From Clostridium tyrobutyricum DSM 2637 = ATCC 25755 = JCM 11008 (GTDB lineage Bacteria; Bacillota; Clostridia; Clostridiales; Clostridiaceae), in the NCBI RefSeq assembly GCF_000359585.1, contig NZ_APMH01000027.1:1-58966 (forward strand): a stretch of 58,966 nt of DNA, in the 5' to 3' direction. The translations under genes were made by a program, and so were the position numbers. How positions within the stretch are numbered: position 1 is the stretch's first letter; each line of letters begins with the position of its first letter. Shown here in pieces: positions 1 to 58,966 of this stretch. The notes beneath the pieces are model-generated. The model did no database searches and was not told the origin of the DNA. It saw only the letters and a list, made by a program, of their open reading frames with translations.

Positions 1-28
1 TTCTATTGACTTTTACTAGCTGGTCTAA
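1..28. repeat. Left copy of a 28-bp inverted repeat shared by both window ends
   Basis: The first 28 bases are the exact reverse complement of bases 58938-58965. At the right end the sequence is part of the coding region of the sugar-binding protein gene. At the left end it is non-coding and follows the small minus-strand ORF. Both ends therefore run outward into the same sequence. A contig that ended at a shared assembly word, or a chimeric join, is the simplest explanation. Confidence 0.85.
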
Positions 29-58
29 TAATTATTTTAATTTATTAGGTTCTCCTAA

Positions 59-157
59 CTAAATGCTTTTCTCTTTTAAGTCCTTGTATTTAAGAACAAT
101 AGCAATACCAGTACTAAATGCACTCCAAGGAAATGCAGCTCTAATAAAATCAATCAT
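59..157 (-). CDS. Small 32-residue membrane peptide, unknown function
   Basis: A short open frame encodes MIDFIRAAFPWSAFSTGIAI followed by a basic, charged tail (VLKYKDLKEKSI). A good ribosome binding site, AAAGGGG, lies about 8 bases before the ATG. The first 22 residues are mostly hydrophobic with an FPW motif, so a single membrane-inserted helix with a cytoplasmic lysine-rich tail is likely. I do not recognise a family. It could be a short toxin-like or regulatory membrane peptide, but nothing in the sequence settles this. It is transcribed toward the left window edge, where the sequence may be chimeric. Confidence 0.5.
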   Translation of the reverse strand: MIDFIRAAFPWSAFSTGIAIVLKYKDLKEKSI

Positions 158-343
158 TCTACTTACCCCTTTCTAATAAAATTAAATAAATTTTTTAGTT
201 CCTGTTTCATTTAAGAATATTATACCCAGATTAAAAAAGTGCATATCATAATTACTGCTGAGATTGCCTCGACTATATATAACAATATATTTAAATTTTA
301 ACATATAAAGCCTGTATAAGTATTATTAATTATTCTAAAATAC

Positions 344-380
344 AAAAGGTTGATATCCTCTAAGAGATACCAATCTTTTA
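344..380. terminator. Bidirectional hairpin, probable terminator of the OsmC-like gene
   Basis: Two 14-base arms, AAAAGGTTGATATC and GATACCAATCTTTT, pair with two mismatched positions that become G-U pairs on one strand. A-runs and T-runs flank the arms. It lies downstream of the minus-strand OsmC-like gene, separated from it by about 180 bases. Confidence 0.5.
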
Positions 381-545
381 TATCAAAATCTATCTAAACG
401 GCTTCCCTTGCATAAAGTAGTGCATAAGCAATATTATACCTCTGGATTCAGATGGAGAGAAGCATTCCTTATGAGCCGCTTGGTTGAGGGTTCTAAGCCT
501 TCTATCCCTGCCGAAATCAATGCCTTCACAGGTTTGTGAAAACAT
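381..545. other. Unassigned GC-richer tract between the OsmC-like gene and its terminator
   Basis: This stretch is visibly richer in G and C than the surrounding DNA and carries no gene with a ribosome binding site. On the plus strand a frame ends in SKPSIPAEINAFTGL and stop. On the minus strand a frame ends in MHYFMQGKPFR and stop. It also contains short palindromes such as TCTGGATTCAGA. It could be a gene remnant, a mobile-element scar or part of a structured 3' UTR. The rest of 158-561 is plain AT-rich spacer with one possible minus-strand -10 box (TATAAT, 219-224) for the small ORF. Confidence 0.3.
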
Positions 546-561
546 CTTTTATTGGAATATT

Positions 562-972
562 TTATAACCTTTCATGAAAATCATCATTGTCAAATTCACA
601 ATATTCAAACTCAGTCTTTTTTGACAGCGTTTTCCTCACAGGACAATTTTTTAATATGTTCAAAACTCTTTTTTTAGTTTTTTCATCAATTTCTCCAGCA
701 ATATCTACTTTATATTTAAATATAGCTCTATCTTCATTTTCTTTATCCAATTCTACATTGACGATAACATTTTCATATTTAATATTCTTATACTCCAATA
801 TCATCCTTGTTGTGATATTCAAACATGCAGCATAGCCCGCCTCAATAAAATCATGGGGGCTAAAATATTTTCCTTTTCCCCCTTTGTTCTCTGTAACATC
901 TGAATATACTCTTTCATTACCATTAAATAATTCCGTAATATATTTTTCATCCTTGCTTTTTGAAATAATCAT
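562..972 (-). CDS. OsmC/Ohr family peroxiredoxin-like protein
   Basis: The product has 136 residues, the usual size for the OsmC family of cytoplasmic thiol peroxidases that reduce organic hydroperoxides. The two family cysteines are present: one in the AACLNIT segment near residue 50 and one in the NCPVRKTLS segment near residue 112. The N-terminal half shows the typical FSPHDFIEAGYAAC stretch. The start is supported by GAGGAGA 10 bases before the ATG. It lies just downstream of the IDEAL-domain gene on the same strand with a 28-base gap, so the two may be cotranscribed. The exact substrate cannot be read from sequence. Ohr, OsmC and YhfA-type members are hard to separate. Confidence 0.85.
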   Translation of the reverse strand: MIISKSKDEKYITELFNGNERVYSDVTENKGGKGKYFSPHDFIEAGYAACLNITTRMILEYKNIKYENVIVNVELDKENEDRAIFKYKVDIAGEIDEKTKKRVLNILKNCPVRKTLSKKTEFEYCEFDNDDFHERL

Positions 973-1000
973 TTGTAATCATCTCCTCATATAATTATAT

Positions 1001-1375
1001 TCAATCAATTATCTGTTTTTCCTTCAGTAACTCTGTATATTCCATAGTCAATCTCATGAATTTATCTTTATCATTTGTATCTAGTGAAATCTCAATAGCA
1101 TTCTTTACTATTTCTAATCTATTTTCTATATATTCTTTATTTGATATCCATCTATATATCTTTGCTATATTATTATTCATACTATATTCTAAAGCTGTAT
1201 AAGTCATAAAAAAGCTTAACCAGTCATTGGATGAATAATATTTAATAAAATTAATACCATATTGTAATTTTTCAATCACATATATATCAGAACTTTGTTT
1301 TCTCCACATTATCCATACCTTGCTATTGTCTTTTAACTTTTTTACATTATCAAATTTAAGTAATTCTCCTCTCAT
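1001..1375 (-). CDS. Hypothetical protein with a C-terminal IDEAL-like domain
   Basis: The product has 124 residues. The C-terminal third contains IEISLDTNDKDKFMRLTMEY, which resembles the IDEAL domain (a short helical motif, I-D-x-A-L-D-x-x-D-K-x-x-F-x-x-L) found in small Firmicute proteins such as YpiB. The N-terminal two thirds is rich in Tyr and Trp and matches no family I know. AAGGAGA sits before the ATG. Nothing indicates membrane segments or secretion. It probably shares a transcript with the downstream OsmC-like gene, and it is divergent from the gene at 1620. The domain call is based on motif resemblance only. Confidence 0.6.
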   Translation of the reverse strand: MRGELLKFDNVKKLKDNSKVWIMWRKQSSDIYVIEKLQYGINFIKYYSSNDWLSFFMTYTALEYSMNNNIAKIYRWISNKEYIENRLEIVKNAIEISLDTNDKDKFMRLTMEYTELLKEKQIID

Positions 1376-1490
1376 ACAACCATCTCCTTAAACTCATTCT
1401 TTTTCTTATATTAAATGCGTTAGTAGAGTTTTCTGTGATAAAATTTTTGTATTTAATTTGTAATTTAATTTCAATATTCACTTAATTTTG

Positions 1491-1499
1491 TGGTATACT
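1491..1499 (+). promoter_or_regulatory. Extended -10 promoter for the gene at 1620
   Basis: TGGTATACT matches an extended -10 element (TGnTATAnT) on the plus strand about 120 bases before the start codon. No good -35 box is visible, which is usual for extended -10 promoters. Confidence 0.45.
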
Positions 1500-1619
1500 T
1501 TTTATATAGATTTTTTGTTTCATTTTTTATTTTCTCAAAACATTTTATTATTTCATAGAGAATTATCTCATTTCAGAGATAAAATATATCAAAAGTTTTA
1601 AATATATAGGAGGAAAATA

Positions 1620-1913
1620 ATGAAAATTAAAATATCAGATCAAGAACATGTCTTTACCTATGATGATGCTGAAAATATCAATATTAAACAAGATAAGCAT
1701 AACGAAAACTATAGTAAAATTTGGGTACTAAGAAAACTTATAAATCCAATCACAAAGAATATAAAGTATATTTTGGAAAGTGAAGAAAATGTACCTATGT
1801 ATGGTGATACTACAATACATAGGCTAGCAGAATTTATTGTTACAGATGAAACTATTGATTGGAATAGTTTATATGTAGAAAAAACTCTTAAAGTTGATAC
1901 CTGTGAAAACTAA
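1620..1913 (+). CDS. Hypothetical protein, 97 residues
   Basis: An acidic, soluble protein of 97 residues with no recognised family. AGGAGG lies six bases before the ATG, and an intrinsic terminator follows the stop codon, so it is a well-formed single-gene transcription unit. It contains no signal peptide, membrane helix or cysteine cluster. The central segment NPITKNIKYILESEENVPMY looks globular. It is divergent from the IDEAL-domain gene. I cannot propose a function. Confidence 0.75.
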   Translation: MKIKISDQEHVFTYDDAENINIKQDKHNENYSKIWVLRKLINPITKNIKYILESEENVPMYGDTTIHRLAEFIVTDETIDWNSLYVEKTLKVDTCEN

Positions 1914-1928
1914 ACTTGCAATTTTAGC

Positions 1929-1957
1929 GGGCTCTGAAAATCAGAGTCCTTTTTTTA
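1929..1957 (+). terminator. Intrinsic terminator of the hypothetical gene
   Basis: GGGCTCTGA and TCAGAGTCC form a 9-bp stem with one G-U pair and a 3-base loop, followed by a run of seven or more T. Confidence 0.85.
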
Positions 1958-2030
1958 TAATGAATGATAAATTTTATAACTGGCCATACTATTGTTAGCC
2001 ACTTTTTAACTAATAGTAGGAGGTAGATTA

Positions 2031-2906
2031 ATGAACAATACATTTTATTTAAATTTTCCCAAATCAGTTCCTGAACAAGCACAGAGCAAACAACCCGGCA
2101 TAGAATCTCAAATGAATCCGAAACCGATATTTGAAAATCCAGAATATATAGGTTCTAATAAATTAAAAGACAAGGTAGCTTTAATTTCAGGCGGAGACAG
2201 TGGAATAGGAAAATCTGTTGCCATAGCTTTTGCCAAGGAAGGTGCAGATCTGGCACTAATATATTATGATGAACAAGATGACGCAGAAGGCACTAAAAAA
2301 ATCATAGAAAACGTTGGAAGACAGTGTCTCTTAATACCTGGAGACGTTTCAGATGATAATTTCTGTAAAACTTCAGTAAAAACCACACTAGATAAATACA
2401 ATAAAATAGATATCCTTGTAAATAATGCAGCAGTACAATTTCCCCAAAACAGCATTGAAGATATAACAAATGATCAGCTTGAAAAAACTTTTAAAACAAA
2501 TATTTTCAGTATGTTCTACATTACAAGAGCAGTTCTACCCCATTTCAATCCGGGATGTTGTATAATAAATACTGCTTCAGTAACTGCTTATAAAGGCAGC
2601 AAAGATTTAATTGATTACTCATCTACAAAAGGTGCAATTGTATCTTTTACAAGATCCTTGGCCTTATCTCTAATAACCAGAAATATAAGAGTAAATGCAG
2701 TAGCACCCGGACCAATATGGACACCCCTTATTTCATCTTCCTTTAGCAAACAAAAAGTTGGAGAATTCGGCTCAGCTACTCCCATAGGAAGACCTGGTCA
2801 GCCAGTTGAGCTGTCTCCGGCCTATGTATTTCTTGCATCACCTGAATCATCATATATTACAGGTGAAACAATACATGTAAACGGAGGATACTTTATAGGT
2901 AGTTGA
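2031..2906 (+). CDS. SDR family NAD(P)-dependent oxidoreductase
   Basis: The product has 291 residues. A 45-residue N-terminal extension precedes a classical short-chain dehydrogenase fold, as in the YhdF/YghA group of general stress SDRs. The cofactor-binding glycine motif is GGDSGIG (residues 54-60), the NNAA structural motif follows, and the catalytic Ser-Tyr-Lys set is seen in NTASVTAYK and DYSSTKGA. The N-terminal extension with FPKSVPEQAQ and NPKPIFENPEY is typical of this subgroup. GTAGGAGG supports the ATG. It is a single-gene unit that converges on tyrS and shares its terminator. The substrate is unknown. Confidence 0.88.
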   Translation: MNNTFYLNFPKSVPEQAQSKQPGIESQMNPKPIFENPEYIGSNKLKDKVALISGGDSGIGKSVAIAFAKEGADLALIYYDEQDDAEGTKKIIENVGRQCLLIPGDVSDDNFCKTSVKTTLDKYNKIDILVNNAAVQFPQNSIEDITNDQLEKTFKTNIFSMFYITRAVLPHFNPGCCIINTASVTAYKGSKDLIDYSSTKGAIVSFTRSLALSLITRNIRVNAVAPGPIWTPLISSSFSKQKVGEFGSATPIGRPGQPVELSPAYVFLASPESSYITGETIHVNGGYFIGS

Positions 2907-2912
2907 TTTTCT

Positions 2913-2955
2913 AAAAAGGAGAGCTGCCAATTAAATAAGCAGCTCTCCTTTTTAA
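2913..2955. terminator. Bidirectional terminator between the SDR gene and tyrS
   Basis: GGAGAGCTGC and GCAGCTCTCC form a perfect 10-bp stem flanked by an A-run and a T-run, so it can terminate both convergent genes. Confidence 0.9.
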
Positions 2956-4182
2956 TTACTTTACTACTATCTTATTATATTTTTTCTTTCCTCTTCTTAT
3001 AAGCATGCTTCCATCTTTAAAATCATCTAAAGTAACAACAGCATTAGTATCCTTTACTTTTTCATCATTTACAGTAAGTCCGCCCTGTTTTATAAGTCTT
3101 CTAACTTCACTTTTAGATGGCATTATTCCTGTTTTAACAATAATATCAACTATAGTGCCTTCTATATCATCTTTATTTATTTGTATAGTAGGCACATTAT
3201 CCATATTATTTGCTTCACCTGAAAACAATGCTTCTGCAGCCTTTTTAGCTTTATCTGCTTCTTCACTTCCATGAATCAATTTCGTAACTTCATATGCCAA
3301 TATTTCTTTAGCTTCATTTATCTTGGAATCTTTAAGTGAACCAAGTCTTTTAACTTCATCCATTGGTATAAAAGTTAATAATGCCAAACATTTTTCCACA
3401 TCAGCATCATCTACATTTCTCCAGTATTGATAAAAATCATAAGGACTGGTTTTGTCTTTATCGAGCCATATAGCTCCACCTTCTGTCTTTCCCATCTTTT
3501 TGCCATCACTTCTAGTTAAAAGAGTAAATGTCATACCATATGCAGGTTTTTGCTCTTTTCTTCTTATTAGATCAACTCCTGCAAGTATATTAGACCACTG
3601 ATCATCTCCTCCAAGTTCCATAATACAATTATATTTTCTGTTTAATTCAAGAAAATCATAGGCCTGCATCAGCATATAGTTAAACTCGAGAAAAGACAAT
3701 CCTTTTTCAAGCCTCTTTTTAAAACACTCTGCTGTAAGCATTTTATTTACAGAGAAATTAACTCCTATTTCACGTAAGAAGTCAACATAATTTAAATTTA
3801 AAAGCCAATTACTGTTATTTTCCATTACGGCTTTTTTATCATTACTAAAATCTATAAGTCTGGAAAATTGAGCTTTAAAGCATGCTGCATTATGCTGTAT
3901 TTGTTCTTTGGTAAGCATCTTTCTCATATCAGTTTTCCCGGTTGGATCCCCTACCATAGCAGTTCCTCCACCTATAAGAGCTATTGGTCTATGCCCCGCT
4001 TTTTGCATGTGAGCCATAACCATCATTTGGATAAAATGCCCTATATGAAGACTATCTGCTGTAGGATCAAATCCTATATAAAAAGTTATTTTTTCTTTTC
4101 CAAGTAATTCTCTTATTTCTTCTGCATGAGTAGCCTGTTTTATATAACCACGCTCTAACAGAATATCATAAATGTTAGTCAA
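2956..4182 (-). CDS. tyrS: Tyrosyl-tRNA synthetase
   Basis: Class I aminoacyl-tRNA synthetase that charges tRNA-Tyr. The HIGH signature (SLHIGHF, about residue 46) and the KMSKS-like loop (KMGKTEGG) are both present, and an S4 RNA-binding domain forms the C-terminus ([11 protein letters not shown]). I place the start at a TTG at 4182, giving 408 residues beginning [15 protein letters not shown]. It sits six bases after GGTGGAG, and family members start at this point. A GTG four codons upstream (4194) overlaps the ribosome binding site and is less likely. There is no T-box leader in the short upstream gap, unlike proS in this window. Confidence 0.96.
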
Positions 4183-4323
4183 GTTTTGCTCCACCTTTCA
4201 ATATATATTGTAATTAATCATAAAATAAAGTATCTTATGCAGCAAATTTTTTGTCGATATAAATATATATTACCATAAGTATTAGTATATAATTAAAGCT
4301 CTTTTTTATCAACAGTTATGCAA

Positions 4324-5469
4324 TTATTTAAATTTATTGATACCAGGATATATAATTTTAAAACTATCATTTATCATAGAATTGACAAATTTAACTTTAC
4401 CCTTATTTTTAAAAGATTTCTTTATACTGTTAAATCCATTGCCAGATTTAATAAACCTTCCTTTATTATCCAGTGTTATCAATTTTTCATATATCCACAT
4501 ATTTCTTTTTATATAGTCAAAGGACTTTGCATTCTTCTTTCTTATAAGTATACCAGGGCTTGTAATGACTATACTATTGTTATCAACAACAATTTCTATT
4601 TCACGAGAAAAATCAGAATAATCTCTATATATTATGACATTCCTTATTCCTTGATTTAGTGCCTCTATAGGATAGTGGCTACCAATTATATTGGATAAAA
4701 TTTTTTCTGTTCTATCTAATATATGTATTAAATCTCCTTGAACTATATAAAAGGCACTTTGTAGTTTATTTACCCTATTAGTTATTTTTATCATATTATG
4801 TGGTAAATATATATTATTTGTCTTAGAGAATACCAATAGTCCTCCAAGAGTAACCATATATTTATCACGTTCCTTATCCATAAATATAATTGATGCATCT
4901 TCCATAATCTGAATTCTGTTTTTTTCATTAATATCTATGCCCTGAATTGTAAAATACTTGTTTACAATTTTTTCATCCAAACATCTTATATCAGTGTTAG
5001 GTATACCGCATAGTTCTGAATTCAATGTAAGATTTTCACTTATCACAGAAATTATTTCCTGTTTTCTCATTGTATCATTAGTCGATCCCCTTCTTATGTA
5101 AAATGCTCCATTATCCCTCATCTGATAAGGCTTTTGTGAACCATCATATATATTTATAATTGCTATATCCTTTTTTTTATAATTTATAAACTCTATTGAT
5201 ACTGGAACAGGAGGGTCTATTCTTGAACTTACAATTTGTTGAATTTTTTCTTCATTTAAGTCCCCTTTAAGAATACCCGTTATTTTTTTGGTTTTATCTT
5301 CTACTCCTACTATCAGATATCCTCTCCCTCCTCTTGAATTAGCTATTGCACATACATCTTTAGCCAATTCCTTTCTTCCAGAATCAACATTCAGATCCAC
5401 ATATTCTTTAAAATCCAGTTTGGAACCCTCTGATTTTTTCAATAAATTTAGAAATCTTTTTATATCCAT
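4324..5469 (-). CDS. AlbA_2 (Schlafen-like) domain protein with C-terminal ATPase-like region
   Basis: The first 120 residues form an AlbA_2 domain, seen in SEGSKLDFKE, KDVCAIANSRGG and GYLIVGVED, a fold found in putative DNA- or RNA-binding regulators and in Schlafen relatives. The middle contains the usual GSTNDTM segment. The C-terminal half (HYPIEALNQGIRNVIIYRDY, then VVDNNSIVITSPG) resembles the degenerate HATPase_c_4 region that accompanies this domain. I choose the ATG at 5469, nine bases after AAGG. An ATG at 5478 overlaps that site. The gene stands alone and is divergent from the zinc-ribbon gene. Its role, possibly transcription regulation, is inference from the family. Confidence 0.8.
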   Translation of the reverse strand: MDIKRFLNLLKKSEGSKLDFKEYVDLNVDSGRKELAKDVCAIANSRGGRGYLIVGVEDKTKKITGILKGDLNEEKIQQIVSSRIDPPVPVSIEFINYKKKDIAIINIYDGSQKPYQMRDNGAFYIRRGSTNDTMRKQEIISVISENLTLNSELCGIPNTDIRCLDEKIVNKYFTIQGIDINEKNRIQIMEDASIIFMDKERDKYMVTLGGLLVFSKTNNIYLPHNMIKITNRVNKLQSAFYIVQGDLIHILDRTEKILSNIIGSHYPIEALNQGIRNVIIYRDYSDFSREIEIVVDNNSIVITSPGILIRKKNAKSFDYIKRNMWIYEKLITLDNKGRFIKSGNGFNSIKKSFKNKGKVKFVNSMINDSFKIIYPGINKFK

Positions 5470-5549
5470 AGTAAACATCCTTAATAAATTATATGTTAAT
5501 ATTAATTATAACCTTAATATACCTAACATATAAACATATATTTTAAATA

Positions 5550-5577
5550 TTGTTTTTTTATTATCATATGCTATAAT
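5550..5577 (+). promoter_or_regulatory. Promoter for the zinc-ribbon gene
   Basis: TTGTTT and TATAAT are separated by 16 bases, and the -10 is preceded by TGC, making an extended -10 (TGCTATAAT). It leaves a 5' UTR of about 125 bases, which contains the hairpin at 5644-5701. Confidence 0.6.
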
Positions 5578-5643
5578 AAATTTAGGGTTTATATTCTAAA
5601 TATATATTTTATAGTAGGTTAAATTTTTTCAAGAGATCAATTT

Positions 5644-5701
5644 CTCCTTAAATCTTGGGGGCAGTTGTTAAGAATAAATTAGCCCTATGATTTAAAGGAG
5701 G
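5644..5701 (+). promoter_or_regulatory. 5' UTR hairpin that sequesters the ribosome binding site
   Basis: CTCCTT (5644-5649) pairs with AAGGAG (5695-5700), AAATC (5650-5654) pairs with GATTT (5689-5693), and GGGC (5659-5662) pairs with GCCC (5682-5685). The whole Shine-Dalgarno sequence AAAGGAGG is therefore buried in a 15-pair interrupted stem. A short upstream GAGA/TCTC pairing (5633-5646) could compete with it. The structure is seen directly. Its use as a thermometer or other translation switch is inference. Confidence 0.6.
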
Positions 5702-5708
5702 TTTTTTA

Positions 5709-5870
5709 ATGGCAGATAAAACTATAGTATGTAAAGATTGTGGAAAAGAATTTGTATTCTCGGAAGGTGAGCAGGAATTCTATAAGGAAAAAGGGTTTGA
5801 AAATGATCCTGTTCGCTGTCCAGATTGCAGAAGAAAAAGAAAAGCTCAGAGAAATAATTCAAGGATGTAA
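5709..5870 (+). CDS. Small zinc-ribbon protein, 53 residues
   Basis: The product begins MADKTIVCKDCGKEF and ends with a basic tail after CPDCRRKRKAQ. Two CxxC knuckles (VCKDC and RCPDC) are spaced to bind one zinc, as in the short zinc-binding domain proteins (zf-trcl type) common in Clostridia. The basic tail suggests RNA or DNA contact. AAAGGAGG lies seven bases before the ATG. The gene is a single unit with its own promoter and a strong terminator, and its ribosome binding site is folded into a hairpin. Relatives are often found with cold-shock proteins, but none is present here. A function in translation or nucleic acid binding is a guess. Confidence 0.82.
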   Translation: MADKTIVCKDCGKEFVFSEGEQEFYKEKGFENDPVRCPDCRRKRKAQRNNSRM

Positions 5871-5877
5871 TAAACGT

Positions 5878-5910
5878 AAAAGGAGAGGGTTAGCCTCTCC
5901 TTTATTTTTA
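5878..5910. terminator. Bidirectional terminator between the zinc-ribbon and ECF genes
   Basis: GGAGAGG and CCTCTCC form a 7-bp stem with a 5-base loop, extended by AAA/TTT, followed by a T-rich tract on the plus strand and A-rich on the other side. Confidence 0.85.
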
Positions 5911-6474
5911 TCTATTTCTTATAATATTTGCTTTCTTTAATATTCTCCCCAATATAAGAGCTATAACGGCCCCTGCAATAGATTGAGCTATATTTCCTGG
6001 AATTTCAGCCGCAGATAATATAAATGCCTTTGAAAATTGTATGTTTGTTACAAAATGCATAAGCATTACCCCTGCTATATAATAAGCAGCTATCATCCAT
6101 ATACCTGCAGCTATAAATGCAACTATATTATTTAAAAATTTTTCTCCATTATAATGATTCCTATATGCAATTGTTCCTGCTATATATGCCATAATACCCT
6201 TTATAAAAAAAGTAAATGGAGCCCAAATGGCGTAAGGTGATAACATATCAAATAATGCCATTCCTATAGCAGCTGAAAAAAATGCTTTCTTTTTGCCAAG
6301 TAAAATAGCGGATAATAATACCATACTATCACCAAGATGTATAACTCCCTTAAATACAACTCCACTTGGTATATTTATAACAGCTGTAGCTATATATGTC
6401 AAAGCTGCCATAAGGGCTATTTGTATCATATCCTGAACTTTTAATCTATTTAACTCCAGATTTTTTTGTTCCAT
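5908..6474 (-). CDS. ECF transporter S component (substrate-binding membrane subunit)
   Basis: A hydrophobic 188-residue protein with about six membrane helices and the size of vitamin-specific ECF S components. After a short cytoplasmic N-terminus (LNRLKVQDMIQIALMAALTY), it shows the family-typical VVFKGVIHLGDSMV loop and a glycine/alanine-rich helix for docking to the shared EcfT subunit. The ATG at 6474 follows GGGAGGAG at good spacing. An upstream ATG at 6504 has none. No ECF ATPases or T subunit are nearby, so it uses a shared module encoded elsewhere (group II). The ligand cannot be read from sequence. Confidence 0.82.
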   Translation of the reverse strand: MEQKNLELNRLKVQDMIQIALMAALTYIATAVINIPSGVVFKGVIHLGDSMVLLSAILLGKKKAFFSAAIGMALFDMLSPYAIWAPFTFFIKGIMAYIAGTIAYRNHYNGEKFLNNIVAFIAAGIWMIAAYYIAGVMLMHFVTNIQFSKAFILSAAEIPGNIAQSIAGAVIALILGRILKKANIIRNR

Positions 6475-6528
6475 AAATCTCACTCCTCCCTTCCCTAGGT
6501 ACATCGATTAATATACATTATATTGGCA

Positions 6529-6577
6529 TATATAAAAAGTTCAAAATGTATGGGTACAATTTTGAACTTTTTATATA
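6529..6577. promoter_or_regulatory. Perfect 19-bp hairpin in a divergent intergenic region
   Basis: A 19-base arm (6529-6547) is the exact reverse complement of 6559-6577, and the loop contains TGTA/TACA that extends the pairing. Both outer arms end in AAAAAG/CTTTTT and AT-rich DNA. It lies upstream of both the ECF gene and the 51-residue ORF, not after any gene, so it may be an attenuator or operator and not a normal terminator. Confidence 0.6.
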
Positions 6578-6641
6578 ATAACTTAACTAAATAAAGGGAA
6601 GAATAATATTAATAAATACTTGATTACGGAGGTATTGTTAT

Positions 6642-6797
6642 ATGAATCTCTTTAAATGGTTTTTAAATCTAATATTAATACTAATCCTTATTATATTTGC
6701 CTTTAAGCTAGGTGGACTATTCATAAACATTGTATTATGTTCTATTTTTACAATATTTATAGTTGATATACTATTTATAAGGAAAAAATTTTTATAA
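6642..6797 (+). CDS. Small two-helix membrane protein, 51 residues
   Basis: The product starts MNLFKWFLNLILILILIIFA and contains two hydrophobic segments separated by KLGG, ending in a basic tail IRKKFL. GGAGG lies nine bases before the ATG. It is divergent from the ECF transporter gene and runs in the same direction as the PAP2 gene, which has its own upstream signals 155 bases on. No family is recognised. A small membrane protein of unknown role is all that can be said. Confidence 0.6.
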   Translation: MNLFKWFLNLILILILIIFAFKLGGLFINIVLCSIFTIFIVDILFIRKKFL

Positions 6798-6952
6798 AAT
6801 CCATTAATTCAATTTTCGAACTCTATTACTATACACATTTATATTAATTATATATTTGATAATTTTTTTCAATTTATTAATATTTTACAGTATGTACTTA
6901 AAATATTACCAGTGTTATAATTTATTTTGTGTATAGGGAGGGTAAGATATTT

Positions 6953-7942
6953 ATGTATAATATTAGAGAGGGAACTTTATTAAGTAATCTACAATATATA
7001 TTTAGTAAAGTTTTAAACTTGATTTATGAGTATTATTTTGTAATAATAGGAGCCTTTCTCCTGAAAAAGGCCATAAGGCTTTGCATGTATCCATCAATTA
7101 GTCCAACTACTAAAGTATACATGTTTTTATTGGCCTTTATAAGCTTTTCAGCCTATGGGGATATGAGAAAGAATATAAAATTAATTCCTTTTTTGTTGTT
7201 TTGTATTCCTTTTTTGGTTTTCGTATTTTTTCTAAATAAATATGGATACCAAATGTGGGGAAAAATGCTCAGTTGGGAAATTTCAAAAAAAATAGTAGTA
7301 AATTTAAATCCTGTATTCAGTAAAATACCTTTTAATGATGGCGCTTTCGCCAGGATTTATAAAACTGAAACTCTAACCTGGTATTTCAGGATGGTATATA
7401 ACAATGGTTTCGTACTTCCTGTTCTTATAGCAATATATAGATCTGCCATTATAAAAGACTTTAAAAAAATGGTACAATATGGACTATCTTCACATATTGT
7501 ACAAGTGTTTTTGATAACACCTTTTTACCTGCTTTTTCATCTTCAAGAAGTATGGTTTGTGCTAAATCAACCAGATGGACTAGCAAGGCATTTAAGTAAA
7601 ATGGCTGCAGCAGGAGTAACATTAAATTGTTTTCCATCCATGCATACCTCTATAAATTTTGCTGTTTTATTATTAGTTTTGCGAGAAAAGAACAAGCCAT
7701 TTAAAATTGTTATGTCGTTTTTTTGTATAAGTGTAATATTTTCCACCCTATATTTGGAAGTACACTGGGTACTGGACGTATTAGCAGGAATTCTATTAGC
7801 ATTTGTAACAGTAAAATTAGTAGATTTCATACTTGCAAATTCACAAAAGCTTATTCAAAAACCTTTAAATAAATTTTATTATAAAAGCATAAAAACTTCT
7901 TATATAAATAATTATTATTTAGAGGTTACAAAAAAACATTAA
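6953..7942 (+). CDS. PAP2 superfamily membrane phosphatase / inositolphosphotransferase-like protein
   Basis: An integral membrane protein of 329 residues. The C-terminal third carries the PAP2 catalytic motifs: CFPSMHTS (motif C2 histidine) and EVHWVLDVLAG (motif C3 histidine and aspartate). The arrangement with a long N-terminal helical region resembles the Aur1/Ipt1-like branch that transfers or removes phosphate groups on lipids. The ATG at 6953 follows GGGAGGG. An upstream GTG at 6929 lacks a site. A -10 box (TATAAT, 6916-6921) lies just before. It ends at a very strong bidirectional terminator shared with the MFS gene. The lipid substrate is unknown. Confidence 0.8.
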   Translation: MYNIREGTLLSNLQYIFSKVLNLIYEYYFVIIGAFLLKKAIRLCMYPSISPTTKVYMFLLAFISFSAYGDMRKNIKLIPFLLFCIPFLVFVFFLNKYGYQMWGKMLSWEISKKIVVNLNPVFSKIPFNDGAFARIYKTETLTWYFRMVYNNGFVLPVLIAIYRSAIIKDFKKMVQYGLSSHIVQVFLITPFYLLFHLQEVWFVLNQPDGLARHLSKMAAAGVTLNCFPSMHTSINFAVLLLVLREKNKPFKIVMSFFCISVIFSTLYLEVHWVLDVLAGILLAFVTVKLVDFILANSQKLIQKPLNKFYYKSIKTSYINNYYLEVTKKH

Positions 7943-7991
7943 TATAAAAAATACAGCTGTAAATCAATGATTTACAGCTGTATTTTTTATA
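7943..7991. terminator. Bidirectional terminator between PAP2 and MFS genes
   Basis: A 24-base arm pairs perfectly with its complement around a one-base centre, with core TACAGCTGTAAATCA and flanking A6/T6 tracts. It serves both convergent genes. Confidence 0.92.
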
Positions 7992-9336
7992 TTTGATCTA
8001 AAGACTTTTGTTTTGTTTCTACTCCAAATATGAAAATAATTAATGCTACAACTAATAATAGTACATCTAATGAAATAAATACTAATTTCACACTATAATT
8101 ATTAATAAGCCAGGCTACTCCATATGGAGTAAAAATTGTAGCAAGTCTTCCTATTGCATTTGAGAAACCAGTTCCTCTAAGTCTTATTTCTGTAGGAAAT
8201 AGTTCCGGTACATAGACAGCAAGTCCAAGAGTTAGTAATATGTATATCATAATTGTAAGGAAAAAACCTATTACAAGTATTAGCCACATAGTTTGCTGAA
8301 CAGCATAGGCATATCCAAGTACCCCTGCAAGAATCATAAATATAATCAAACACCATTTACGTCCACATCTATCTACAATAAATCCTCCTACTAATGCTCC
8401 AAGTGGTGCTCCTACCATCATAATAGTAGTATATCCCAATGATTTTGATACATTTATACCATTTCTGAGGAATAATGTAGGTGCCCATGTTACAAAGGTA
8501 TATATAAGAGTATTAATGGCAATAAGAATCATACATCCTACTACTGTTCTTGGCAGTATATTGCCCTTAAACAGATCAGAGAATCTTGCACTTTTTTTAC
8601 TCTGCAGTTTAGATTTACTGTTCATATCAAGTACCGGTCTTGATACGTGTATACCAGTTTCATCTTCAGCCTTCTTTTCAAACATTTCTATAACTTCTTC
8701 AGCTTTTTCTATCATTCCCTTTGATTCATACCATCTTGGAGATTCAGGCATTGTTCTTCTTAAAAACCAAACTATCAATGAAAGTACTCCTACAATTACG
8801 AACATCCATCTCCAGCCAAGCCTAGGTATTATCAAATATCCCAATAAAGCTGAGGCCGGAGCAGATACATTAGTTATAAGTGAAAGCATTGAAACCCATT
8901 TTCCTCTTGTTTTAGATGGTACAAATTCAGCAAGGAGAGCATATCCAGTTACAATTTCTGCTCCCAATCCTATTCCCATTATACCTCTGCAAACTATAAG
9001 GAATATCATATTGGGAGATACCGCTGCAACTAATGATGCCAGCCCAAATATTAAAAGGTTCAATTGATATGCAAATTTACGTCCCATACTATCCCCTACA
9101 AATCCCGTAAGCAGTGATCCTATTAATAATCCTACAAAAGTTACTGATATAAATGTAGCATTCAAATTAATTGTAGACCAGCCACTTTTAAGTAAAACTC
9201 CTAAAACTCCACCTGACAAATAAACATCAAATCCATCTAGAAATATCCCGAGACCAATCAGCCACAACATTTTGTAATGAAGCCTGGATATTGGAATATT
9301 ATCCATTCTTCCAGAAACATAATTAATTTCAGACAT
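7987..9336 (-). CDS. MFS transporter (metabolite:proton symporter type), leucine T-box controlled
   Basis: A 449-residue, 12-helix major facilitator. The first helix carries FLDGFDVY, as in aromatic-acid and metabolite:proton symporters. The loop 2-3 signature is GDSMGRKFA, the second-half repeat is DRCGRKW, and the mid-loop motif is MPESPRW. Charged loop residues 210-260 separate the two six-helix halves. The ATG at 9336 follows GGAGG. The frame remains open into the leader but that part is the T-box. Transcription is governed by the T-box upstream with a probable CUC (Leu) specifier, so the cargo may be leucine, a leucine precursor keto acid, or a related branched-chain compound. This substrate is inference from regulation, not from the protein. 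Confidence 0.88.
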   Translation of the reverse strand: MSEINYVSGRMDNIPISRLHYKMLWLIGLGIFLDGFDVYLSGGVLGVLLKSGWSTINLNATFISVTFVGLLIGSLLTGFVGDSMGRKFAYQLNLLIFGLASLVAAVSPNMIFLIVCRGIMGIGLGAEIVTGYALLAEFVPSKTRGKWVSMLSLITNVSAPASALLGYLIIPRLGWRWMFVIVGVLSLIVWFLRRTMPESPRWYESKGMIEKAEEVIEMFEKKAEDETGIHVSRPVLDMNSKSKLQSKKSARFSDLFKGNILPRTVVGCMILIAINTLIYTFVTWAPTLFLRNGINVSKSLGYTTIMMVGAPLGALVGGFIVDRCGRKWCLIIFMILAGVLGYAYAVQQTMWLILVIGFFLTIMIYILLTLGLAVYVPELFPTEIRLRGTGFSNAIGRLATIFTPYGVAWLINNYSVKLVFISLDVLLLVVALIIFIFGVETKQKSLDQI

Positions 9337-9385
9337 AGATATTAAAACCTCCATTTGATAATAAAATAATATTAGTTCATAATAT

Positions 9386-9685
9386 AAAAAGGCAGACTTT
9401 TCGTTGGGGCGAAAAGTCTGCCGCGGTACCACCCAAATTGTTGATTATTTAATGATAGATGAATAACTTCCTTTATAGTAGTAAAAGCAAGCATAAACAA
9501 AGCGGCAGTTTTCTCTTGGAGCGAGAAAACTGCCGCATTACCATCCAAAATTATCTCTTGATTTAATAATAACGACTTTCGCCGATAAAGCCTACTTAAT
9601 TTCAACTTATAACTCAGGGATGAGTTTCAACATACAGCTACTGTGAATTTTCACCAAACTTCACTCTCTTTTTAAAGTTACCATA
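9386..9685 (-). promoter_or_regulatory. T-box leader of the MFS gene with two antiterminator/terminator modules
   Basis: On the minus strand, Stem I begins at AGAGAGTGAAG (near 9675) and has the distal GGTGAAAA loop. The specifier region GAAACTCATCC gives CUC (Leu; plus-strand 9622-9624). The first antiterminator sequence, TGGATGGTAATGCGG, is degenerate and is followed by terminator GCGGCAGTTTTCTC/GAGAAAACTGCCGC (9502-9536). About 70 bases later a canonical GGGTGGTACCGCGG (9423-9436) is followed by a second terminator, GGCAGACTTTTCG/CGAAAAGTCTGCC (9391-9422). No second Stem I lies between them. The leader resembles the leuA T-boxes in this window. Confidence 0.88.
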
Positions 9686-9736
9686 CATTTACTTATTTCC
9701 TGTCATAGTCTTTTATTATATTACAAATATGAAATT

Positions 9737-9765
9737 ATTATATTACTATTTATATTTTGTGTCAA
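9737..9765 (-). promoter_or_regulatory. Promoter of the MFS T-box transcript
   Basis: Perfect TTGACA and TATAAT boxes with a 17-base spacer on the minus strand, placed just after the prfC stop codon and about 55 bases before Stem I. Confidence 0.85.
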
Positions 9766-9776
9766 TAATTAAATTG

Positions 9777-11366
9777 TTATGCTTTAGCTATATCTGAAAG
9801 CACAAGTCCTTTATTGTGCTCAAGAGCCCAACTAATCGACCATTCATTCTGGAATATCAAAAGATTTCTATCTCTTAGATCCTTAACTTTTTTAGTATCA
9901 CTAGTTAGAACAAGAGTTTCCACGTCACTATTCCATTCTTCTATCCACCTTATTGCCCTATAAGGCAACCTCTCAACTTTTATATCTACATTATATTCAT
10001 TTTTCATTCTATATTCCAATACTTCAAATTGAAGCACACCAACTACTCCAACAATTATTTCCTCTATACCTATATGTAATTCCTTAAATACTTGAATTGC
10101 ACCTTCTTCTGATATTTCATTTATACCCTTTATAAATTGTTTTCTTTTCATGGTATCTACTGTTCTTACTCTCGCAAAATGCTCTGGTGCAAATATAGGT
10201 ATTCCTTCAAATTTAAATTTTTTCTGGGATGAACACAATGTATCGCCTATATTAAAAATTCCAGGATCAAATACACCTATTATATCTCCTGCATATGCCT
10301 CTTCAACTATTTCTCTATTTTGAGCTAGAAATTGCTGTGGTTGAGCAAGTTTAACCTTACTATTACCTTGAACATGAAAAACTTCCATGCCTTTTTTGAA
10401 TTTTCCAGAACATATTCTCATAAAAGCAATTCTATCTCTATGAGCAGGATTCATATTTGCCTGTATTTTAAATACAAAGGCAGAAAATGGCTCACTGTAA
10501 ACATCTATTTCTCCATTGTCTGAAGTTCTAGATAGAGGAGGAGGAGTCAAATCCAGGAACTCTTTTAAAAAAGGCTCTACTCCAAAATTTGTCAAAGCAC
10601 TTCCAAAAAATACTGGAGTGAGCTCTCCGCAACTTACTTTTTGCATGTCAAACTGATCTCCTGCAATATCCAAAAGTTCTATATCTTCTTTAAGTTTAGA
10701 ATGAAGTCCCTCACCAATAAGATCCTTAAATATAGTATCATCCACAGTACCTTCAACAGACTTTACAGCAGTCTGCCCGTGATTTCCACCATTAAAGGCC
10801 TCTATTAAATTTCTATTTCTATCAAAAACTCCCTTGAACTGTGCACCAGATCCTATAGGCCAGTTCATAGGATATGATCTTATTCCAAGTACATTTTCTA
10901 TATCCTCCATAAGTTCGAATGGATCTTTACTTTCTCTATCCATTTTATTTACAAATGTAAATATAGGAATGCCCCTTAAACTACATACGTGAAATAATTT
11001 TTTAGTCTGTTCCTCTACTCCTTTAGCTGCATCTATTACCATAACAGCACTATCTGCTGCCATTAAAGTTCTATATGTATCTTCACTGAAATCTTGATGT
11101 CCAGGTGTATCCAATATATTTATACAGTAATCATTATAATTAAACTGCATAACTGATGATGTGACAGAGATTCCTCTCTTCTTTTCTATATCCATCCAAT
11201 CTGATACTGCATGTTTTGAAGCTTTTCTAGCTTTAACTGAACCTGCAAGTCTTATGGCACCACCATATAGCAGTAATTTCTCTGTAAGTGTAGTTTTACC
11301 TGCATCCGGGTGAGATATTATTGCAAAGGTTCTCCTTCTCTCTATTTCCTTCTTTAAGTCTGCCAC
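9777..11366 (-). CDS. prfC: Peptide chain release factor 3
   Basis: A translational GTPase of 529 residues that recycles RF1/RF2 from the ribosome after peptide release. The start is a GTG at 11366 after GAGAGGG, giving the family-typical ADLKKEIERRRTFAIISHPD. The G1 motif is HPDAGKTT, switch II is DTPGHQDFS, and the NKMD box follows. The size and the RF3-specific C-terminal region separate it from EF-G and TypA. An ATG-less upstream extension in the same frame (to 11402) lacks a ribosome binding site. It has its own strong promoter and is divergent from the HAD phosphatase gene. Confidence 0.95.
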   Translation of the reverse strand: MADLKKEIERRRTFAIISHPDAGKTTLTEKLLLYGGAIRLAGSVKARKASKHAVSDWMDIEKKRGISVTSSVMQFNYNDYCINILDTPGHQDFSEDTYRTLMAADSAVMVIDAAKGVEEQTKKLFHVCSLRGIPIFTFVNKMDRESKDPFELMEDIENVLGIRSYPMNWPIGSGAQFKGVFDRNRNLIEAFNGGNHGQTAVKSVEGTVDDTIFKDLIGEGLHSKLKEDIELLDIAGDQFDMQKVSCGELTPVFFGSALTNFGVEPFLKEFLDLTPPPLSRTSDNGEIDVYSEPFSAFVFKIQANMNPAHRDRIAFMRICSGKFKKGMEVFHVQGNSKVKLAQPQQFLAQNREIVEEAYAGDIIGVFDPGIFNIGDTLCSSQKKFKFEGIPIFAPEHFARVRTVDTMKRKQFIKGINEISEEGAIQVFKELHIGIEEIIVGVVGVLQFEVLEYRMKNEYNVDIKVERLPYRAIRWIEEWNSDVETLVLTSDTKKVKDLRDRNLLIFQNEWSISWALEHNKGLVLSDIAKA

Positions 11367-11404
11367 AGATTTCCCTCTCTTCTTATTTTTTATTCTCAAC
11401 AATG

Positions 11405-11433
11405 ATTTTAACTTTATTACACATCTATGTCAA
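11405..11433 (-). promoter_or_regulatory. Promoter of prfC
   Basis: TTGACA and TAAAAT with a 17-base spacer on the minus strand, about 40 bases before the GTG start. Confidence 0.8.
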
Positions 11434-11550
11434 CAAAACTTATTACAACGTTAAGTCTAAAATATTTAACCGTAATTTACTGATATTACAATAAAGTGAT
11501 GATATAATTATTTATATATTATACTAAACTATATATTTACGGAGGAGAAT

Positions 11551-12357
11551 ATGTACAAATTAATTGCAATAGACATGGATGGCACTTTATTAAAAGATGA
11601 TAAAACTATATCAGATGAAAATATCGCCGCTATAAAAAAAGCAACCGACAATGGTGTTAAAATAGCTTTAGCTACTGGAAGACCTATTAAGGGAATTGAA
11701 AAATATTTAAAACAGCTTAATCTGATTTCCGACTCAAATTATGCCGTAGGATTCAATGGAGCAGTAGTTGAAAACACCAAAAATCATAAAGTTATATCTG
11801 AAATTTTATTATCACCTGATGACATCAAATATATACATAAGCTAGGCAGGGCAATAAATGTAAATATTCAAATAGCATTAAAAGAATCCAGCATAACACC
11901 AGTACGAAATAAATACAGTGAACTAGATGCCCGATTAAATAATATAAATCTCTATATAGATAATTTTGAAAATATATCTGAAGATGAGCACATTCTAAAA
12001 GCTATGTTTATGGATGATGATTACAAACTGTCACATGGCATACCCAATCTTCCTAAAGATATATATGAAAAATATACTGTAGTCAGAAGTGAACCTTGGA
12101 TATTGGAATTTATGAACAAATCTGCCAACAAGGCTGAAGGAGTTAAAACCTTAGGTAAAAAATTTGGAATAGATAGAAGCGAAGTAATATGTATCGGTGA
12201 TTCATTCAATGATATTCACATGATAAAATATGCAGGCCTTGGAGTGGCTATGAAAAATGCCTTGCCTGAAATAAAATCTCATGCAGATTATATCACGAAG
12301 ACAAATGAAGAAAATGGTGTAGCTTACGCTATAAATAAATTTATATTTGATAAATGA
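11551..12357 (+). CDS. Cof-type HAD family hydrolase
   Basis: A 268-residue sugar-phosphatase-like member of the haloacid dehalogenase superfamily (Cof/YidA group, IIB cap). Motif I is DMDGTLL, with the nucleophile and acid aspartates at residues 8 and 10. Motif II is the Thr in ALATGRP, and motif IV is CIGDSFND. The substrate of this group is usually a sugar phosphate or a phosphorylated cofactor, and it cannot be assigned here. GGAGGAG supports the ATG. A -10 box TATAAT lies at 11503-11508. It converges on trpS with a shared terminator. Confidence 0.9.
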   Translation: MYKLIAIDMDGTLLKDDKTISDENIAAIKKATDNGVKIALATGRPIKGIEKYLKQLNLISDSNYAVGFNGAVVENTKNHKVISEILLSPDDIKYIHKLGRAINVNIQIALKESSITPVRNKYSELDARLNNINLYIDNFENISEDEHILKAMFMDDDYKLSHGIPNLPKDIYEKYTVVRSEPWILEFMNKSANKAEGVKTLGKKFGIDRSEVICIGDSFNDIHMIKYAGLGVAMKNALPEIKSHADYITKTNEENGVAYAINKFIFDK

Positions 12358-12403
12358 TAAAGAGTGTAGTAAAATCAATTGATGAATTTTACTACACTCT
12401 TTA
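12358..12403. terminator. Bidirectional terminator between HAD and trpS genes
   Basis: AGAGTGTAGTAAAAT and ATTTTACTACACTCT form a perfect 15-bp stem, extended by TAA/TTA, with a short AT-rich loop. Confidence 0.9.
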
Positions 12404-12414
12404 TAGTCCAAATA

Positions 12415-13428
12415 TTATCTTGCAGGAGGAATAAATCCTATTTTTTTCTGCATTTTTCTCAGCACTTTATTTGATACATAATGTGCCTTTTCTGCACCTT
12501 TTTTATAAATTTCTTCTAAATAATATTTGTTTTCCAAATAATGTTTGACTTTATCCTGTATTGGTTTAAGTTCTTGTACTATAGCCTCTGCTACATCATT
12601 TTTAAACTCTGCATACCCTAAATTCTCGTATTTCTTCTCTACTTCCTCAGCTGTAGTACCCTGAAGGGCTATAAGTATATTTATAAGATTTTTTATTCCA
12701 GGTTGATCATCACTATACTTTACTTTTCCTATACTATCAGTTACACATCTATTTATTTTTCTTCTTATAACTTCTGGTGGATCCATGATAAGTATAAAAC
12801 TATTTGGATTACCAGAGGACTTCGACATCTTCTTGGTAGGTTCTTGAAGATCCATAACCTTTGCTCCGCTTTCAGGTATATATCCTTCCGGAATAGTAAA
12901 AGTAGGACTATAAATATTATTGAATCTTTGAGCTATATCACGTGTAAGCTCTATATGCTGGGTCTGATCTTTTCCAACTGGCACAAGATCTGCATTATAC
13001 AAAAGTATATCTGCAGCCATTAGTACAGGATAATTTAAAAGTCCTGCACTTATCGGATCCCCTGAATCACTATATTTTTGAGATTTGTTTTTATATTGTG
13101 TCATTCGGCTAAGTTCACCTACATATGTAAAACAATTCAAAAGCCATGCAGCTTCACAATGAGTTGGAACGTGAGACTGAATAAATATAGTATTTCTTTC
13201 TGGATCTATGCCTGCAGCAAGATATATGGCAAGCACTTCTAAAGTCCTTCTTCTTAAATCCTTAGGCTGTTGTCTTACTGTTATAGCATGTAAGTCAACT
13301 ACACAAAAATAACAATCATATTTATCTTGAAGTTTCACCCAGTTTTTCAAGGCCCCTAAATAATTACCTATAGTAAGATTACCTGATGGCTGAATACCAC
13401 TAAATATTATTTTCTTTTTTTCTTCCAT
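12415..13428 (-). CDS. trpS: Tryptophanyl-tRNA synthetase
   Basis: A class I synthetase of 337 residues, the usual compact bacterial length. The N-terminal signature is GIQPSGNLTIGNYLGA, in which TIGN replaces HIGH as is common in TrpRS, and the second signature is KKMSKSSGN near residue 197. The C-terminal helical tRNA-binding region is complete. AGGAAT lies before the ATG. No T-box or leader peptide is visible upstream. A -10-like TATAAT lies near 13490. Confidence 0.96.
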   Translation of the reverse strand: MEEKKKIIFSGIQPSGNLTIGNYLGALKNWVKLQDKYDCYFCVVDLHAITVRQQPKDLRRRTLEVLAIYLAAGIDPERNTIFIQSHVPTHCEAAWLLNCFTYVGELSRMTQYKNKSQKYSDSGDPISAGLLNYPVLMAADILLYNADLVPVGKDQTQHIELTRDIAQRFNNIYSPTFTIPEGYIPESGAKVMDLQEPTKKMSKSSGNPNSFILIMDPPEVIRRKINRCVTDSIGKVKYSDDQPGIKNLINILIALQGTTAEEVEKKYENLGYAEFKNDVAEAIVQELKPIQDKVKHYLENKYYLEEIYKKGAEKAHYVSNKVLRKMQKKIGFIPPAR

Positions 13429-13531
13429 AATATAATTCCTGCTTTCTTAACTCTATCATAAAAATATATGTATAATTAATTATTGATTTATTATATCATA
13501 AAAATGAATATATAGTAAATCTCCTAATAGT

Positions 13532-13558
13532 AAATCTCCTATAGGATATAGGAGATTT
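13532..13558. terminator. Hairpin after the desulfoferrodoxin gene
   Basis: AAATCTCCTAT pairs with ATAGGAGATTT around a 5-base loop. An extra direct copy of the left arm (TAGTAAATCTCCT) lies just to the left at about 13514-13525, so the right arm has two possible partners. Confidence 0.6.
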
Positions 13559-13568
13559 GTCAATAAAA

Positions 13569-13946
13569 TTATTTTGTTTTCCAAAGTCCATGAAGATTGC
13601 AATATTCTCTTGCAAATACAACCTTTTCGTTTAACTTGAATTCAGCTTGTGGCTTATCATCTGGAGTTAAATATTTTCTATAAATCTTGTTATTGTCAGT
13701 GTGAACCTCAATCCACTGAATATAATGATCTTTTGTCATTGGATGTTCAACTGAACCAACCTTTACCAATACACCATCATCAGTTTTTTCAATTACTGGT
13801 ACATGCTTTTCCAACGCGGCATCTACAGTATTTGCTTCAAGAAGCTTCATTGGTTTGCCACAACAGGTCAAAATACCTCCACCAACATTCAGCACCTCTA
13901 CTATATTTCCACATAATTCACATTTATAAACTTGTTTAATTTCCAT
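13569..13946 (-). CDS. dfx: Desulfoferrodoxin (superoxide reductase)
   Basis: A 125-residue two-iron superoxide reductase that reduces superoxide to hydrogen peroxide without making oxygen, a typical defence of anaerobes. Center I (desulforedoxin-like) ligands are C9, C12, C28 and C29. Center II ligands are H48 in EKHVP, H68, H74, C116 and H119, so both iron sites are complete. GAGGAGGG supports the ATG. It stands alone, with a terminator after it and the glucan synthase gene's terminator before it. It likely works with rubredoxin encoded elsewhere. Confidence 0.95.
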
Positions 13947-14010
13947 TATTCCTAATCCCTCCTCATTAAGTATAATTTATTTACTCAATTATAAAATTCT
14001 ACATTACTAT

Positions 14011-14030
14011 AAAAATTCCTGCTAACAGGA
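14011..14030 (-). terminator. Terminator of the glucan synthase-like gene
   Basis: On the minus strand TCCTG and CAGGA pair around a short loop and are followed by TTTTT, directly after the stop codon of the 2,878-codon gene. Confidence 0.65.
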
Positions 14031-14031
14031 T

Positions 14032-17000
14032 TTAAATATTGACAATTATTTTGTGAACTCCTTCTTTTAAAAATGGAATTATATTATCATCTACAATATT
14101 ATCATCCAGCCAAATTCCCTTATTGGAATTTTTAGTTACTTTTATATTATATATACATCCATTTCTTTTATATTTTATATCATACTCATTCCAATTTTCA
14201 GGAATACATGGATCTATTGTAAAACCTCTATTATTTTTGAACTTAAATCCGAGTATACTTTCAATACCTGCTCTATACATCCATCCAGCAGCGCCAGTAT
14301 ACCAGCTCCATCCTCCCCTTCCAAAATTATTTCTTGAAGCATATATGTCTGCAGCAATTACATATGGCTCCAGTTTGTATGTTTCAGCATTTATATATGA
14401 TTTACTGTGATTTATTGGATTCAACATGCTGAATATACTATATGCCTTGTTATTGTATCCAAGTTCAGCAAATGCAAATATTGACCATATTGCACCATGA
14501 GTATATTGGCCGCCATTTTCTCTTATTCCAGGAAGATAGCCTTTTATATAACCCGGTTCTAAAGGAGAATTATTAAAAGCTGGTGTTAGTAGTAATACCA
14601 TTCCCTTATCCTTTTTAACCAAATTTTTATTCAGTGCTTCCATGGCCTCTCTCGCTCTTGATTCTTTAGCAGCCTTTGATATTACTGCCCAGGCTTGAGC
14701 TATACAATCTATTCTACATTCATCATTTTCTATAGAACCAAGAGGTGTGCCATCATCGAAGTAAGCTCTTCTATACCAACTGCCATCCCATGCATTTTTT
14801 TCTAGGTTTTCACGTACAAATTCTTTAAGCTCGCTAAATTTTTCCACATTTTCATTATCTGATTCATGCCTGCAGATTGGTATGAATTTATCTAATATAC
14901 TATATAAAAACCATCCAAGCCATACACTTTCTCCTTTTCCCTTATTTCCAACTGTACTCATGCCATCATTCCAATCACCTGAACCCATTAAGGGAATATT
15001 GTGACTTCCAAATTTAGATGCTCTTTCTATGCTCTTGATACAGTGTTCATATACAGTTCCCTTTTTCTGAGAAATTCTAGATATATTATATCTTTCATCT
15101 TCATCTTGTTTTAAAGGATCATCCTCTAAATAGTTAGTTTCTTCTTTTAAAATACTGTAATCTCCCGTATTATTTATATAGTCAGCCGTAACATACGGTA
15201 GCCATAGAAGATCATCCGAAAATCTAGTCCTTATACCACTATCTACAATAGGATGCCACCAATGCTGAACATCACCTTCCAAGTATTGTCTTGTTGTACT
15301 ATATAGTATGTGCCTTCTTGTTATATCTGGGTTTAAATAACCTATTGCCATAACATCCTGAAGCTGATCTCTAAAACCATATGCCCCACCAGACTGGTAA
15401 AAAGCAGTTCTTGCCCAATATCGACATGCTAGTGATTGATACATAAGCCATCCATTGAGCATTATATCCATTGATTTATCCGGTGTTTTTATTTGTATGG
15501 TTTCAAGAAAATTATTCCAGAAAGCCTTACAATTTTCAAATTCTTCTTCCCACTTATCCATCTTATTATATTTTTCTATAACTCTATCTATATTTTCAAG
15601 GCTATCTTCCTGACCAAATAGAATAAGTACCTCTTTCTCAGAATTAGGATCTAAATCCAAATTTGAACTTTCGGCCAGGCAAGGATCGAATCCAGCACCT
15701 GAAGTATTTGACAATTTATCTTTTGTAAAACATTGAGGATTATCTATACCACTGCCTCTACCTATAAACTCTTCTCTATTTCCTGTATAGGAATAATCCT
15801 TACCACCAATAATTTTTAAATAACATATGAGATTGCCAAAATGTTCGCTGTAAGGATTCCTTGAATAGATATATTCATTTTTATTGTTGAAATTTGTAAA
15901 TATATACTGAGCCGTCTTCTCATGCGAAACCCCCATAACTAATTTCGCGTAGTAAGTTATGGAAAGTTTTCTCATGCTTTTACTATTATTCTTAAGTTTT
16001 AATCTACATAATTTTACACTTTCATTCATATCTACAAACATAGTAATTTCTCCTGCTATGTCATATGCATAATGTTTAAAAATTGAATATCCAAATCCAT
16101 GTTCTATTATATATTCCCCTGAATCCCTTATAGGTGCTGGTGATATACTCCAGATATTTCCTGTTTCCCTGTCTTTTATATATATAGCCTCAGCTTCCCC
16201 ATCTGATACGGCATCATTAGTCCATGCTGTTAATTTATTTTCTCTGCTATTTTTATTCCATGTATAAGCTATACCTGATTCTGATACATGAAATCCAAAA
16301 CTACTATTTGAAATAACATTTATCCATGGAGCTGGAGTATTGCTATAGTCTTTAAGAACTATAATATATGACTTTCCACTCTGGGAAAATCCCCCCAACC
16401 CATTAAAATAATAAAGCTTTTTAGTATCAACTTTCCAATTAAAATTATTTTCTCTTTTAAAATCTATACTCTTTTGTTCACTATTGTTTTGTGATAAAAA
16501 TTTGTTGTTTTCTTTTTTATAAATTATATTTTCTTTGATTTGTTTAAACAGTTCTCCATTTTCACTATCTATAACAAGCCTTGATATTCCCTTTATAAAA
16601 TTCATGTCTTCTTTTGGCATGTTACCACTATTGTATACAAATACACCTCCAGGTTCATTCTGTTTATTTCTAAGATAACTTGAATCTATAAGTTCCCTCA
16701 ATTGCAATTGAACAGGAGCAGTATAAGAACTTTCTTCCAAATTAAATATAACTAAATCCACCTTTAATCCTTTTAAACAAAAATATTCATGAGCTCCTAA
16801 AATTTGTCTTACAACAGATATATATTTTTCTTGCTTAATTATAATAGTCATTATAGGTAAATCTCCTGAAATTCCATAAGACCAAAGTGAAGACTGACTT
16901 TTTTGTATGTTTTTAATATATTCACTTCTCTTTTTCATAAGTTCATTTAAGAACAGTATTCTAGATGCCATAATCTGATACATATTTATCTTTGATGATG

Positions 17001-20000
17001 TTAAACCAAGATACTGCATCTGCATATTTGATTCACTGGAAGACAGTTCAAATATTCTATTTACAGTTGCTATATCTCTATATTTTTCAGCTAGTTTAAC
17101 CACACCTTCTCTTGAATTAGTCACAGCTGTAGTATATGCAGCCCTACATGTTTTTCCAGGTTCTATTATTACTCTAACTCTTATACTTATTACAGGATCA
17201 ATTACAGAACCTATTGTCATACTTAATTGTTTATCACTATCCATCGCTCTAGGATTGGAAACGTCTCTATCTCTCCCTATAAAATTTTCTCTACTGGTCT
17301 CATATTCAAATGAACCTATCTGAATACCTTCAATTGCAACTGTCTGCATAAGCCAATTTTTTTCAGCATTCTTTGTTCTAGGTCTTCTACTGGCAATTAA
17401 ACACATTGGATTTTCCAAAAATTCTGTTTGTATAAATAGATTACTAAATGCAGGATGAACTAAATCCGCATCATAAGGAGCCAATGTAACTTCTAAATAA
17501 CTGGTAATTTCAATTTGCCTAACATGATTGCTGTTATTTGTAACTGAAATTTTTCTGACTTCTGCATCATCTTCCTGTGATACGGTAATTTCCATATCTG
17601 TTTTTAAATTTCCATCTTTTCTTTTAAATTCAGATCTATTCTCAGAAAACTTAACTTTATATTCTTCTCCTTCATATCTGCATGGTTCATATGAAGCACT
17701 CCAATATTCATTGGAATTTATATTTTTTATATAAAAGAACATTCCTGTATTGTCACAAACAGCATCTTCCCTCCATCTGTAAATGGTCATTTCACCCTTT
17801 TTGCTATATCCACTTCCGCTGTTTGTCACCATAACAGAATATTTTCCATTTGACATAATATTTGATTCAGGAAATTTTGTATTAGCTGTTGTGTACTCTC
17901 TTTCAAGCATATTATATGCTATTTCTTCTACTTTGTTTTTATTGTTGTTTTTCTCTGTTCTATTATAGACTATGGATTTAGGAACCTTTTCTTGAAGCAG
18001 TAATTCTACAGCCTTTACCCTAGGTATGTTATGAAATCTATTCTGAAATATATTATTTTTTAAAACATTATTTAATGACATAAGGCTCATACCTTGATGA
18101 TGCACCATAAAACATTTAACTAATTTCATTTTTTTAGTATAATCCACTGCCTCATAAAAACCATATATACCTTTAGCACCAACATCAATTAATCTTTTTA
18201 TATTATATATAGTTTGATGTATATCAACTTGAAGTGCCATAATGGATGCATATGGTGCAACTACAATCTCATTTGCCGTATTCCTGTCAAGTGCTATTTC
18301 CGGAACCCCAATTGCCTTGTATTGATATATGGAATTAACATCAAATCTATAATATGCACTTTCTGATATTCCCCATGGAATTCCCTTTCTCCTGGCATAG
18401 TTCATTTGTACCTTGATTACATTTTTATAGGTTTCACTTAAAAGCGTATTTGGAAAAGATTTCATTATAATAAGAGGCATTAAATATTCAAACATAGTTC
18501 CCGACCATGATATCAAGAGTTTCTCTCTTGATGCCAGTGCCATGGATCTACTCAACTTAAACCAATGATTTTTATCTATTTGATTTTTAGCAATAGCTAT
18601 AAAACTTGCCTGTCTTGCTTCAGAAGCTAAAAGATCATAATGGCTTTTATCCTGTAAATTTTTATCTGCATTATATCCAATAGAAAAAAGCTGTCTTCTT
18701 TTGTCATATAGTATTCCAAAATCATGAGATTCTTCAATGCTCTTAAATCTTTTTACTATTTGCTTGAGTTTGTTTATCAAAATATCTATATTATTACTAC
18801 TTGATTTCAGACAAGTTTTAAATCTTGATATAGAACTATCCTCACTATGTTTTTTATCTAAATTTTCTATTAACTGATTCATGTATTTAGGTATATCTTG
18901 AAGTGGAATATCATAGAGACTTTTATAAAACTGAGCTTTTATTTCTAAAAAATCTTCTGAATTTTTATAAAAATCCTCATTAATCCAACTTACATAACTA
19001 TCAATAAATTCCAAAAAATCTTCAGCAGTATTTTTAACCTTTTTACTCCAATAGAAATCATCATATTTATGTAAAATATAGTTTGATTTCTCCCTTAAAT
19101 CTTTCAATATCTCCTGCAGATTATAAATATTCATATTTCTTTTTAATTGTTCCATATTTTCTTCATATACATTTTTCACACCAACTGATTTATTGATTTC
19201 ATAATTTGCTAATTTAATAGTATCTTCAATTCCATTAATATAATCTTTATTTATAATAGGTGATTTCAAATATTCACAAAGGGTTTCTTCTGTAAGACAT
19301 ATATAACAAACCAGATTACCGCTATCTACCGTTGAGATATACTTATTAAGCGGTTCTTTAGTTTTTATGTCATACCAATTATAAAAATGCCCATTGAATC
19401 TATCAAGTGTTTCCATAGCAGATACTATATTTTCCAACCTGTATTGAAGCTTACCTATAGTAATATATCCCAAATCATAGGCAACTAAATTTGATGTTAT
19501 ACCCATAGCAATATTAGTTGGGGAAGTCCTGTATGCCAGACCTACAGGAGGATCTTCCTGATAATTATCTGGAGCTAACCAATTACTTTTCTCCGTAATA
19601 AAATCTTCAAAATAAGCCCAGGTCCTTCTTGAAATTTCTCTCAGAGTTCCAATTTCTTCCGAGCTTAGTTCATCATACCTAACATTTTTGTCTTGGCTTA
19701 TTTTATATGCAATATATGGTGATAAAGCCCATACAATACATGAAGGAAGAAGTAAAAATCCTGTAACTTGAGAATTATAGAACGCCAGTACTTCTATAAG
19801 TACTGCTATAGTGCTGCCTGAATACATAGACTTTATATAGTCAATAAACTTTTTACCTGATTTTAATTCTACATCCGCTGCAGTCTGCCATTCAAGCAAA
19901 TGCTGCTTGCTTATAAACATTCTATATAGTGTCCTAAAAATAGCATCCATCATTAAGTATGCTTTATATGGTATGAATATAAATATAAGAATAAATTGTT

Positions 20001-22668
20001 CTGCGGTAATTTTAAAACTATTGACTCTGCCTGATAGACTTATTCCTCTAGATGGTAACACCACTGAATCGGATACATTGAAAAATACAGGACATATAAG
20101 AGTTATCAATGCTATAGAAAGACCTTTATCTGGATTTTTAAATACTATAAGAGACCAAAAAATAAGGGCTATTATTGAAGGAGATATCAAGCTCCTTCTT
20201 AAATTGTCAATTATCTTCCATATGGATAATTTATTTAGTCCTTTATTTTTAAATATCCATGGAATCAGCTGCCAATCCCCTCTAACCCACCTGTGGAGTC
20301 TTTTTGAACTTGCATTATAATATGCAGGATATCCATCTATAAGTTCTATATCCGTAACTAGTGCTCCTCTTACATAACATCCTTCAAGTAAATCATGACT
20401 TAATACTGAATTTTCCGGTATTTTGTCTTTTAAGACAGTTATAAAAGTATCTATATCATAAATTCCCTTTCCAGTAAATATACCTTCATCAAAAAGATCT
20501 TCATATACATTTGAAATTGCATTGGTATATAAATCTATTCCGGTTTCTCCAGAAAAAATATTGGAATAAATAGTCTTATTCGCACTAAGAGTTCCTACAC
20601 TTATTCTAGGTTGCATTAATCCATGTCCCCTTATAACTTTTCCATTTATCAAATAAGGTCTGTTTAGGACATGTGCCATAGCACCTATAAGTACTTTTGC
20701 AGTATCTTTAGGAAGTTTGGTGTCTGCATCAAGAGTTATAATATATTTTACTTTGTTTAGTTTTTTTATATCTCCACTCATAACATCATAACTAGTAGAA
20801 TCACTACCTCTCATGAGATAACTAAATTCCATAATTTTTCCACGTTTTCTTTCCCATCCAATCCACTTTTTTTCACATTCATTGTATCTTCTATACCTTG
20901 AAAAGAAATAAAATTTATCATCATTATTTCCACAATACCTCATGTTTAATTTTTTGATCATGTCAATTGCAGTGTCAACTATTAATTTATCATCTTGTTC
21001 ATGCTGGTTGATACTATCTTTAAAATCTGAGAGAATGGCAAAGTATAAATTTTTTTCTTGATTTGCAAGATAGTATACTTCTATTTCTTCAATAATATTT
21101 TTAAGTTCATTTACATTATTTAAAATTGTAGGTATAACTACCATAGTTGTATATTTATCTGGTATTCCAGATTTGAATTCCAACTTAGGTATGAATTTAG
21201 GCTCTACAAGCTTATTTATACTATAATTAAAAAGTGATATAAATATCTCACTTATTGGTACAGCAAGAAGTATAAATGTTATTATATACTTCCATACATT
21301 ATTATAGGTTGGGTTGTATATATCCATATAACTTATAAAGGCACTTGCAATTACAGTCACAGCTATTATGCTCCATATATATTCACCTATGGTTAGTACT
21401 ATATTGTTTCTATATGAACATTTGTAATTTTTTCCCGAATCTTTTATCTTATTTTTAAGACATTCGAATCCCTTATCAATTATATAGTATCCTACATGCA
21501 TTTTATACTCTTCTACGTTTAATCCATTTTTCTTCTGATTTAAAGCTTCTTCAGCACATTCTATAGACTTTTTAGCTATAAAGCCTTCTGATAAACTAAA
21601 TCTTTTAGATAGTTTTTCTATACAGTGTCTATAATAATCTCTTGACTTGAAATCCATATTTTCATAAATTTCAAGTGGATCTTTTCTTAATATTTTTTCT
21701 ACATTGCTTAATCTTTCAAAATTTTTTCTCCAATTAAGTGTTGAAATATCCCTTATAGCATTAAATGAGTTACTCATGGAAATTTGGTAATTGCTTTGAT
21801 TTTGATGATCTATATTAGTCATTAAATCAATAGTTCCATCTTGTTTGCTAAGTTCTCCATCTATCCATTTATAAACTTCTGAGTTCTGTATAAAATTATC
21901 TCTAAGTATTTTTATAAGTCTTTCTGTAAAAGCTGGGGTAAATTTTATATTTTCATCTTTCAAATTCTGGATCTGATCTATCTTGTTTTTGCTATTTATA
22001 TCTATTATTCTATTTGCTATAATTTCCCCTCTATTTTTTTCTTTCTGCTCACAAACTATATTATTGGTTATTACACTTATATTTTGAATCAAAGCTATTC
22101 TAAGCATTATTGGGAATGCCCAAATTTCTCCAATAGTAAGTAATGTATTTTCCTGATATGCATTTATAAATATTTCTATATTTTCCTCAGAAGTTTTTCC
22201 ATAAGTTCTTGATAACATTTCTACTGCAATATAATATATTCTTGGATATCCCTTCATATATCCCCTTTTCATAATAGGAAGGCTTTTATAATATTCCAAA
22301 GGCATATTATATCTTATATCTTTATATTCTCTTTGAACTAGATAAAAATTATCAAGTATCCATCTAGCACATTGAACTATCTCTTTTCTGTTTTCAAATT
22401 GTTCGTTTAAAAAATTATATCCTTCCTCTATATTTCTATAACATAGATTCAAATTTTTTATTAATTTTCTTTTACAATTTTTTATTTTAACATCAGAAGG
22501 CATGGATGCTATTTTATGTGCATGTATTTTTAAATTTTCCCTGTCTTGATCTACAGTACTCATATCCTCCATGATATTTTCATCGTCACAACTAAACTTA
22601 TTTAATATAATATATATTAATAATAAAATCAATATTATAGTCGTTAAAATACTGATATACAACAGCAT
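14032..22668 (-). CDS. Cyclic beta-1,2-glucan synthase-like protein (GT84/GH94), about 2,878 residues
   Basis: A giant membrane protein close in size and domain order to NdvB/ChvB/Cgs. It has an N-terminal membrane helix, then a transmembrane GT84 glycosyltransferase region with the DADTKLP motif (about residue 640), further membrane helices, a glycoamylase-like domain (FNGHFYNWYD, about 1090), tandem GT36-type modules, and a C-terminal GH94 phosphorylase domain with GGAYGFRDQLQDV (about 2430) and the catalytic-loop motif GSGDWNDGM (about 2565). Such enzymes make and size cyclic or linear beta-1,2-glucans. I start it at the ATG at 22668, which begins MLLYISILTTI. A TTG frame opens at 22734 but has no good site. 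The start overlaps an inverted repeat. It follows lysA by about 120 bases. Whether the product is cyclic glucan cannot be told from sequence. Confidence 0.88.
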   Translation of the reverse strand: MLLYISILTTIILILLLIYIILNKFSCDDENIMEDMSTVDQDRENLKIHAHKIASMPSDVKIKNCKRKLIKNLNLCYRNIEEGYNFLNEQFENRKEIVQCARWILDNFYLVQREYKDIRYNMPLEYYKSLPIMKRGYMKGYPRIYYIAVEMLSRTYGKTSEENIEIFINAYQENTLLTIGEIWAFPIMLRIALIQNISVITNNIVCEQKEKNRGEIIANRIIDINSKNKIDQIQNLKDENIKFTPAFTERLIKILRDNFIQNSEVYKWIDGELSKQDGTIDLMTNIDHQNQSNYQISMSNSFNAIRDISTLNWRKNFERLSNVEKILRKDPLEIYENMDFKSRDYYRHCIEKLSKRFSLSEGFIAKKSIECAEEALNQKKNGLNVEEYKMHVGYYIIDKGFECLKNKIKDSGKNYKCSYRNNIVLTIGEYIWSIIAVTVIASAFISYMDIYNPTYNNVWKYIITFILLAVPISEIFISLFNYSINKLVEPKFIPKLEFKSGIPDKYTTMVVIPTILNNVNELKNIIEEIEVYYLANQEKNLYFAILSDFKDSINQHEQDDKLIVDTAIDMIKKLNMRYCGNNDDKFYFFSRYRRYNECEKKWIGWERKRGKIMEFSYLMRGSDSTSYDVMSGDIKKLNKVKYIITLDADTKLPKDTAKVLIGAMAHVLNRPYLINGKVIRGHGLMQPRISVGTLSANKTIYSNIFSGETGIDLYTNAISNVYEDLFDEGIFTGKGIYDIDTFITVLKDKIPENSVLSHDLLEGCYVRGALVTDIELIDGYPAYYNASSKRLHRWVRGDWQLIPWIFKNKGLNKLSIWKIIDNLRRSLISPSIIALIFWSLIVFKNPDKGLSIALITLICPVFFNVSDSVVLPSRGISLSGRVNSFKITAEQFILIFIFIPYKAYLMMDAIFRTLYRMFISKQHLLEWQTAADVELKSGKKFIDYIKSMYSGSTIAVLIEVLAFYNSQVTGFLLLPSCIVWALSPYIAYKISQDKNVRYDELSSEEIGTLREISRRTWAYFEDFITEKSNWLAPDNYQEDPPVGLAYRTSPTNIAMGITSNLVAYDLGYITIGKLQYRLENIVSAMETLDRFNGHFYNWYDIKTKEPLNKYISTVDSGNLVCYICLTEETLCEYLKSPIINKDYINGIEDTIKLANYEINKSVGVKNVYEENMEQLKRNMNIYNLQEILKDLREKSNYILHKYDDFYWSKKVKNTAEDFLEFIDSYVSWINEDFYKNSEDFLEIKAQFYKSLYDIPLQDIPKYMNQLIENLDKKHSEDSSISRFKTCLKSSSNNIDILINKLKQIVKRFKSIEESHDFGILYDKRRQLFSIGYNADKNLQDKSHYDLLASEARQASFIAIAKNQIDKNHWFKLSRSMALASREKLLISWSGTMFEYLMPLIIMKSFPNTLLSETYKNVIKVQMNYARRKGIPWGISESAYYRFDVNSIYQYKAIGVPEIALDRNTANEIVVAPYASIMALQVDIHQTIYNIKRLIDVGAKGIYGFYEAVDYTKKMKLVKCFMVHHQGMSLMSLNNVLKNNIFQNRFHNIPRVKAVELLLQEKVPKSIVYNRTEKNNNKNKVEEIAYNMLEREYTTANTKFPESNIMSNGKYSVMVTNSGSGYSKKGEMTIYRWREDAVCDNTGMFFYIKNINSNEYWSASYEPCRYEGEEYKVKFSENRSEFKRKDGNLKTDMEITVSQEDDAEVRKISVTNNSNHVRQIEITSYLEVTLAPYDADLVHPAFSNLFIQTEFLENPMCLIASRRPRTKNAEKNWLMQTVAIEGIQIGSFEYETSRENFIGRDRDVSNPRAMDSDKQLSMTIGSVIDPVISIRVRVIIEPGKTCRAAYTTAVTNSREGVVKLAEKYRDIATVNRIFELSSSESNMQMQYLGLTSSKINMYQIMASRILFLNELMKKRSEYIKNIQKSQSSLWSYGISGDLPIMTIIIKQEKYISVVRQILGAHEYFCLKGLKVDLVIFNLEESSYTAPVQLQLRELIDSSYLRNKQNEPGGVFVYNSGNMPKEDMNFIKGISRLVIDSENGELFKQIKENIIYKKENNKFLSQNNSEQKSIDFKRENNFNWKVDTKKLYYFNGLGGFSQSGKSYIIVLKDYSNTPAPWINVISNSSFGFHVSESGIAYTWNKNSRENKLTAWTNDAVSDGEAEAIYIKDRETGNIWSISPAPIRDSGEYIIEHGFGYSIFKHYAYDIAGEITMFVDMNESVKLCRLKLKNNSKSMRKLSITYYAKLVMGVSHEKTAQYIFTNFNNKNEYIYSRNPYSEHFGNLICYLKIIGGKDYSYTGNREEFIGRGSGIDNPQCFTKDKLSNTSGAGFDPCLAESSNLDLDPNSEKEVLILFGQEDSLENIDRVIEKYNKMDKWEEEFENCKAFWNNFLETIQIKTPDKSMDIMLNGWLMYQSLACRYWARTAFYQSGGAYGFRDQLQDVMAIGYLNPDITRRHILYSTTRQYLEGDVQHWWHPIVDSGIRTRFSDDLLWLPYVTADYINNTGDYSILKEETNYLEDDPLKQDEDERYNISRISQKKGTVYEHCIKSIERASKFGSHNIPLMGSGDWNDGMSTVGNKGKGESVWLGWFLYSILDKFIPICRHESDNENVEKFSELKEFVRENLEKNAWDGSWYRRAYFDDGTPLGSIENDECRIDCIAQAWAVISKAAKESRAREAMEALNKNLVKKDKGMVLLLTPAFNNSPLEPGYIKGYLPGIRENGGQYTHGAIWSIFAFAELGYNNKAYSIFSMLNPINHSKSYINAETYKLEPYVIAADIYASRNNFGRGGWSWYTGAAGWMYRAGIESILGFKFKNNRGFTIDPCIPENWNEYDIKYKRNGCIYNIKVTKNSNKGIWLDDNIVDDNIIPFLKEGVHKIIVNI

Positions 22669-22763
22669 AAAAAAATTCATCCTTTCTTGTGAAGAGAATA
22701 CTTCACTTTGATTATTGTTCCCAATAACCTGCAAAATATTAATTCACAAAAGGATGAATTTTA
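22669..22763 (-). promoter_or_regulatory. Terminator-like inverted repeat overlapping the start of the glucan synthase gene
   Basis: On the minus strand AAAATTCATCCTTTTGTGAA pairs with TTCACAAGAAAGGATGAATT (one bulge) across a loop of about 48 bases. The second arm is followed by TTTTTTT and then immediately by the ATG at 22668. The second arm contains the likely ribosome binding site AAAGG. It can therefore end lysC-lysA transcription, hide the site for translation start, or both. Confidence 0.6.
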
Positions 22764-22790
22764 GAAATCAAATATACTTTTTACAATTTA

Positions 22791-24089
22791 TTAAATCATT
22801 AATTCTCCACTTATTATATCCTGTAAACTCTGTCTTTTACAAACTAATGAGGTCATTCCTTCATTAACAAATACTACTGCAGGCCTCTCAGCCTTATTAT
22901 AATTACTGGCCATGGAATAACCATATGCTCCAGTACTAAATACCGCTAAAATATCCCCACTGTTGATTTTAGGAAGCTCTACTTCATTTATTAATATATC
23001 TCCAGATTCACAAAATTTACCGGCTATAGTTACTTTTTCTGTATAATCTGAGCTCATATTATTTGCCACTGCACATTCATAATCTGCTCTATAAAGTGAC
23101 GGCCTTATATTATCAGCCATTCCTCCATCTACAGATACATACTTTCTTATATTGGGAATATTTTTTATAGCCCCAACTGTATATAATGTGGTACCAGCAT
23201 TTCCAATTATGGATCTTCCCGGTTCAATTACCAATGCTGGGAGTTTTATATTTAAATCCTTAGCCTTTTTTTCTGCACTTTCCAATATAATAGAACAAAA
23301 TTCTTCTATAGGCTTTGGATTATCACCATCACTATAGTATATTCCAAAACCTCCGCCTAAATCCAGCTCTTCAACATCGCATTTAAATTTGTATTGTATA
23401 TCTTTTACTAGTGACAACATTACTTCAACTTCGTGGCAATACGGAACTACTTCAAATATCTGTGATCCTATATGAGAATGCAAACCTGTAAATTTTATAT
23501 TCGAAAGTTCCAATGCTTTTTTTACTGCATCTTCAGCTTTATTGCCCAAAATGCTGAAACCAAACTTAGAATCTATCTGTCCTGTCTTTATATAATCATG
23601 TGTATGTGCTTCTATGCCTGGAGTAATTCTAAGTAATATATCCTGAATCTTATTTTCCTCTATGGCAACAGAATTTATTTTTTCCATTTCTTCTATATTA
23701 TCAACTACAAATCTTCCGACTCCCAGCCTTACTGCCATTTTAATTTCATCCAAAGTTTTATTATTTCCATGAAAATAAATCTTTTCCATAGGGAATTTAC
23801 TTTTATATGCAGTATATAATTCTCCACCAGATACTACATCAAGACACAATCCTTCACTTTTTATAAGTTGACACATGGACAAAGTCAAAAATGCCTTACC
23901 TGCATAGGCCACTTTATTTAGACCTTTATCGGCCTTAAAGGATTTATAATATCTACTGCATTTATCTCTAACTAATTTTTCATCAATAACATAAAGAGGT
24001 GTTCCAAATTTATTTACCAAGTCTAACGTACTAACCCCATCAATGTATAGAGTGTTGTCCTTAACTTTCATATTGTTGAATAATTTCAA
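22791..24089 (-). CDS. lysA: Diaminopimelate decarboxylase
   Basis: A PLP enzyme (alanine racemase-like fold, Orn/Lys/Arg decarboxylase group 2) that makes L-lysine from meso-diaminopimelate, the last step of the pathway. The PLP lysine lies in AYAGKAFLT. Other family motifs are GGGFGIYY, EPGRSI and CESGD near the C-terminus. The 432-residue length is normal. The start is a TTG seven bases after AGGAGG. It lies 37 bases after lysC and is presumably cotranscribed under the lysine riboswitch. Confidence 0.96.
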   Translation of the reverse strand: MKLFNNMKVKDNTLYIDGVSTLDLVNKFGTPLYVIDEKLVRDKCSRYYKSFKADKGLNKVAYAGKAFLTLSMCQLIKSEGLCLDVVSGGELYTAYKSKFPMEKIYFHGNNKTLDEIKMAVRLGVGRFVVDNIEEMEKINSVAIEENKIQDILLRITPGIEAHTHDYIKTGQIDSKFGFSILGNKAEDAVKKALELSNIKFTGLHSHIGSQIFEVVPYCHEVEVMLSLVKDIQYKFKCDVEELDLGGGFGIYYSDGDNPKPIEEFCSIILESAEKKAKDLNIKLPALVIEPGRSIIGNAGTTLYTVGAIKNIPNIRKYVSVDGGMADNIRPSLYRADYECAVANNMSSDYTEKVTIAGKFCESGDILINEVELPKINSGDILAVFSTGAYGYSMASNYNKAERPAVVFVNEGMTSLVCKRQSLQDIISGELMI

Positions 24090-24126
24090 GAAAGTTTCCT
24101 CCTAAACATTTCATTTCTATTGTGAT

Positions 24127-25329
24127 TTATAGATTAAATTCTTTTGCTACTATTTTGACAGTTCTAAGTTTATCCTCATGCTTTATTGCACAAGTTACTC
24201 TTATTTCAGATGTAGTTATCATTTTTACTTGTATGTTATTTTCTCTAAAAAGCTTAAACATTTTAGCTGCTACTCCAGATGTAGTTTTCATTCCTATACC
24301 AACTATAGAAAATTTAGTTATATCTTCATCTACATCTACTTGAGTTTTTACATTACAATGATCTTTTAATATATTTAAACATTCGTCTAATTCAAGCTTT
24401 GGTATTGTAAATGATATATTTATTTTATCATCTATAGGTGCAGTCTGACTTATCATGTCTATATTAATCTTTTTGCTTGCAATACTTTCAAATAAATTTG
24501 AAATCAAATTTATTTCCCCATTGATATTTTTTATAGTTACAGCTACATCATCATCACTAGTAGCAACTCCTGTTACAGGCTTATTTTCCATATTCATATT
24601 GCTTTCCCCCTTTATAATGGTTCCCTTTATTTTACTGTTGCTTAGTCCAACATATATGGGTATATTGTATTTTTGTCCAAGTTCTATTGATCTAGGATGC
24701 ATTACCTGTGCTCCAAGGCTCGAAAGTTCAAGCATTTCTTCATAATCTATTTCATCAAGTTTTCTTGCTTTTTTGTATTCTCTTGGATCTACACTGTATA
24801 TTCCGTCAACATCAGTATAAATTTCACAGACACCGTCCAGCTTTGCAGCTATAGCTACAGCAGTAGTATCGGATCCTCCTCTTCCAAGTGTAGTTATGTT
24901 TCCCTCTTCATTTATACCTTGAAATCCAGCTACAATTATTATTTTTCCATCATCAATACTCTTTTTTAATCTGTCTTTATTTATATCTTCTATAAGCGAT
25001 TTTCCATACTGTCCGCTAGTCTTTATACCGATTTGATATGCAGTATAACTTATAGCATCCTCACCTGATGCTTTAATAGCCATGGCAAGTAATGCTGCAG
25101 ATCTCATCTCTCCAGTAGATAATAAGGCATCCAATTCTCTTTTATCTGGATTGTCGGTAACTTGATTTGCAAGATCTATCAATTCATCTGTAGTATCACC
25201 CATAGCTGATACTACAACTACCATACTATTTCCAGATTTTTTTCTATCTATTACAGTTTTTGCTATATTTTTTATTTTTTCTACTGTACTAACAGAACTT
25301 CCTCCATATTTTTGAACAACAATTGCCAC
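24127..25329 (-). CDS. lysC: Aspartate kinase, lysine-riboswitch controlled
   Basis: Catalyses phosphorylation of aspartate, the first committed step of the lysine/threonine/methionine family. The protein has 400 residues: an amino acid kinase domain with the VQKYGGSSV motif at the N-terminus and GRGGSDTTA, followed by two ACT domains that normally bind feedback amino acids. The start is a GTG at 25329, seven bases after AGGAG. An upstream frame running to 25425 lies inside the riboswitch and is not coding. It is first in the lysC-lysA unit. Confidence 0.96.
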   Translation of the reverse strand: MAIVVQKYGGSSVSTVEKIKNIAKTVIDRKKSGNSMVVVVSAMGDTTDELIDLANQVTDNPDKRELDALLSTGEMRSAALLAMAIKASGEDAISYTAYQIGIKTSGQYGKSLIEDINKDRLKKSIDDGKIIIVAGFQGINEEGNITTLGRGGSDTTAVAIAAKLDGVCEIYTDVDGIYSVDPREYKKARKLDEIDYEEMLELSSLGAQVMHPRSIELGQKYNIPIYVGLSNSKIKGTIIKGESNMNMENKPVTGVATSDDDVAVTIKNINGEINLISNLFESIASKKINIDMISQTAPIDDKINISFTIPKLELDECLNILKDHCNVKTQVDVDEDITKFSIVGIGMKTTSGVAAKMFKLFRENNIQVKMITTSEIRVTCAIKHEDKLRTVKIVAKEFNL

Positions 25330-25403
25330 AATACCACTCCTTAAAACTTTATAAAATAAATGCAGCAAAGGAACACCTCTACTGCAAAAATCATGCAATG
25401 CCG

Positions 25404-25592
25404 TGTTACCTTTGTAGCTCTCCACTAAAAATAATTTAAATCTAGTGACAGACCTGAATATATTCTATACAAGTCCAAAAGATAATCCCGCCAAATTATC
25501 TCCTTCGGCTGTAATTCCTTTCTTTGAATTTAATAACACCTGCCAGCTAAAATCAAATACTCTTAATTACAGCACCTCTACCCTAGGTAGGT
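25404..25592 (-). promoter_or_regulatory. Lysine riboswitch (L box)
   Basis: On the minus strand the conserved core elements appear in order: GGTAGAGGTGC, AAGAGTA, a stem-loop arm, CAGCCGAAGG, GGACTTG, GGTCTGTCACT and the closing GGAGAGCTAC. P1 is formed by GTAG (5') and CTAC (3'). Downstream, AACAC...GTGTT with inner TGCA/TGCA pairing forms a terminator-like hairpin before the lysC ribosome binding site. The rest of the 320-base gap between lysC and the aminopeptidase gene is promoter. Confidence 0.92.
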
Positions 25593-25612
25593 CAAATTTT
25601 TAAATTTCTCTA

Positions 25613-25641
25613 AGTTTAACATAAATATTTACATATTTCAA
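25613..25641 (-). promoter_or_regulatory. Promoter of the lysine riboswitch operon
   Basis: TTGAAA and TAAACT with a 17-base spacer on the minus strand, just after the stop of the M18 aminopeptidase gene and about 20 bases before riboswitch P1. Confidence 0.7.
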
Positions 25642-25649
25642 CTATATTT

Positions 25650-26954
25650 TTATAAATCATAAAATTCTTTGAATGATCTTAATGCATATATATAATCTTT
25701 TACACCACCAAGTTCTCTTATGGAATGCATTGACAATATTGCAAGTCCCATATCAACAGACATAATATTCACATGACTTGAAGATATAGGCCCTATAGTT
25801 GATCCTCCTCTTTCATCTGATCTATTTACAAATGTTTGTACAGGAATACCAGCATTATGACACACTTCTTTGTATACAGCACCAGACACACCATCAGTAG
25901 TATAACTTTGACTGGCACTTATCTTTATAATAGGACCTTCATTTATTATAGGTCTGTTTACAGGATCTGATTTTTCTTGATAATTAGGATGAAGTGCATG
26001 TCCTAAATCACAGGATATTATAAAAGATTTAGCTATAGATCTATAGAACTCATCTTTATCTTTTCCAAGATTAATTGCTATCCTTTCAAGAATAGATGAC
26101 AGCATAGGGGAATCTGCACCTTGTTTTGTCATACTTCCAACTTCTTCATTATCAAAACATACCATTATACTGGTAGTTTTTTGAGGTTTTGCACCGCATA
26201 TTGATTTTATCCCTGAATATACCATACTGAGATCATCCAGCCTTCCTGAAGATATAAACTCGCTGTCTGCACCCACTATTTTTCCCTTTTCAAATTCATA
26301 TAGATATAAATCAAAATCCAATATATCCTCTTTATTTACAGAAAGCTGTTGTGAAATAATTCCAAGAAGATATTCCCCCTTTTCAAATTTATCATTTACA
26401 AGAGCTAGAAGTGGAAGTAAATGCTTCTGCCTGTTTAGTTTTATACCAGAATTCACATCCCTATTCATATGTATTGCAAGATTTGGTATTACCACAAGTG
26501 GTTTTTCCATATTTAAAAGCCTTATATCAGGTGAAAACGGATCCTGTCCTTTTAAAACAACTCTTCCAGCTATGGAAAGAGGCCTATCCATCCAGGTATT
26601 TAATATTGGTCCTCCATACACTTCTGTGTTTAATTTTACATATGAATTTTCTACTTCTATATCTGCATTTGGTTTTATTCTAAAACCTGGAGAATCAGTA
26701 TGAGCTGCTATTATTTTAAATCCATGATTTTCTAGATCTTCACTTCCTACTATAAATGCAATTAGTGCAGATTGATTTTTTACTATAAAATATTTACCGC
26801 CTTTTTCAAGATTCCATGGCTCTTCTTCTTTAATTTCAGTAAAACCTGATCTTTGAAGCAATAATGATGCATTTTTTACTGCATGGTATGCAGTAGGGCT
26901 TGCATATATATAATCTATAAGTTCCTGTACCTCTTTAATATCAGCATATTCCAC
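25650..26954 (-). CDS. M18 family aminopeptidase
   Basis: A 434-residue zinc aminopeptidase of the M18 (aspartyl aminopeptidase-like) family, cytoplasmic, which removes N-terminal residues. Metal-ligand and active-site segments include AAHTDSPGFRIKP, FDNEEVGS, GRLDD and the C-terminal SSHVNIMSVDMG. The start is a GTG at 26954 after GGGGTGA. It lies 15 bases after hydE, so the two are likely cotranscribed. Substrate preference (Asp/Glu or other) cannot be read from sequence. Confidence 0.92.
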   Translation of the reverse strand: MEYADIKEVQELIDYIYASPTAYHAVKNASLLLQRSGFTEIKEEEPWNLEKGGKYFIVKNQSALIAFIVGSEDLENHGFKIIAAHTDSPGFRIKPNADIEVENSYVKLNTEVYGGPILNTWMDRPLSIAGRVVLKGQDPFSPDIRLLNMEKPLVVIPNLAIHMNRDVNSGIKLNRQKHLLPLLALVNDKFEKGEYLLGIISQQLSVNKEDILDFDLYLYEFEKGKIVGADSEFISSGRLDDLSMVYSGIKSICGAKPQKTTSIMVCFDNEEVGSMTKQGADSPMLSSILERIAINLGKDKDEFYRSIAKSFIISCDLGHALHPNYQEKSDPVNRPIINEGPIIKISASQSYTTDGVSGAVYKEVCHNAGIPVQTFVNRSDERGGSTIGPISSSHVNIMSVDMGLAILSMHSIRELGGVKDYIYALRSFKEFYDL

Positions 26955-26969
26955 ACTCTCACCCCATTT

Positions 26970-28010
26970 TCATATACTTTTTACTCTAAATCCTTTGTCT
27001 GAAGCAACTTCTCTTCCTATCATAACTATCTTTCCCGTAATACAATTTACACAGTGTGCAGGAGTATCTCCAGTACATATTTTTCCAGGATAAAGTGCAT
27101 ATAGTTTTCTATAAATCCCTTCAGTCACATTAGGCATAACAACATTTGATCCACTATTCAATGCTATAGTTCTGCCATTTGGATTCAAAGTCTCCATGGC
27201 AGTAGTAGCTGGTATGTTTATATCTGGCATTAAAAGCCTTGTCATAGCTACTACTTTTAGTGCTAATTTAAAACTACCTCCCTCAGCTTCCTTAAGGGGT
27301 GTATCTGCATTTGGTATAAATGGACCTACTCCTACCATATCCGCATCTATGTCTTTAAAAAACAATATATCATCTGCCAATGACTCTAAACTTTGACCTG
27401 GAAGTCCTATCAAACATCCTGTCCCAACTTCATAACCCAGTTTTTTCAAATCATCAAGGCATCTCTTTCTATTCTCATGACTCATTCCTGGATCCATATT
27501 TTCATATAATTCAGGATCCGTAGTTTCTATTCTTATAAGATATCTGTCAGCTCCTGCCTCTTTATATGCCTCATATTCTTCAAAAGTCTTTTCCCCTATA
27601 CTCAAAGTGATGGCAATATCCATTTTCTTTATATTTGATATAATATACTTCATCATATCAACAGTATAATAGTCATCTTCACCAGATTGCATAACTACAG
27701 TTCTATATCCATATCCAACGGCCTTTTTAGCCAATTCTATAATTTTATCCGGTGGAATTCTATATCTTTCTATACTCTTGTTTGAGTGTCTTAATCCACA
27801 ATACATGCAGTTTCTCTTGCATATATTTGAAAATTCTATAAGACCTCTTAAATGCACTTTGTCACCTACATATTTCTTTCTCACTCTATCAGCTGCCCTA
27901 AAAAGAGCTTCATCATATTTACTTTCTCTAAATAAAGATACCATATCTTTCTTTTCCATATAGTGTAGCTCTTCTGCATTTTTTATTACATCCAGCAAGT
28001 CGTCTTTCAT
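26970..28010 (-). CDS. hydE: [FeFe]-hydrogenase maturase HydE (radical SAM)
   Basis: A 346-residue radical SAM enzyme with the CxxxCxxC cluster motif CKRNCMYC near residue 64. It shows the HydE-type tail VNCITGKIVMIGREV and the substrate-channel region GVGPFIPNADTPL. HydE, with HydF and HydG, builds the diiron H-cluster cofactor. This implies that the organism makes an [FeFe] hydrogenase elsewhere. AAGGGA precedes the ATG. It sits between helD and the M18 aminopeptidase gene with short gaps. HydF and HydG are not in this window. Confidence 0.93.
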   Translation of the reverse strand: MKDDLLDVIKNAEELHYMEKKDMVSLFRESKYDEALFRAADRVRKKYVGDKVHLRGLIEFSNICKRNCMYCGLRHSNKSIERYRIPPDKIIELAKKAVGYGYRTVVMQSGEDDYYTVDMMKYIISNIKKMDIAITLSIGEKTFEEYEAYKEAGADRYLIRIETTDPELYENMDPGMSHENRKRCLDDLKKLGYEVGTGCLIGLPGQSLESLADDILFFKDIDADMVGVGPFIPNADTPLKEAEGGSFKLALKVVAMTRLLMPDINIPATTAMETLNPNGRTIALNSGSNVVMPNVTEGIYRKLYALYPGKICTGDTPAHCVNCITGKIVMIGREVASDKGFRVKSI

Positions 28011-28034
28011 ACTAATTCAAATCCCTTCTGAAAA

Positions 28035-30176
28035 CTAAAATATATCAAAAGTCTTATATACATGCAGCTGGTGAAGCGCTCTTGTTGCCATTATATATTT
28101 AAGTTTATTCTCATTTTGTGAGGATATTGAAAAATTATCTATCATCAGAACTGCATCAAATTCCAAACCCTTTGCAAAATAGCTTGGAAGTATTACCTCT
28201 CCCTTAGAATATATCATATTTTCCCTATCAAATGTATCTATATGGATTTTATTTTTGAGAAATCCATCTATCAACTTTACTTCTCTCATGGATCTACATA
28301 CCACAGCTATACTTTCATATCCATCCTGCTTTAGTTGAACTATATCATGGACAATATTATCTATAAGATCATTTATGCCATGGACTTGTATATCCTTAAC
28401 TTCCTTTCCAGATCTAACTGAAGATATGGAATCTATACTATTATCTAAATATTTATTTGCATATTCAATAATCTGACTTGTAGATCTATAGCTAGTTTTC
28501 ATTGAAAAATATTTAATATGTTCATTATTAAATATTTTTTTCAAACTCATCATGTCACATTTATCTGACACTGGGATAATTCTCTGATTTGTATCTCCTA
28601 CTATAGTAAATGATTTACAATTTGTAATTTGTTTTATAACTATAAATTCCAAACTAGAATAATCCTGTGCCTCATCTATTACTATGTGCCTTAAATTCAA
28701 ATTATATTTTAATCCTTCTAGTTTTATTTTAAGATATAATATAGGTGCTAAATCTTCATATATAATTTTGTGATTATTATTAAAATCATTATATATATTA
28801 ATTATATCTGGATTTTTAAACCAAGACAATTTTTCATTTTTAACTTTTATAACTTCTTCAATTACATTTTTTATTGCATTTTTTCTTCTAAATTCTAAAT
28901 TAGTAGCTCTAGTATTTAACTCGCTCTCTGCCAAATTAGATATACTTTTTTTATAATCTTCATTTATTTTTCTTACAATTTTATTCCTTTTATCTCGTAT
29001 TTTGGAATATATCACGCGAATTATTCTGTCACTTCTCTTAAAAAGAGGCATATATTTAAAATGTATATTTAACATATCTTGTATTTCTGATTTTTTAACT
29101 ATTATCTCATCATAGAATTTCACATCTTCAACTTTAAAATAGTTATTTTCAATATCAGAAATTAATGAATCAAGGTCATTAATATACTCAGTTGATCTTT
29201 TATACATAATTTCGTCTTTGAAATTATTTTTGTTCCACAATATATCTTCCATATATTCCTTAAAATCCAAAATATTATCTATACCGGCAATGCCAGAAGC
29301 AAATTCTCTAAAAGTCGTCTGCATTACTCCTTCTTCTCCAAGGCTTGGTAGGACTGTAGAGATATAGTCCATAAATATACTGTTGGGTCCAAGTATGAGC
29401 ACCTTCCCTTTCAGTTCAGCTCTATAATTATATAAAAGATACGCTATTCTATGGAGAGCTATTGTAGTTTTACCACTACCCGCAGCTCCATTTACAACCA
29501 TAATGCTCTTTCTAGGTTGTCTTATAAGTTCATCCTGTTCTTTTTGTATGGTCATAACTATATTTTTTAATTTTTGATTGGAATTTTGACTCAAAACAGC
29601 TTGCAGTATTTCATCCTTAACATTTAAGCTTGAATCAAACATGCCTTTCAATTTTCCATCTTTTATTATAAATTGTCTTTTAGATAAGATATTTGCCTTT
29701 TCTCTTCCTTCAGGTGCAGTATATTCTACATCTCCCAATTTTCCCTCATAAAATAATGAACTTACAGGAGATCTCCAATCAACTACTATCGGCTCATATT
29801 CATCTTCACTAGTTACTCCAAATCTTCCTATATATATTATTTCTTCGCCATATTTATCAACAAAGTCTATTTTTCCGAAATATGGTGAATCTTTTAAAAT
29901 TGTAAATTGTTTGAGCTTCATATCTATTAATTTAAATTGTTCTTCTTTTACAAATATCTCATGATTAAAATAATCTATCTTTTTATCTTCATCATCTCTA
30001 TATTCTTCAAGATTTTTTTCTCTATATTTTAAGATAAAGTCAACTACCTTTTTTCTAGTATCTATAAACTTCAAGATCTGATTATTAATTTCTTTAATAG
30101 TATCATCTAATTTTTCTTTTTCTTTATTTATCTCAATTTCCTTCAAAAGCTCTTTTTCCAATTCTGTATTCTTCAT
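28035..30176 (-). CDS. helD: HelD-like UvrD/Rep family helicase
   Basis: A 713-residue superfamily I ATPase. The Walker A motif is GAAGSGKTT (about residue 230), the DEAQ box is VIDEAQDYSS (about residue 500), and the N-terminal coiled coil of 100 residues is typical of HelD, which binds RNA polymerase and helps to recycle stalled or post-termination complexes. It lacks the nuclease domain of AddA or RecB and the canonical UvrD domain set. GGGGATA lies before the ATG. It follows ftsH by 30 bases. HelD call is by overall architecture. Confidence 0.86.
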   Translation of the reverse strand: MKNTELEKELLKEIEINKEKEKLDDTIKEINNQILKFIDTRKKVVDFILKYREKNLEEYRDDEDKKIDYFNHEIFVKEEQFKLIDMKLKQFTILKDSPYFGKIDFVDKYGEEIIYIGRFGVTSEDEYEPIVVDWRSPVSSLFYEGKLGDVEYTAPEGREKANILSKRQFIIKDGKLKGMFDSSLNVKDEILQAVLSQNSNQKLKNIVMTIQKEQDELIRQPRKSIMVVNGAAGSGKTTIALHRIAYLLYNYRAELKGKVLILGPNSIFMDYISTVLPSLGEEGVMQTTFREFASGIAGIDNILDFKEYMEDILWNKNNFKDEIMYKRSTEYINDLDSLISDIENNYFKVEDVKFYDEIIVKKSEIQDMLNIHFKYMPLFKRSDRIIRVIYSKIRDKRNKIVRKINEDYKKSISNLAESELNTRATNLEFRRKNAIKNVIEEVIKVKNEKLSWFKNPDIINIYNDFNNNHKIIYEDLAPILYLKIKLEGLKYNLNLRHIVIDEAQDYSSLEFIVIKQITNCKSFTIVGDTNQRIIPVSDKCDMMSLKKIFNNEHIKYFSMKTSYRSTSQIIEYANKYLDNSIDSISSVRSGKEVKDIQVHGINDLIDNIVHDIVQLKQDGYESIAVVCRSMREVKLIDGFLKNKIHIDTFDRENMIYSKGEVILPSYFAKGLEFDAVLMIDNFSISSQNENKLKYIMATRALHQLHVYKTFDIF

Positions 30177-30206
30177 AAATCTATCCCCATTTTCACAAAA
30201 TATATC

Positions 30207-32045
30207 TTAATCTGAATTCAATGGAAGTTGTTTCTTATAATTTTTTACTATATCCATAAACTCATCACCCATAAGAGTTTCTTTTTCAATAAGTAAATTC
30301 GATATTTCCTCCAAAAGATCCATATTATTCTCAAGTATACTGACAGCATCCTCATGGCATTTTTTAATTATATTTAAAGTTTCCTCATCAATAATAGCCG
30401 CTGTTTGAGCACTACAGTTTTGAACTGGTCTTCCATCTAGATATTTATTCTGCATGGATTCCAAACCCATCATATCAAATCTGTCTGTCATTCCATACAT
30501 AGTTACCATGCTTCTAGCCATTTGAGTGGCTCTTTCTATATCATTTGCTGCTCCTGTTGATATACTACTGAATTTAACTTCCTCTGCTGACCTTCCCCCT
30601 AACATGACACATATCTTATCTAACATTTCCTGCTTCGTATTCAAGTATTTTTCTTCTTCTGGAAGTTGCATTGTATAACCTAGTGCTCCCATAGTTCTTG
30701 GGACTATGGTTATCTTGTGAACAGGATCCGTATGTTTTAAAAGAGCAGCTATAAGCGCATGACCTACTTCATGAAAAGCAACCTTTTGCTTTTCCTCCGA
30801 AGAAAGTATTCTATCTTTTTTCTCTTTACCAGCTATAATAACTTCAACTGCTTCTTCCAAATCTTCCTGTTTCACAGACATTCTTCCATTTTTTACAGCT
30901 CTTAGAGCAGCCTCATTTATCATATTGGCCAAATCAGCTCCTACTGCACCTGGAGTAGCCTTCGCTATATCATTCAAATCAACATCAGTAGAAACCCTTA
31001 CACCTTTTATATGAACTTTTAATATTTCTTCTCTACCTTTTAAATCAGGTCTGTCAACTATTACCCTCCTATCAAATCTGCCCGGTCTTAAAAGCGCTTT
31101 ATCAAGTACTTCCGGTCTATTGGTAGCTGCCAGTATAACTACACCCTTAGATGAGTCGAATCCATCCATTTCAGCTAGAAGCTGATTTAAAGTTTGTTCT
31201 CTTTCGTCATTCCCACCAGATATATTGCCATCTCTACTTTTACCTATTGCATCAATTTCATCAATAAATACTATACAAGGTGCCTTTTCCTGTGCCTGTT
31301 TAAAAAGATCTCTGACTCTAGCTGCACCCATTCCAACAAACATCTCTACAAATCCAGATCCCGAAATAGAAAAAAATGGTACCTTTGCTTCTCCTGCAAC
31401 TGCCTTAGCAAGGAGCGTTTTTCCCGTTCCTGGAGGCCCTACAAGGAGTGCACCTTTAGGTAATTTAGCTCCTATTGCTACATATTTTTGAGAATTATGA
31501 AGAAAATCTACTATTTCAACTAGAGACTCTTTTGCTTCCTCTTGCCCTGCCACATCTCCAAAATTTACACCGGTTTCATTCTCCGCATATATCTTGGCGG
31601 TATTCTTACCAAATGACATAACTCCGCTTCCCATCTTTTTACCAAATACACCAAGAAAAAGTCTCCACATCAAACCTAATATTATAATTGGTATTACCCA
31701 AACTGTAAAAAAGTTTTTTACTGCTGAATTTTCCTGTTGAATACCTCCATATTTAACTTTAGCCTTATCTAATTTTTCAACTAGATCTGGATCATTAATT
31801 CTTTCAGTATATAAAATTTTTCCGTTGTTATCCTGTTTAGGAATAATCATTAATTTATCCCTGCTTATTTGTACTTCAGCAACTTTATTCTGATTAACAT
31901 AATTCATAAAATCACTATATTGTATATGCTGAGATTTCATACCGCTTATGTAATCATTTAATACAAATATTATTACAATAACAGCTAAAGCATAATATAT
32001 AGTATACTTCCATTTATTGCCGTTAAATTTCTTATTATTGGGCAT
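30207..32045 (-). CDS. ftsH: ATP-dependent zinc metalloprotease FtsH
   Basis: A 612-residue membrane AAA protease that degrades misfolded and short-lived membrane and cytosolic proteins. There are two N-terminal membrane helices flanking an extracytoplasmic segment, the AAA module with GPPGTGKT (about residue 206) and Walker B IDEIDAIGK, and the zinc protease motif HEVGH (about residue 425). The C-terminal tail is short. The ATG at 32045 follows GTGGAGG. An in-frame extension to 32183 has no site. A terminator of pepV lies upstream. Confidence 0.96.
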   Translation of the reverse strand: MPNNKKFNGNKWKYTIYYALAVIVIIFVLNDYISGMKSQHIQYSDFMNYVNQNKVAEVQISRDKLMIIPKQDNNGKILYTERINDPDLVEKLDKAKVKYGGIQQENSAVKNFFTVWVIPIIILGLMWRLFLGVFGKKMGSGVMSFGKNTAKIYAENETGVNFGDVAGQEEAKESLVEIVDFLHNSQKYVAIGAKLPKGALLVGPPGTGKTLLAKAVAGEAKVPFFSISGSGFVEMFVGMGAARVRDLFKQAQEKAPCIVFIDEIDAIGKSRDGNISGGNDEREQTLNQLLAEMDGFDSSKGVVILAATNRPEVLDKALLRPGRFDRRVIVDRPDLKGREEILKVHIKGVRVSTDVDLNDIAKATPGAVGADLANMINEAALRAVKNGRMSVKQEDLEEAVEVIIAGKEKKDRILSSEEKQKVAFHEVGHALIAALLKHTDPVHKITIVPRTMGALGYTMQLPEEEKYLNTKQEMLDKICVMLGGRSAEEVKFSSISTGAANDIERATQMARSMVTMYGMTDRFDMMGLESMQNKYLDGRPVQNCSAQTAAIIDEETLNIIKKCHEDAVSILENNMDLLEEISNLLIEKETLMGDEFMDIVKNYKKQLPLNSD

Positions 32046-32160
32046 ATTTATCCTCCACTTTATTTCATATATATTTATATTATAACAATAAATAGACTTT
32101 TTCCGAATAGCATTAATAAAAATTTTTATATATTTCCATGAACATATTGAAAATATTATG

Positions 32161-32200
32161 AAAATCTCTAAAATTTGCGGCAATAAATTTTAGGGATTTT
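32161..32200. terminator. Hairpin after pepV
   Basis: AAAATCTCTAAAATTT and AAATTTTAGGGATTTT pair over 16 positions with one G-U, around a short GC-containing loop, directly after the pepV stop. Confidence 0.8.
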
Positions 32201-32207
32201 CTTTATT

Positions 32208-33599
32208 TTATTTAGCCAATTCATATATTGCATGAGCATATATCTTGGCATTTCTAATTATGTGGTCTATTTTTATATATTCATTTGAATTGTGAATTGT
32301 CTCCGGTTCTCCCAATATCATTGGCCCAAAGGCAACCATATTGGGCATATCCTTTGCATAAGTTCCCCCGCCTATAGCAAGAAGTTTAGCTTCTTCTCCA
32401 GTTTGTTCAGTATAAACTTTCTGCAATATCTTAATTAAAGGATGTTTCTCTGGGAAAAATAAGGGTTTCTGATGCATCATATTTTGAATTCCAAATCCTA
32501 ATCCAGATATTCTATTATTAAACGGTCCCATCATATCTTCATATTTAAAAGTTACTGGATATCTGAGATTAAATGCTATAGAAATTTTATTATCCTTCAT
32601 ATGGGCTGCTCCTATATTAAATGTAAGCTTACCTGATTCTTTATCTTCAAGTGATAATCCAAAAGATTTTCCATCTGTTTCATAACCTACATATCTATTG
32701 AAAAAATCTATTACATCGGATATATCTGATTTTTCAATTTTTAATGCCCCTAATATCTTAAAAATCTGCATTACTGCATTCTTGCCAAGTTCTGGAGTAC
32801 TCCCGTGAGCTGCCAATCCAGTAACGGTTATTACAACTAATCCTTTTTTACATTCTACTTTTGCTTCTATACTATTTTCATTACAAAATTTATTTATAGA
32901 CTTTATAATATCTTCTGGATTCTTAACTTTTAACCCAGCCTCACAATGGTTTGGAACCACATTGGCACGTTCGCCGCCTTCTATATATTCTATAGATATA
33001 TCTCCACGAGACTTTACCTTAATATTTTTAACCAAATCAAATGTTACTATACCCTTTTCAGCATATATAATAGGATAGTCTCCATCTGGCGTAAAACCCA
33101 TTATAGGAGGTTTTTCCCTATCTTTATAATATTGAATTTCAGAACATCCATTTTCCTCATTAGTTCCAAAAATTATTCTAACTCTCTTGGAAAGAGGAAG
33201 TTTTAAATCTTTTATAACTTTAAGGGAGTAAAGAGTAGTTATAATAGGCCCTTTATCATCCATAGTTCCACGTCCATACATTTTTCCATCGTGAATTTCA
33301 GCACCATAAGGTGGAAATTCCCACCCCTTTCCTTCAGGGACTACATCAAGGTGCCCCAAAACAGCAACATAGTCTTCTCCTTCACCATACTCTGCATAAC
33401 CTACATAACCATCTAGATTTTTAGTCTTGAATCCCAGTCTTTCAGAAATTTCAAGTGCCTTATCCAATGCTTTTGACACACCTTCTCCAAAAGGCTTACC
33501 TGGTTTTTTCTCATCTGTTACACTTTTTATTTGAACAATTTCCTTAATAGATTTTATCATTTCATCTTTTATTTCTTCAACTCTATCATTTATTCCCAT
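32208..33599 (-). CDS. pepV: Dipeptidase PepV (M20 family)
   Basis: A cytoplasmic zinc dipeptidase of 463 residues (peptidase family M20). Metal-ligand motifs are LGHLDVVPEG (His), GRGTMDDKGP (bridging Asp) and EENGCSE (Glu), with a central lid domain. PepV releases amino acids from peptides of two residues and so links peptide uptake to amino acid pools. The ATG at 33599 follows GTGGAGG at proper spacing; an in-frame extension upstream (to 33629) carries no site. It is a single-gene unit between terminators. Confidence 0.9.
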   Translation of the reverse strand: MGINDRVEEIKDEMIKSIKEIVQIKSVTDEKKPGKPFGEGVSKALDKALEISERLGFKTKNLDGYVGYAEYGEGEDYVAVLGHLDVVPEGKGWEFPPYGAEIHDGKMYGRGTMDDKGPIITTLYSLKVIKDLKLPLSKRVRIIFGTNEENGCSEIQYYKDREKPPIMGFTPDGDYPIIYAEKGIVTFDLVKNIKVKSRGDISIEYIEGGERANVVPNHCEAGLKVKNPEDIIKSINKFCNENSIEAKVECKKGLVVITVTGLAAHGSTPELGKNAVMQIFKILGALKIEKSDISDVIDFFNRYVGYETDGKSFGLSLEDKESGKLTFNIGAAHMKDNKISIAFNLRYPVTFKYEDMMGPFNNRISGLGFGIQNMMHQKPLFFPEKHPLIKILQKVYTEQTGEEAKLLAIGGGTYAKDMPNMVAFGPMILGEPETIHNSNEYIKIDHIIRNAKIYAHAIYELAK

Positions 33600-33640
33600 A
33601 ATTAAACCTCCACTCTGTTTAAATATCAAATCTCAGATAT

Positions 33641-33700
33641 CAAAATGCAAATATTGTAGCTATTCAGTTGATACCAAATATCTCAATTATTTGCATTTTG
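33641..33700 (-). terminator. Hairpin after proS
   Basis: CAAAATGCAAAT and ATTTGCATTTTG (12 bp) enclose a loop with further partial pairing (GATATTTGG with nearby AT-rich arms). It lies between proS and pepV and is flanked by T-rich DNA. Confidence 0.65.
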
Positions 33701-33719
33701 TTCTTTTTACTCTGAAATT

Positions 33720-35159
33720 TTAGTAGGCTCTTCCCCAATAAACTAACTTTTTAGCCTTCTTTCCACAATACACACAAGTATCTGAAACTTCTTCCTGTTC
33801 AAATGGCATGCACCTTGAAGTTGCCCCTGTTTCCTCTCTTATTTTATCTTCGCATTCTCTGTCGCCGCACCACATTGCTTTTACAAATCCTGTTTTATTT
33901 TCTACTATATCTTTAAATTCTTTCATATTTACTGCTGCATGAGTTTTTTCTTCTACAGATTGTTTTGCCCTATTAAACATATTATTATGAATATCATCTA
34001 AAAGTTCAGGAATTTTATTTTCTAAATCTTCCATTGGAACAAATATCTTTTCTCCTGTATCTCTTCTTGCAAGAACCACTTGATTTTTTTCAATATCTTT
34101 AGGCCCTACTTCAAGACGAATAGGTACGCCTTTCATCTCATATTCACTAAATTTCCAACCTGGCATTTTATCACTATCGTCTAATTTTGCCCTGGCAATT
34201 TTTGATATTCTATCTTTTAATTCATTTGCCTTTTCAAGTACTCCCTCTTTATGCTGGGCTACTGGTACTATAATAACCTGTACTGGTGCTATTCTTGGTG
34301 GAACTACAAGCCCATTGTCATCTCCATGAACCATTATAATTGCTCCTATAAGACGTGTAGTAATTCCCCAGGAAGTCTGATATACATATTGAAGTTTTCC
34401 ATCTCTATCTGAATACTGCATGCCAAAAGACTTTGCAAAGTTTTGTCCCAAGAAATGGGATGTTCCTGCCTGAAGGGCCTTACCATCATGCATCAATGCT
34501 TCTATTGTATAGGTAGCTTCTCCTCCTGCGAATTTTTCTTTTTCAGTTTTTTGTCCTTTTAAAACTGGCATTGCCAGAACATTTTCACAAAGTTCTGCAT
34601 ATATATTCAACATTCTCTTAGTTTCTGATTCTGCTTGTTCTTTAGTTTCATGAATTGTATGACCTTCCTGCCATAAAAATTCTGTAGTTCTTAAAAATGG
34701 ACGTGTAGTCTTTTCCCATCTTACTACAGAACACCATTGATTATAAAGTTTAGGAAGATCCTTATAGGATTGAACTATTTTTGCATAGTGTTCACAAAAT
34801 AATGTTTCAGAAGTAGGACGAACACATAGTTTTTCAGTGAGCTCTTCATCTCCTCCATGAGTTACCCATGCAACTTCCGGTGCAAATCCCTCTACATGAT
34901 CCTTTTCTTTTTGAAGAAGACTTTCAGGTATGAATACAGGCATATATACATTTTCGTGCCCTGTTTCCTTGAATCTTTTATCAAGATAACCTTGTATACT
35001 CTCCCACATTGCATAAGCATATGGTCGTATTATCATGCATCCCTTTACACTTGAATAATCCGCTAGCTCCGCTTTTTTTACTATATCAGTATACCACTGT
35101 GCAAAATCTTCATCTCGTGATGTTATCTGTTCTACTAATTTTTTTGACTTTTTTGACAT
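33720..35159 (-). CDS. proS: Prolyl-tRNA synthetase (ProS type 3)
   Basis: Class II synthetase of 479 residues of the archaeal/eukaryote-like ProRS group, which lacks the large bacterial editing insertion. Class II motifs are seen in LCVRPTSE and the EFLWQEGHT region. It shows the zinc-binding-like C-terminus with [15 protein letters not shown] and ending GRAY, typical of this type. AGGAGGA precedes the ATG. It is controlled by the T-box leader upstream with a CCU specifier. Common in Clostridia. Confidence 0.95.
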
Positions 35160-35192
35160 TATTTTTCCTCCTAGTTATGTTTTTAAAATATA

Positions 35193-35385
35193 AAAAACCT
35201 CGATCCCTATAATAGGGACCGAGGTTATATCGGCGATACCACCCTGATTAATATATTCCAAGCTTTAAAATATATTCTCTCAAGTCATAACGACAGCTCT
35301 GCCGCTGTAATTTTATATTACAGAACTCCAAGGTAGGTTCAAAACATTCTTTGGAAACTTTCACCTTCCGTTTCCTCTCTAAAAA
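35193..35385 (-). promoter_or_regulatory. T-box riboswitch of proS (CCU, Pro)
   Basis: On the minus strand Stem I begins at AGAGAGGAAACGG with the distal loop GGTGAAAG. The specifier region TTGAACCTACC gives CCU for proline (plus-strand 35335-35337). The antiterminator sequence is GGGTGGTATCGCCG. The terminator is CCTCGGTCCCTA/TAGGGATCGAGG, followed by a T run at 35193-35198. The rest of the 318-base gap before the next gene is promoter and spacer. Confidence 0.93.
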
Positions 35386-35441
35386 AGATATGATTTTACT
35401 AATCCTCTTCTTAGATTTTGATTATTGAAAATTCATCTTTT

Positions 35442-35470
35442 ATATTAAGATACAAAAATTATATTGTCAA
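35442..35470 (-). promoter_or_regulatory. Promoter of the proS T-box transcript
   Basis: TTGACA and TAATAT with a 17-base spacer on the minus strand, just after the stop codon of the upstream Ldh-family gene. Confidence 0.8.
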
Positions 35471-35477
35471 TAAAAAA

Positions 35478-36575
35478 TTATTCTATTTTTGATATATATT
35501 TTTTAGGATCTATATCAAAATATTTGCATATATCATATATTTCTTTTAGAGTACTGTCATTCATAGGAATTCCATTTTTCATCTTATCATTATAAGCCTC
35601 AACTTCTTTTTGTCCATGAGTATATATTTTAACTGCACCTTTTGCTTTCTTTGAATTCCTAAGTTCATCCAAATATTTTGAAAAACTGTTTTCAATTGAT
35701 TTCTTGTCTCCAAACATCCCATAGTCCACTGCACAAAAATAATGACAAGTACCTGATCCGTCTTTACCATCTAGATGAACATAATTTCCTGTCAATCCAC
35801 CGGATAAAATAGCTGTAAACATCTCAACTACAAGAGCAAATCCATATCCCTTATGTCCTCCTGTCAATTCGCCTGATCCACCCAAAGGTACTATGCCTCC
35901 ACCTAAATGTCTTGGAACATTATATAAAATATCCTTAGGATCTGTGGTATCTTCTCCATTTGCATTTAACGCCCAACCTTTTGGAAGAGGTTCTTGTCTT
36001 TTATTGTATACTTCAACTTTTCCTCTCGTAACTACGCTTGTAGCCATATCCATTAAAAATGGATATGGCTCTGCAGGCATAGCTATAGCAATGGGATTTG
36101 TGCCAAGCATAGCCTCTTTTCCAAAAGTTGGTACTATAACTGCTGGAGAATTTGTCATTGAAATTCCCATTAATCCTTTTTGTTCCGCCATTCTAGCATA
36201 ATACCCTGCAATTCCATAATGATTTGAATTTCTAACTGTTACCATTCCTATTCCAGAAGTCTTAGCCTTCTCAATGGCCATATTCATTGCCTTCTTAGCT
36301 ATTAGCTGTCCCATTCCAGCTTGACCATCCAATGTGACAGATACTGGTGTTTCCTTAACTATTTTAGGTTCAGATTTCACATTTATTAATCCACTTTTTA
36401 TTTCAGTGTAATATTTTACCAGTCTCTGGATTCCATGAGATTCAATGCCAAATAAATCCGACAATAACAAAACATCTGTTATAGTTTCACTATCTTCTAA
36501 ATGAAAACCAAATTTTTCAAAAACAAGATCACACATTTTTTTTAATTCTTCATATTTAACTTTAGTGTATGTCAT
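35478..36575 (-). CDS. Ldh family (malate/L-lactate/ureidoglycolate type) NAD(P)-dependent oxidoreductase
   Basis: A 365-residue member of the type-2 malate/L-lactate dehydrogenase family (Ldh_2, not the Rossmann-fold LDH). The catalytic histidine lies in NSNHYGIAGYYA. The glycine-rich cofactor loops, including GGHKGYGFALVVEMF, are conserved. Members reduce alpha-keto acids or cyclic imino acids, or oxidise 2-hydroxy acids, so the true substrate is open. The ATG at 36575 follows TAGGAGGAG. A frame extension to 36608 has none. It is a stand-alone gene. Confidence 0.88.
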   Translation of the reverse strand: MTYTKVKYEELKKMCDLVFEKFGFHLEDSETITDVLLLSDLFGIESHGIQRLVKYYTEIKSGLINVKSEPKIVKETPVSVTLDGQAGMGQLIAKKAMNMAIEKAKTSGIGMVTVRNSNHYGIAGYYARMAEQKGLMGISMTNSPAVIVPTFGKEAMLGTNPIAIAMPAEPYPFLMDMATSVVTRGKVEVYNKRQEPLPKGWALNANGEDTTDPKDILYNVPRHLGGGIVPLGGSGELTGGHKGYGFALVVEMFTAILSGGLTGNYVHLDGKDGSGTCHYFCAVDYGMFGDKKSIENSFSKYLDELRNSKKAKGAVKIYTHGQKEVEAYNDKMKNGIPMNDSTLKEIYDICKYFDIDPKKYISKIE

Positions 36576-36656
36576 TTTTTCTCCTCCTACTATTGTTGTT
36601 TTACACATTGAAACTTTATCAAATTAAAATACAATTATATATTATCATATTATTTA

Positions 36657-38345
36657 TTACTCCGTCTCCCATATGCCATCTTTTAAAAATGCTTTCGCTT
36701 TTTCTTCAGCCTTATTTACAATATCCTGTTTATATCCTAAAATGCTTAAAAGTTTTATAGCATTTTGAGTTGTAGAACGTCCATCATGAATTTTATAGTC
36801 AAACATTATTTCATTATCAACTATATTTTCCTGAAAATTATAATTCTCAAAATAATCCTCAAGTATATGAGTAAGTTCTATATCGTGAGTAGCGGCTATA
36901 CATATGCAATTGCTCAATGTAAGATATTTAAGTATTTGTGATGATGCTGCTATTCTCTCAATTGTATTAGTTCCTCTGAGTATTTCATCTACAAAACATA
37001 TAGTTGGTATATCTTCACCTACACTATCTATGATTCTCTTCAGAGATTTTGTCTCTGCTACGTAATAACTCTCTTTACTGAATATATTGTCCCGCAGCGC
37101 CATGGAGGTATAAATCTTCAGATAGCATCCTTTGAAATAACTGGCAGTACATGTACATATGGTTTGTGAAAATATTATATTTAAAGCTAAAGTCTTCAAG
37201 AATGTTGACTTTCCAGATGCATTAGATCCTGTAATTAAGATGGAATCCTCAATTTTCAAAGAATTGGCTATAGCCTTGTCTATAAGCGGGTGAACCATAT
37301 CCTTGATTATAATAGTACCGCCTTTTTTATTATTGCATTTATGTAATTTAGGAACAACATAGTTTTTCACTCTATCTCTATAGGATGCAATGGATATATA
37401 ACTATCTATATTACCGATTATGGAATATATGGTTCTAAAATCATCACTTTTTTGTCTTAGAGCACTATTCATTTTTTCATAATTAATTAAGTCCGTTAAA
37501 AACAATATATTCATATATTCCATCATCAAACCTATATCTGATCCATTATTTTCTAAATTGAAGGAGAGATTTTTAATATTTTTTATAGATTTAATAGAAT
37601 TCTTCAGTCTGTCATTATACTGTCCTAATTCATCTAAATTAGTTCTTAATATTGCATTACCACACTTTACTACTTTAGTTATATAGGTGAAATCTCTAAG
37701 TTTATAATCCAATCCTTTTTTAAAAAAGTAATGAAGAATAATATTTATTACAAAGCACAAAATTATACATAATACTCCTAAATACTTGTTTAAGAATATC
37801 AATGCAACTGATGCAATAGGTAAAATTCTAAAAATTCTATATAAATTTAAATATGATGTTGATTTTTCATTTTCATCCTGATTATAAAAATAATTGGTTA
37901 TTGAGCTTCCTCTTTTTCTTCCCAATTTAGCAATTATGTATTGTACAGCCTTCCTCTTATCAGAGTTTTTTCTAAAATACTCTATGGCCTTGTTTCTATA
38001 TTGTAGTTTTTCATCATTATATATGGGTTCTCTCAACATGGCATAAAATATCTCTTCTCCAGCAGTACTGAAAGTGGTATCTATATCTCTAAATACCTCA
38101 TCCATCTCCAAATCATTCCATGTAATTTCATCGATAAAAGAACTGCCTTTTCCATATTGCTTTATATTATCAAAATATCCTGATATATCATTAAGTTCTT
38201 CTGTATTATATTTTTTATCCGACTTTTTACCCCACTGTTCTTCCACTCTTCTTTTGGTATCTTCATTATTTCTTAAATTTGATACAATAGAAACTGCAGC
38301 AATTATTATTACAACTATTATCAAGTATCCTATTATCGCAATCAA
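36657..38345 (-). CDS. Membrane-anchored MutS-like ATPase
   Basis: A 562-residue protein whose C-terminal third is a MutS domain V ATPase: Walker A GSNASGKST (about residue 375), the MutS-like ST-rich loop SMALRDNIFSKESYYVAETK, and Walker B FVDEILRGT. Unlike DNA-repair MutS, it lacks a mismatch-recognition domain. It starts with a membrane helix (IGYLIIVVIIIAAVSIV) and has a second pair of helices near 175-215. Clostridia carry several such proteins of unknown role. The start is a TTG seven bases after AGGAGG. Confidence 0.85.
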   Translation of the reverse strand: MIAIIGYLIIVVIIIAAVSIVSNLRNNEDTKRRVEEQWGKKSDKKYNTEELNDISGYFDNIKQYGKGSSFIDEITWNDLEMDEVFRDIDTTFSTAGEEIFYAMLREPIYNDEKLQYRNKAIEYFRKNSDKRKAVQYIIAKLGRKRGSSITNYFYNQDENEKSTSYLNLYRIFRILPIASVALIFLNKYLGVLCIILCFVINIILHYFFKKGLDYKLRDFTYITKVVKCGNAILRTNLDELGQYNDRLKNSIKSIKNIKNLSFNLENNGSDIGLMMEYMNILFLTDLINYEKMNSALRQKSDDFRTIYSIIGNIDSYISIASYRDRVKNYVVPKLHKCNNKKGGTIIIKDMVHPLIDKAIANSLKIEDSILITGSNASGKSTFLKTLALNIIFSQTICTCTASYFKGCYLKIYTSMALRDNIFSKESYYVAETKSLKRIIDSVGEDIPTICFVDEILRGTNTIERIAASSQILKYLTLSNCICIAATHDIELTHILEDYFENYNFQENIVDNEIMFDYKIHDGRSTTQNAIKLLSILGYKQDIVNKAEEKAKAFLKDGIWETE

Positions 38346-38408
38346 CTGTATACCTCCTCATGTTAAAATTGACATGTTTTTATTATATCAGAAAATATGC
38401 TTGAAATT

Positions 38409-38447
38409 AAAAAATCTACCTGAAAATTACATTTCAAATAGATTTTT
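38409..38447. terminator. Hairpin after msrA
   Basis: AAAAATCTA and TAGATTTTT pair over 9 bp. On the minus strand it follows msrA and ends in a T run; it separates msrA from the MutS-like gene. Confidence 0.7.
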
Positions 38448-38479
38448 ACCTGATTTTATAATTAATATTAGAATTTATT

Positions 38480-38962
38480 TTATTCAAACAGATCTCTTGG
38501 TATATGACAGTATCCATTTGGATTTTTATGAAGATAGTTTTGATGATATTCCTCTGCCTCATGAAAATTCTCAAGATGTTCTACTTCAGTAACTATTGGA
38601 TCTTTGTATTTTTTCTGCTCATCTTTCTTGGATTTATCTATTTCTTCTATATCTTCCTCATTTAGATAGTAAATTCCCGTTCTATACTGATTTCCTACAT
38701 CATTACCCTGTCTATCTTTTAAAGTTGGATTAACTATCTTCCAGTATGACTCCAATAATTCCGTAAGTGTTGTAAGGTTTTCATCGTATTCTATAAAGCA
38801 AGCTTCTGCAAAACCGGTATTGTAATTACAAACTTCTTCATAAGTAGGATTTTTAGTCTTTCCATTTGCATATCCCACTACTGTCTTTGAAACTCCTTTC
38901 ATTGAATCAAAGTATGACTGTACTCCCCAAAAACATCCTCCTGCAAGAACAATTTTTTTCAT
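38480..38962 (-). CDS. msrA: Peptide-methionine (S)-S-oxide reductase
   Basis: A 160-residue MsrA repairing oxidised methionine in proteins. The catalytic GGCFWG motif has the cysteine at residue 10. Family segments VGYANG, PTYEEVC, YRTGIYY and [12 protein letters not shown] follow. At the usual TGHAEA position it has TGFAEA, so the His is replaced by Phe. The ATG at 38962 follows AAAGGAAG. An extension to 38980 lacks a site. No MsrB is adjacent. Confidence 0.94.
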
Positions 38963-39018
38963 ATATATACTTCCTTTCAATTAGAAATTAAGTTTATTAT
39001 ATACTAAATTGCAAAAAA

Positions 39019-39067
39019 TAAAAGAGCGGCTGTCTCAAATTTCATATTTGAACAACTGCTCTTTTAT
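39019..39067 (-). terminator. Terminator of the leu operon
   Basis: On the minus strand AAAAGAGCAGTTG and the complementary CGGCTGTC...CTCTTTT region form a long interrupted stem around an AAAT/ATTT inner helix, followed by TTTATTTTTT. It directly follows leuB. Confidence 0.85.
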
Positions 39068-39068
39068 C

Positions 39069-40133
39069 TTATATGGATTCTGCAATAAGATCTCCCATCT
39101 TTACAGTTCCAACTAATTGTTTTCCTTCTCTCATAATATCTGGAGTACGATATCCTTTATCCAAAACTTTTGAAACAGCATTTTCTATATCATCAGCTGC
39201 TTCATTCATATTAAAACTATATCTAAGCATCATGGCAGCGCTCATAATTGTAGCTATCGGATTGGCTTTGTCCTGTCCTGCAATATCCGGTGCAGATCCA
39301 TGTATAGGTTCATATATACCTACTTTTCCATCGCCAACACTTGCAGATGGAAGCATTCCAAGAGAGCCTGTAAGCATTGACGCCTCATCACTTAAAATGT
39401 CCCCGAAAGTATTTTCAGTTACAATTACATCAAATTGCTTTGGATCTCTTATAAGCTGCATGGATGCATTATCTACATACATATATTGTAAATCTATATC
39501 CTTATATTCTTTTGCAATTTCAGTTACAGTTTCTCTCCAAAGCCTTGAACTTTCAAGAACATTTGCCTTGTCTACCAATGTAAGTTTTTTACCTCTCTTG
39601 CCTGCTATTTCAAAAGCCTTGCGTGCAATTCTGTCAATTTCCGGAGTTGAATAGGATAGTGTATCCCAGGCCTTTTGCCCTCCTGGTATATCTATACGTT
39701 TCTTCTCCCCAAAATAAGCTCCTCCAATTAGCTCTCTTACAATCATTATATCCAATCCATTACCTAGAACTTCAGGCTTTAAATTAGAAGCTTCTTTAAG
39801 CTGTGGAAATAAAATGGCAGGCCTTAAATTTGCAAATACTCCAAGTGCTTTTCTTATACCTAAAAGTCCTATCTCCGGCCTCAAATTACTTGGTATGTTA
39901 TCCCACTTTGGTCCTCCAACAGCACCTAGAAGAACTGCATCACTAGCTTTACATACATCTATAGTTTCCTGAGGAATAGGTCCTCCAGTTTTATCTATAG
40001 CTATTCCTCCTAACAGTACCTCATTCAAGTTAAAATTTACTTTATATTTTTTAGAAACAGCATTTAATACTTTAAGTGCTTCACCTACTATTTCCTTGCC
40101 TATTCCATCGCCTCTTATAACTGCTATCTTCAC
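39069..40133 (-). CDS. leuB: 3-Isopropylmalate dehydrogenase
   Basis: NAD-dependent oxidative decarboxylation of 3-isopropylmalate, the third leucine step. The 354-residue protein has the family core motifs: [20 protein letters not shown] and the [12 protein letters not shown] loop with [10 protein letters not shown]. The start is a GTG that overlaps the leuD stop by four bases (GTGA). The ribosome binding site AGGAAG lies nine bases upstream. It ends the operon just before a strong terminator. Confidence 0.96.
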
Positions 40134-40624
40134 TTGTTTGACACTTCCTTTTTAACATAATTTATCAATCCATCTGAATCTATGATTTTTTGCATGAATG
40201 GTGGAAATGGTGCAGCTTTATAAGTTTTTCCCTTGGTAATATTTTTTATAATACCTGTAGCTACATCTATTGAAACTTCATCCTTATCTTCTATATCCTT
40301 GGCTGCTTCTTCACATTCCATTATTGGAAGGCCTATATTTATTGAATTTCTAAAGAAAATTCTTGCAAAACTTTCTGCAATTACGCATCCAACTCCTGCT
40401 GCCTTTATAGCTATTGGTGCATGTTCTCTTGAAGAACCACATCCAAAATTTCTTCCTGCTACAATTATGGATTTCTCCTTGGTTTTTTCATTAAACTGGC
40501 TATCCAAATCTTCCATACAATGAGAAGCTAATTCTTTAGGATCACTTGTATTTAAGTATCTTGCAGGTATTATTACATCTGTATCCACATTATCTTTATA
40601 TTTAATTACTTTTCCTTCTATCAT
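40130..40624 (-). CDS. leuD: 3-Isopropylmalate dehydratase small subunit
   Basis: The 164-residue LeuD partner of LeuC forms the isopropylmalate isomerase that interconverts 2- and 3-isopropylmalate. It shows the short-type LeuD motifs: [24 protein letters not shown] and the SFARIFFRN segment. The ATG overlaps the leuC stop by one base (TAATG), and GAGGAGG sits inside the end of leuC, suggesting translational coupling. It also overlaps leuB. Confidence 0.96.
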
Positions 40625-41886
40625 TATTTTACCTCCTCAGGTGATGAAATTTTTCCAGTTATTGCAGATGCTGCCGCTACTGCTGGACTAGCCAAATATA
40701 CTTCACTTTCTGGATCTCCCATTCTTCCAACAAAGTTTCTATTTGTAGTGGATATTGCTCTTTCACCTTTAGCAAGTATCCCCATATATCCTCCAAGACA
40801 AGGTCCACAGGTTGGAGTACTTACTACTGCCCCTGATTTTATAAATGTTTCAATAAGACCTTCTTTTAATGCTTGAAGATAAATCTTCTGAGTTGCTGGA
40901 ATTATAATTGCTCTTACATTTTTATGCACCTTTTTGCCTTTAAGCACTTTAGCCGCTATTCTCAAATCACTTATTCTTCCATTTGTACATGAACCTATAA
41001 CGGACTGATCTATAGCTATATCTCCAACTTCATCAATAGTTCTTGTATTTTCAGGAAGATGAGGGAATGAAACTGTAGGTTTTATAGATGACAGATCAAT
41101 CTCTATGGTCTGTTCATATTCTGCATCATTATCTGCAGTATATACAGTATATTTTTTTGTAGAATGTTCTTTCATATATTCAATGGTGTTTTCATCAACT
41201 TCAAAAATACCATTTTTGGCTCCTGCTTCAATGGCCATATTTGTAATTGTAAATCTATCATCCATAGATAGCTCACTTACCCCATCTCCTGTAAATTCCA
41301 TGGATTTGTAAAGAGCTCCATCTACTCCTATCTGGCCTATAATATGAAGGATTACGTCTTTTCCACTTACCCATTTTGAAAGCTTTCCTTTTAATACAAA
41401 CTTAATTGCTGATGGTACCTTGAACCATGCTTCTCCTGTTGCCATGCCGGCTGCCATATCTGTACTTCCTACTCCTGTGGAAAAAGCTCCAAGTGCACCA
41501 TAAGTACAAGTATGTGAGTCAGCTCCTATAATTACTTCACCTGCTACTACAAGTCCCTTTTCTGGCAATAGTGCATGTTCAATTCCCATCTGTCCTACTT
41601 CAAAATAATTCTCTATATCTTTATCTCTTGCAAATTCCCTGACACATTTACACTGTTCAGCAGATTTTATATCCTTAGTAGGTGAAAAATGGTCTGGCAC
41701 AATTGCAATTTTCTTCTTGTCAAAGACCTTATCTAATCCTGTCTTTTTAAATTCCCTTGCAGCAACAGGTGTTGTTATATCATTTCCTAAAACCAAATCT
41801 AATTTACAATTAATCAGTTGGCCAGCCCTTACGCTATCTAATCCTGAATGTTTTGCTAAAATCTTTTGTGTCATAGTCATTCCCAT
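40624..41886 (-). CDS. leuC: 3-Isopropylmalate dehydratase large subunit
   Basis: Aconitase-family [4Fe-4S] subunit of 420 residues. Cluster cysteines appear in GSCTNGR and in [10 protein letters not shown], with the aconitase signature [12 protein letters not shown] upstream. The two-gene leuC/leuD layout with a short LeuD is common in anaerobes. AGGAGGAG supports the ATG. It follows leuA by about 90 bases in the same direction. Confidence 0.96.
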
Positions 41887-41974
41887 TTGCGTATCTCCTC
41901 CTATTGTTTCGATTACTTAGATATTTTAACTTTAATTTATTTATTATATATTAAATTTAATAAAACTACTAATT

Positions 41975-43522
41975 TTAATTATCTGCTACTTTTGAATATT
42001 TTATGGCTTCATCATATATTCTGTTTATGGCATTTACGAGTGCTCTTGCACTTGCTTCTACTACATCTGTACTCATTCCTCTAGCATTAAATACCTTGTT
42101 ATCACCTTCTTTTTGTATTTGTACGGTTACTTCTCCTATGGCATCTTTTCCACTTCCTATGGATTTTATAAAATAATCTTTAAGTTTCAGATGCATTCCT
42201 GATGCTTTTTCAATTGCTTTAAATGAAGCATCAACAGGTCCATCTCCATAGGCAGCTTTTCTTATCTTTTCACCTTTAAATTCAATTTCTACAGTAGCAG
42301 TTGATATCATTGTATTTCCGCTTGAAAATTGGAAATAGTCTAGACTATATGCTTCTGGCACCTGAAATATTTCATGATTCATTATTGTTTCTATATCTTC
42401 ATCTGACACTATTTTCTTCTTGCCTGTTAAATCTTTAAATTTGCTAAATGCTTCATTTATCTTATCATCACTTAAATTATCATATCCTAGTTCCTTTAAA
42501 TGTTCTGCAAATCCATGCCTTCCTGAATGTTTACCTATTACCAAAGTACTTTTCTTAATTCCAACGGATTCCGGAGTCATTATCTCATAAGTTTCACTGC
42601 AGGCAAGTACTCCATGCTGATGAATTCCAGCTTCATGTGCAAAAGCATTAGCTCCAACTATAGCTTTATTATTTGGTATGTTCATTCCTGTTGCATGACT
42701 TACTATCTTGCTTGTTTTAGCTATTTCTTCAGTTATGATATCCGTCTTGCACCCAAAATAAACTTCCCTGGTCTTAATGGCCATAACAACTTCTTCCAAT
42801 GCAGCATTTCCTGCTCTTTCTCCAATTCCATTAACAGCACATTCTACCTGCCTTGCACCATTCTTAACTGCTGCTATTGAATTTGCAACCGCCATACCCA
42901 AATCATCATGACAATGAACGCTTATAATAGCTTTATCTATATTAGGTACATTTTCCTTGATTCCTCTAATAAACTTTCCATATTCTTCTGGAATATCATA
43001 GCCAACGGTATCTGGTATATTTACTATATCAGCTCCTGCATCTATTACACCTTCCAGTACCTTGTATAAAAATTCAGGATTCGTCCTGGTTGAATCTTCC
43101 GCCGAGAATTCAACACTTGGGCAAATTGACTTTGCATACTTAACCATATCTATTGCTCTTTTACAAACTTCCTCTGGTGTCATTTTTAATTTATATTTCA
43201 TATGAATATCAGAAGTAGCTATAAATGTGTGTATTCTAGGTTTTACTGCATATTGGACTGCCTCCCATGCCCTATCAATATCCTTTTTTACTGCTCTTGA
43301 AAGTGCTACAATTACTGGTTTTTTTACAGTCTTGGCTACAGCTCTAACTGCCTCAAAATCTCCTTCAGAAGCTATTGGAAATCCAGCCTCTATAACATCT
43401 ACATTCATTTTCTCCAGTTGCTTTGCTATTTCTATTTTATCCTTAATATTCAAGTTAACTCTAGGAGTCTGTTCTCCATCTCTCATAGTAGTATCAAATA
43501 TATAAACTTTATTATTTTTCAT
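41975..43522 (-). CDS. leuA: 2-Isopropylmalate synthase
   Basis: First committed enzyme of leucine synthesis: condenses 2-ketoisovalerate with acetyl-CoA. The HMGL-type TIM barrel begins FDTTMRDGEQTPRVN, with the metal-binding SVHCHDDLGMA and GIGERAGN segments. The C-terminal LeuA dimer domain near residues 390-500 provides leucine feedback. The product has 515 residues. The ATG at 43522 follows TTGGAGGG. A frame extension to 43618 runs into the T-box leader and is not coding. Confidence 0.96.
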   Translation of the reverse strand: MKNNKVYIFDTTMRDGEQTPRVNLNIKDKIEIAKQLEKMNVDVIEAGFPIASEGDFEAVRAVAKTVKKPVIVALSRAVKKDIDRAWEAVQYAVKPRIHTFIATSDIHMKYKLKMTPEEVCKRAIDMVKYAKSICPSVEFSAEDSTRTNPEFLYKVLEGVIDAGADIVNIPDTVGYDIPEEYGKFIRGIKENVPNIDKAIISVHCHDDLGMAVANSIAAVKNGARQVECAVNGIGERAGNAALEEVVMAIKTREVYFGCKTDIITEEIAKTSKIVSHATGMNIPNNKAIVGANAFAHEAGIHQHGVLACSETYEIMTPESVGIKKSTLVIGKHSGRHGFAEHLKELGYDNLSDDKINEAFSKFKDLTGKKKIVSDEDIETIMNHEIFQVPEAYSLDYFQFSSGNTMISTATVEIEFKGEKIRKAAYGDGPVDASFKAIEKASGMHLKLKDYFIKSIGSGKDAIGEVTVQIQKEGDNKVFNARGMSTDVVEASARALVNAINRIYDEAIKYSKVADN

Positions 43523-43552
43523 ATTAATCCCTCCAATTTTTAATTTTAAATG

Positions 43553-43730
43553 CAAAAAGGCATTCTTCTCGCTATGGGGCGAAAAGAATGCCGCGGTACC
43601 ACCCAAATTATTACTCAATAATATATAACGACTTATGCCGACACAGCTTACTATAATTCAGCCTGCAATTCAAGGATGAGTTTCAATTTACAGTATTTAT
43701 GAGTTTTCACCATTCCTCACTCTCTTTAAA
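43553..43730 (-). promoter_or_regulatory. T-box riboswitch proximal to leuA (CUC, Leu)
   Basis: On the minus strand: Stem I from AGAGAGTGAGG, distal loop GGTGAAAA, specifier GAAACTCATCC giving CUC (plus-strand 43678-43680), canonical antiterminator GGGTGGTACCGCGG, and terminator GGCATTCTTTTCG with its partner followed by TTTTT. The terminator stem is intact. It is the nearer of two T-boxes before leuA. Confidence 0.93.
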
Positions 43731-43812
43731 ATATCTGAAAATTTAATTTTTCCTATCACTATTTTTAACCTATATTTATTTTTATTCCAATAATATCTTA
43801 ATTTTATGCATA

Positions 43813-43985
43813 AAAAAAGATCGTACACTATGGGGCGAAAAATCTGCCGCGGTACCACCCAAATTATTACTCAATATATATAACGACTTATGCCGGCGCA
43901 GCTTACTTTAATTCAGCCTGCAACTCAAGGGTGAGTTTCAATTTACAATGTTTATGAGTTTTCACCATTCCTCACTCTCTTTTAA
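43813..43985 (-). promoter_or_regulatory. Second, distal T-box riboswitch before leuA (CUC, Leu)
   Basis: A second complete leader, very similar to the proximal copy: AGAGAGTGAGG, GGTGAAAA, specifier GAAACTCACCC (CUC; plus-strand 43933-43935) and canonical GGGTGGTACCGCGG. Its terminator arms are eroded: AGATTTTTCG is followed by GTACGATCT, a weak stem, although TTTTTTT remains. It sits next to the operon promoter. The 618-base gap before leuA is thus promoter plus two T-boxes. Confidence 0.9.
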
Positions 43986-44041
43986 AACTAATAAATTTAC
44001 TTTTCCCTATCATAGTTTATAATTAATCTTAACTTACAAAT

Positions 44042-44070
44042 AGTATAATATATATATTTATAGATGTCAA
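44042..44070 (-). promoter_or_regulatory. Promoter of the leucine operon
   Basis: TTGACA and TATACT with a 17-base spacer on the minus strand, about 55 bases before Stem I of the distal T-box. Confidence 0.85.
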
Positions 44071-44098
44071 CATATTTTTCAATTTTATAAATGTAAAT

Positions 44099-44130
44099 AA
44101 AAAGGGATCAAAATAATTCAATCCCTTTTA
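44099..44130. terminator. Terminator of the APC permease gene
   Basis: AAAAGGGAT and ATCCCTTTT form a 9-bp stem, just after the permease stop codon on the minus strand. Confidence 0.8.
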
Positions 44131-44140
44131 GTTAATATTT

Positions 44141-45556
44141 TTATGAAGTTTTTTCCTGATCATTATTGGACTGTGAAGTTACAATGCTGTGCTTGTAACC
44201 ATAACCAAAATAAATTATAAGGCCAAATACAAGCCAAATTAAAAATCTTATTTGAGTTACATGTGGAAGTTTAGCTATAAGTCCTCCACAAAATATTATT
44301 GCCAAAATAGGCACAACTGGAACCCATGGACATTTAAATACTCTTTTTCTATTAGGTTCTTTCTTTCTCAAAACTATAACAGCTATAGATACTATTATAA
44401 ATGCACATAATGTACCTATATTAGTAAGTTCAGCTACTATATTGATAGGTATAAATCCTGCAACCACTGCAGTAACAATTCCTATAAGAACTGCACTTCT
44501 GGCTGGAGTCTTATACTTTGAATGTACATGTCCAAACACTTTAGGAAGTAGTCCATCTCTTGACATTGCAAAAAGTACACGAGTCTGACCAAACATCATA
44601 ACTAAAATTACAGAAGTTAATCCGCATATAGCTCCAACTGAAATAAGAGCAGCACCCCAGTGATATCCAACTTGCTGCAGTGCAAATGCAACAGGAGCGG
44701 CAGTTGTCTTAAACTTCAAATATGGAACCATACCTGTCAATATTGCAGATACTACTATATAAAGTAAAGTGCAGACAATAAGTGAAATTATAATTCCTCT
44801 TGGTAACGACTTCTGTGGATTTTTAACTTCCTCTGCTGCTGTAGAAACAGCATCAAATCCTATATATGCGAAAAATATTACGGATGCACCAGATATGACT
44901 CCTCCAAAACCATAAGGCATAAATGGATGCCAGTTTGTAGGATTAACATGTCCTACCCCAAGTGCTATGAATAAAAATATAACTATCAATTTTATAGCAA
45001 CTATTATATTATTTACTGTAGTACTCTGTTTTACACCTATTACATTAATATAAGTTATGAATGCTATTATAAGCACTGCAGGTAAATTTATAATTCCACC
45101 TGCCAAAGGTGCTGATGTTATAGCTTTTGGCAAATTAATTCCAAAATCATTGATTATATTTACTATATATCCTGACCATCCTATAGATACAGTACCAATT
45201 GCAAAAGCATACTCAAGTATCAGATCCCATCCTATAATCCAGGCCCAAAATTCTCCCAATGCTATATAGCCATAGGTATAAGCACTTCCTGCCGCAGGTA
45301 CCATGGCAGCAAATTCTGAATAACATAATGCTGCACATCCACATGCAATTCCAGCTATTATAAATGAAATTACAAGTGCAGGCCCTGAATAGTTTGCCGC
45401 TGCCACTCCCGTCAGCACGAATATACCAGTTCCAATTATAGCTCCAATTCCAAGCATAGTAAGTCCAAAAGTACCCAATACTTTTTCCAGACCACCATCT
45501 CTTTTAGTTTCATCCATAAGTGCATCTATGGATTTTGTTCTAAAAATACCCTTCAT
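44141..45556 (-). CDS. APC family amino acid permease (cationic amino acid transporter type)
   Basis: A 471-residue, 12-helix permease. The N-terminal sequence after a short tail reads LTMLGIGAIIGTGIFVLTG, the classical APC substrate-binding unwound helix 1. Helix 6 has FFAYIGFDAVSTAAEEVKNP, typical of the CAT/YfnA group. It moves amino acids by proton or exchange coupling. It stands between pheA and the leu operon but has its own promoter and terminator, so a link to either pathway is unproven. The ATG at 45556, two codons inside the first ATG at 45562, follows GGGGGA at better spacing. Confidence 0.92.
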   Translation of the reverse strand: MKGIFRTKSIDALMDETKRDGGLEKVLGTFGLTMLGIGAIIGTGIFVLTGVAAANYSGPALVISFIIAGIACGCAALCYSEFAAMVPAAGSAYTYGYIALGEFWAWIIGWDLILEYAFAIGTVSIGWSGYIVNIINDFGINLPKAITSAPLAGGIINLPAVLIIAFITYINVIGVKQSTTVNNIIVAIKLIVIFLFIALGVGHVNPTNWHPFMPYGFGGVISGASVIFFAYIGFDAVSTAAEEVKNPQKSLPRGIIISLIVCTLLYIVVSAILTGMVPYLKFKTTAAPVAFALQQVGYHWGAALISVGAICGLTSVILVMMFGQTRVLFAMSRDGLLPKVFGHVHSKYKTPARSAVLIGIVTAVVAGFIPINIVAELTNIGTLCAFIIVSIAVIVLRKKEPNRKRVFKCPWVPVVPILAIIFCGGLIAKLPHVTQIRFLIWLVFGLIIYFGYGYKHSIVTSQSNNDQEKTS

Positions 45557-45631
45557 AATCATTCCCCCTTAATGAACAATAATATAAGATTAAGTAATAA
45601 TGCATTTTATTATGTTTTGCATATTGTTATT

Positions 45632-45660
45632 ATAATACTCCCATTTTAAATTAATTTCAA
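45632..45660 (-). promoter_or_regulatory. Promoter of the APC permease gene
   Basis: TTGAAA and TATTAT with a 17-base spacer on the minus strand, about 75 bases before the start codon. Between this promoter and pheA are two copies of TATTATTGCATATTTT (near 45705 and 45770). Confidence 0.5.
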
Positions 45661-45801
45661 TACGGTTTAGCATTTTTCAGTCGTTTTTTTTAATAAAATA
45701 ATATATTATTGCATATTTTTAAATTAAATTTAGAGTTTATTATATGTAATCATGAATAATATATATTGTATTATTGCATATTTTGTATCTTTAATATAAA
45801 T

Positions 45802-45834
45802 AAATGAGACCCCATGAATTATGGAGTCCCATTT
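45802..45834 (-). terminator. Terminator of the aromatic operon
   Basis: AAATGGGACTCCAT and ATGGGGTCTCATTT pair over 14 positions with G-U pairs, directly after the pheA stop on the minus strand. Confidence 0.75.
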
Positions 45835-46666
45835 AAAAATCAGCTTTATAATTACCTAATATTCTAAAATATTTACAGTTGTTTTTTATACCTTCCATAG
45901 CTATTCTAGTATCTTTTTTCATAATATTTCCGTTGAAATCTAAATAGAAAAAGTATTGCCATGGTTCATCTATTATAGGTCTCGATTCTATCTTAATCAA
46001 ATTTAAATTATTTTCTTTAAAATACCTAAGTATATTAAATAAAGTCCCTACTCTATGGTCTAAAGTAAATACTATACTTATCTTATCTTTATCTTCACAA
46101 TTAATCTCTTCTTTTCCTATAACTATAAATCTAGTATAATTATTTTTATTGTAATTTATGTTTTGCTTTAATATGTCAAGTCCATAAAGCTCTGCTGCTT
46201 TTTCACTTGCTATACATGCTTTGTTCTTTAGTCTAATTTCACTTATGAATTTTGCACTCCTGGCTGTGCTAAAATATGGTGTCAGTTTCCAATTATCGTG
46301 TTCTACTAAAAATTTTTTACACTGCAAAAAGGCTTGACTATGTGAATATACTTCATCTATATCATCTATTTTTGAACCTTTTATTCCAAGTAGATTATGA
46401 TTTATTTTTATGCATTTTTCACCAACTATGTAAAATCCATAATCTCTCATTAAATCATAAACATCAAGTATGCCTCCCGTAGAAGAATTTTCAATTGGAA
46501 CTACTCCATACTTTATATGCCCATCACTAAGAGAATCGAATACATCCTTAAATTCAGCACAACTTAAAGCATCTGTGTCATTTCCAAAATATTTAAGTAG
46601 AGCTTCATGACTAAAGGATGCTTCAACTCCATAAAAACCTACTTTATAATTTTTAAAACTATTCAA
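45833..46666 (-). CDS. pheA: Prephenate dehydratase
   Basis: Converts prephenate to phenylpyruvate in phenylalanine synthesis. The 277-residue monofunctional protein has no chorismate mutase domain. The catalytic domain spans about residues 8-185, with GVVPIENSSTGG, SHSQAFLQC and a TRFIVIG segment. The C-terminal ACT domain carries the regulatory ESRP motif (KIESRPI). The start is a TTG seven bases after the AGGAAGAGGG site. It is the last gene of the aroF-tyrA-aroA-aroC-pheA unit and is followed by a terminator. Confidence 0.94.
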   Translation of the reverse strand: MNSFKNYKVGFYGVEASFSHEALLKYFGNDTDALSCAEFKDVFDSLSDGHIKYGVVPIENSSTGGILDVYDLMRDYGFYIVGEKCIKINHNLLGIKGSKIDDIDEVYSHSQAFLQCKKFLVEHDNWKLTPYFSTARSAKFISEIRLKNKACIASEKAAELYGLDILKQNINYNKNNYTRFIVIGKEEINCEDKDKISIVFTLDHRVGTLFNILRYFKENNLNLIKIESRPIIDEPWQYFFYLDFNGNIMKKDTRIAMEGIKNNCKYFRILGNYKADF

Positions 46667-46691
46667 AAAAATTTCCCTCTTCCTAAAATGA

Positions 46692-47774
46692 TTAAATATT
46701 CATCATATCTAATATCCCTATAGCAGTAACAGATTCAATTACAGGAATTGCCCTAGGTACAATACATGGATCATGCCTGCCCTGTATTATAAGTTCAGAA
46801 TTCTGCATTTTTTCTACATCTACAGTTTTTTGCAGCTTTGAAATTGAAGCTGTAGGCTTTATAGAAGTTTTAAATAAAATTGGCATACCATTGGTAATTC
46901 CGCCTAAAATTCCACCATTGTTGTTAGTTTTTGTTTTTATTTCATTATTATCATCTACATAGTATTCATCATTTGCCTGTGAACCTTTCATACTACTTAT
47001 ATTGAATCCTTCACCAAATTCTACTCCTTTAACAGCAGGTATGGAAAAAAGCAAATGCGAAAGTATGCTCTCTACAGAATCAAAAAAAGGATCCCCTATA
47101 CCAGATGGAATATTTATAACTGCAGTTTCCACAATTCCACCTACAGAATCTGATTCCGATTTTGCACTTATAATGGTATCTTTCATTTTTTGACATGATT
47201 CCTTATCTATTACTGGAAATCTACTTTTAGAAAATAATCTTAAATCATCCTCCTTTATCAAAACAGGATCAAATAAACTAGCATCAGAAATATTTCCTAT
47301 ACTCTTTATATGGCTTCCTATTACTATATTTTTATCTTCTAAAATTTTCTTGCATATAGCTCCTGCAAAAACCAAAGGTGCCGTAATTCTCCCAGAAAAA
47401 TGTCCTCCACCTCTATAATCATTAAATCCATTATATTTTACAAAGCCTGTAAAATCAGCATGCCCTGGTCTGAGAAGATTTTTTGTTTTTTCATAATCCT
47501 TCGAATGAGTATCCTTATTTTTTATAATTGCACAGATAGGCGTTCCAGTAGTTTTTCCATTAAAACAACCACTTAATATTTCAAACTCATCAGCTTCTTT
47601 TCTTGGTGTAGTAAATTCACTAGTACCTGGAGCCCGTCTTCCCATCTGTTCTTTTATATAATCCAAGTCCAATTCAATTCCTGGTTTTAATCCATCAATG
47701 GTAATTCCTATAGCTTTTCCATGGGATTCTCCAAAAATAGACAACTTTATTTTATTACCAAAAATTCCACTCAT
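46692..47774 (-). CDS. aroC: Chorismate synthase
   Basis: FMN-dependent last step of the shikimate pathway, making chorismate from EPSP. The 360-residue protein carries the family signatures GESHGKAIG (near the N-terminus), GHADFTGFVKYN with DYRGGGHFSGR, and RHDPCIVPRA near the C-terminus. GGAG lies seven bases before the ATG. It lies 13 bases after aroA and 25 before pheA, so it is cotranscribed. Confidence 0.96.
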   Translation of the reverse strand: MSGIFGNKIKLSIFGESHGKAIGITIDGLKPGIELDLDYIKEQMGRRAPGTSEFTTPRKEADEFEILSGCFNGKTTGTPICAIIKNKDTHSKDYEKTKNLLRPGHADFTGFVKYNGFNDYRGGGHFSGRITAPLVFAGAICKKILEDKNIVIGSHIKSIGNISDASLFDPVLIKEDDLRLFSKSRFPVIDKESCQKMKDTIISAKSESDSVGGIVETAVINIPSGIGDPFFDSVESILSHLLFSIPAVKGVEFGEGFNISSMKGSQANDEYYVDDNNEIKTKTNNNGGILGGITNGMPILFKTSIKPTASISKLQKTVDVEKMQNSELIIQGRHDPCIVPRAIPVIESVTAIGILDMMNI

Positions 47775-47787
47775 GTTAAAACTCCAA

Positions 47788-49056
47788 TCACTCTATTATT
47801 ATATTCCCACCTAGACTCTTAAAATCTTTCCAAAAATCAGGATAAGATTTTTTTACACATTCTGCATCCTCTATTATTAAATCATCTGAACATTTTGAGG
47901 ACACCTCTGCAAGAGCCATAGCTATTCTATGATCATTAAAGCTTGAAACTCTTCCACCTTTTAATTTTTCCCTGCCGTTTATAATTAATCCATCCCTTTT
48001 TTCTTTTACATCTGCACCTATTTTATTCAATTGGGATGATATGGCTGTAAGCCTGTCGGATTCTTTTATTCTTAGTCTTTCTGCATTTATTATTTGAGTG
48101 GTTCCATTGCTTACTGAAGCTAATGCAGCTACAGCAGGTACTAAATCAGGGCATTGAGCTGCATCAAAAATTATTCCACTTGTTTTTGATGATCTGGCTA
48201 TTATATTATTTTCTTTTATTTCTATATTGGCACCCATGTTTTTAAATATATCCACTATAACCCTATCACCTTGAGAAGAGTCAATTTTAATATCACTGCA
48301 ACAAACTTCATCTCCCAATATTCCAATAGCCAGCAAAAATGCAACTTGCGAGAAGTCACCTTCTACAGTATAATTTGAATTTCTATATTTTTGATTGCCT
48401 TGAATTACAAATTTTTTATATTCAACGTTTTCTACATTTATTCCAAAATGTTTTAAAACATCTAAAGTTATATCTACATATGGTTTTGATTCCAGATTGG
48501 TAGTTATATTTATTTCGGAGTCTCCATCTAAAAGTGGAAGTTCATACATAAGTCCTGTTATAAACTGTGAACTTATATCTCCTCTCACTTCATAATTGCC
48601 GGATTTCAACTTTCCATTTATGGCAAGGGGTAATCTTCCAGAATTATTTTTATAATATATATTTTGTTCTTTAAATATATTGTAATATACATCAAGGGGT
48701 CTTTCTACAAGCTTTCCCTCCCCAGTTAAAATTACCTCTTCATTCATTGAGGCTGCCAAAGGAATTAAAAATCTTAAAGTAGACCCCGATTCACCACAAT
48801 GTATATTTTTACTCTTTAGAACCAATTTCCCAGTTCCATTTATAATAAGCCTATTTTCTTTTCTATCTATTTCAGCACCAAAATTTCTCATGGCTTCTGT
48901 TGTAACTTCTATATCGCGTGAAAAATATACATTGTCTATTATACTTTTTCCTGATGCCAATGAAGCACATATTATACTTCTATGGCATCCACTTTTAGAT
49001 GATGGAACTTTTACTTTTCCTCCCAATCTATCAGGTTTGATTTTAACAGTTTTCAT
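47788..49056 (-). CDS. aroA: 5-Enolpyruvylshikimate-3-phosphate synthase
   Basis: Transfers enolpyruvyl from PEP to shikimate 3-phosphate. The 422-residue protein has two inside-out alpha-beta domains. Family motifs are [11 protein letters not shown] near the N-terminus, the PEP-site [15 protein letters not shown] (with the G-x-S-G-S core), and the C-terminal [10 protein letters not shown] and [15 protein letters not shown] is placed eight bases before the ATG. It lies 14 bases after tyrA. Confidence 0.96.
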
Positions 49057-49070
49057 ACAAAATCCCCTTT

Positions 49071-49931
49071 TTATTTAAATCTCTTTCTAAGATTAATAGA
49101 CTTTTCAAAGACTGTTTCTAAATCCTCTACATCTTTATTTAAAACATCATTTTTAATTCTATCTAAAACTTTTTGAAATCCATTTATTGTATCAACTAAT
49201 TTGTCAGAATTAAGCATAAATAGTTCCGACCACAGTTTCGAGTTAATTAGTGCAACTCTTGTAGCATCTCGAAAACTACCTCCTACAAATAACTCAGGTT
49301 TGAATTCCTGCAAATTTGCATTCATAAGTGCTGCAGCTATAACATGTGGAAGTTGGCTTGTATAGGCAATTATTTTATCATGCTCATCTGCAGAAATATA
49401 TTCTACATTTTTACATCCAATTTTTCTGGCCATGGATGCTATAAAAGCTATACTGGATTTTTTATTCTTACTACTTGGAGTTATTATATAATTCGCATCT
49501 TTGAATATATTGGCATCAGCATAGTCTATTCCTTTGTATTCTTTACCTGCCATAGGATGACCTGATACAAATTCCATATCATCAGGTAAAACTGATTCTA
49601 CAGATTCAATCACTATTTTCTTTATCCCTGAAGTATCTGTTATAAGTACTCCTGATTTAAAATATTTTATATTCTGCTTTACAAAATCAATTGTATCTTT
49701 CGGATAAAGAGCTATTATAATAAAATCTATATCTTTTAAAAATTTTCCGGGTTTTTCATATGCACAATCTATTATATTCATCTCTATAGCTTTATCTAAG
49801 GTTGCCAAATTTCTGTCTATGCCAACTATATGTTTTGCATTCAAAGATTTTAGTGCCATGGCATAGGAACCTCCAATGAGGCCCAATCCCACAACAGCTA
49901 TTTTTAAATTATTAAAGTCACAATCCTCCAA
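49071..49931 (-). CDS. tyrA: Prephenate dehydrogenase
   Basis: NAD-dependent enzyme that makes 4-hydroxyphenylpyruvate for tyrosine. The 286-residue protein has an N-terminal Rossmann fold with [10 protein letters not shown], then the prephenate-binding GHPMAGKE and the [10 protein letters not shown] region of the helical C-terminal domain. No ACT or mutase domain is fused. The start is a TTG eight bases after GGGGGAA. It is second in the aromatic operon, 18 bases after aroF. Confidence 0.95.
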
Positions 49932-49949
49932 TTTTATTCCCCCTATATT

Positions 49950-50981
49950 TTATACATTAGCAGTACTGTATACCTGTCTTATACCAGATTCTACTAACTT
50001 ATTCAAGTCACCCATCAAATTATCAAATCTATTGGGAGTTATAGATTGCTGACCATCACATAATGCATTTTGTGGATCATTATGAACCTCAATTATAAGT
50101 CCATCCGCTCCAACAGCTACTGCAGCTTTAGCAAGTGGTTCTACCATCCACCATAATCCAGCAGCATGACTTGGGTCAACTATTATTGGAAGATGGCTTA
50201 ATTTCTTTATTGCAGGAATTGCACTTAAATCCAAAGTATTTCTTGTATAATTTTCAAAAGTTCTTATTCCTCTTTCGCAGAGTATTACATTTTCATTACC
50301 TTCTGACATTATATATTCAGCTGACATTAAAAGCTCTTCTATGGTAGCTGAAAGCCCTCTTTTCAGAAGTATTGGCTTTTTTGTTTTTCCAAGTTCTTTC
50401 AAGAGTTCAAAGTTTTGCATATTCCTTGCTCCAACTTGTATTACATCAACATCCTCGACAAATTTTTCTATCATATTTGCTGACATTATCTCTGTAACTA
50501 TAGGAAGTCCTGTTTCCTGTCTTGCTATTTTTAATAGTTCCAGTCCTTCAGTTCTAAGTCCTTGGAAACTATAAGGTGAAGTTCTTGGCTTGAATGCACC
50601 TCCTCTTAAAAATTTAGCCCCACTCTTTTTTACATCTTTTGCTATTTCAACTATCTGCTCTTCACTTTCTACAGAACAAGGACCTGCTATAATAGCTAGC
50701 TCATTTCCCCCTACTTTTCTACCGTCTATATTCACTACGGAATTATCAGGATGAAATAGTCTATTTGCCAATTTATAATTTTGCTGAACTTTATGAACAT
50801 CTTCAACATATACATTTGCCTGAATTTTAGTTGTCTCAATCTTTGAAGTATCTCCAATTAAACCAAGTACACAATAATCTTGACCCTCTGAAACATTTAC
50901 CTGAACATTCTCTTTTTCCAATCTGTGTTTCAATACCAATATTTCCTCTTTAGGTGCATGGGGCTTCATAATTATTACCAT
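49950..50981 (-). CDS. aroF: DAHP synthase (3-deoxy-7-phosphoheptulonate synthase), type I-beta
   Basis: First step of aromatic synthesis, condensing PEP and erythrose 4-phosphate. The product has 343 residues. An N-terminal ferredoxin-like regulatory domain of about 70 residues (MKPHAPKEEILVLKHRLE) precedes the catalytic TIM barrel with AGPCSVES, GGAFKPRTSPYSFQG, LLKRGLSAT and VDPSHAAG. The I-beta type is often feedback-inhibited by aromatic products. The ATG at 50981 follows GGAGAG. It begins the operon aroF-tyrA-aroA-aroC-pheA, downstream of the leader peptide and terminator. The shikimate genes aroB, aroD, aroE and aroK are not in the window. Confidence 0.96.
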   Translation of the reverse strand: MVIIMKPHAPKEEILVLKHRLEKENVQVNVSEGQDYCVLGLIGDTSKIETTKIQANVYVEDVHKVQQNYKLANRLFHPDNSVVNIDGRKVGGNELAIIAGPCSVESEEQIVEIAKDVKKSGAKFLRGGAFKPRTSPYSFQGLRTEGLELLKIARQETGLPIVTEIMSANMIEKFVEDVDVIQVGARNMQNFELLKELGKTKKPILLKRGLSATIEELLMSAEYIMSEGNENVILCERGIRTFENYTRNTLDLSAIPAIKKLSHLPIIVDPSHAAGLWWMVEPLAKAAVAVGADGLIIEVHNDPQNALCDGQQSITPNRFDNLMGDLNKLVESGIRQVYSTANV

Positions 50982-51053
50982 AGTTATACTCTCCAATCTT
51001 AATTTTAAATTTGTAACTTCACTTTCATAAGGATTTTCTTAATTTTAATATAT

Positions 51054-51083
51054 AAAAAAAACAGGGTCTCTAATGAGCCCTGT
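51054..51083 (-). terminator. Attenuator terminator before aroF
   Basis: On the minus strand AACAGGG and CCCTGTT form a 7-bp GC-rich stem with an 11-base loop (CTCATTAGAGA), followed by TTTTTTTT. It lies between the aromatic leader peptide and aroF, not after a full gene. The loop segment CTCATTAGA (51069-51077) is exactly complementary to TCTAATGAG in the leader (51152-51160). Confidence 0.88.
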
Positions 51084-51126
51084 TAATTAAAATACACTGT
51101 CACCGTTAAAATATGCATAATTTATA

Positions 51127-51288
51127 TCATGTATTTATAATTATTCTTTTACTCATTAGAAATGAACCAAATATTTTTTTGCAAAACAAATAACCAGCAC
51201 TAAAGTAATAGTAGCCCCAGCTAAAGCTAAATTCAAAATAGAATTTTTTGTTTAGTTTTTCGATTCCCTTTCCAATGATATTTTTCAT
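51127..51288 (-). CDS. Aromatic leader peptide (53 residues) of the aroF operon
   Basis: A short frame with TTGGAGG eight to nine bases before an ATG and a strong promoter just upstream. It begins MKNIIGKGIEKLNKK. Residues 16-35 read FYFEFSFSWGYYYFSAGYLF: six Phe, five Tyr and one Trp, or 12 aromatic residues in 20. After CKKIFGSFLMSKR it ends at TGA. It is not a known gene. Its position before a terminator and aroF, and its codon content, match amino acid-responsive leader peptides such as those of pheA or trp. A small membrane protein is the alternative, but the clustering and the RNA pairing elements argue against it. Confidence 0.82.
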   Translation of the reverse strand: MKNIIGKGIEKLNKKFYFEFSFSWGYYYFSAGYLFCKKIFGSFLMSKRIIINT

Positions 51289-51328
51289 AATATATAATCC
51301 TCCAAAATATTAACTTCTGATGTGAATA

Positions 51329-51356
51329 ATTATATCAGTTTTAAAGTTTATGTCAA
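51329..51356 (-). promoter_or_regulatory. Promoter of the aromatic leader and operon
   Basis: Perfect TTGACA and TATAAT boxes with a 16-base spacer on the minus strand, about 40 bases before the leader peptide start. It lies just after the modD stop. Confidence 0.88.
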
Positions 51357-51376
51357 TAGCTTATTATTTTTTTATA

Positions 51377-52222
51377 TTAATGTAATGGTTTTATTTTACA
51401 TCCTATATCTATAGGTTTTGTATAATAAACAGAACTTGTTACAATTCCATTAACCCCTGTTTTTGCATACTTGGCTGCATTATTTTCATTTATTCCTCCA
51501 GCTGCAAGTACAACTATATCAGGGTTTATATTTCTTAAAATATTTACATTTGATATTAAATCTTCAGGTGAAAGTTTATCAAACTGTATTCCATCTATAT
51601 TGTTTTTGCAAAGTTTTACAGCATCATCTATATTTTCTACTTCTACTAAAATTTTTTTCTCGCATACTTTATTCTTAAACCTTTCAATATTCTTAATAAA
51701 TTCCTTGATTCCACCTAAAAAATCCAAGTGTTGTTTAAAAACCAATATAGTTTCGGATAGTCCTAATCTATGAGGAAATACACCTCCAGCTATAACGGCC
51801 TTGGTAGACAACTCTCTAGTTCCTGGCATACTTTTTCTTGTAGTAATTACAGTTATATCAGGATTTACACTTGATACCTCATCTATTATTCTCCTTGTTT
51901 TAGTGGCAATTCCTGAGAAATTATCAATAATATTTTGACACACTTTCCATGCAATATGCAGATTCTCAACGTCTCCCATTCCTTCAAGTAAAATATCCCC
52001 TTTTTTAACTTGAGTTCCAGAAGTTTTTGAATTAATTACATCTATATTTAATTTTCTAAATATTCTGGCTGCCTCTTCTGCACCACATAATATTGCATCT
52101 TCTCTAGTAAAAAATTTTATATTTCCCCTAATACCTTTAATCTCTAAAACTAAACTTGTCAAATCTATATAAGGTACATCTTCCTTAATAAACTTATCCA
52201 ATGTTTCATCTGAAATATACAT
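51377..52222 (-). CDS. modD: ModD family protein (nicotinate phosphoribosyltransferase-like)
   Basis: A 281-residue protein of the QPRTase fold, closest to ModD, which is found with molybdenum transport genes. The opening ISDETLDKFIKEDVPYIDLTS, the ATKTRRI segment, the TTRKSMPGTRELS loop and the C-terminal AAGGINENNAA helix fit this group; ordinary NadC is somewhat different. Function of ModD is not firmly known, and no mod genes are adjacent here. GGAGG lies before the ATG. Confidence 0.8.
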   Translation of the reverse strand: MYISDETLDKFIKEDVPYIDLTSLVLEIKGIRGNIKFFTREDAILCGAEEAARIFRKLNIDVINSKTSGTQVKKGDILLEGMGDVENLHIAWKVCQNIIDNFSGIATKTRRIIDEVSSVNPDITVITTRKSMPGTRELSTKAVIAGGVFPHRLGLSETILVFKQHLDFLGGIKEFIKNIERFKNKVCEKKILVEVENIDDAVKLCKNNIDGIQFDKLSPEDLISNVNILRNINPDIVVLAAGGINENNAAKYAKTGVNGIVTSSVYYTKPIDIGCKIKPLH

Positions 52223-52343
52223 TTTGAATCCTCCAATACAATTTATTTTATTTAATTATAATCTATTAAAAATATATATCATAATTTGTAAAATATCAGT
52301 AAAACTTTATAAAATATTTAACAATGTCATCATATAGAATATA

Positions 52344-52385
52344 AAAATGAGATACTATCAAATTAACCTGATAGTATCTCATTTT
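52344..52385 (-). terminator. Terminator of mscL
   Basis: AAAATGAGATACTATCA and TGATAGTATCTCATTTT form a perfect 17-bp stem around an 8-base loop, directly at the mscL stop codon. Confidence 0.92.
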
Positions 52386-52818
52386 AATCCAATTTTGAAG
52401 TACAATGTGGACATCTAGTTGCTTCTAATGGTATTTCACTTAAGCAATATTTACATTTCTTAGTATTGCTTGCCTCTTCCTCTTCTTTTCTACTTGTAAA
52501 CCTAGTTATCTGCCTGATAACTATAAATATAGAAAAAGATATTATTAAAAAATCTATTATATTGTTTATAAATACACCATAATTCAATGTAGGAACCCCT
52601 GCTTTTTTAGCTTCGGCTATAGTATCAAAATGGCCATTTCCAAGGGTAATAAATAGATTGGAAAAGTCTACTTTTCCAATAAGCAAACCAACCAATGGCA
52701 TTATAATATCACTTACAAGGGAAGAAACTATTTTACCAAATGCTCCACCAATTACTACACCTACTGCTAAATCTACTATGTTTCCTTTCATTGCAAATTT
52801 CCTGAATTCTTTTAACAT
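52384..52818 (-). CDS. mscL: Large-conductance mechanosensitive channel
   Basis: Homopentameric pore that opens under membrane tension and releases solutes on osmotic downshock. The 144-residue protein has the N-terminal amphipathic segment [13 protein letters not shown]1 with [17 protein letters not shown], the periplasmic loop and TM2. Its C-terminus ends in a zinc-ribbon-like [18 protein letters not shown] tail seen in many Firmicute MscL. The ATG at 52818 follows AGGTG. It is followed by a strong terminator. Confidence 0.95.
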
Positions 52819-52842
52819 AACCAACTACACCTCATTTAATCT

Positions 52843-53934
52843 TTAGTTATTCCACACGATATTGTCAATACTTTCAAAACCAAGTCCAGAAGTTCCGGGA
52901 ATAGAAATGATGGATTTATCAAAAACCACACCTCCTTTTATTGGATCTGTCTTAGGTAAAATAGGTCCATCTAAATCAACTTTAGTAATAATACTCTTTG
53001 CTCCAGCCAGGTGTACAGCAGCTGTAACACTCAGCTTACTTTCAAGCATACATCCAATCATACATTGAACACCAAAGGTTTCAGCAATTGAGCATATCTT
53101 TAAAGCACTATGAATACCTCCTGTTTTCATAAGTTTAATATTCAACAAATCTGCAGCTCTATTTTCTATTATTTTAGCTGCATCTTCAGATGAAAACATA
53201 CTTTCATCTGCCAATATAGGTATCAAAACATTATCAGTAACATATTTTAACCCTTCCATATCACGACATGAAACCGGCTGTTCTACAAATTCTACATCAA
53301 TATTCATTTCTTCAATTTTTCTAATAATATTCACTGCTTCCTTTGGATTCCAACCTTGATTTGCATCCATCCTTAAAACAATATCATTTCCTACAGCACT
53401 TCTAACAGCCTTTATTCTCTCAATATCCATATCTATACCATTTCCAACTTTAATTTTAAGAATTTTATATCCTCTTTTTACTGCATCAATACTATCCGAT
53501 GCCATTTTATCAGGAGTATCGATACTTACTGTAACGTCAGTTGTTATTTTGTCTCTGTATCCTCCTAAAAGTTTGTACAAAGGAGTATTATACAACTGAC
53601 CAAATAAATCATAAACTGCAATATCTACAGCTGCTTTTGCACTTGAATTTTTAACAATACATCTATCTAAGTTTAGCATTATCCCCTCAATATTTTCAAT
53701 ATCCATTCCAATAATACAGGGCATTATATACTTTTCAATAGCATATTCGATTGAGCCAAGGCTATCACCTGTAATTACAGCAGTCGGAGCCGCCTCACCA
53801 TATCCTGCATTTCCTGTATCGGTAATAATTTTTATAACTACATTTTTTAAATTTTTTACTGTTCTGAGTGATGTTTTAAAAGGTTTTTTAAGAGGAATAT
53901 ACATACTTCCTATTTTGAAATCTACTATTTTCAT
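52843..53934 (-). CDS. Dipeptide epimerase (enolase superfamily, L-Ala-D/L-Glu type)
   Basis: A 363-residue member of the muconate lactonizing enzyme/dipeptide epimerase group. Acid-base lysines lie in LKIKVG and NIKLMKTGG. Metal ligands lie in MDANQGW, VEQPV and ADESMF. The C-terminal KVDLDGP motif, with the DxD signature, points to a dipeptide epimerase that interconverts the stereochemistry of Ala-Glu-type dipeptides from peptidoglycan. The ATG at 53934 follows GGGAGA. An in-frame extension to 53958 lacks a site. It is 24 bases before mscL and may be cotranscribed. Exact substrate is open. Confidence 0.87.
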   Translation of the reverse strand: MKIVDFKIGSMYIPLKKPFKTSLRTVKNLKNVVIKIITDTGNAGYGEAAPTAVITGDSLGSIEYAIEKYIMPCIIGMDIENIEGIMLNLDRCIVKNSSAKAAVDIAVYDLFGQLYNTPLYKLLGGYRDKITTDVTVSIDTPDKMASDSIDAVKRGYKILKIKVGNGIDMDIERIKAVRSAVGNDIVLRMDANQGWNPKEAVNIIRKIEEMNIDVEFVEQPVSCRDMEGLKYVTDNVLIPILADESMFSSEDAAKIIENRAADLLNIKLMKTGGIHSALKICSIAETFGVQCMIGCMLESKLSVTAAVHLAGAKSIITKVDLDGPILPKTDPIKGGVVFDKSIISIPGTSGLGFESIDNIVWNN

Positions 53935-54139
53935 AAAATATATCTCCCAACTATTCAAATTATTTATTAAAATATATATTGTATTATATGCCTGCCTTTA
54001 TAATAATCTTATATAATAACTTATGAATAATATTACTTTTGAGATATAAACTATATAAAATACAAAAATTATATTGTATAATTATTTAAAAAATATAGTA
54101 TTATGTAAACTTAAAATCAATTTACAAGGAGTGATAAAT

Positions 54140-54505
54140 TTGAAAAGATTTTTTAATTACAGTTATGGTATTGACAAGCTATCAAAACATCTCTATATTA
54201 TAGGCTTGATACTTTTAATGTTTAGGCGTAGTTCTACATTTGGATTGGTGTGCATCGTATACAGTACATGGAGATGCCTTTCAAAGAACACTTATAAAAG
54301 ACACCGTGAATTACAGTCCTATGAGAATTTTATTTCACCTTTAACCAAAAAATTTACTGATTTTATTAACTCAATAAATCAAAATAGACAATACAGAATT
54401 TTTAAATGCCCAAATTGTTCTCAGAAAATGAGAGTTCCCAGACATAAGGGTAAAATAACTATAACCTGTAAAAAATGTGGAACATCCTTCAAAGCAAAAT
54501 CATAA
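54140..54505 (+). CDS. Membrane-associated zinc-ribbon protein, unknown function
   Basis: A 121-residue protein with an N-terminal KRFFNYSYGIDKLSKHLYI region, two hydrophobic segments (IGLILLMF and FGLVCIVYSTWRC) and a C-terminal zinc ribbon (FKCPNCSQKMRVPRHKGKIT, then TCKKCGTSF) with four cysteines in two CxxC pairs. This layout is common in Clostridia, but no function is known. The start is a TTG at 54140 seven bases after AAGGAG. An upstream frame to 54074 has no ribosome binding site. It precedes cardiolipin synthase by 70 bases. Confidence 0.75.
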   Translation: MKRFFNYSYGIDKLSKHLYIIGLILLMFRRSSTFGLVCIVYSTWRCLSKNTYKRHRELQSYENFISPLTKKFTDFINSINQNRQYRIFKCPNCSQKMRVPRHKGKITITCKKCGTSFKAKS

Positions 54506-54574
54506 GTTCTATTTATCGCCATTATTCACCTAATATAATTTATGATAGAATAAAATGTAAAGGCGGTGTTTACA

Positions 54575-56098
54575 TTGGGAGAACGTAAAATATTCATTGC
54601 ACTTTTTAAATTACTGATCTTTGCATTTTGGATTGTTTTTCAATTTATCGTACTGTCAGTAATTTATAATATATTTGATATATTTTTTATTTATTATTTT
54701 ATTCTCTTCGAAGCAATAAGTGCTATTGCAGTAGTTCATTTAAATTATAAAGATGAAAATACGTCCTACAAAATAAGCTGGGTAGTATTAATACTTTTGA
54801 TTCCAGTAATTGGAGTAATCCTTTATATATTATCGAGAATAGGTATAATACGTAACTTTAGTAGGGTAACTAAAATAAGCCTAAATAAAGAACTATTACC
54901 TAGGGAAAATACAAATATGTTAAAATCCTTACGAGGTAAAAATATAACAAGATATAACGAAATCAAGCTTATTAAAAATATTAGTGGATATACTTGTTAT
55001 GAAAATACAGATATTAATTATTTTTCATGTGGAGAACTAATGTATGAAAATCTTATTCAAGAGCTAAAAAAAGCCAAAAAATTTATTTTTCTTGAATTCT
55101 TTATAATTTCAAAAAGTAGCATGTTAGATGAAATTCTTGAAATTTTGAAGCAAAAGTCCCATGATGGAGTAGAAATAAGAATATTAGTTGATTATATAGG
55201 TTCATTTTTTGTATTACCAGGTGACTTTAAAAAAATTCTCAGGGAAAATAATATACAGTTTAAAATGTTTAATCCAGTAAAACTTCTCCTTAATATTATG
55301 CTTAATTATAGGGATCATAGAAAAATTGCAATAATTGATGGAAGAATAGCCTTTACTGGTGGAATAAATATTGGAGATGAATATATAAATAGATATAAAA
55401 AATATGGCTACTGGAAGGACATGGCTATTTCATTAGAAGGTAATGCTGTTTACAGCTTTACCGTAATGTTTCTAAAAATGTGGGAGTCAATAACAAAGAA
55501 AAATGAAAATTTTAAAAACTATAAGTTCACACATACTATTCAAAATAGTCCAGGACTCATAGTACCATATGCAAGTGAACCTGAAAAATTGGATAGTACT
55601 GCAGAAGATATATATTTAAATATTATAAACAGTTCCAAAAATTATATCTATATTACTACTCCTTATCTTGTTATAAGTTATGAAATGATGTTATGTTTAT
55701 CATTAGCATCAAAACGAGGGGTAGACGTAAGAATAATAACACCTTTTATTCCAGATAAAAAAATTGTGCAAATTCTTACAAGATCTCATTATGATAAACT
55801 ACTGGATGCAGGAGTAAAAATATACGAATACACACCTGGATTTATTCATGGCAAGGTTATGTTATCTGATGATGAATGTGCTGTAGTAGGGACAATAAAT
55901 ATGGATTATAGAAGTCTGTATCTTCATTTTGAATGTGCTGCATACATGTACAACGTGCCCATAATAAAGGATATTCATAAAGACTTTATTGAAACTATAT
56001 CAGTATCACAAAGGATAGAAAAGCATATATGGGAAAAAAGAAATTTTTCTAAAAAAATTATGGAATCAATCCTAAAACTATTTGCCCCATTAACATAA
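54575..56098 (+). CDS. cls: Cardiolipin synthase (phospholipase D superfamily)
   Basis: A 507-residue membrane enzyme that condenses two phosphatidylglycerol molecules into cardiolipin and glycerol. Two N-terminal membrane helices are followed by two HKD catalytic motifs: HRKIAIIDGRIAFTGG (about residue 248) and HGKVMLSDDECAVVGT (about residue 425). I start it at a TTG at 54575, six bases after GGCGGTG. A GTG at 54566 overlaps that site. The gene ends at a strong terminator. Relation to the preceding zinc-ribbon gene is only by position. Confidence 0.93.
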   Translation: MGERKIFIALFKLLIFAFWIVFQFIVLSVIYNIFDIFFIYYFILFEAISAIAVVHLNYKDENTSYKISWVVLILLIPVIGVILYILSRIGIIRNFSRVTKISLNKELLPRENTNMLKSLRGKNITRYNEIKLIKNISGYTCYENTDINYFSCGELMYENLIQELKKAKKFIFLEFFIISKSSMLDEILEILKQKSHDGVEIRILVDYIGSFFVLPGDFKKILRENNIQFKMFNPVKLLLNIMLNYRDHRKIAIIDGRIAFTGGINIGDEYINRYKKYGYWKDMAISLEGNAVYSFTVMFLKMWESITKKNENFKNYKFTHTIQNSPGLIVPYASEPEKLDSTAEDIYLNIINSSKNYIYITTPYLVISYEMMLCLSLASKRGVDVRIITPFIPDKKIVQILTRSHYDKLLDAGVKIYEYTPGFIHGKVMLSDDECAVVGTINMDYRSLYLHFECAAYMYNVPIIKDIHKDFIETISVSQRIEKHIWEKRNFSKKIMESILKLFAPLT

Positions 56099-56106
56099 TA
56101 TATAAT

Positions 56107-56155
56107 AGAGGACTTGTTAATTAGATTTGTTTCTAAATCACAAGTCCCTATTTTT
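56107..56155 (+). terminator. Terminator of cls
   Basis: GGACTTGT and ACAAGTCC form an 8-bp stem with a longer loop, extended by TAGA/CCTA, followed by TTTTT. Confidence 0.85.
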
Positions 56156-56238
56156 AATATATACTGCTAATATATTATTCTAAATTGTCATATCTTAAAA
56201 AATTCCAAATAATTAATCATAAAATAAATATTCATATT

Positions 56239-57342
56239 CTATACTATTATCTTTTGTGTATTTTTGTCAAATATATGAATTTTACTTGAATCTACAATTA
56301 ACTCCATCTTATCCCCCAATTCAGCATTTACTATACCATCTATCCTGGCTGTTATTCTAATTTGATTTTTAGATAAATATATATAAGTTTCTGCTCCCAT
56401 AATTTCTGTTAGATCAACATTAAACTCTATTATACATTCCTCGCCTTTATATCCTTTAGGAAAATCTATGTGTTCAGGTCTTACTCCTAGTATCACATCT
56501 TTATTAACATATCCTTTATGTTTCAGAAGTCCAGACATATTGTCCTGTAAAATTATTTTTTGCCCGCCAAATAGAGCTGTAAGTTTTTCACCTACATATT
56601 CCAACCTAGCGTCTATAAAATTCATCTGTGGGCTTCCAATAAATCCTGCTACGAACATGTTCACCGGATGATTATATATTTCCCTTGGAGTATCCACCTG
56701 CTGTATGATCCCATCTTTTATAACAACGATTCTTGTACCTAGGGTCATTGCCTCTGTTTGGTCATGAGTAACATATATAAATGTAGTTTCCAACTTTTTA
56801 TACAATTTTGATATTTCCGTTCTCATCTGAACTCTCAATTTGGCATCCAGATTTGACAAAGGTTCATCCATCAAAAACACTTTTGGATTTCTGACAATGG
56901 CCCTTCCCATAGCAACCCTCTGCCTTTGCCCGCCTGACAATTCTTTTGGCTTTCTATTTAGCAAGCTAGCTATATCCAGTATATCAGCTGCTTTTTTAAC
57001 TTTTTCTTCTATTTCAGATTTTGATATACCTCTCATTTTAAGACTGAAAGCCATATTATCATATACAGTCATATGCGGATATAATGCATAGTTTTGGAAA
57101 ACCATGGCAATATCCCTGTCCTTTGGTGTCACTTCATTTACAAGTCCATCGCCTATATACAATTCTCCCCCTGTTATTTCCTCGAGTCCTGCAATCATCC
57201 TAAGCACAGTGGACTTTCCACAGCCTGAAGGACCTACAAATACTATAAATTCCTTATCCTTTATTTCCAGATTGAAATCCTTAATTATTTCAACATTTCC
57301 TGGATATGTTTTACGCATATGTCTTAATGATAAACCCGACAT
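56239..57342 (-). CDS. ugpC: ABC transporter ATP-binding protein, UgpC/MalK type
   Basis: A 367-residue ABC ATPase with Walker A GPSGCGKST, the QNYALYPHMTVYDN Q-loop region, signature LSGGQRQRVAMG and Walker B VFLMDEPLSNLDAKLR. The C-terminal third is an OB-fold regulatory domain as in MalK/UgpC. AAAGGAG precedes the ATG. The neighbours, a glycerophosphodiester phosphodiesterase and a sugar/G3P-binding protein, support assignment to sn-glycerol-3-phosphate uptake and not to maltose. The permease genes are outside the window. Confidence 0.88.
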   Translation of the reverse strand: MSGLSLRHMRKTYPGNVEIIKDFNLEIKDKEFIVFVGPSGCGKSTVLRMIAGLEEITGGELYIGDGLVNEVTPKDRDIAMVFQNYALYPHMTVYDNMAFSLKMRGISKSEIEEKVKKAADILDIASLLNRKPKELSGGQRQRVAMGRAIVRNPKVFLMDEPLSNLDAKLRVQMRTEISKLYKKLETTFIYVTHDQTEAMTLGTRIVVIKDGIIQQVDTPREIYNHPVNMFVAGFIGSPQMNFIDARLEYVGEKLTALFGGQKIILQDNMSGLLKHKGYVNKDVILGVRPEHIDFPKGYKGEECIIEFNVDLTEIMGAETYIYLSKNQIRITARIDGIVNAELGDKMELIVDSSKIHIFDKNTQKIIV

Positions 57343-57371
57343 TTCATCATACTCCTTTCTATAAAAGACTA

Positions 57372-58079
57372 TTAGCCAAATAACTTTTTAAGTATATTTG
57401 GGTAATTTGTTATAATACCATCTATGCCCAATTCAATAAGCTTTTTCATCTCATCTTCCTTGTTTACAGTATAGACATTTATAAGTATCCCGCTTTTTTT
57501 AATGTCGTGAACCACATCTTGATTCATAACCAGAGAAAATAGTGGATGGAGTGCATCTGCACCCATCTGTTTTGCATATTCTTCTGGTTTACAAATAGGT
57601 GAACCATACAACAGTCCTGTTCTTATGCTACTGTCATACTGTTTCACTCTCTTCATGGACTGATGATTAAAAGAAGATATTATTACATTCTTTTCTAAAC
57701 CATACTCATATATTTTATTTATTGTATCTTTCTCCAAATTATTGTAATTTACAACGTCATTCTTTAGTTCCAGATTTAAAAGCAAGTTTTTGTTCTTCAT
57801 AAAATTCAGCAACTCATCTAGATTGGGAATTTTCTCTCCTTTTCCTGCATCAAATTTTCTTATTTCATCATAAGTATAGTCTTTTATAAACCCAGATCCA
57901 TTGGTAGTTCTATCTATAGTTTCATCATGACATATAACTATAATACCATCGGAAGTCATATGGAGATCTGTTTCTATACCATCTGCACCTACCTCTACTG
58001 CTTTTCTGAAAGCCATCATGGTATTTTCAGGATACTTGCCGCTGAATCCTCTATGGGCAATATTTAAAGTCCTATTCAT
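57372..58079 (-). CDS. ugpQ: Glycerophosphodiester phosphodiesterase
   Basis: A 235-residue phosphodiesterase of the GDPD/PLC-like TIM-barrel family, cytoplasmic by lack of a signal peptide. It hydrolyses glycerophosphodiesters to G3P and an alcohol. The catalytic set is seen in IAHRGFSGKYPENTM, GADGIETDLHMT and CHDETIDRTT. The ATG at 58079 follows GGGAGA. An extension to 58109 overlaps the upstream gene and has no site. Its place between the binding protein gene and ugpC resembles the ugpQ position in ugp operons. Confidence 0.9.
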   Translation of the reverse strand: MNRTLNIAHRGFSGKYPENTMMAFRKAVEVGADGIETDLHMTSDGIIVICHDETIDRTTNGSGFIKDYTYDEIRKFDAGKGEKIPNLDELLNFMKNKNLLLNLELKNDVVNYNNLEKDTINKIYEYGLEKNVIISSFNHQSMKRVKQYDSSIRTGLLYGSPICKPEEYAKQMGADALHPLFSLVMNQDVVHDIKKSGILINVYTVNKEDEMKKLIELGIDGIITNYPNILKKLFG

Positions 58080-58108
58080 ATAATAATATCTCCCTTTTAA
58101 TTTATACA

Positions 58109-58966
58109 TTATTTTTGATTATTCTGATTATATTCTTTTATAGCTGAATTTATACTATCTGCAGATTTCTTCAAAGTTTGTTCCGGTGTTTGTTTATTCT
58201 GAAGCATCTGTTCTATATTAGCTTCAACAGTCTGTCTTGCTTCAGGGAATACTGACATAAGTGCTCCTTTGGCTGTTGAAGGTGAGGAATGAAGCTGATT
58301 TATAGCAGTCTGGAATTGTGGTTTGCTCTTTAAATTGTCTTTCATAAGTTGTGAGTTATAAGCCTTTTTAGTTACAGGAAAATATCCTGTCTTTGTAGCC
58401 CAATAAGCCTGTTCATCAGGTGATACCATATATTTTATGAACTCCCATGTTGCCTTTTCTTTTTCAGTATCTTTGCTATCAAGTGCCCAAAGTGAAGCTC
58501 CGCCTATGGAAACTCCTCCATCTTTTATACCATCAAATGATGGTAAAGCTGCTGTTCCAATTTCAAACTTTTGTCCAACTCCACTAAGTGCAGCAGACAA
58601 TCCTGCGGTGGAATCAACATACATTGCAGTCTTTCCTGCTATAAATGCATTAGCCGTATCGTCTGTTTTCCTTCCAAAGTTTCCTGCATTACCTGATTTA
58701 ACTAGTTTGTTCCATTCACTCAATACTTTAAGTCCTGATCCATTTTTCTCAAATTCAGTTGCTGTTGGAGCTGCCTTTCTACCATTATCATTATTGACAT
58801 ATGCCTGACCTTGCTTAGTTATAAATTGTTCAAAGAACCAACCGTATATAGCCATTGCATATCCATATTGAGTAACTTTTCCAGAACTATCTTTTTTAGT
58901 CAATTTTGCTGCTGCACTTTCAAGCTCTGAAAATGTTTTAGACCAGCTAGTAAAAGTCAATAGAAA
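58109..58966 (-). CDS. ugpB: Extracellular substrate-binding protein of a ugp-type ABC transporter, partial
   Basis: The C-terminal 285 residues of a substrate-binding lipoprotein are present. The frame runs off the right window edge, so the signal peptide and N-terminal lobe are missing. The visible part has an F-T-S-W segment, IYGWFFEQFI, the GKTAMYVDSTAGL loop and a GGVSIGGASLWAL segment, which fit the G3P/sugar-binding family UgpB. It leads ugpQ and ugpC on the same strand. The last bases coincide with the 28-bp inverted repeat also found at the left end. Confidence 0.82.
   Translation of the reverse strand, partial: FLLTFTSWSKTFSELESAAAKLTKKDSSGKVTQYGYAMAIYGWFFEQFITKQGQAYVNNDNGRKAAPTATEFEKNGSGLKVLSEWNKLVKSGNAGNFGRKTDDTANAFIAGKTAMYVDSTAGLSAALSGVGQKFEIGTAALPSFDGIKDGGVSIGGASLWALDSKDTEKEKATWEFIKYMVSPDEQAYWATKTGYFPVTKKAYNSQLMKDNLKSKPQFQTAINQLHSSPSTAKGALMSVFPEARQTVEANIEQMLQNKQTPEQTLKKSADSINSAIKEYNQNNQK
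58938..58965. repeat. Right copy of the 28-bp inverted repeat shared by both window ends
   Basis: This copy lies inside the coding region of the binding-protein gene and looks native there, encoding the segment LLTFTSWSK. The left copy at 1-28 is its exact reverse complement and is non-coding. This supports the left end as the foreign or chimeric one. Confidence 0.85.

Follow-up and report, generated by a model that had tools for sequence, protein, structure and literature searches.

A putative ribosome-mediated attenuator with a hairpin inside its aromatic control codons precedes aromatic amino acid genes in Clostridium tyrobutyricum and many other Clostridia

Several leaders of E. coli, pheL among them, belong to the trp type of ribosome-mediated attenuator. 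In the layout described for this type, the control codons lie within segment 1, and a stalled ribosome masks that segment (PMC1183508). In Gram-positive bacteria, ribosome-mediated attenuation in response to amino acids is represented by the ilv attenuators of Listeria (Rli60, PMC5864092) and Staphylococcus aureus (PMC5794164), and leader peptides in place of T-boxes are represented by the his attenuators predicted in Firmicutes (PMC9413887) and the hisS and hisZ leaders of bacilli (PMC2965389). Upstream of aroF itself, a candidate uORF attenuator named uORFC-13-1 has been listed, which lies beside a terminator and contains at least one Phe codon; its 24 representatives come from Acholeplasma and environmental DNA only (PMC8632094). 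Pausing has been described as well: the trp and tlrB leaders of B. subtilis carry NusG-dependent hairpin pauses, and the pause in the tlrB leader allows time for translation of the leader peptide (PMC12288461, PMC6851288). At the level of the phylum, Bacillota have been classed among bacteria with runaway transcription, in a source whose cited passage does not name Clostridia (PMC13323073). Where the polymerase outpaces the ribosomes in this way, ribosome-mediated attenuation should be hard.

The window, by which we mean the whole stretch of 58,966 nt of C. tyrobutyricum DSM 2637 (contig NZ_APMH01000027.1) that was analysed, holds a leader region (Table 1) that probably acts as a ribosome-mediated transcription attenuator, setting the expression of aroF-tyrA-aroA-aroC-pheA according to how much charged tRNA-Phe, tRNA-Tyr and tRNA-Trp is available. 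An earlier note on this DNA had proposed a leader of this kind. The promoter that it called perfect matches in 12 of 12 positions and carries TG before the -10 box; the ribosome binding site and the 53-codon frame are present on the minus strand, with aromatic residues at 12 of the 20 positions 16-35 (F16, Y17, F18, F20, F22, W24, Y26, Y27, Y28, F29, Y33, F35); and Pfam agrees with the operon said to follow the terminator, assigning a DAHP synthase, prephenate dehydrogenase, EPSP synthase, chorismate synthase and prephenate dehydratase. For aroF, the ATG at 50981 is preferred to the listed TTG at 50996. The claimed terminator is recovered by folding (-13.4 kcal/mol), although the terminator scanner reported none in the window leader, probably because the stem carries a bulged A. 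Judged by sequence, the general marks of a ribosome-mediated attenuator are all present: an open reading frame with a ribosome site, control codons, and a predicted terminator and antiterminator. Rfam gave no match in the window leader region, even at E<=1, and the T-box covariance model (RF00230) gave none at the leader, either at its gathering cut-off or at E<=1, while 27 places in the same genome score above the cut-off as T-boxes. An identity as a T-box or known riboswitch was rejected for want of any Rfam match at the leader.

Table 1. Features of the leader locus and its operon in the window
Feature	Position	Strand	Remarks
Leader region		-	between the quinolinate phosphoribosyltransferase-like gene (51377-52222) and aroF
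Promoter, sigma-A type	51356-51329	-	TTGACA-16 nt-TATAAT
Ribosome binding site, TGGAGG	51304-51299	-	10 nt 5' of the ATG
Leader ORF, 53 codons plus stop	51288-51127	-	ATG at 51288; stop TGA at 51129-51127
Segment 1, TCATTGGAAA	51278-51267 (TCATTGGAAA, 51278-51269)	-	codons 4-7/8; pairs with segment 2; putative anti-antiterminator
Internal pause-type hairpin	51223-51191	-	embedded in the control codons; arms of the core at 51220-51213 and 51201-51194; central G.G mismatch
Predicted RNA polymerase pause	51193-51182	-	TTATTT at -11 to -6 (51193-51188); RNA 3'-end U at 51183; G+1 at 51182
Segment 2, TTTCTAATGAGT	51162-51151	-	inside the leader ORF, close to its end
Antiterminator second part, 5' strand, TAATTATAAATACA	51143-51130	-	reaches the stop codon
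Antiterminator second part, 3' strand, TGTATTTTAATTA	51096-51084	-	pairs with 51143-51130
Segment 3, CTCATTAGA	51077-51069	-	terminator 5' arm tip and loop; partner of segment 2
Intrinsic terminator	hairpin 51084-51060, U run to 51054	-	from sequence and folding
aroF (DAHP synthase)	49950-50981	-	first gene of the operon; Pfam
tyrA, aroA, aroC, pheA	45833-49931	-	downstream of aroF

How does this leader compare with the described systems? With the E. coli trp type, as set out in the cited part of PMC1183508, it shares control codons for end products of the pathway, the 1:2, 2:3 and 3:4 pairings, an intrinsic terminator and, probably, a synchronising pause. It differs in its layout: codons 4-8 hold segment 1, ahead of the control codons, which in the window are codons 16-35, segment 2 is located within the reading frame, a separate putative pause hairpin is buried in the control codons, and one cluster of 20 codons reads three amino acids. 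The ilv attenuators of Listeria and S. aureus, in contrast, serve the branched-chain amino acids, and the passages cited mention neither a pause hairpin in the control codons nor a queue of ribosomes (PMC5864092, PMC5794164). The his leaders use runs of His codons, and in the his operon the attenuator structure is described as lying downstream of the peptide (PMC9413887, PMC2965389). The candidate uORFC-13-1 has in common with it a place before aroF, a neighbouring terminator and at least one Phe codon. Unlike the pauses reported for B. subtilis trp and tlrB, the predicted pause signal is here written into the amino acid control codons. A search of the open-licence literature in PubMed Central returned no description of this leader family.

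Homologues of the leader peptide (E<1e-3) are found in 25 of 59 relatives, the genome itself included. A leader profile matched 123 of 206 genomes of the same family at E<=0.01 and, in an even sample of 391 genomes across the class, 47 at E<=0.001, of which 13 belong to its own family; both totals count the genome itself. A named genome collection yielded 36 leader loci, and the carriers include C. algifaecis, C. ljungdahlii, C. ragsdalei, C. carboxidivorans, C. drakei and C. magnum as well as Marinisporobacter, Anoxynatronum and Vulcanibacillus modesticaldus. One of these carriers, C. ljungdahlii, is used for gas fermentation. As the genomes are related, leader counts do not represent independent events, and the search retained open frames only. 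From 151 loci, removal of 5 without a leader by the profile and of repeats left 117 distinct leaders (the first set); one of them, L026, has no start codon by the rule used, leaving 116 for most counts. The class set comprises 35 leaders from the 47 class genomes, including 2 from the own family, with 10 own-family loci that were already represented, L198 and G412 left out. The earlier note had made conservation of the frame and its aromatic codons in relatives a check on its proposal: both are conserved, together with the pairings, across many Clostridia and in front of aromatic genes.

Expression signals recur with the leader. A ribosome site of the form GGAGG, AGGAG, GAGG or GGAG precedes 92 of the 116 leaders, 13 have a weaker site, and 11 have none by the rule applied. 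Terminators were detected by script in 116 of the 117 leaders of the first set and in 34 of the 35 of the class set, one of merely -1.0 kcal/mol; L011, missed by the script, has a terminator that is visible by eye. The g24 leaders feature two tandem terminators; in L017 and L107, each of these bears a CATTAT tip that could pair with ATAATG. The script took the second terminator, so that 2:3 pairing is understated for the g24 leaders.

The strongest sign of the controlled target, as far as sequence can indicate it, is the identity of the downstream genes: all that were recognised belong to the aromatic pathway, and copies of the leader precede seven kinds of them. Calls were made by BLAST against a small reference gene set without aroB or aroE. 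The first recognised gene after the 117 leaders is aroF in 99 cases and another aromatic gene in 15 (shikimate kinase types, including those fused to CM, 7; aroA, 5; a second DAHP synthase type, 2; AroQ, 1). Three had no match; one of these, L142, precedes aroB, and the other two have <300 nt of DNA remaining. Six leaders inspected by eye are followed by aroB (L131, L142, L096, L149), aroE (L068b) or a further aroF (L079b). In the class set, the first gene is aroF after 31 of 35 leaders, tyrA and pheA after one each, and none after two. Pfam backs, by example, the assignments of aroF, shikimate kinase, DHquinase II, the second DAHP synthase, CM-shikimate kinase, aroB and aroE. C. magnum has four leader copies (L060, L064, L067, L074), located before shikimate kinase types, aroF and the second DAHP synthase. 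These copies look like a small regulon, seemingly built by copying one attenuator.

What sequence comparison brings out in the leaders themselves is the aromatic codons, the 1:2 and 2:3 pairings, the terminator, the internal hairpin and a pyrimidine-G step at a set distance from it, along with the linkage to aromatic genes. Across 116 leaders, the best 20 codons contain a median of 12 aromatic residues, and the first aromatic codon lies at a median position of 13. In pairwise comparisons, aromatic codons that had changed were still aromatic in 475 of 684 cases before the hairpin, 456 of 574 within it and 382 of 779 after it, where by our own reckoning random single changes would retain about 2 in 9. 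The proposed Phe/Tyr/Trp specificity needs a qualification: aromatic codons are conserved, but Trp is dispensable, with 8 of the 116 leaders lacking any Trp codon, and is thus not essential to the design. The Trp of the core is replaced by Phe, Met or Leu in L101, L103, L107, L111 (g24), L023, L078, L109, L127, L136 and L150; some class-set leaders have Gln, Leu, Pro or His there, suggesting that the set of sensed amino acids may shift in some lineages.

The peptide has a conserved core resembling FSWGYFYFSAGYFFxKK. The codons of its non-aromatic residues are frozen (AGC in 69 of 69 for Ser, GGC in 105 of 108 for Gly, AGC in 109 of 112 for the second Ser, GCT in 99 of 102 for Ala). In seven genes of the window, by comparison, AGC occurs 13 times versus 50 for AGT, and GGC 13 times versus 121 for GGA. 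The codon changes compared above show only a modest third-position excess, and in each region nonsynonymous changes are more numerous than synonymous ones; both points weigh against the attenuator. The codons around Trp24-Gly25 and Ser30-Ala31-Gly32 are frozen because they build the internal hairpin. Arrest at the level of the peptide, suspected from the conserved W-G and S-A-G, was dropped, since the synonymous sites are frozen and the hairpin accounts for them; a UGGN contact with the tRNA 3' end was dropped as well, because Ser replaces the Gly codon concerned in 19 of 116 leaders. A strongly conserved run of A (AAA AAA) is found 3' of the predicted pause site, at 51180-51174 in the window and at the same place in most leaders.

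The two alternative pairings that had been claimed recur beyond shuffled controls. An AATGAG-like motif marks segment 2 in 106 of 116 leaders and is absent in 10; it is read in frame 0 in 59 leaders and in frame 2 in 46, indicating that the segment is conserved as RNA and not as peptide. Pairing 2:3, scored between the end of the reading frame and the 5' arm and loop of the terminator, has a mean of 16.7 against 12.1 in shuffles and is individually significant (p<0.05) in 69 of 116 leaders. In minimum free energy folds without the 3' arm of the terminator, a 2:3 helix of at least 5 pairs is present in 94 of 116. Pairing 1:2 is individually beyond shuffles (p<0.05) in 40 of 106 leaders, and segment 1 has a fixed register, +10 to +21 from the start codon. 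In this register, 0.757 of the cells pair over 99 distinct leaders, compared with 0.34-0.60 in nine slid registers (maximum 0.597) and 0.721 +- 0.007 in partner shuffles, of which 0 in 500 attain the observed value. Covarying pairs, a further check named in the earlier note, were found in this helix, with compensatory changes in L008 (TCATCGGAA/TTCTGATGA), L071 (TCATTGGAAAG/CTTTCCAATGA) and L109 (ATCATGAAA/TTTCATGAT). Two qualifications apply: in one large genus (the g17 list), where no more than 2 of 31 leaders reach p<0.05, 1:2 pairing is weak, and the antiterminator of the window is longer than described, being extended by a second part (Table 1). Together, an intrinsic terminator and a mutually exclusive antiterminator, the general hallmark of an attenuator, are present in the predicted pairings.

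The hairpin within the aromatic codons had no place in the earlier note. It consists of 5' CUGG-G-GCU, a loop of Phe and Tyr codons and AGC-G-CUGG 3', with a near-invariant G.G mismatch and tandem G.U pairs. Its mean folding energy is -9.2 kcal/mol compared with -3.2 kcal/mol for resamples with synonymous codons, and z lies below -1.5 in 109 of 116 leaders. Insertions and deletions in the loop amount to one whole codon, giving a spacing of 15 nt in 47 leaders and 18 nt in 52. In the first set, the stem shows no covariation beyond partner shuffles (0.878 observed, 0.879 shuffled), as its sequence hardly varies. The class set supplies variants: CAG AGC...AGC TTT (L218, with close forms in L220, L222 and L225), CCA GGC...AGC ACT GGC (L212, L213, L215), TTG GGC...AGC GCA (L197, and L109 in the first set) and GGT...AAC (L199 and L219, as in L018 of the first set). 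All of these keep the stem pairs concerned, and in some distant lineages (L218) an A-U pair replaces the G.G mismatch. The stem is thus kept while WG becomes QS, PG or LG, which suggests that in those lineages changes in the peptide follow the RNA. Over 127 distinct leaders, 0.866 of the outer pairs are retained, against at most 0.611 in slides and 0.852 in partner shuffles (8 of 500 attain the observed value); in the class set alone, whose anchors for these and the following pause counts may hold a few placement errors, the values are 0.775 and 0.740 (13 of 500). The hairpin count omits L193, which could not be placed, and the core was misplaced in a few class-set leaders (such as L200, L203 and L221), so that the listing of cores for that set is imperfect and its mean core energy only rough. 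The covariation excess in the enlarged set is modest.

This internal hairpin is probably an RNA polymerase pause hairpin, as its sequence surroundings suggest. Exactly 11 nt below it comes a pyrimidine-G step, in a fraction of 0.68 among 106 leaders and of 0.67 among 33 class-level leaders; at every other offset between 1 and 26, the fraction stays at or below 0.30. In the window, the signature is exact, from the end of the hairpin core to the G at +1 (Table 1). This organism's own NusG has N-T at the position of N81 and T82 in 8ehq_G, the closest NusG chain with a solved structure, while 2jvv_A, which we take to be the E. coli NusG chain, has S-V; the species of the chains compared are assigned here by assumption. 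Residues N81 and T82 of NusG are said to read the TTNTTT motif, which is located at -11 to -6 in the NusG-dependent pauses of B. subtilis (PMC12288461). Allowing one mismatch at most, 93 of 106 leaders, and 29 of 35 in the class set, carry this motif at the same positions, in a region that is T-rich from its codons, and it is equally common in the hairpin loop. Since Phe and Tyr codons are T-rich, the motif is partly a by-product of the coding and does not discriminate by itself. Elemental pauses are described as preferring G-10, Y-1 and G+1; the G at -10 is not found here, so that the case for a pause is carried by the hairpin spacing and the pyrimidine-G step. In E. coli hisL, dependence of a pause on its hairpin and on G+1 has been shown (PMC9291695).

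How, then, would such a leader work? RNA polymerase would make segment 1 and the control codons and then be held by the hairpin, with the RNA 3' end close to position 51183 (codon 36). A ribosome would load and read toward the hairpin; with the aromatic tRNAs charged, it would melt the hairpin, free the polymerase and follow close behind. As segments 3 and 4 appear, it would cover segment 2 and the stop region, the terminator would form, and transcription would end. With Phe, Tyr or Trp short, the ribosome would stall among codons 16-35, and later ribosomes would pile up or initiate behind it and mask segment 1, so that segment 2 would be free for segment 3 and the polymerase would read through. 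In the absence of any ribosome, 1:2 pairing would keep the operon off. Translation of the leader, pausing, release of the pause by the ribosome, queuing and the starvation response are what we infer from this arrangement. A ribosome reaching the held polymerase would, by our estimate from customary ribosome footprints, have its A site near codon 26, within the cluster. The most specific part of the scheme we offer tentatively, appreciably short of calling it probable: that read-through needs a queue, in which a trailing or initiating ribosome, rather than the starved one, masks segment 1, and that the synonymously encoded pause hairpin holds the polymerase until half of the control codons have been read. 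If true, this traffic-sensing design would let ribosome-mediated attenuation run where the polymerase normally outruns the ribosomes.

Constrained folding bears on the position of the ribosome. Footprints, assumed to reach 13 nt upstream of the P site and 12 nt past it, were held unpaired, and the 3' arm of the terminator was taken as not yet made; other footprints would change the results. The 86 of 116 leaders used have both motifs, a favourable choice, with the other 30 unusable. Without a ribosome, the mean P(1:2) is 0.35 and the mean P(2:3) 0.31, P(1:2) exceeds 0.5 in only 30 of 86 leaders, and 2:3 is predicted in 28. A queue at the middle aromatic codon raises the mean P(2:3) to 0.83 (>0.5 in 72 of 86), while a ribosome at the stop codon lowers it to 0.12 (>0.5 in 10 of 86). 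In the window, the predicted P(1:2) is 0.98 without a ribosome, and P(2:3) comes near 1 with a ribosome covering segment 1; a lone ribosome leaves mostly 1:2 with its A site at codons 16-36 and favours 2:3 at codons 38-41. Because the control codons come only after segment 1, a single stalled ribosome need not mask that segment, and the caution raised in the earlier note, that the geometry may depend on queuing, was apt. On average, the modelled control has the correct sign with a ribosome at the stop codon; for starvation, the sign is correct when segment 1 is covered by trailing ribosomes. Folding codon by codon in 11 leaders gave exceptions: L112 and L136 have almost no 2:3 pairing in any state, L005 and L096 have it in nearly all states, and L082 has it only with a ribosome near the stop codon, which is the wrong sign.

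Two alternatives keep the attenuator and change one of its parts. A single stalled ribosome could hinder 1:2 pairing sterically, with segments 1 and 2 on its two sides and no queue involved, which we regard as a credible reading, only a little short of probable. A ribosome stalled at the first aromatic codon would, at its median position of 13, abut segment 1, and one ribosome at this codon yields a mean P(2:3) of 0.48 against the 0.31 obtained with none. However, most control codons, including the only Trp codon of the window, lie further down, and at the middle aromatic codon the value is 0.30, no better than without a ribosome; this last objection is weak, as the model sets no penalty on pairing around a ribosome. 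The other alternative concerns the hairpin, which might act on the ribosome, as a roadblock that prolongs stalls at aromatic codons, or bind a protein, with no polymerase pause at all. Its position within the control codons would suit such a role, and the near-invariant mismatch and tandem G.U pairs seem to exceed what a plain pause hairpin needs. We nevertheless consider this rather unlikely: it leaves the 11-nt pyrimidine-G step and the conserved non-aromatic TGC codon found there unexplained, both of which a pause explains, and the G.G mismatch gives way to an A-U pair in some distant lineages (L218).

Two further readings would do away with the attenuator peptide. That the region is a riboswitch or protein-binding leader with an incidental reading frame would fit the extent of conservation at the RNA level and the N-terminal codons, which show no third-position excess of changes; and given that the search took open frames only, the openness of the frame does not speak against it. 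It is nonetheless very improbable, because most leaders have a ribosome site, aromatic codons are retained far above chance, the hairpin loop changes by whole codons (15 or 18 nt spacing), and Rfam has no match in the window region at E<=1. A functional small hydrophobic protein, which the conserved core might suggest, is less probable again, and we give it hardly any weight: the core is frozen even at its synonymous sites, the two ends of the peptide follow RNA pairing, and WG becomes QS, QG, PG or LG in distant lineages with the hairpin retained. The peptide of the window has no Pfam match at E<=0.001, and a scan of 15 members of the leader family at E<=1 turned up two weak matches, one in NCBIfam and one in Pfam, each hitting a single member. 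A ribosome-mediated attenuator, with its peptide read for its aromatic codons, thus remains our preferred reading.

Finally, we would like to place the leader in the context of its genome and phylum. The family would show one solution to the problem posed by runaway transcription, namely to place a polymerase pause within the codons that do the sensing, and a single sequence would serve several codes at once: control codons, pause hairpin and strands of the switch. It would also add another kind of control for aromatic synthesis to a genome that is rich in T-boxes. In the window, two T-boxes in tandem (43572-43768 and 43828-44022, minus strand) precede a LeuA-like gene with HMGL and LeuA dimer domains; the listed TTG of this gene, at 43618, sits within the nearer T-box, so that the real start is probably a later ATG. 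Further riboregulators of the window, two T-boxes and one lysine riboswitch, are located at 35211-35421, 9402-9715 and 25407-25588 (minus strand). Upstream of the quinolinate phosphoribosyltransferase-like gene lies a gene for an MscL channel (52384-52824, minus strand).
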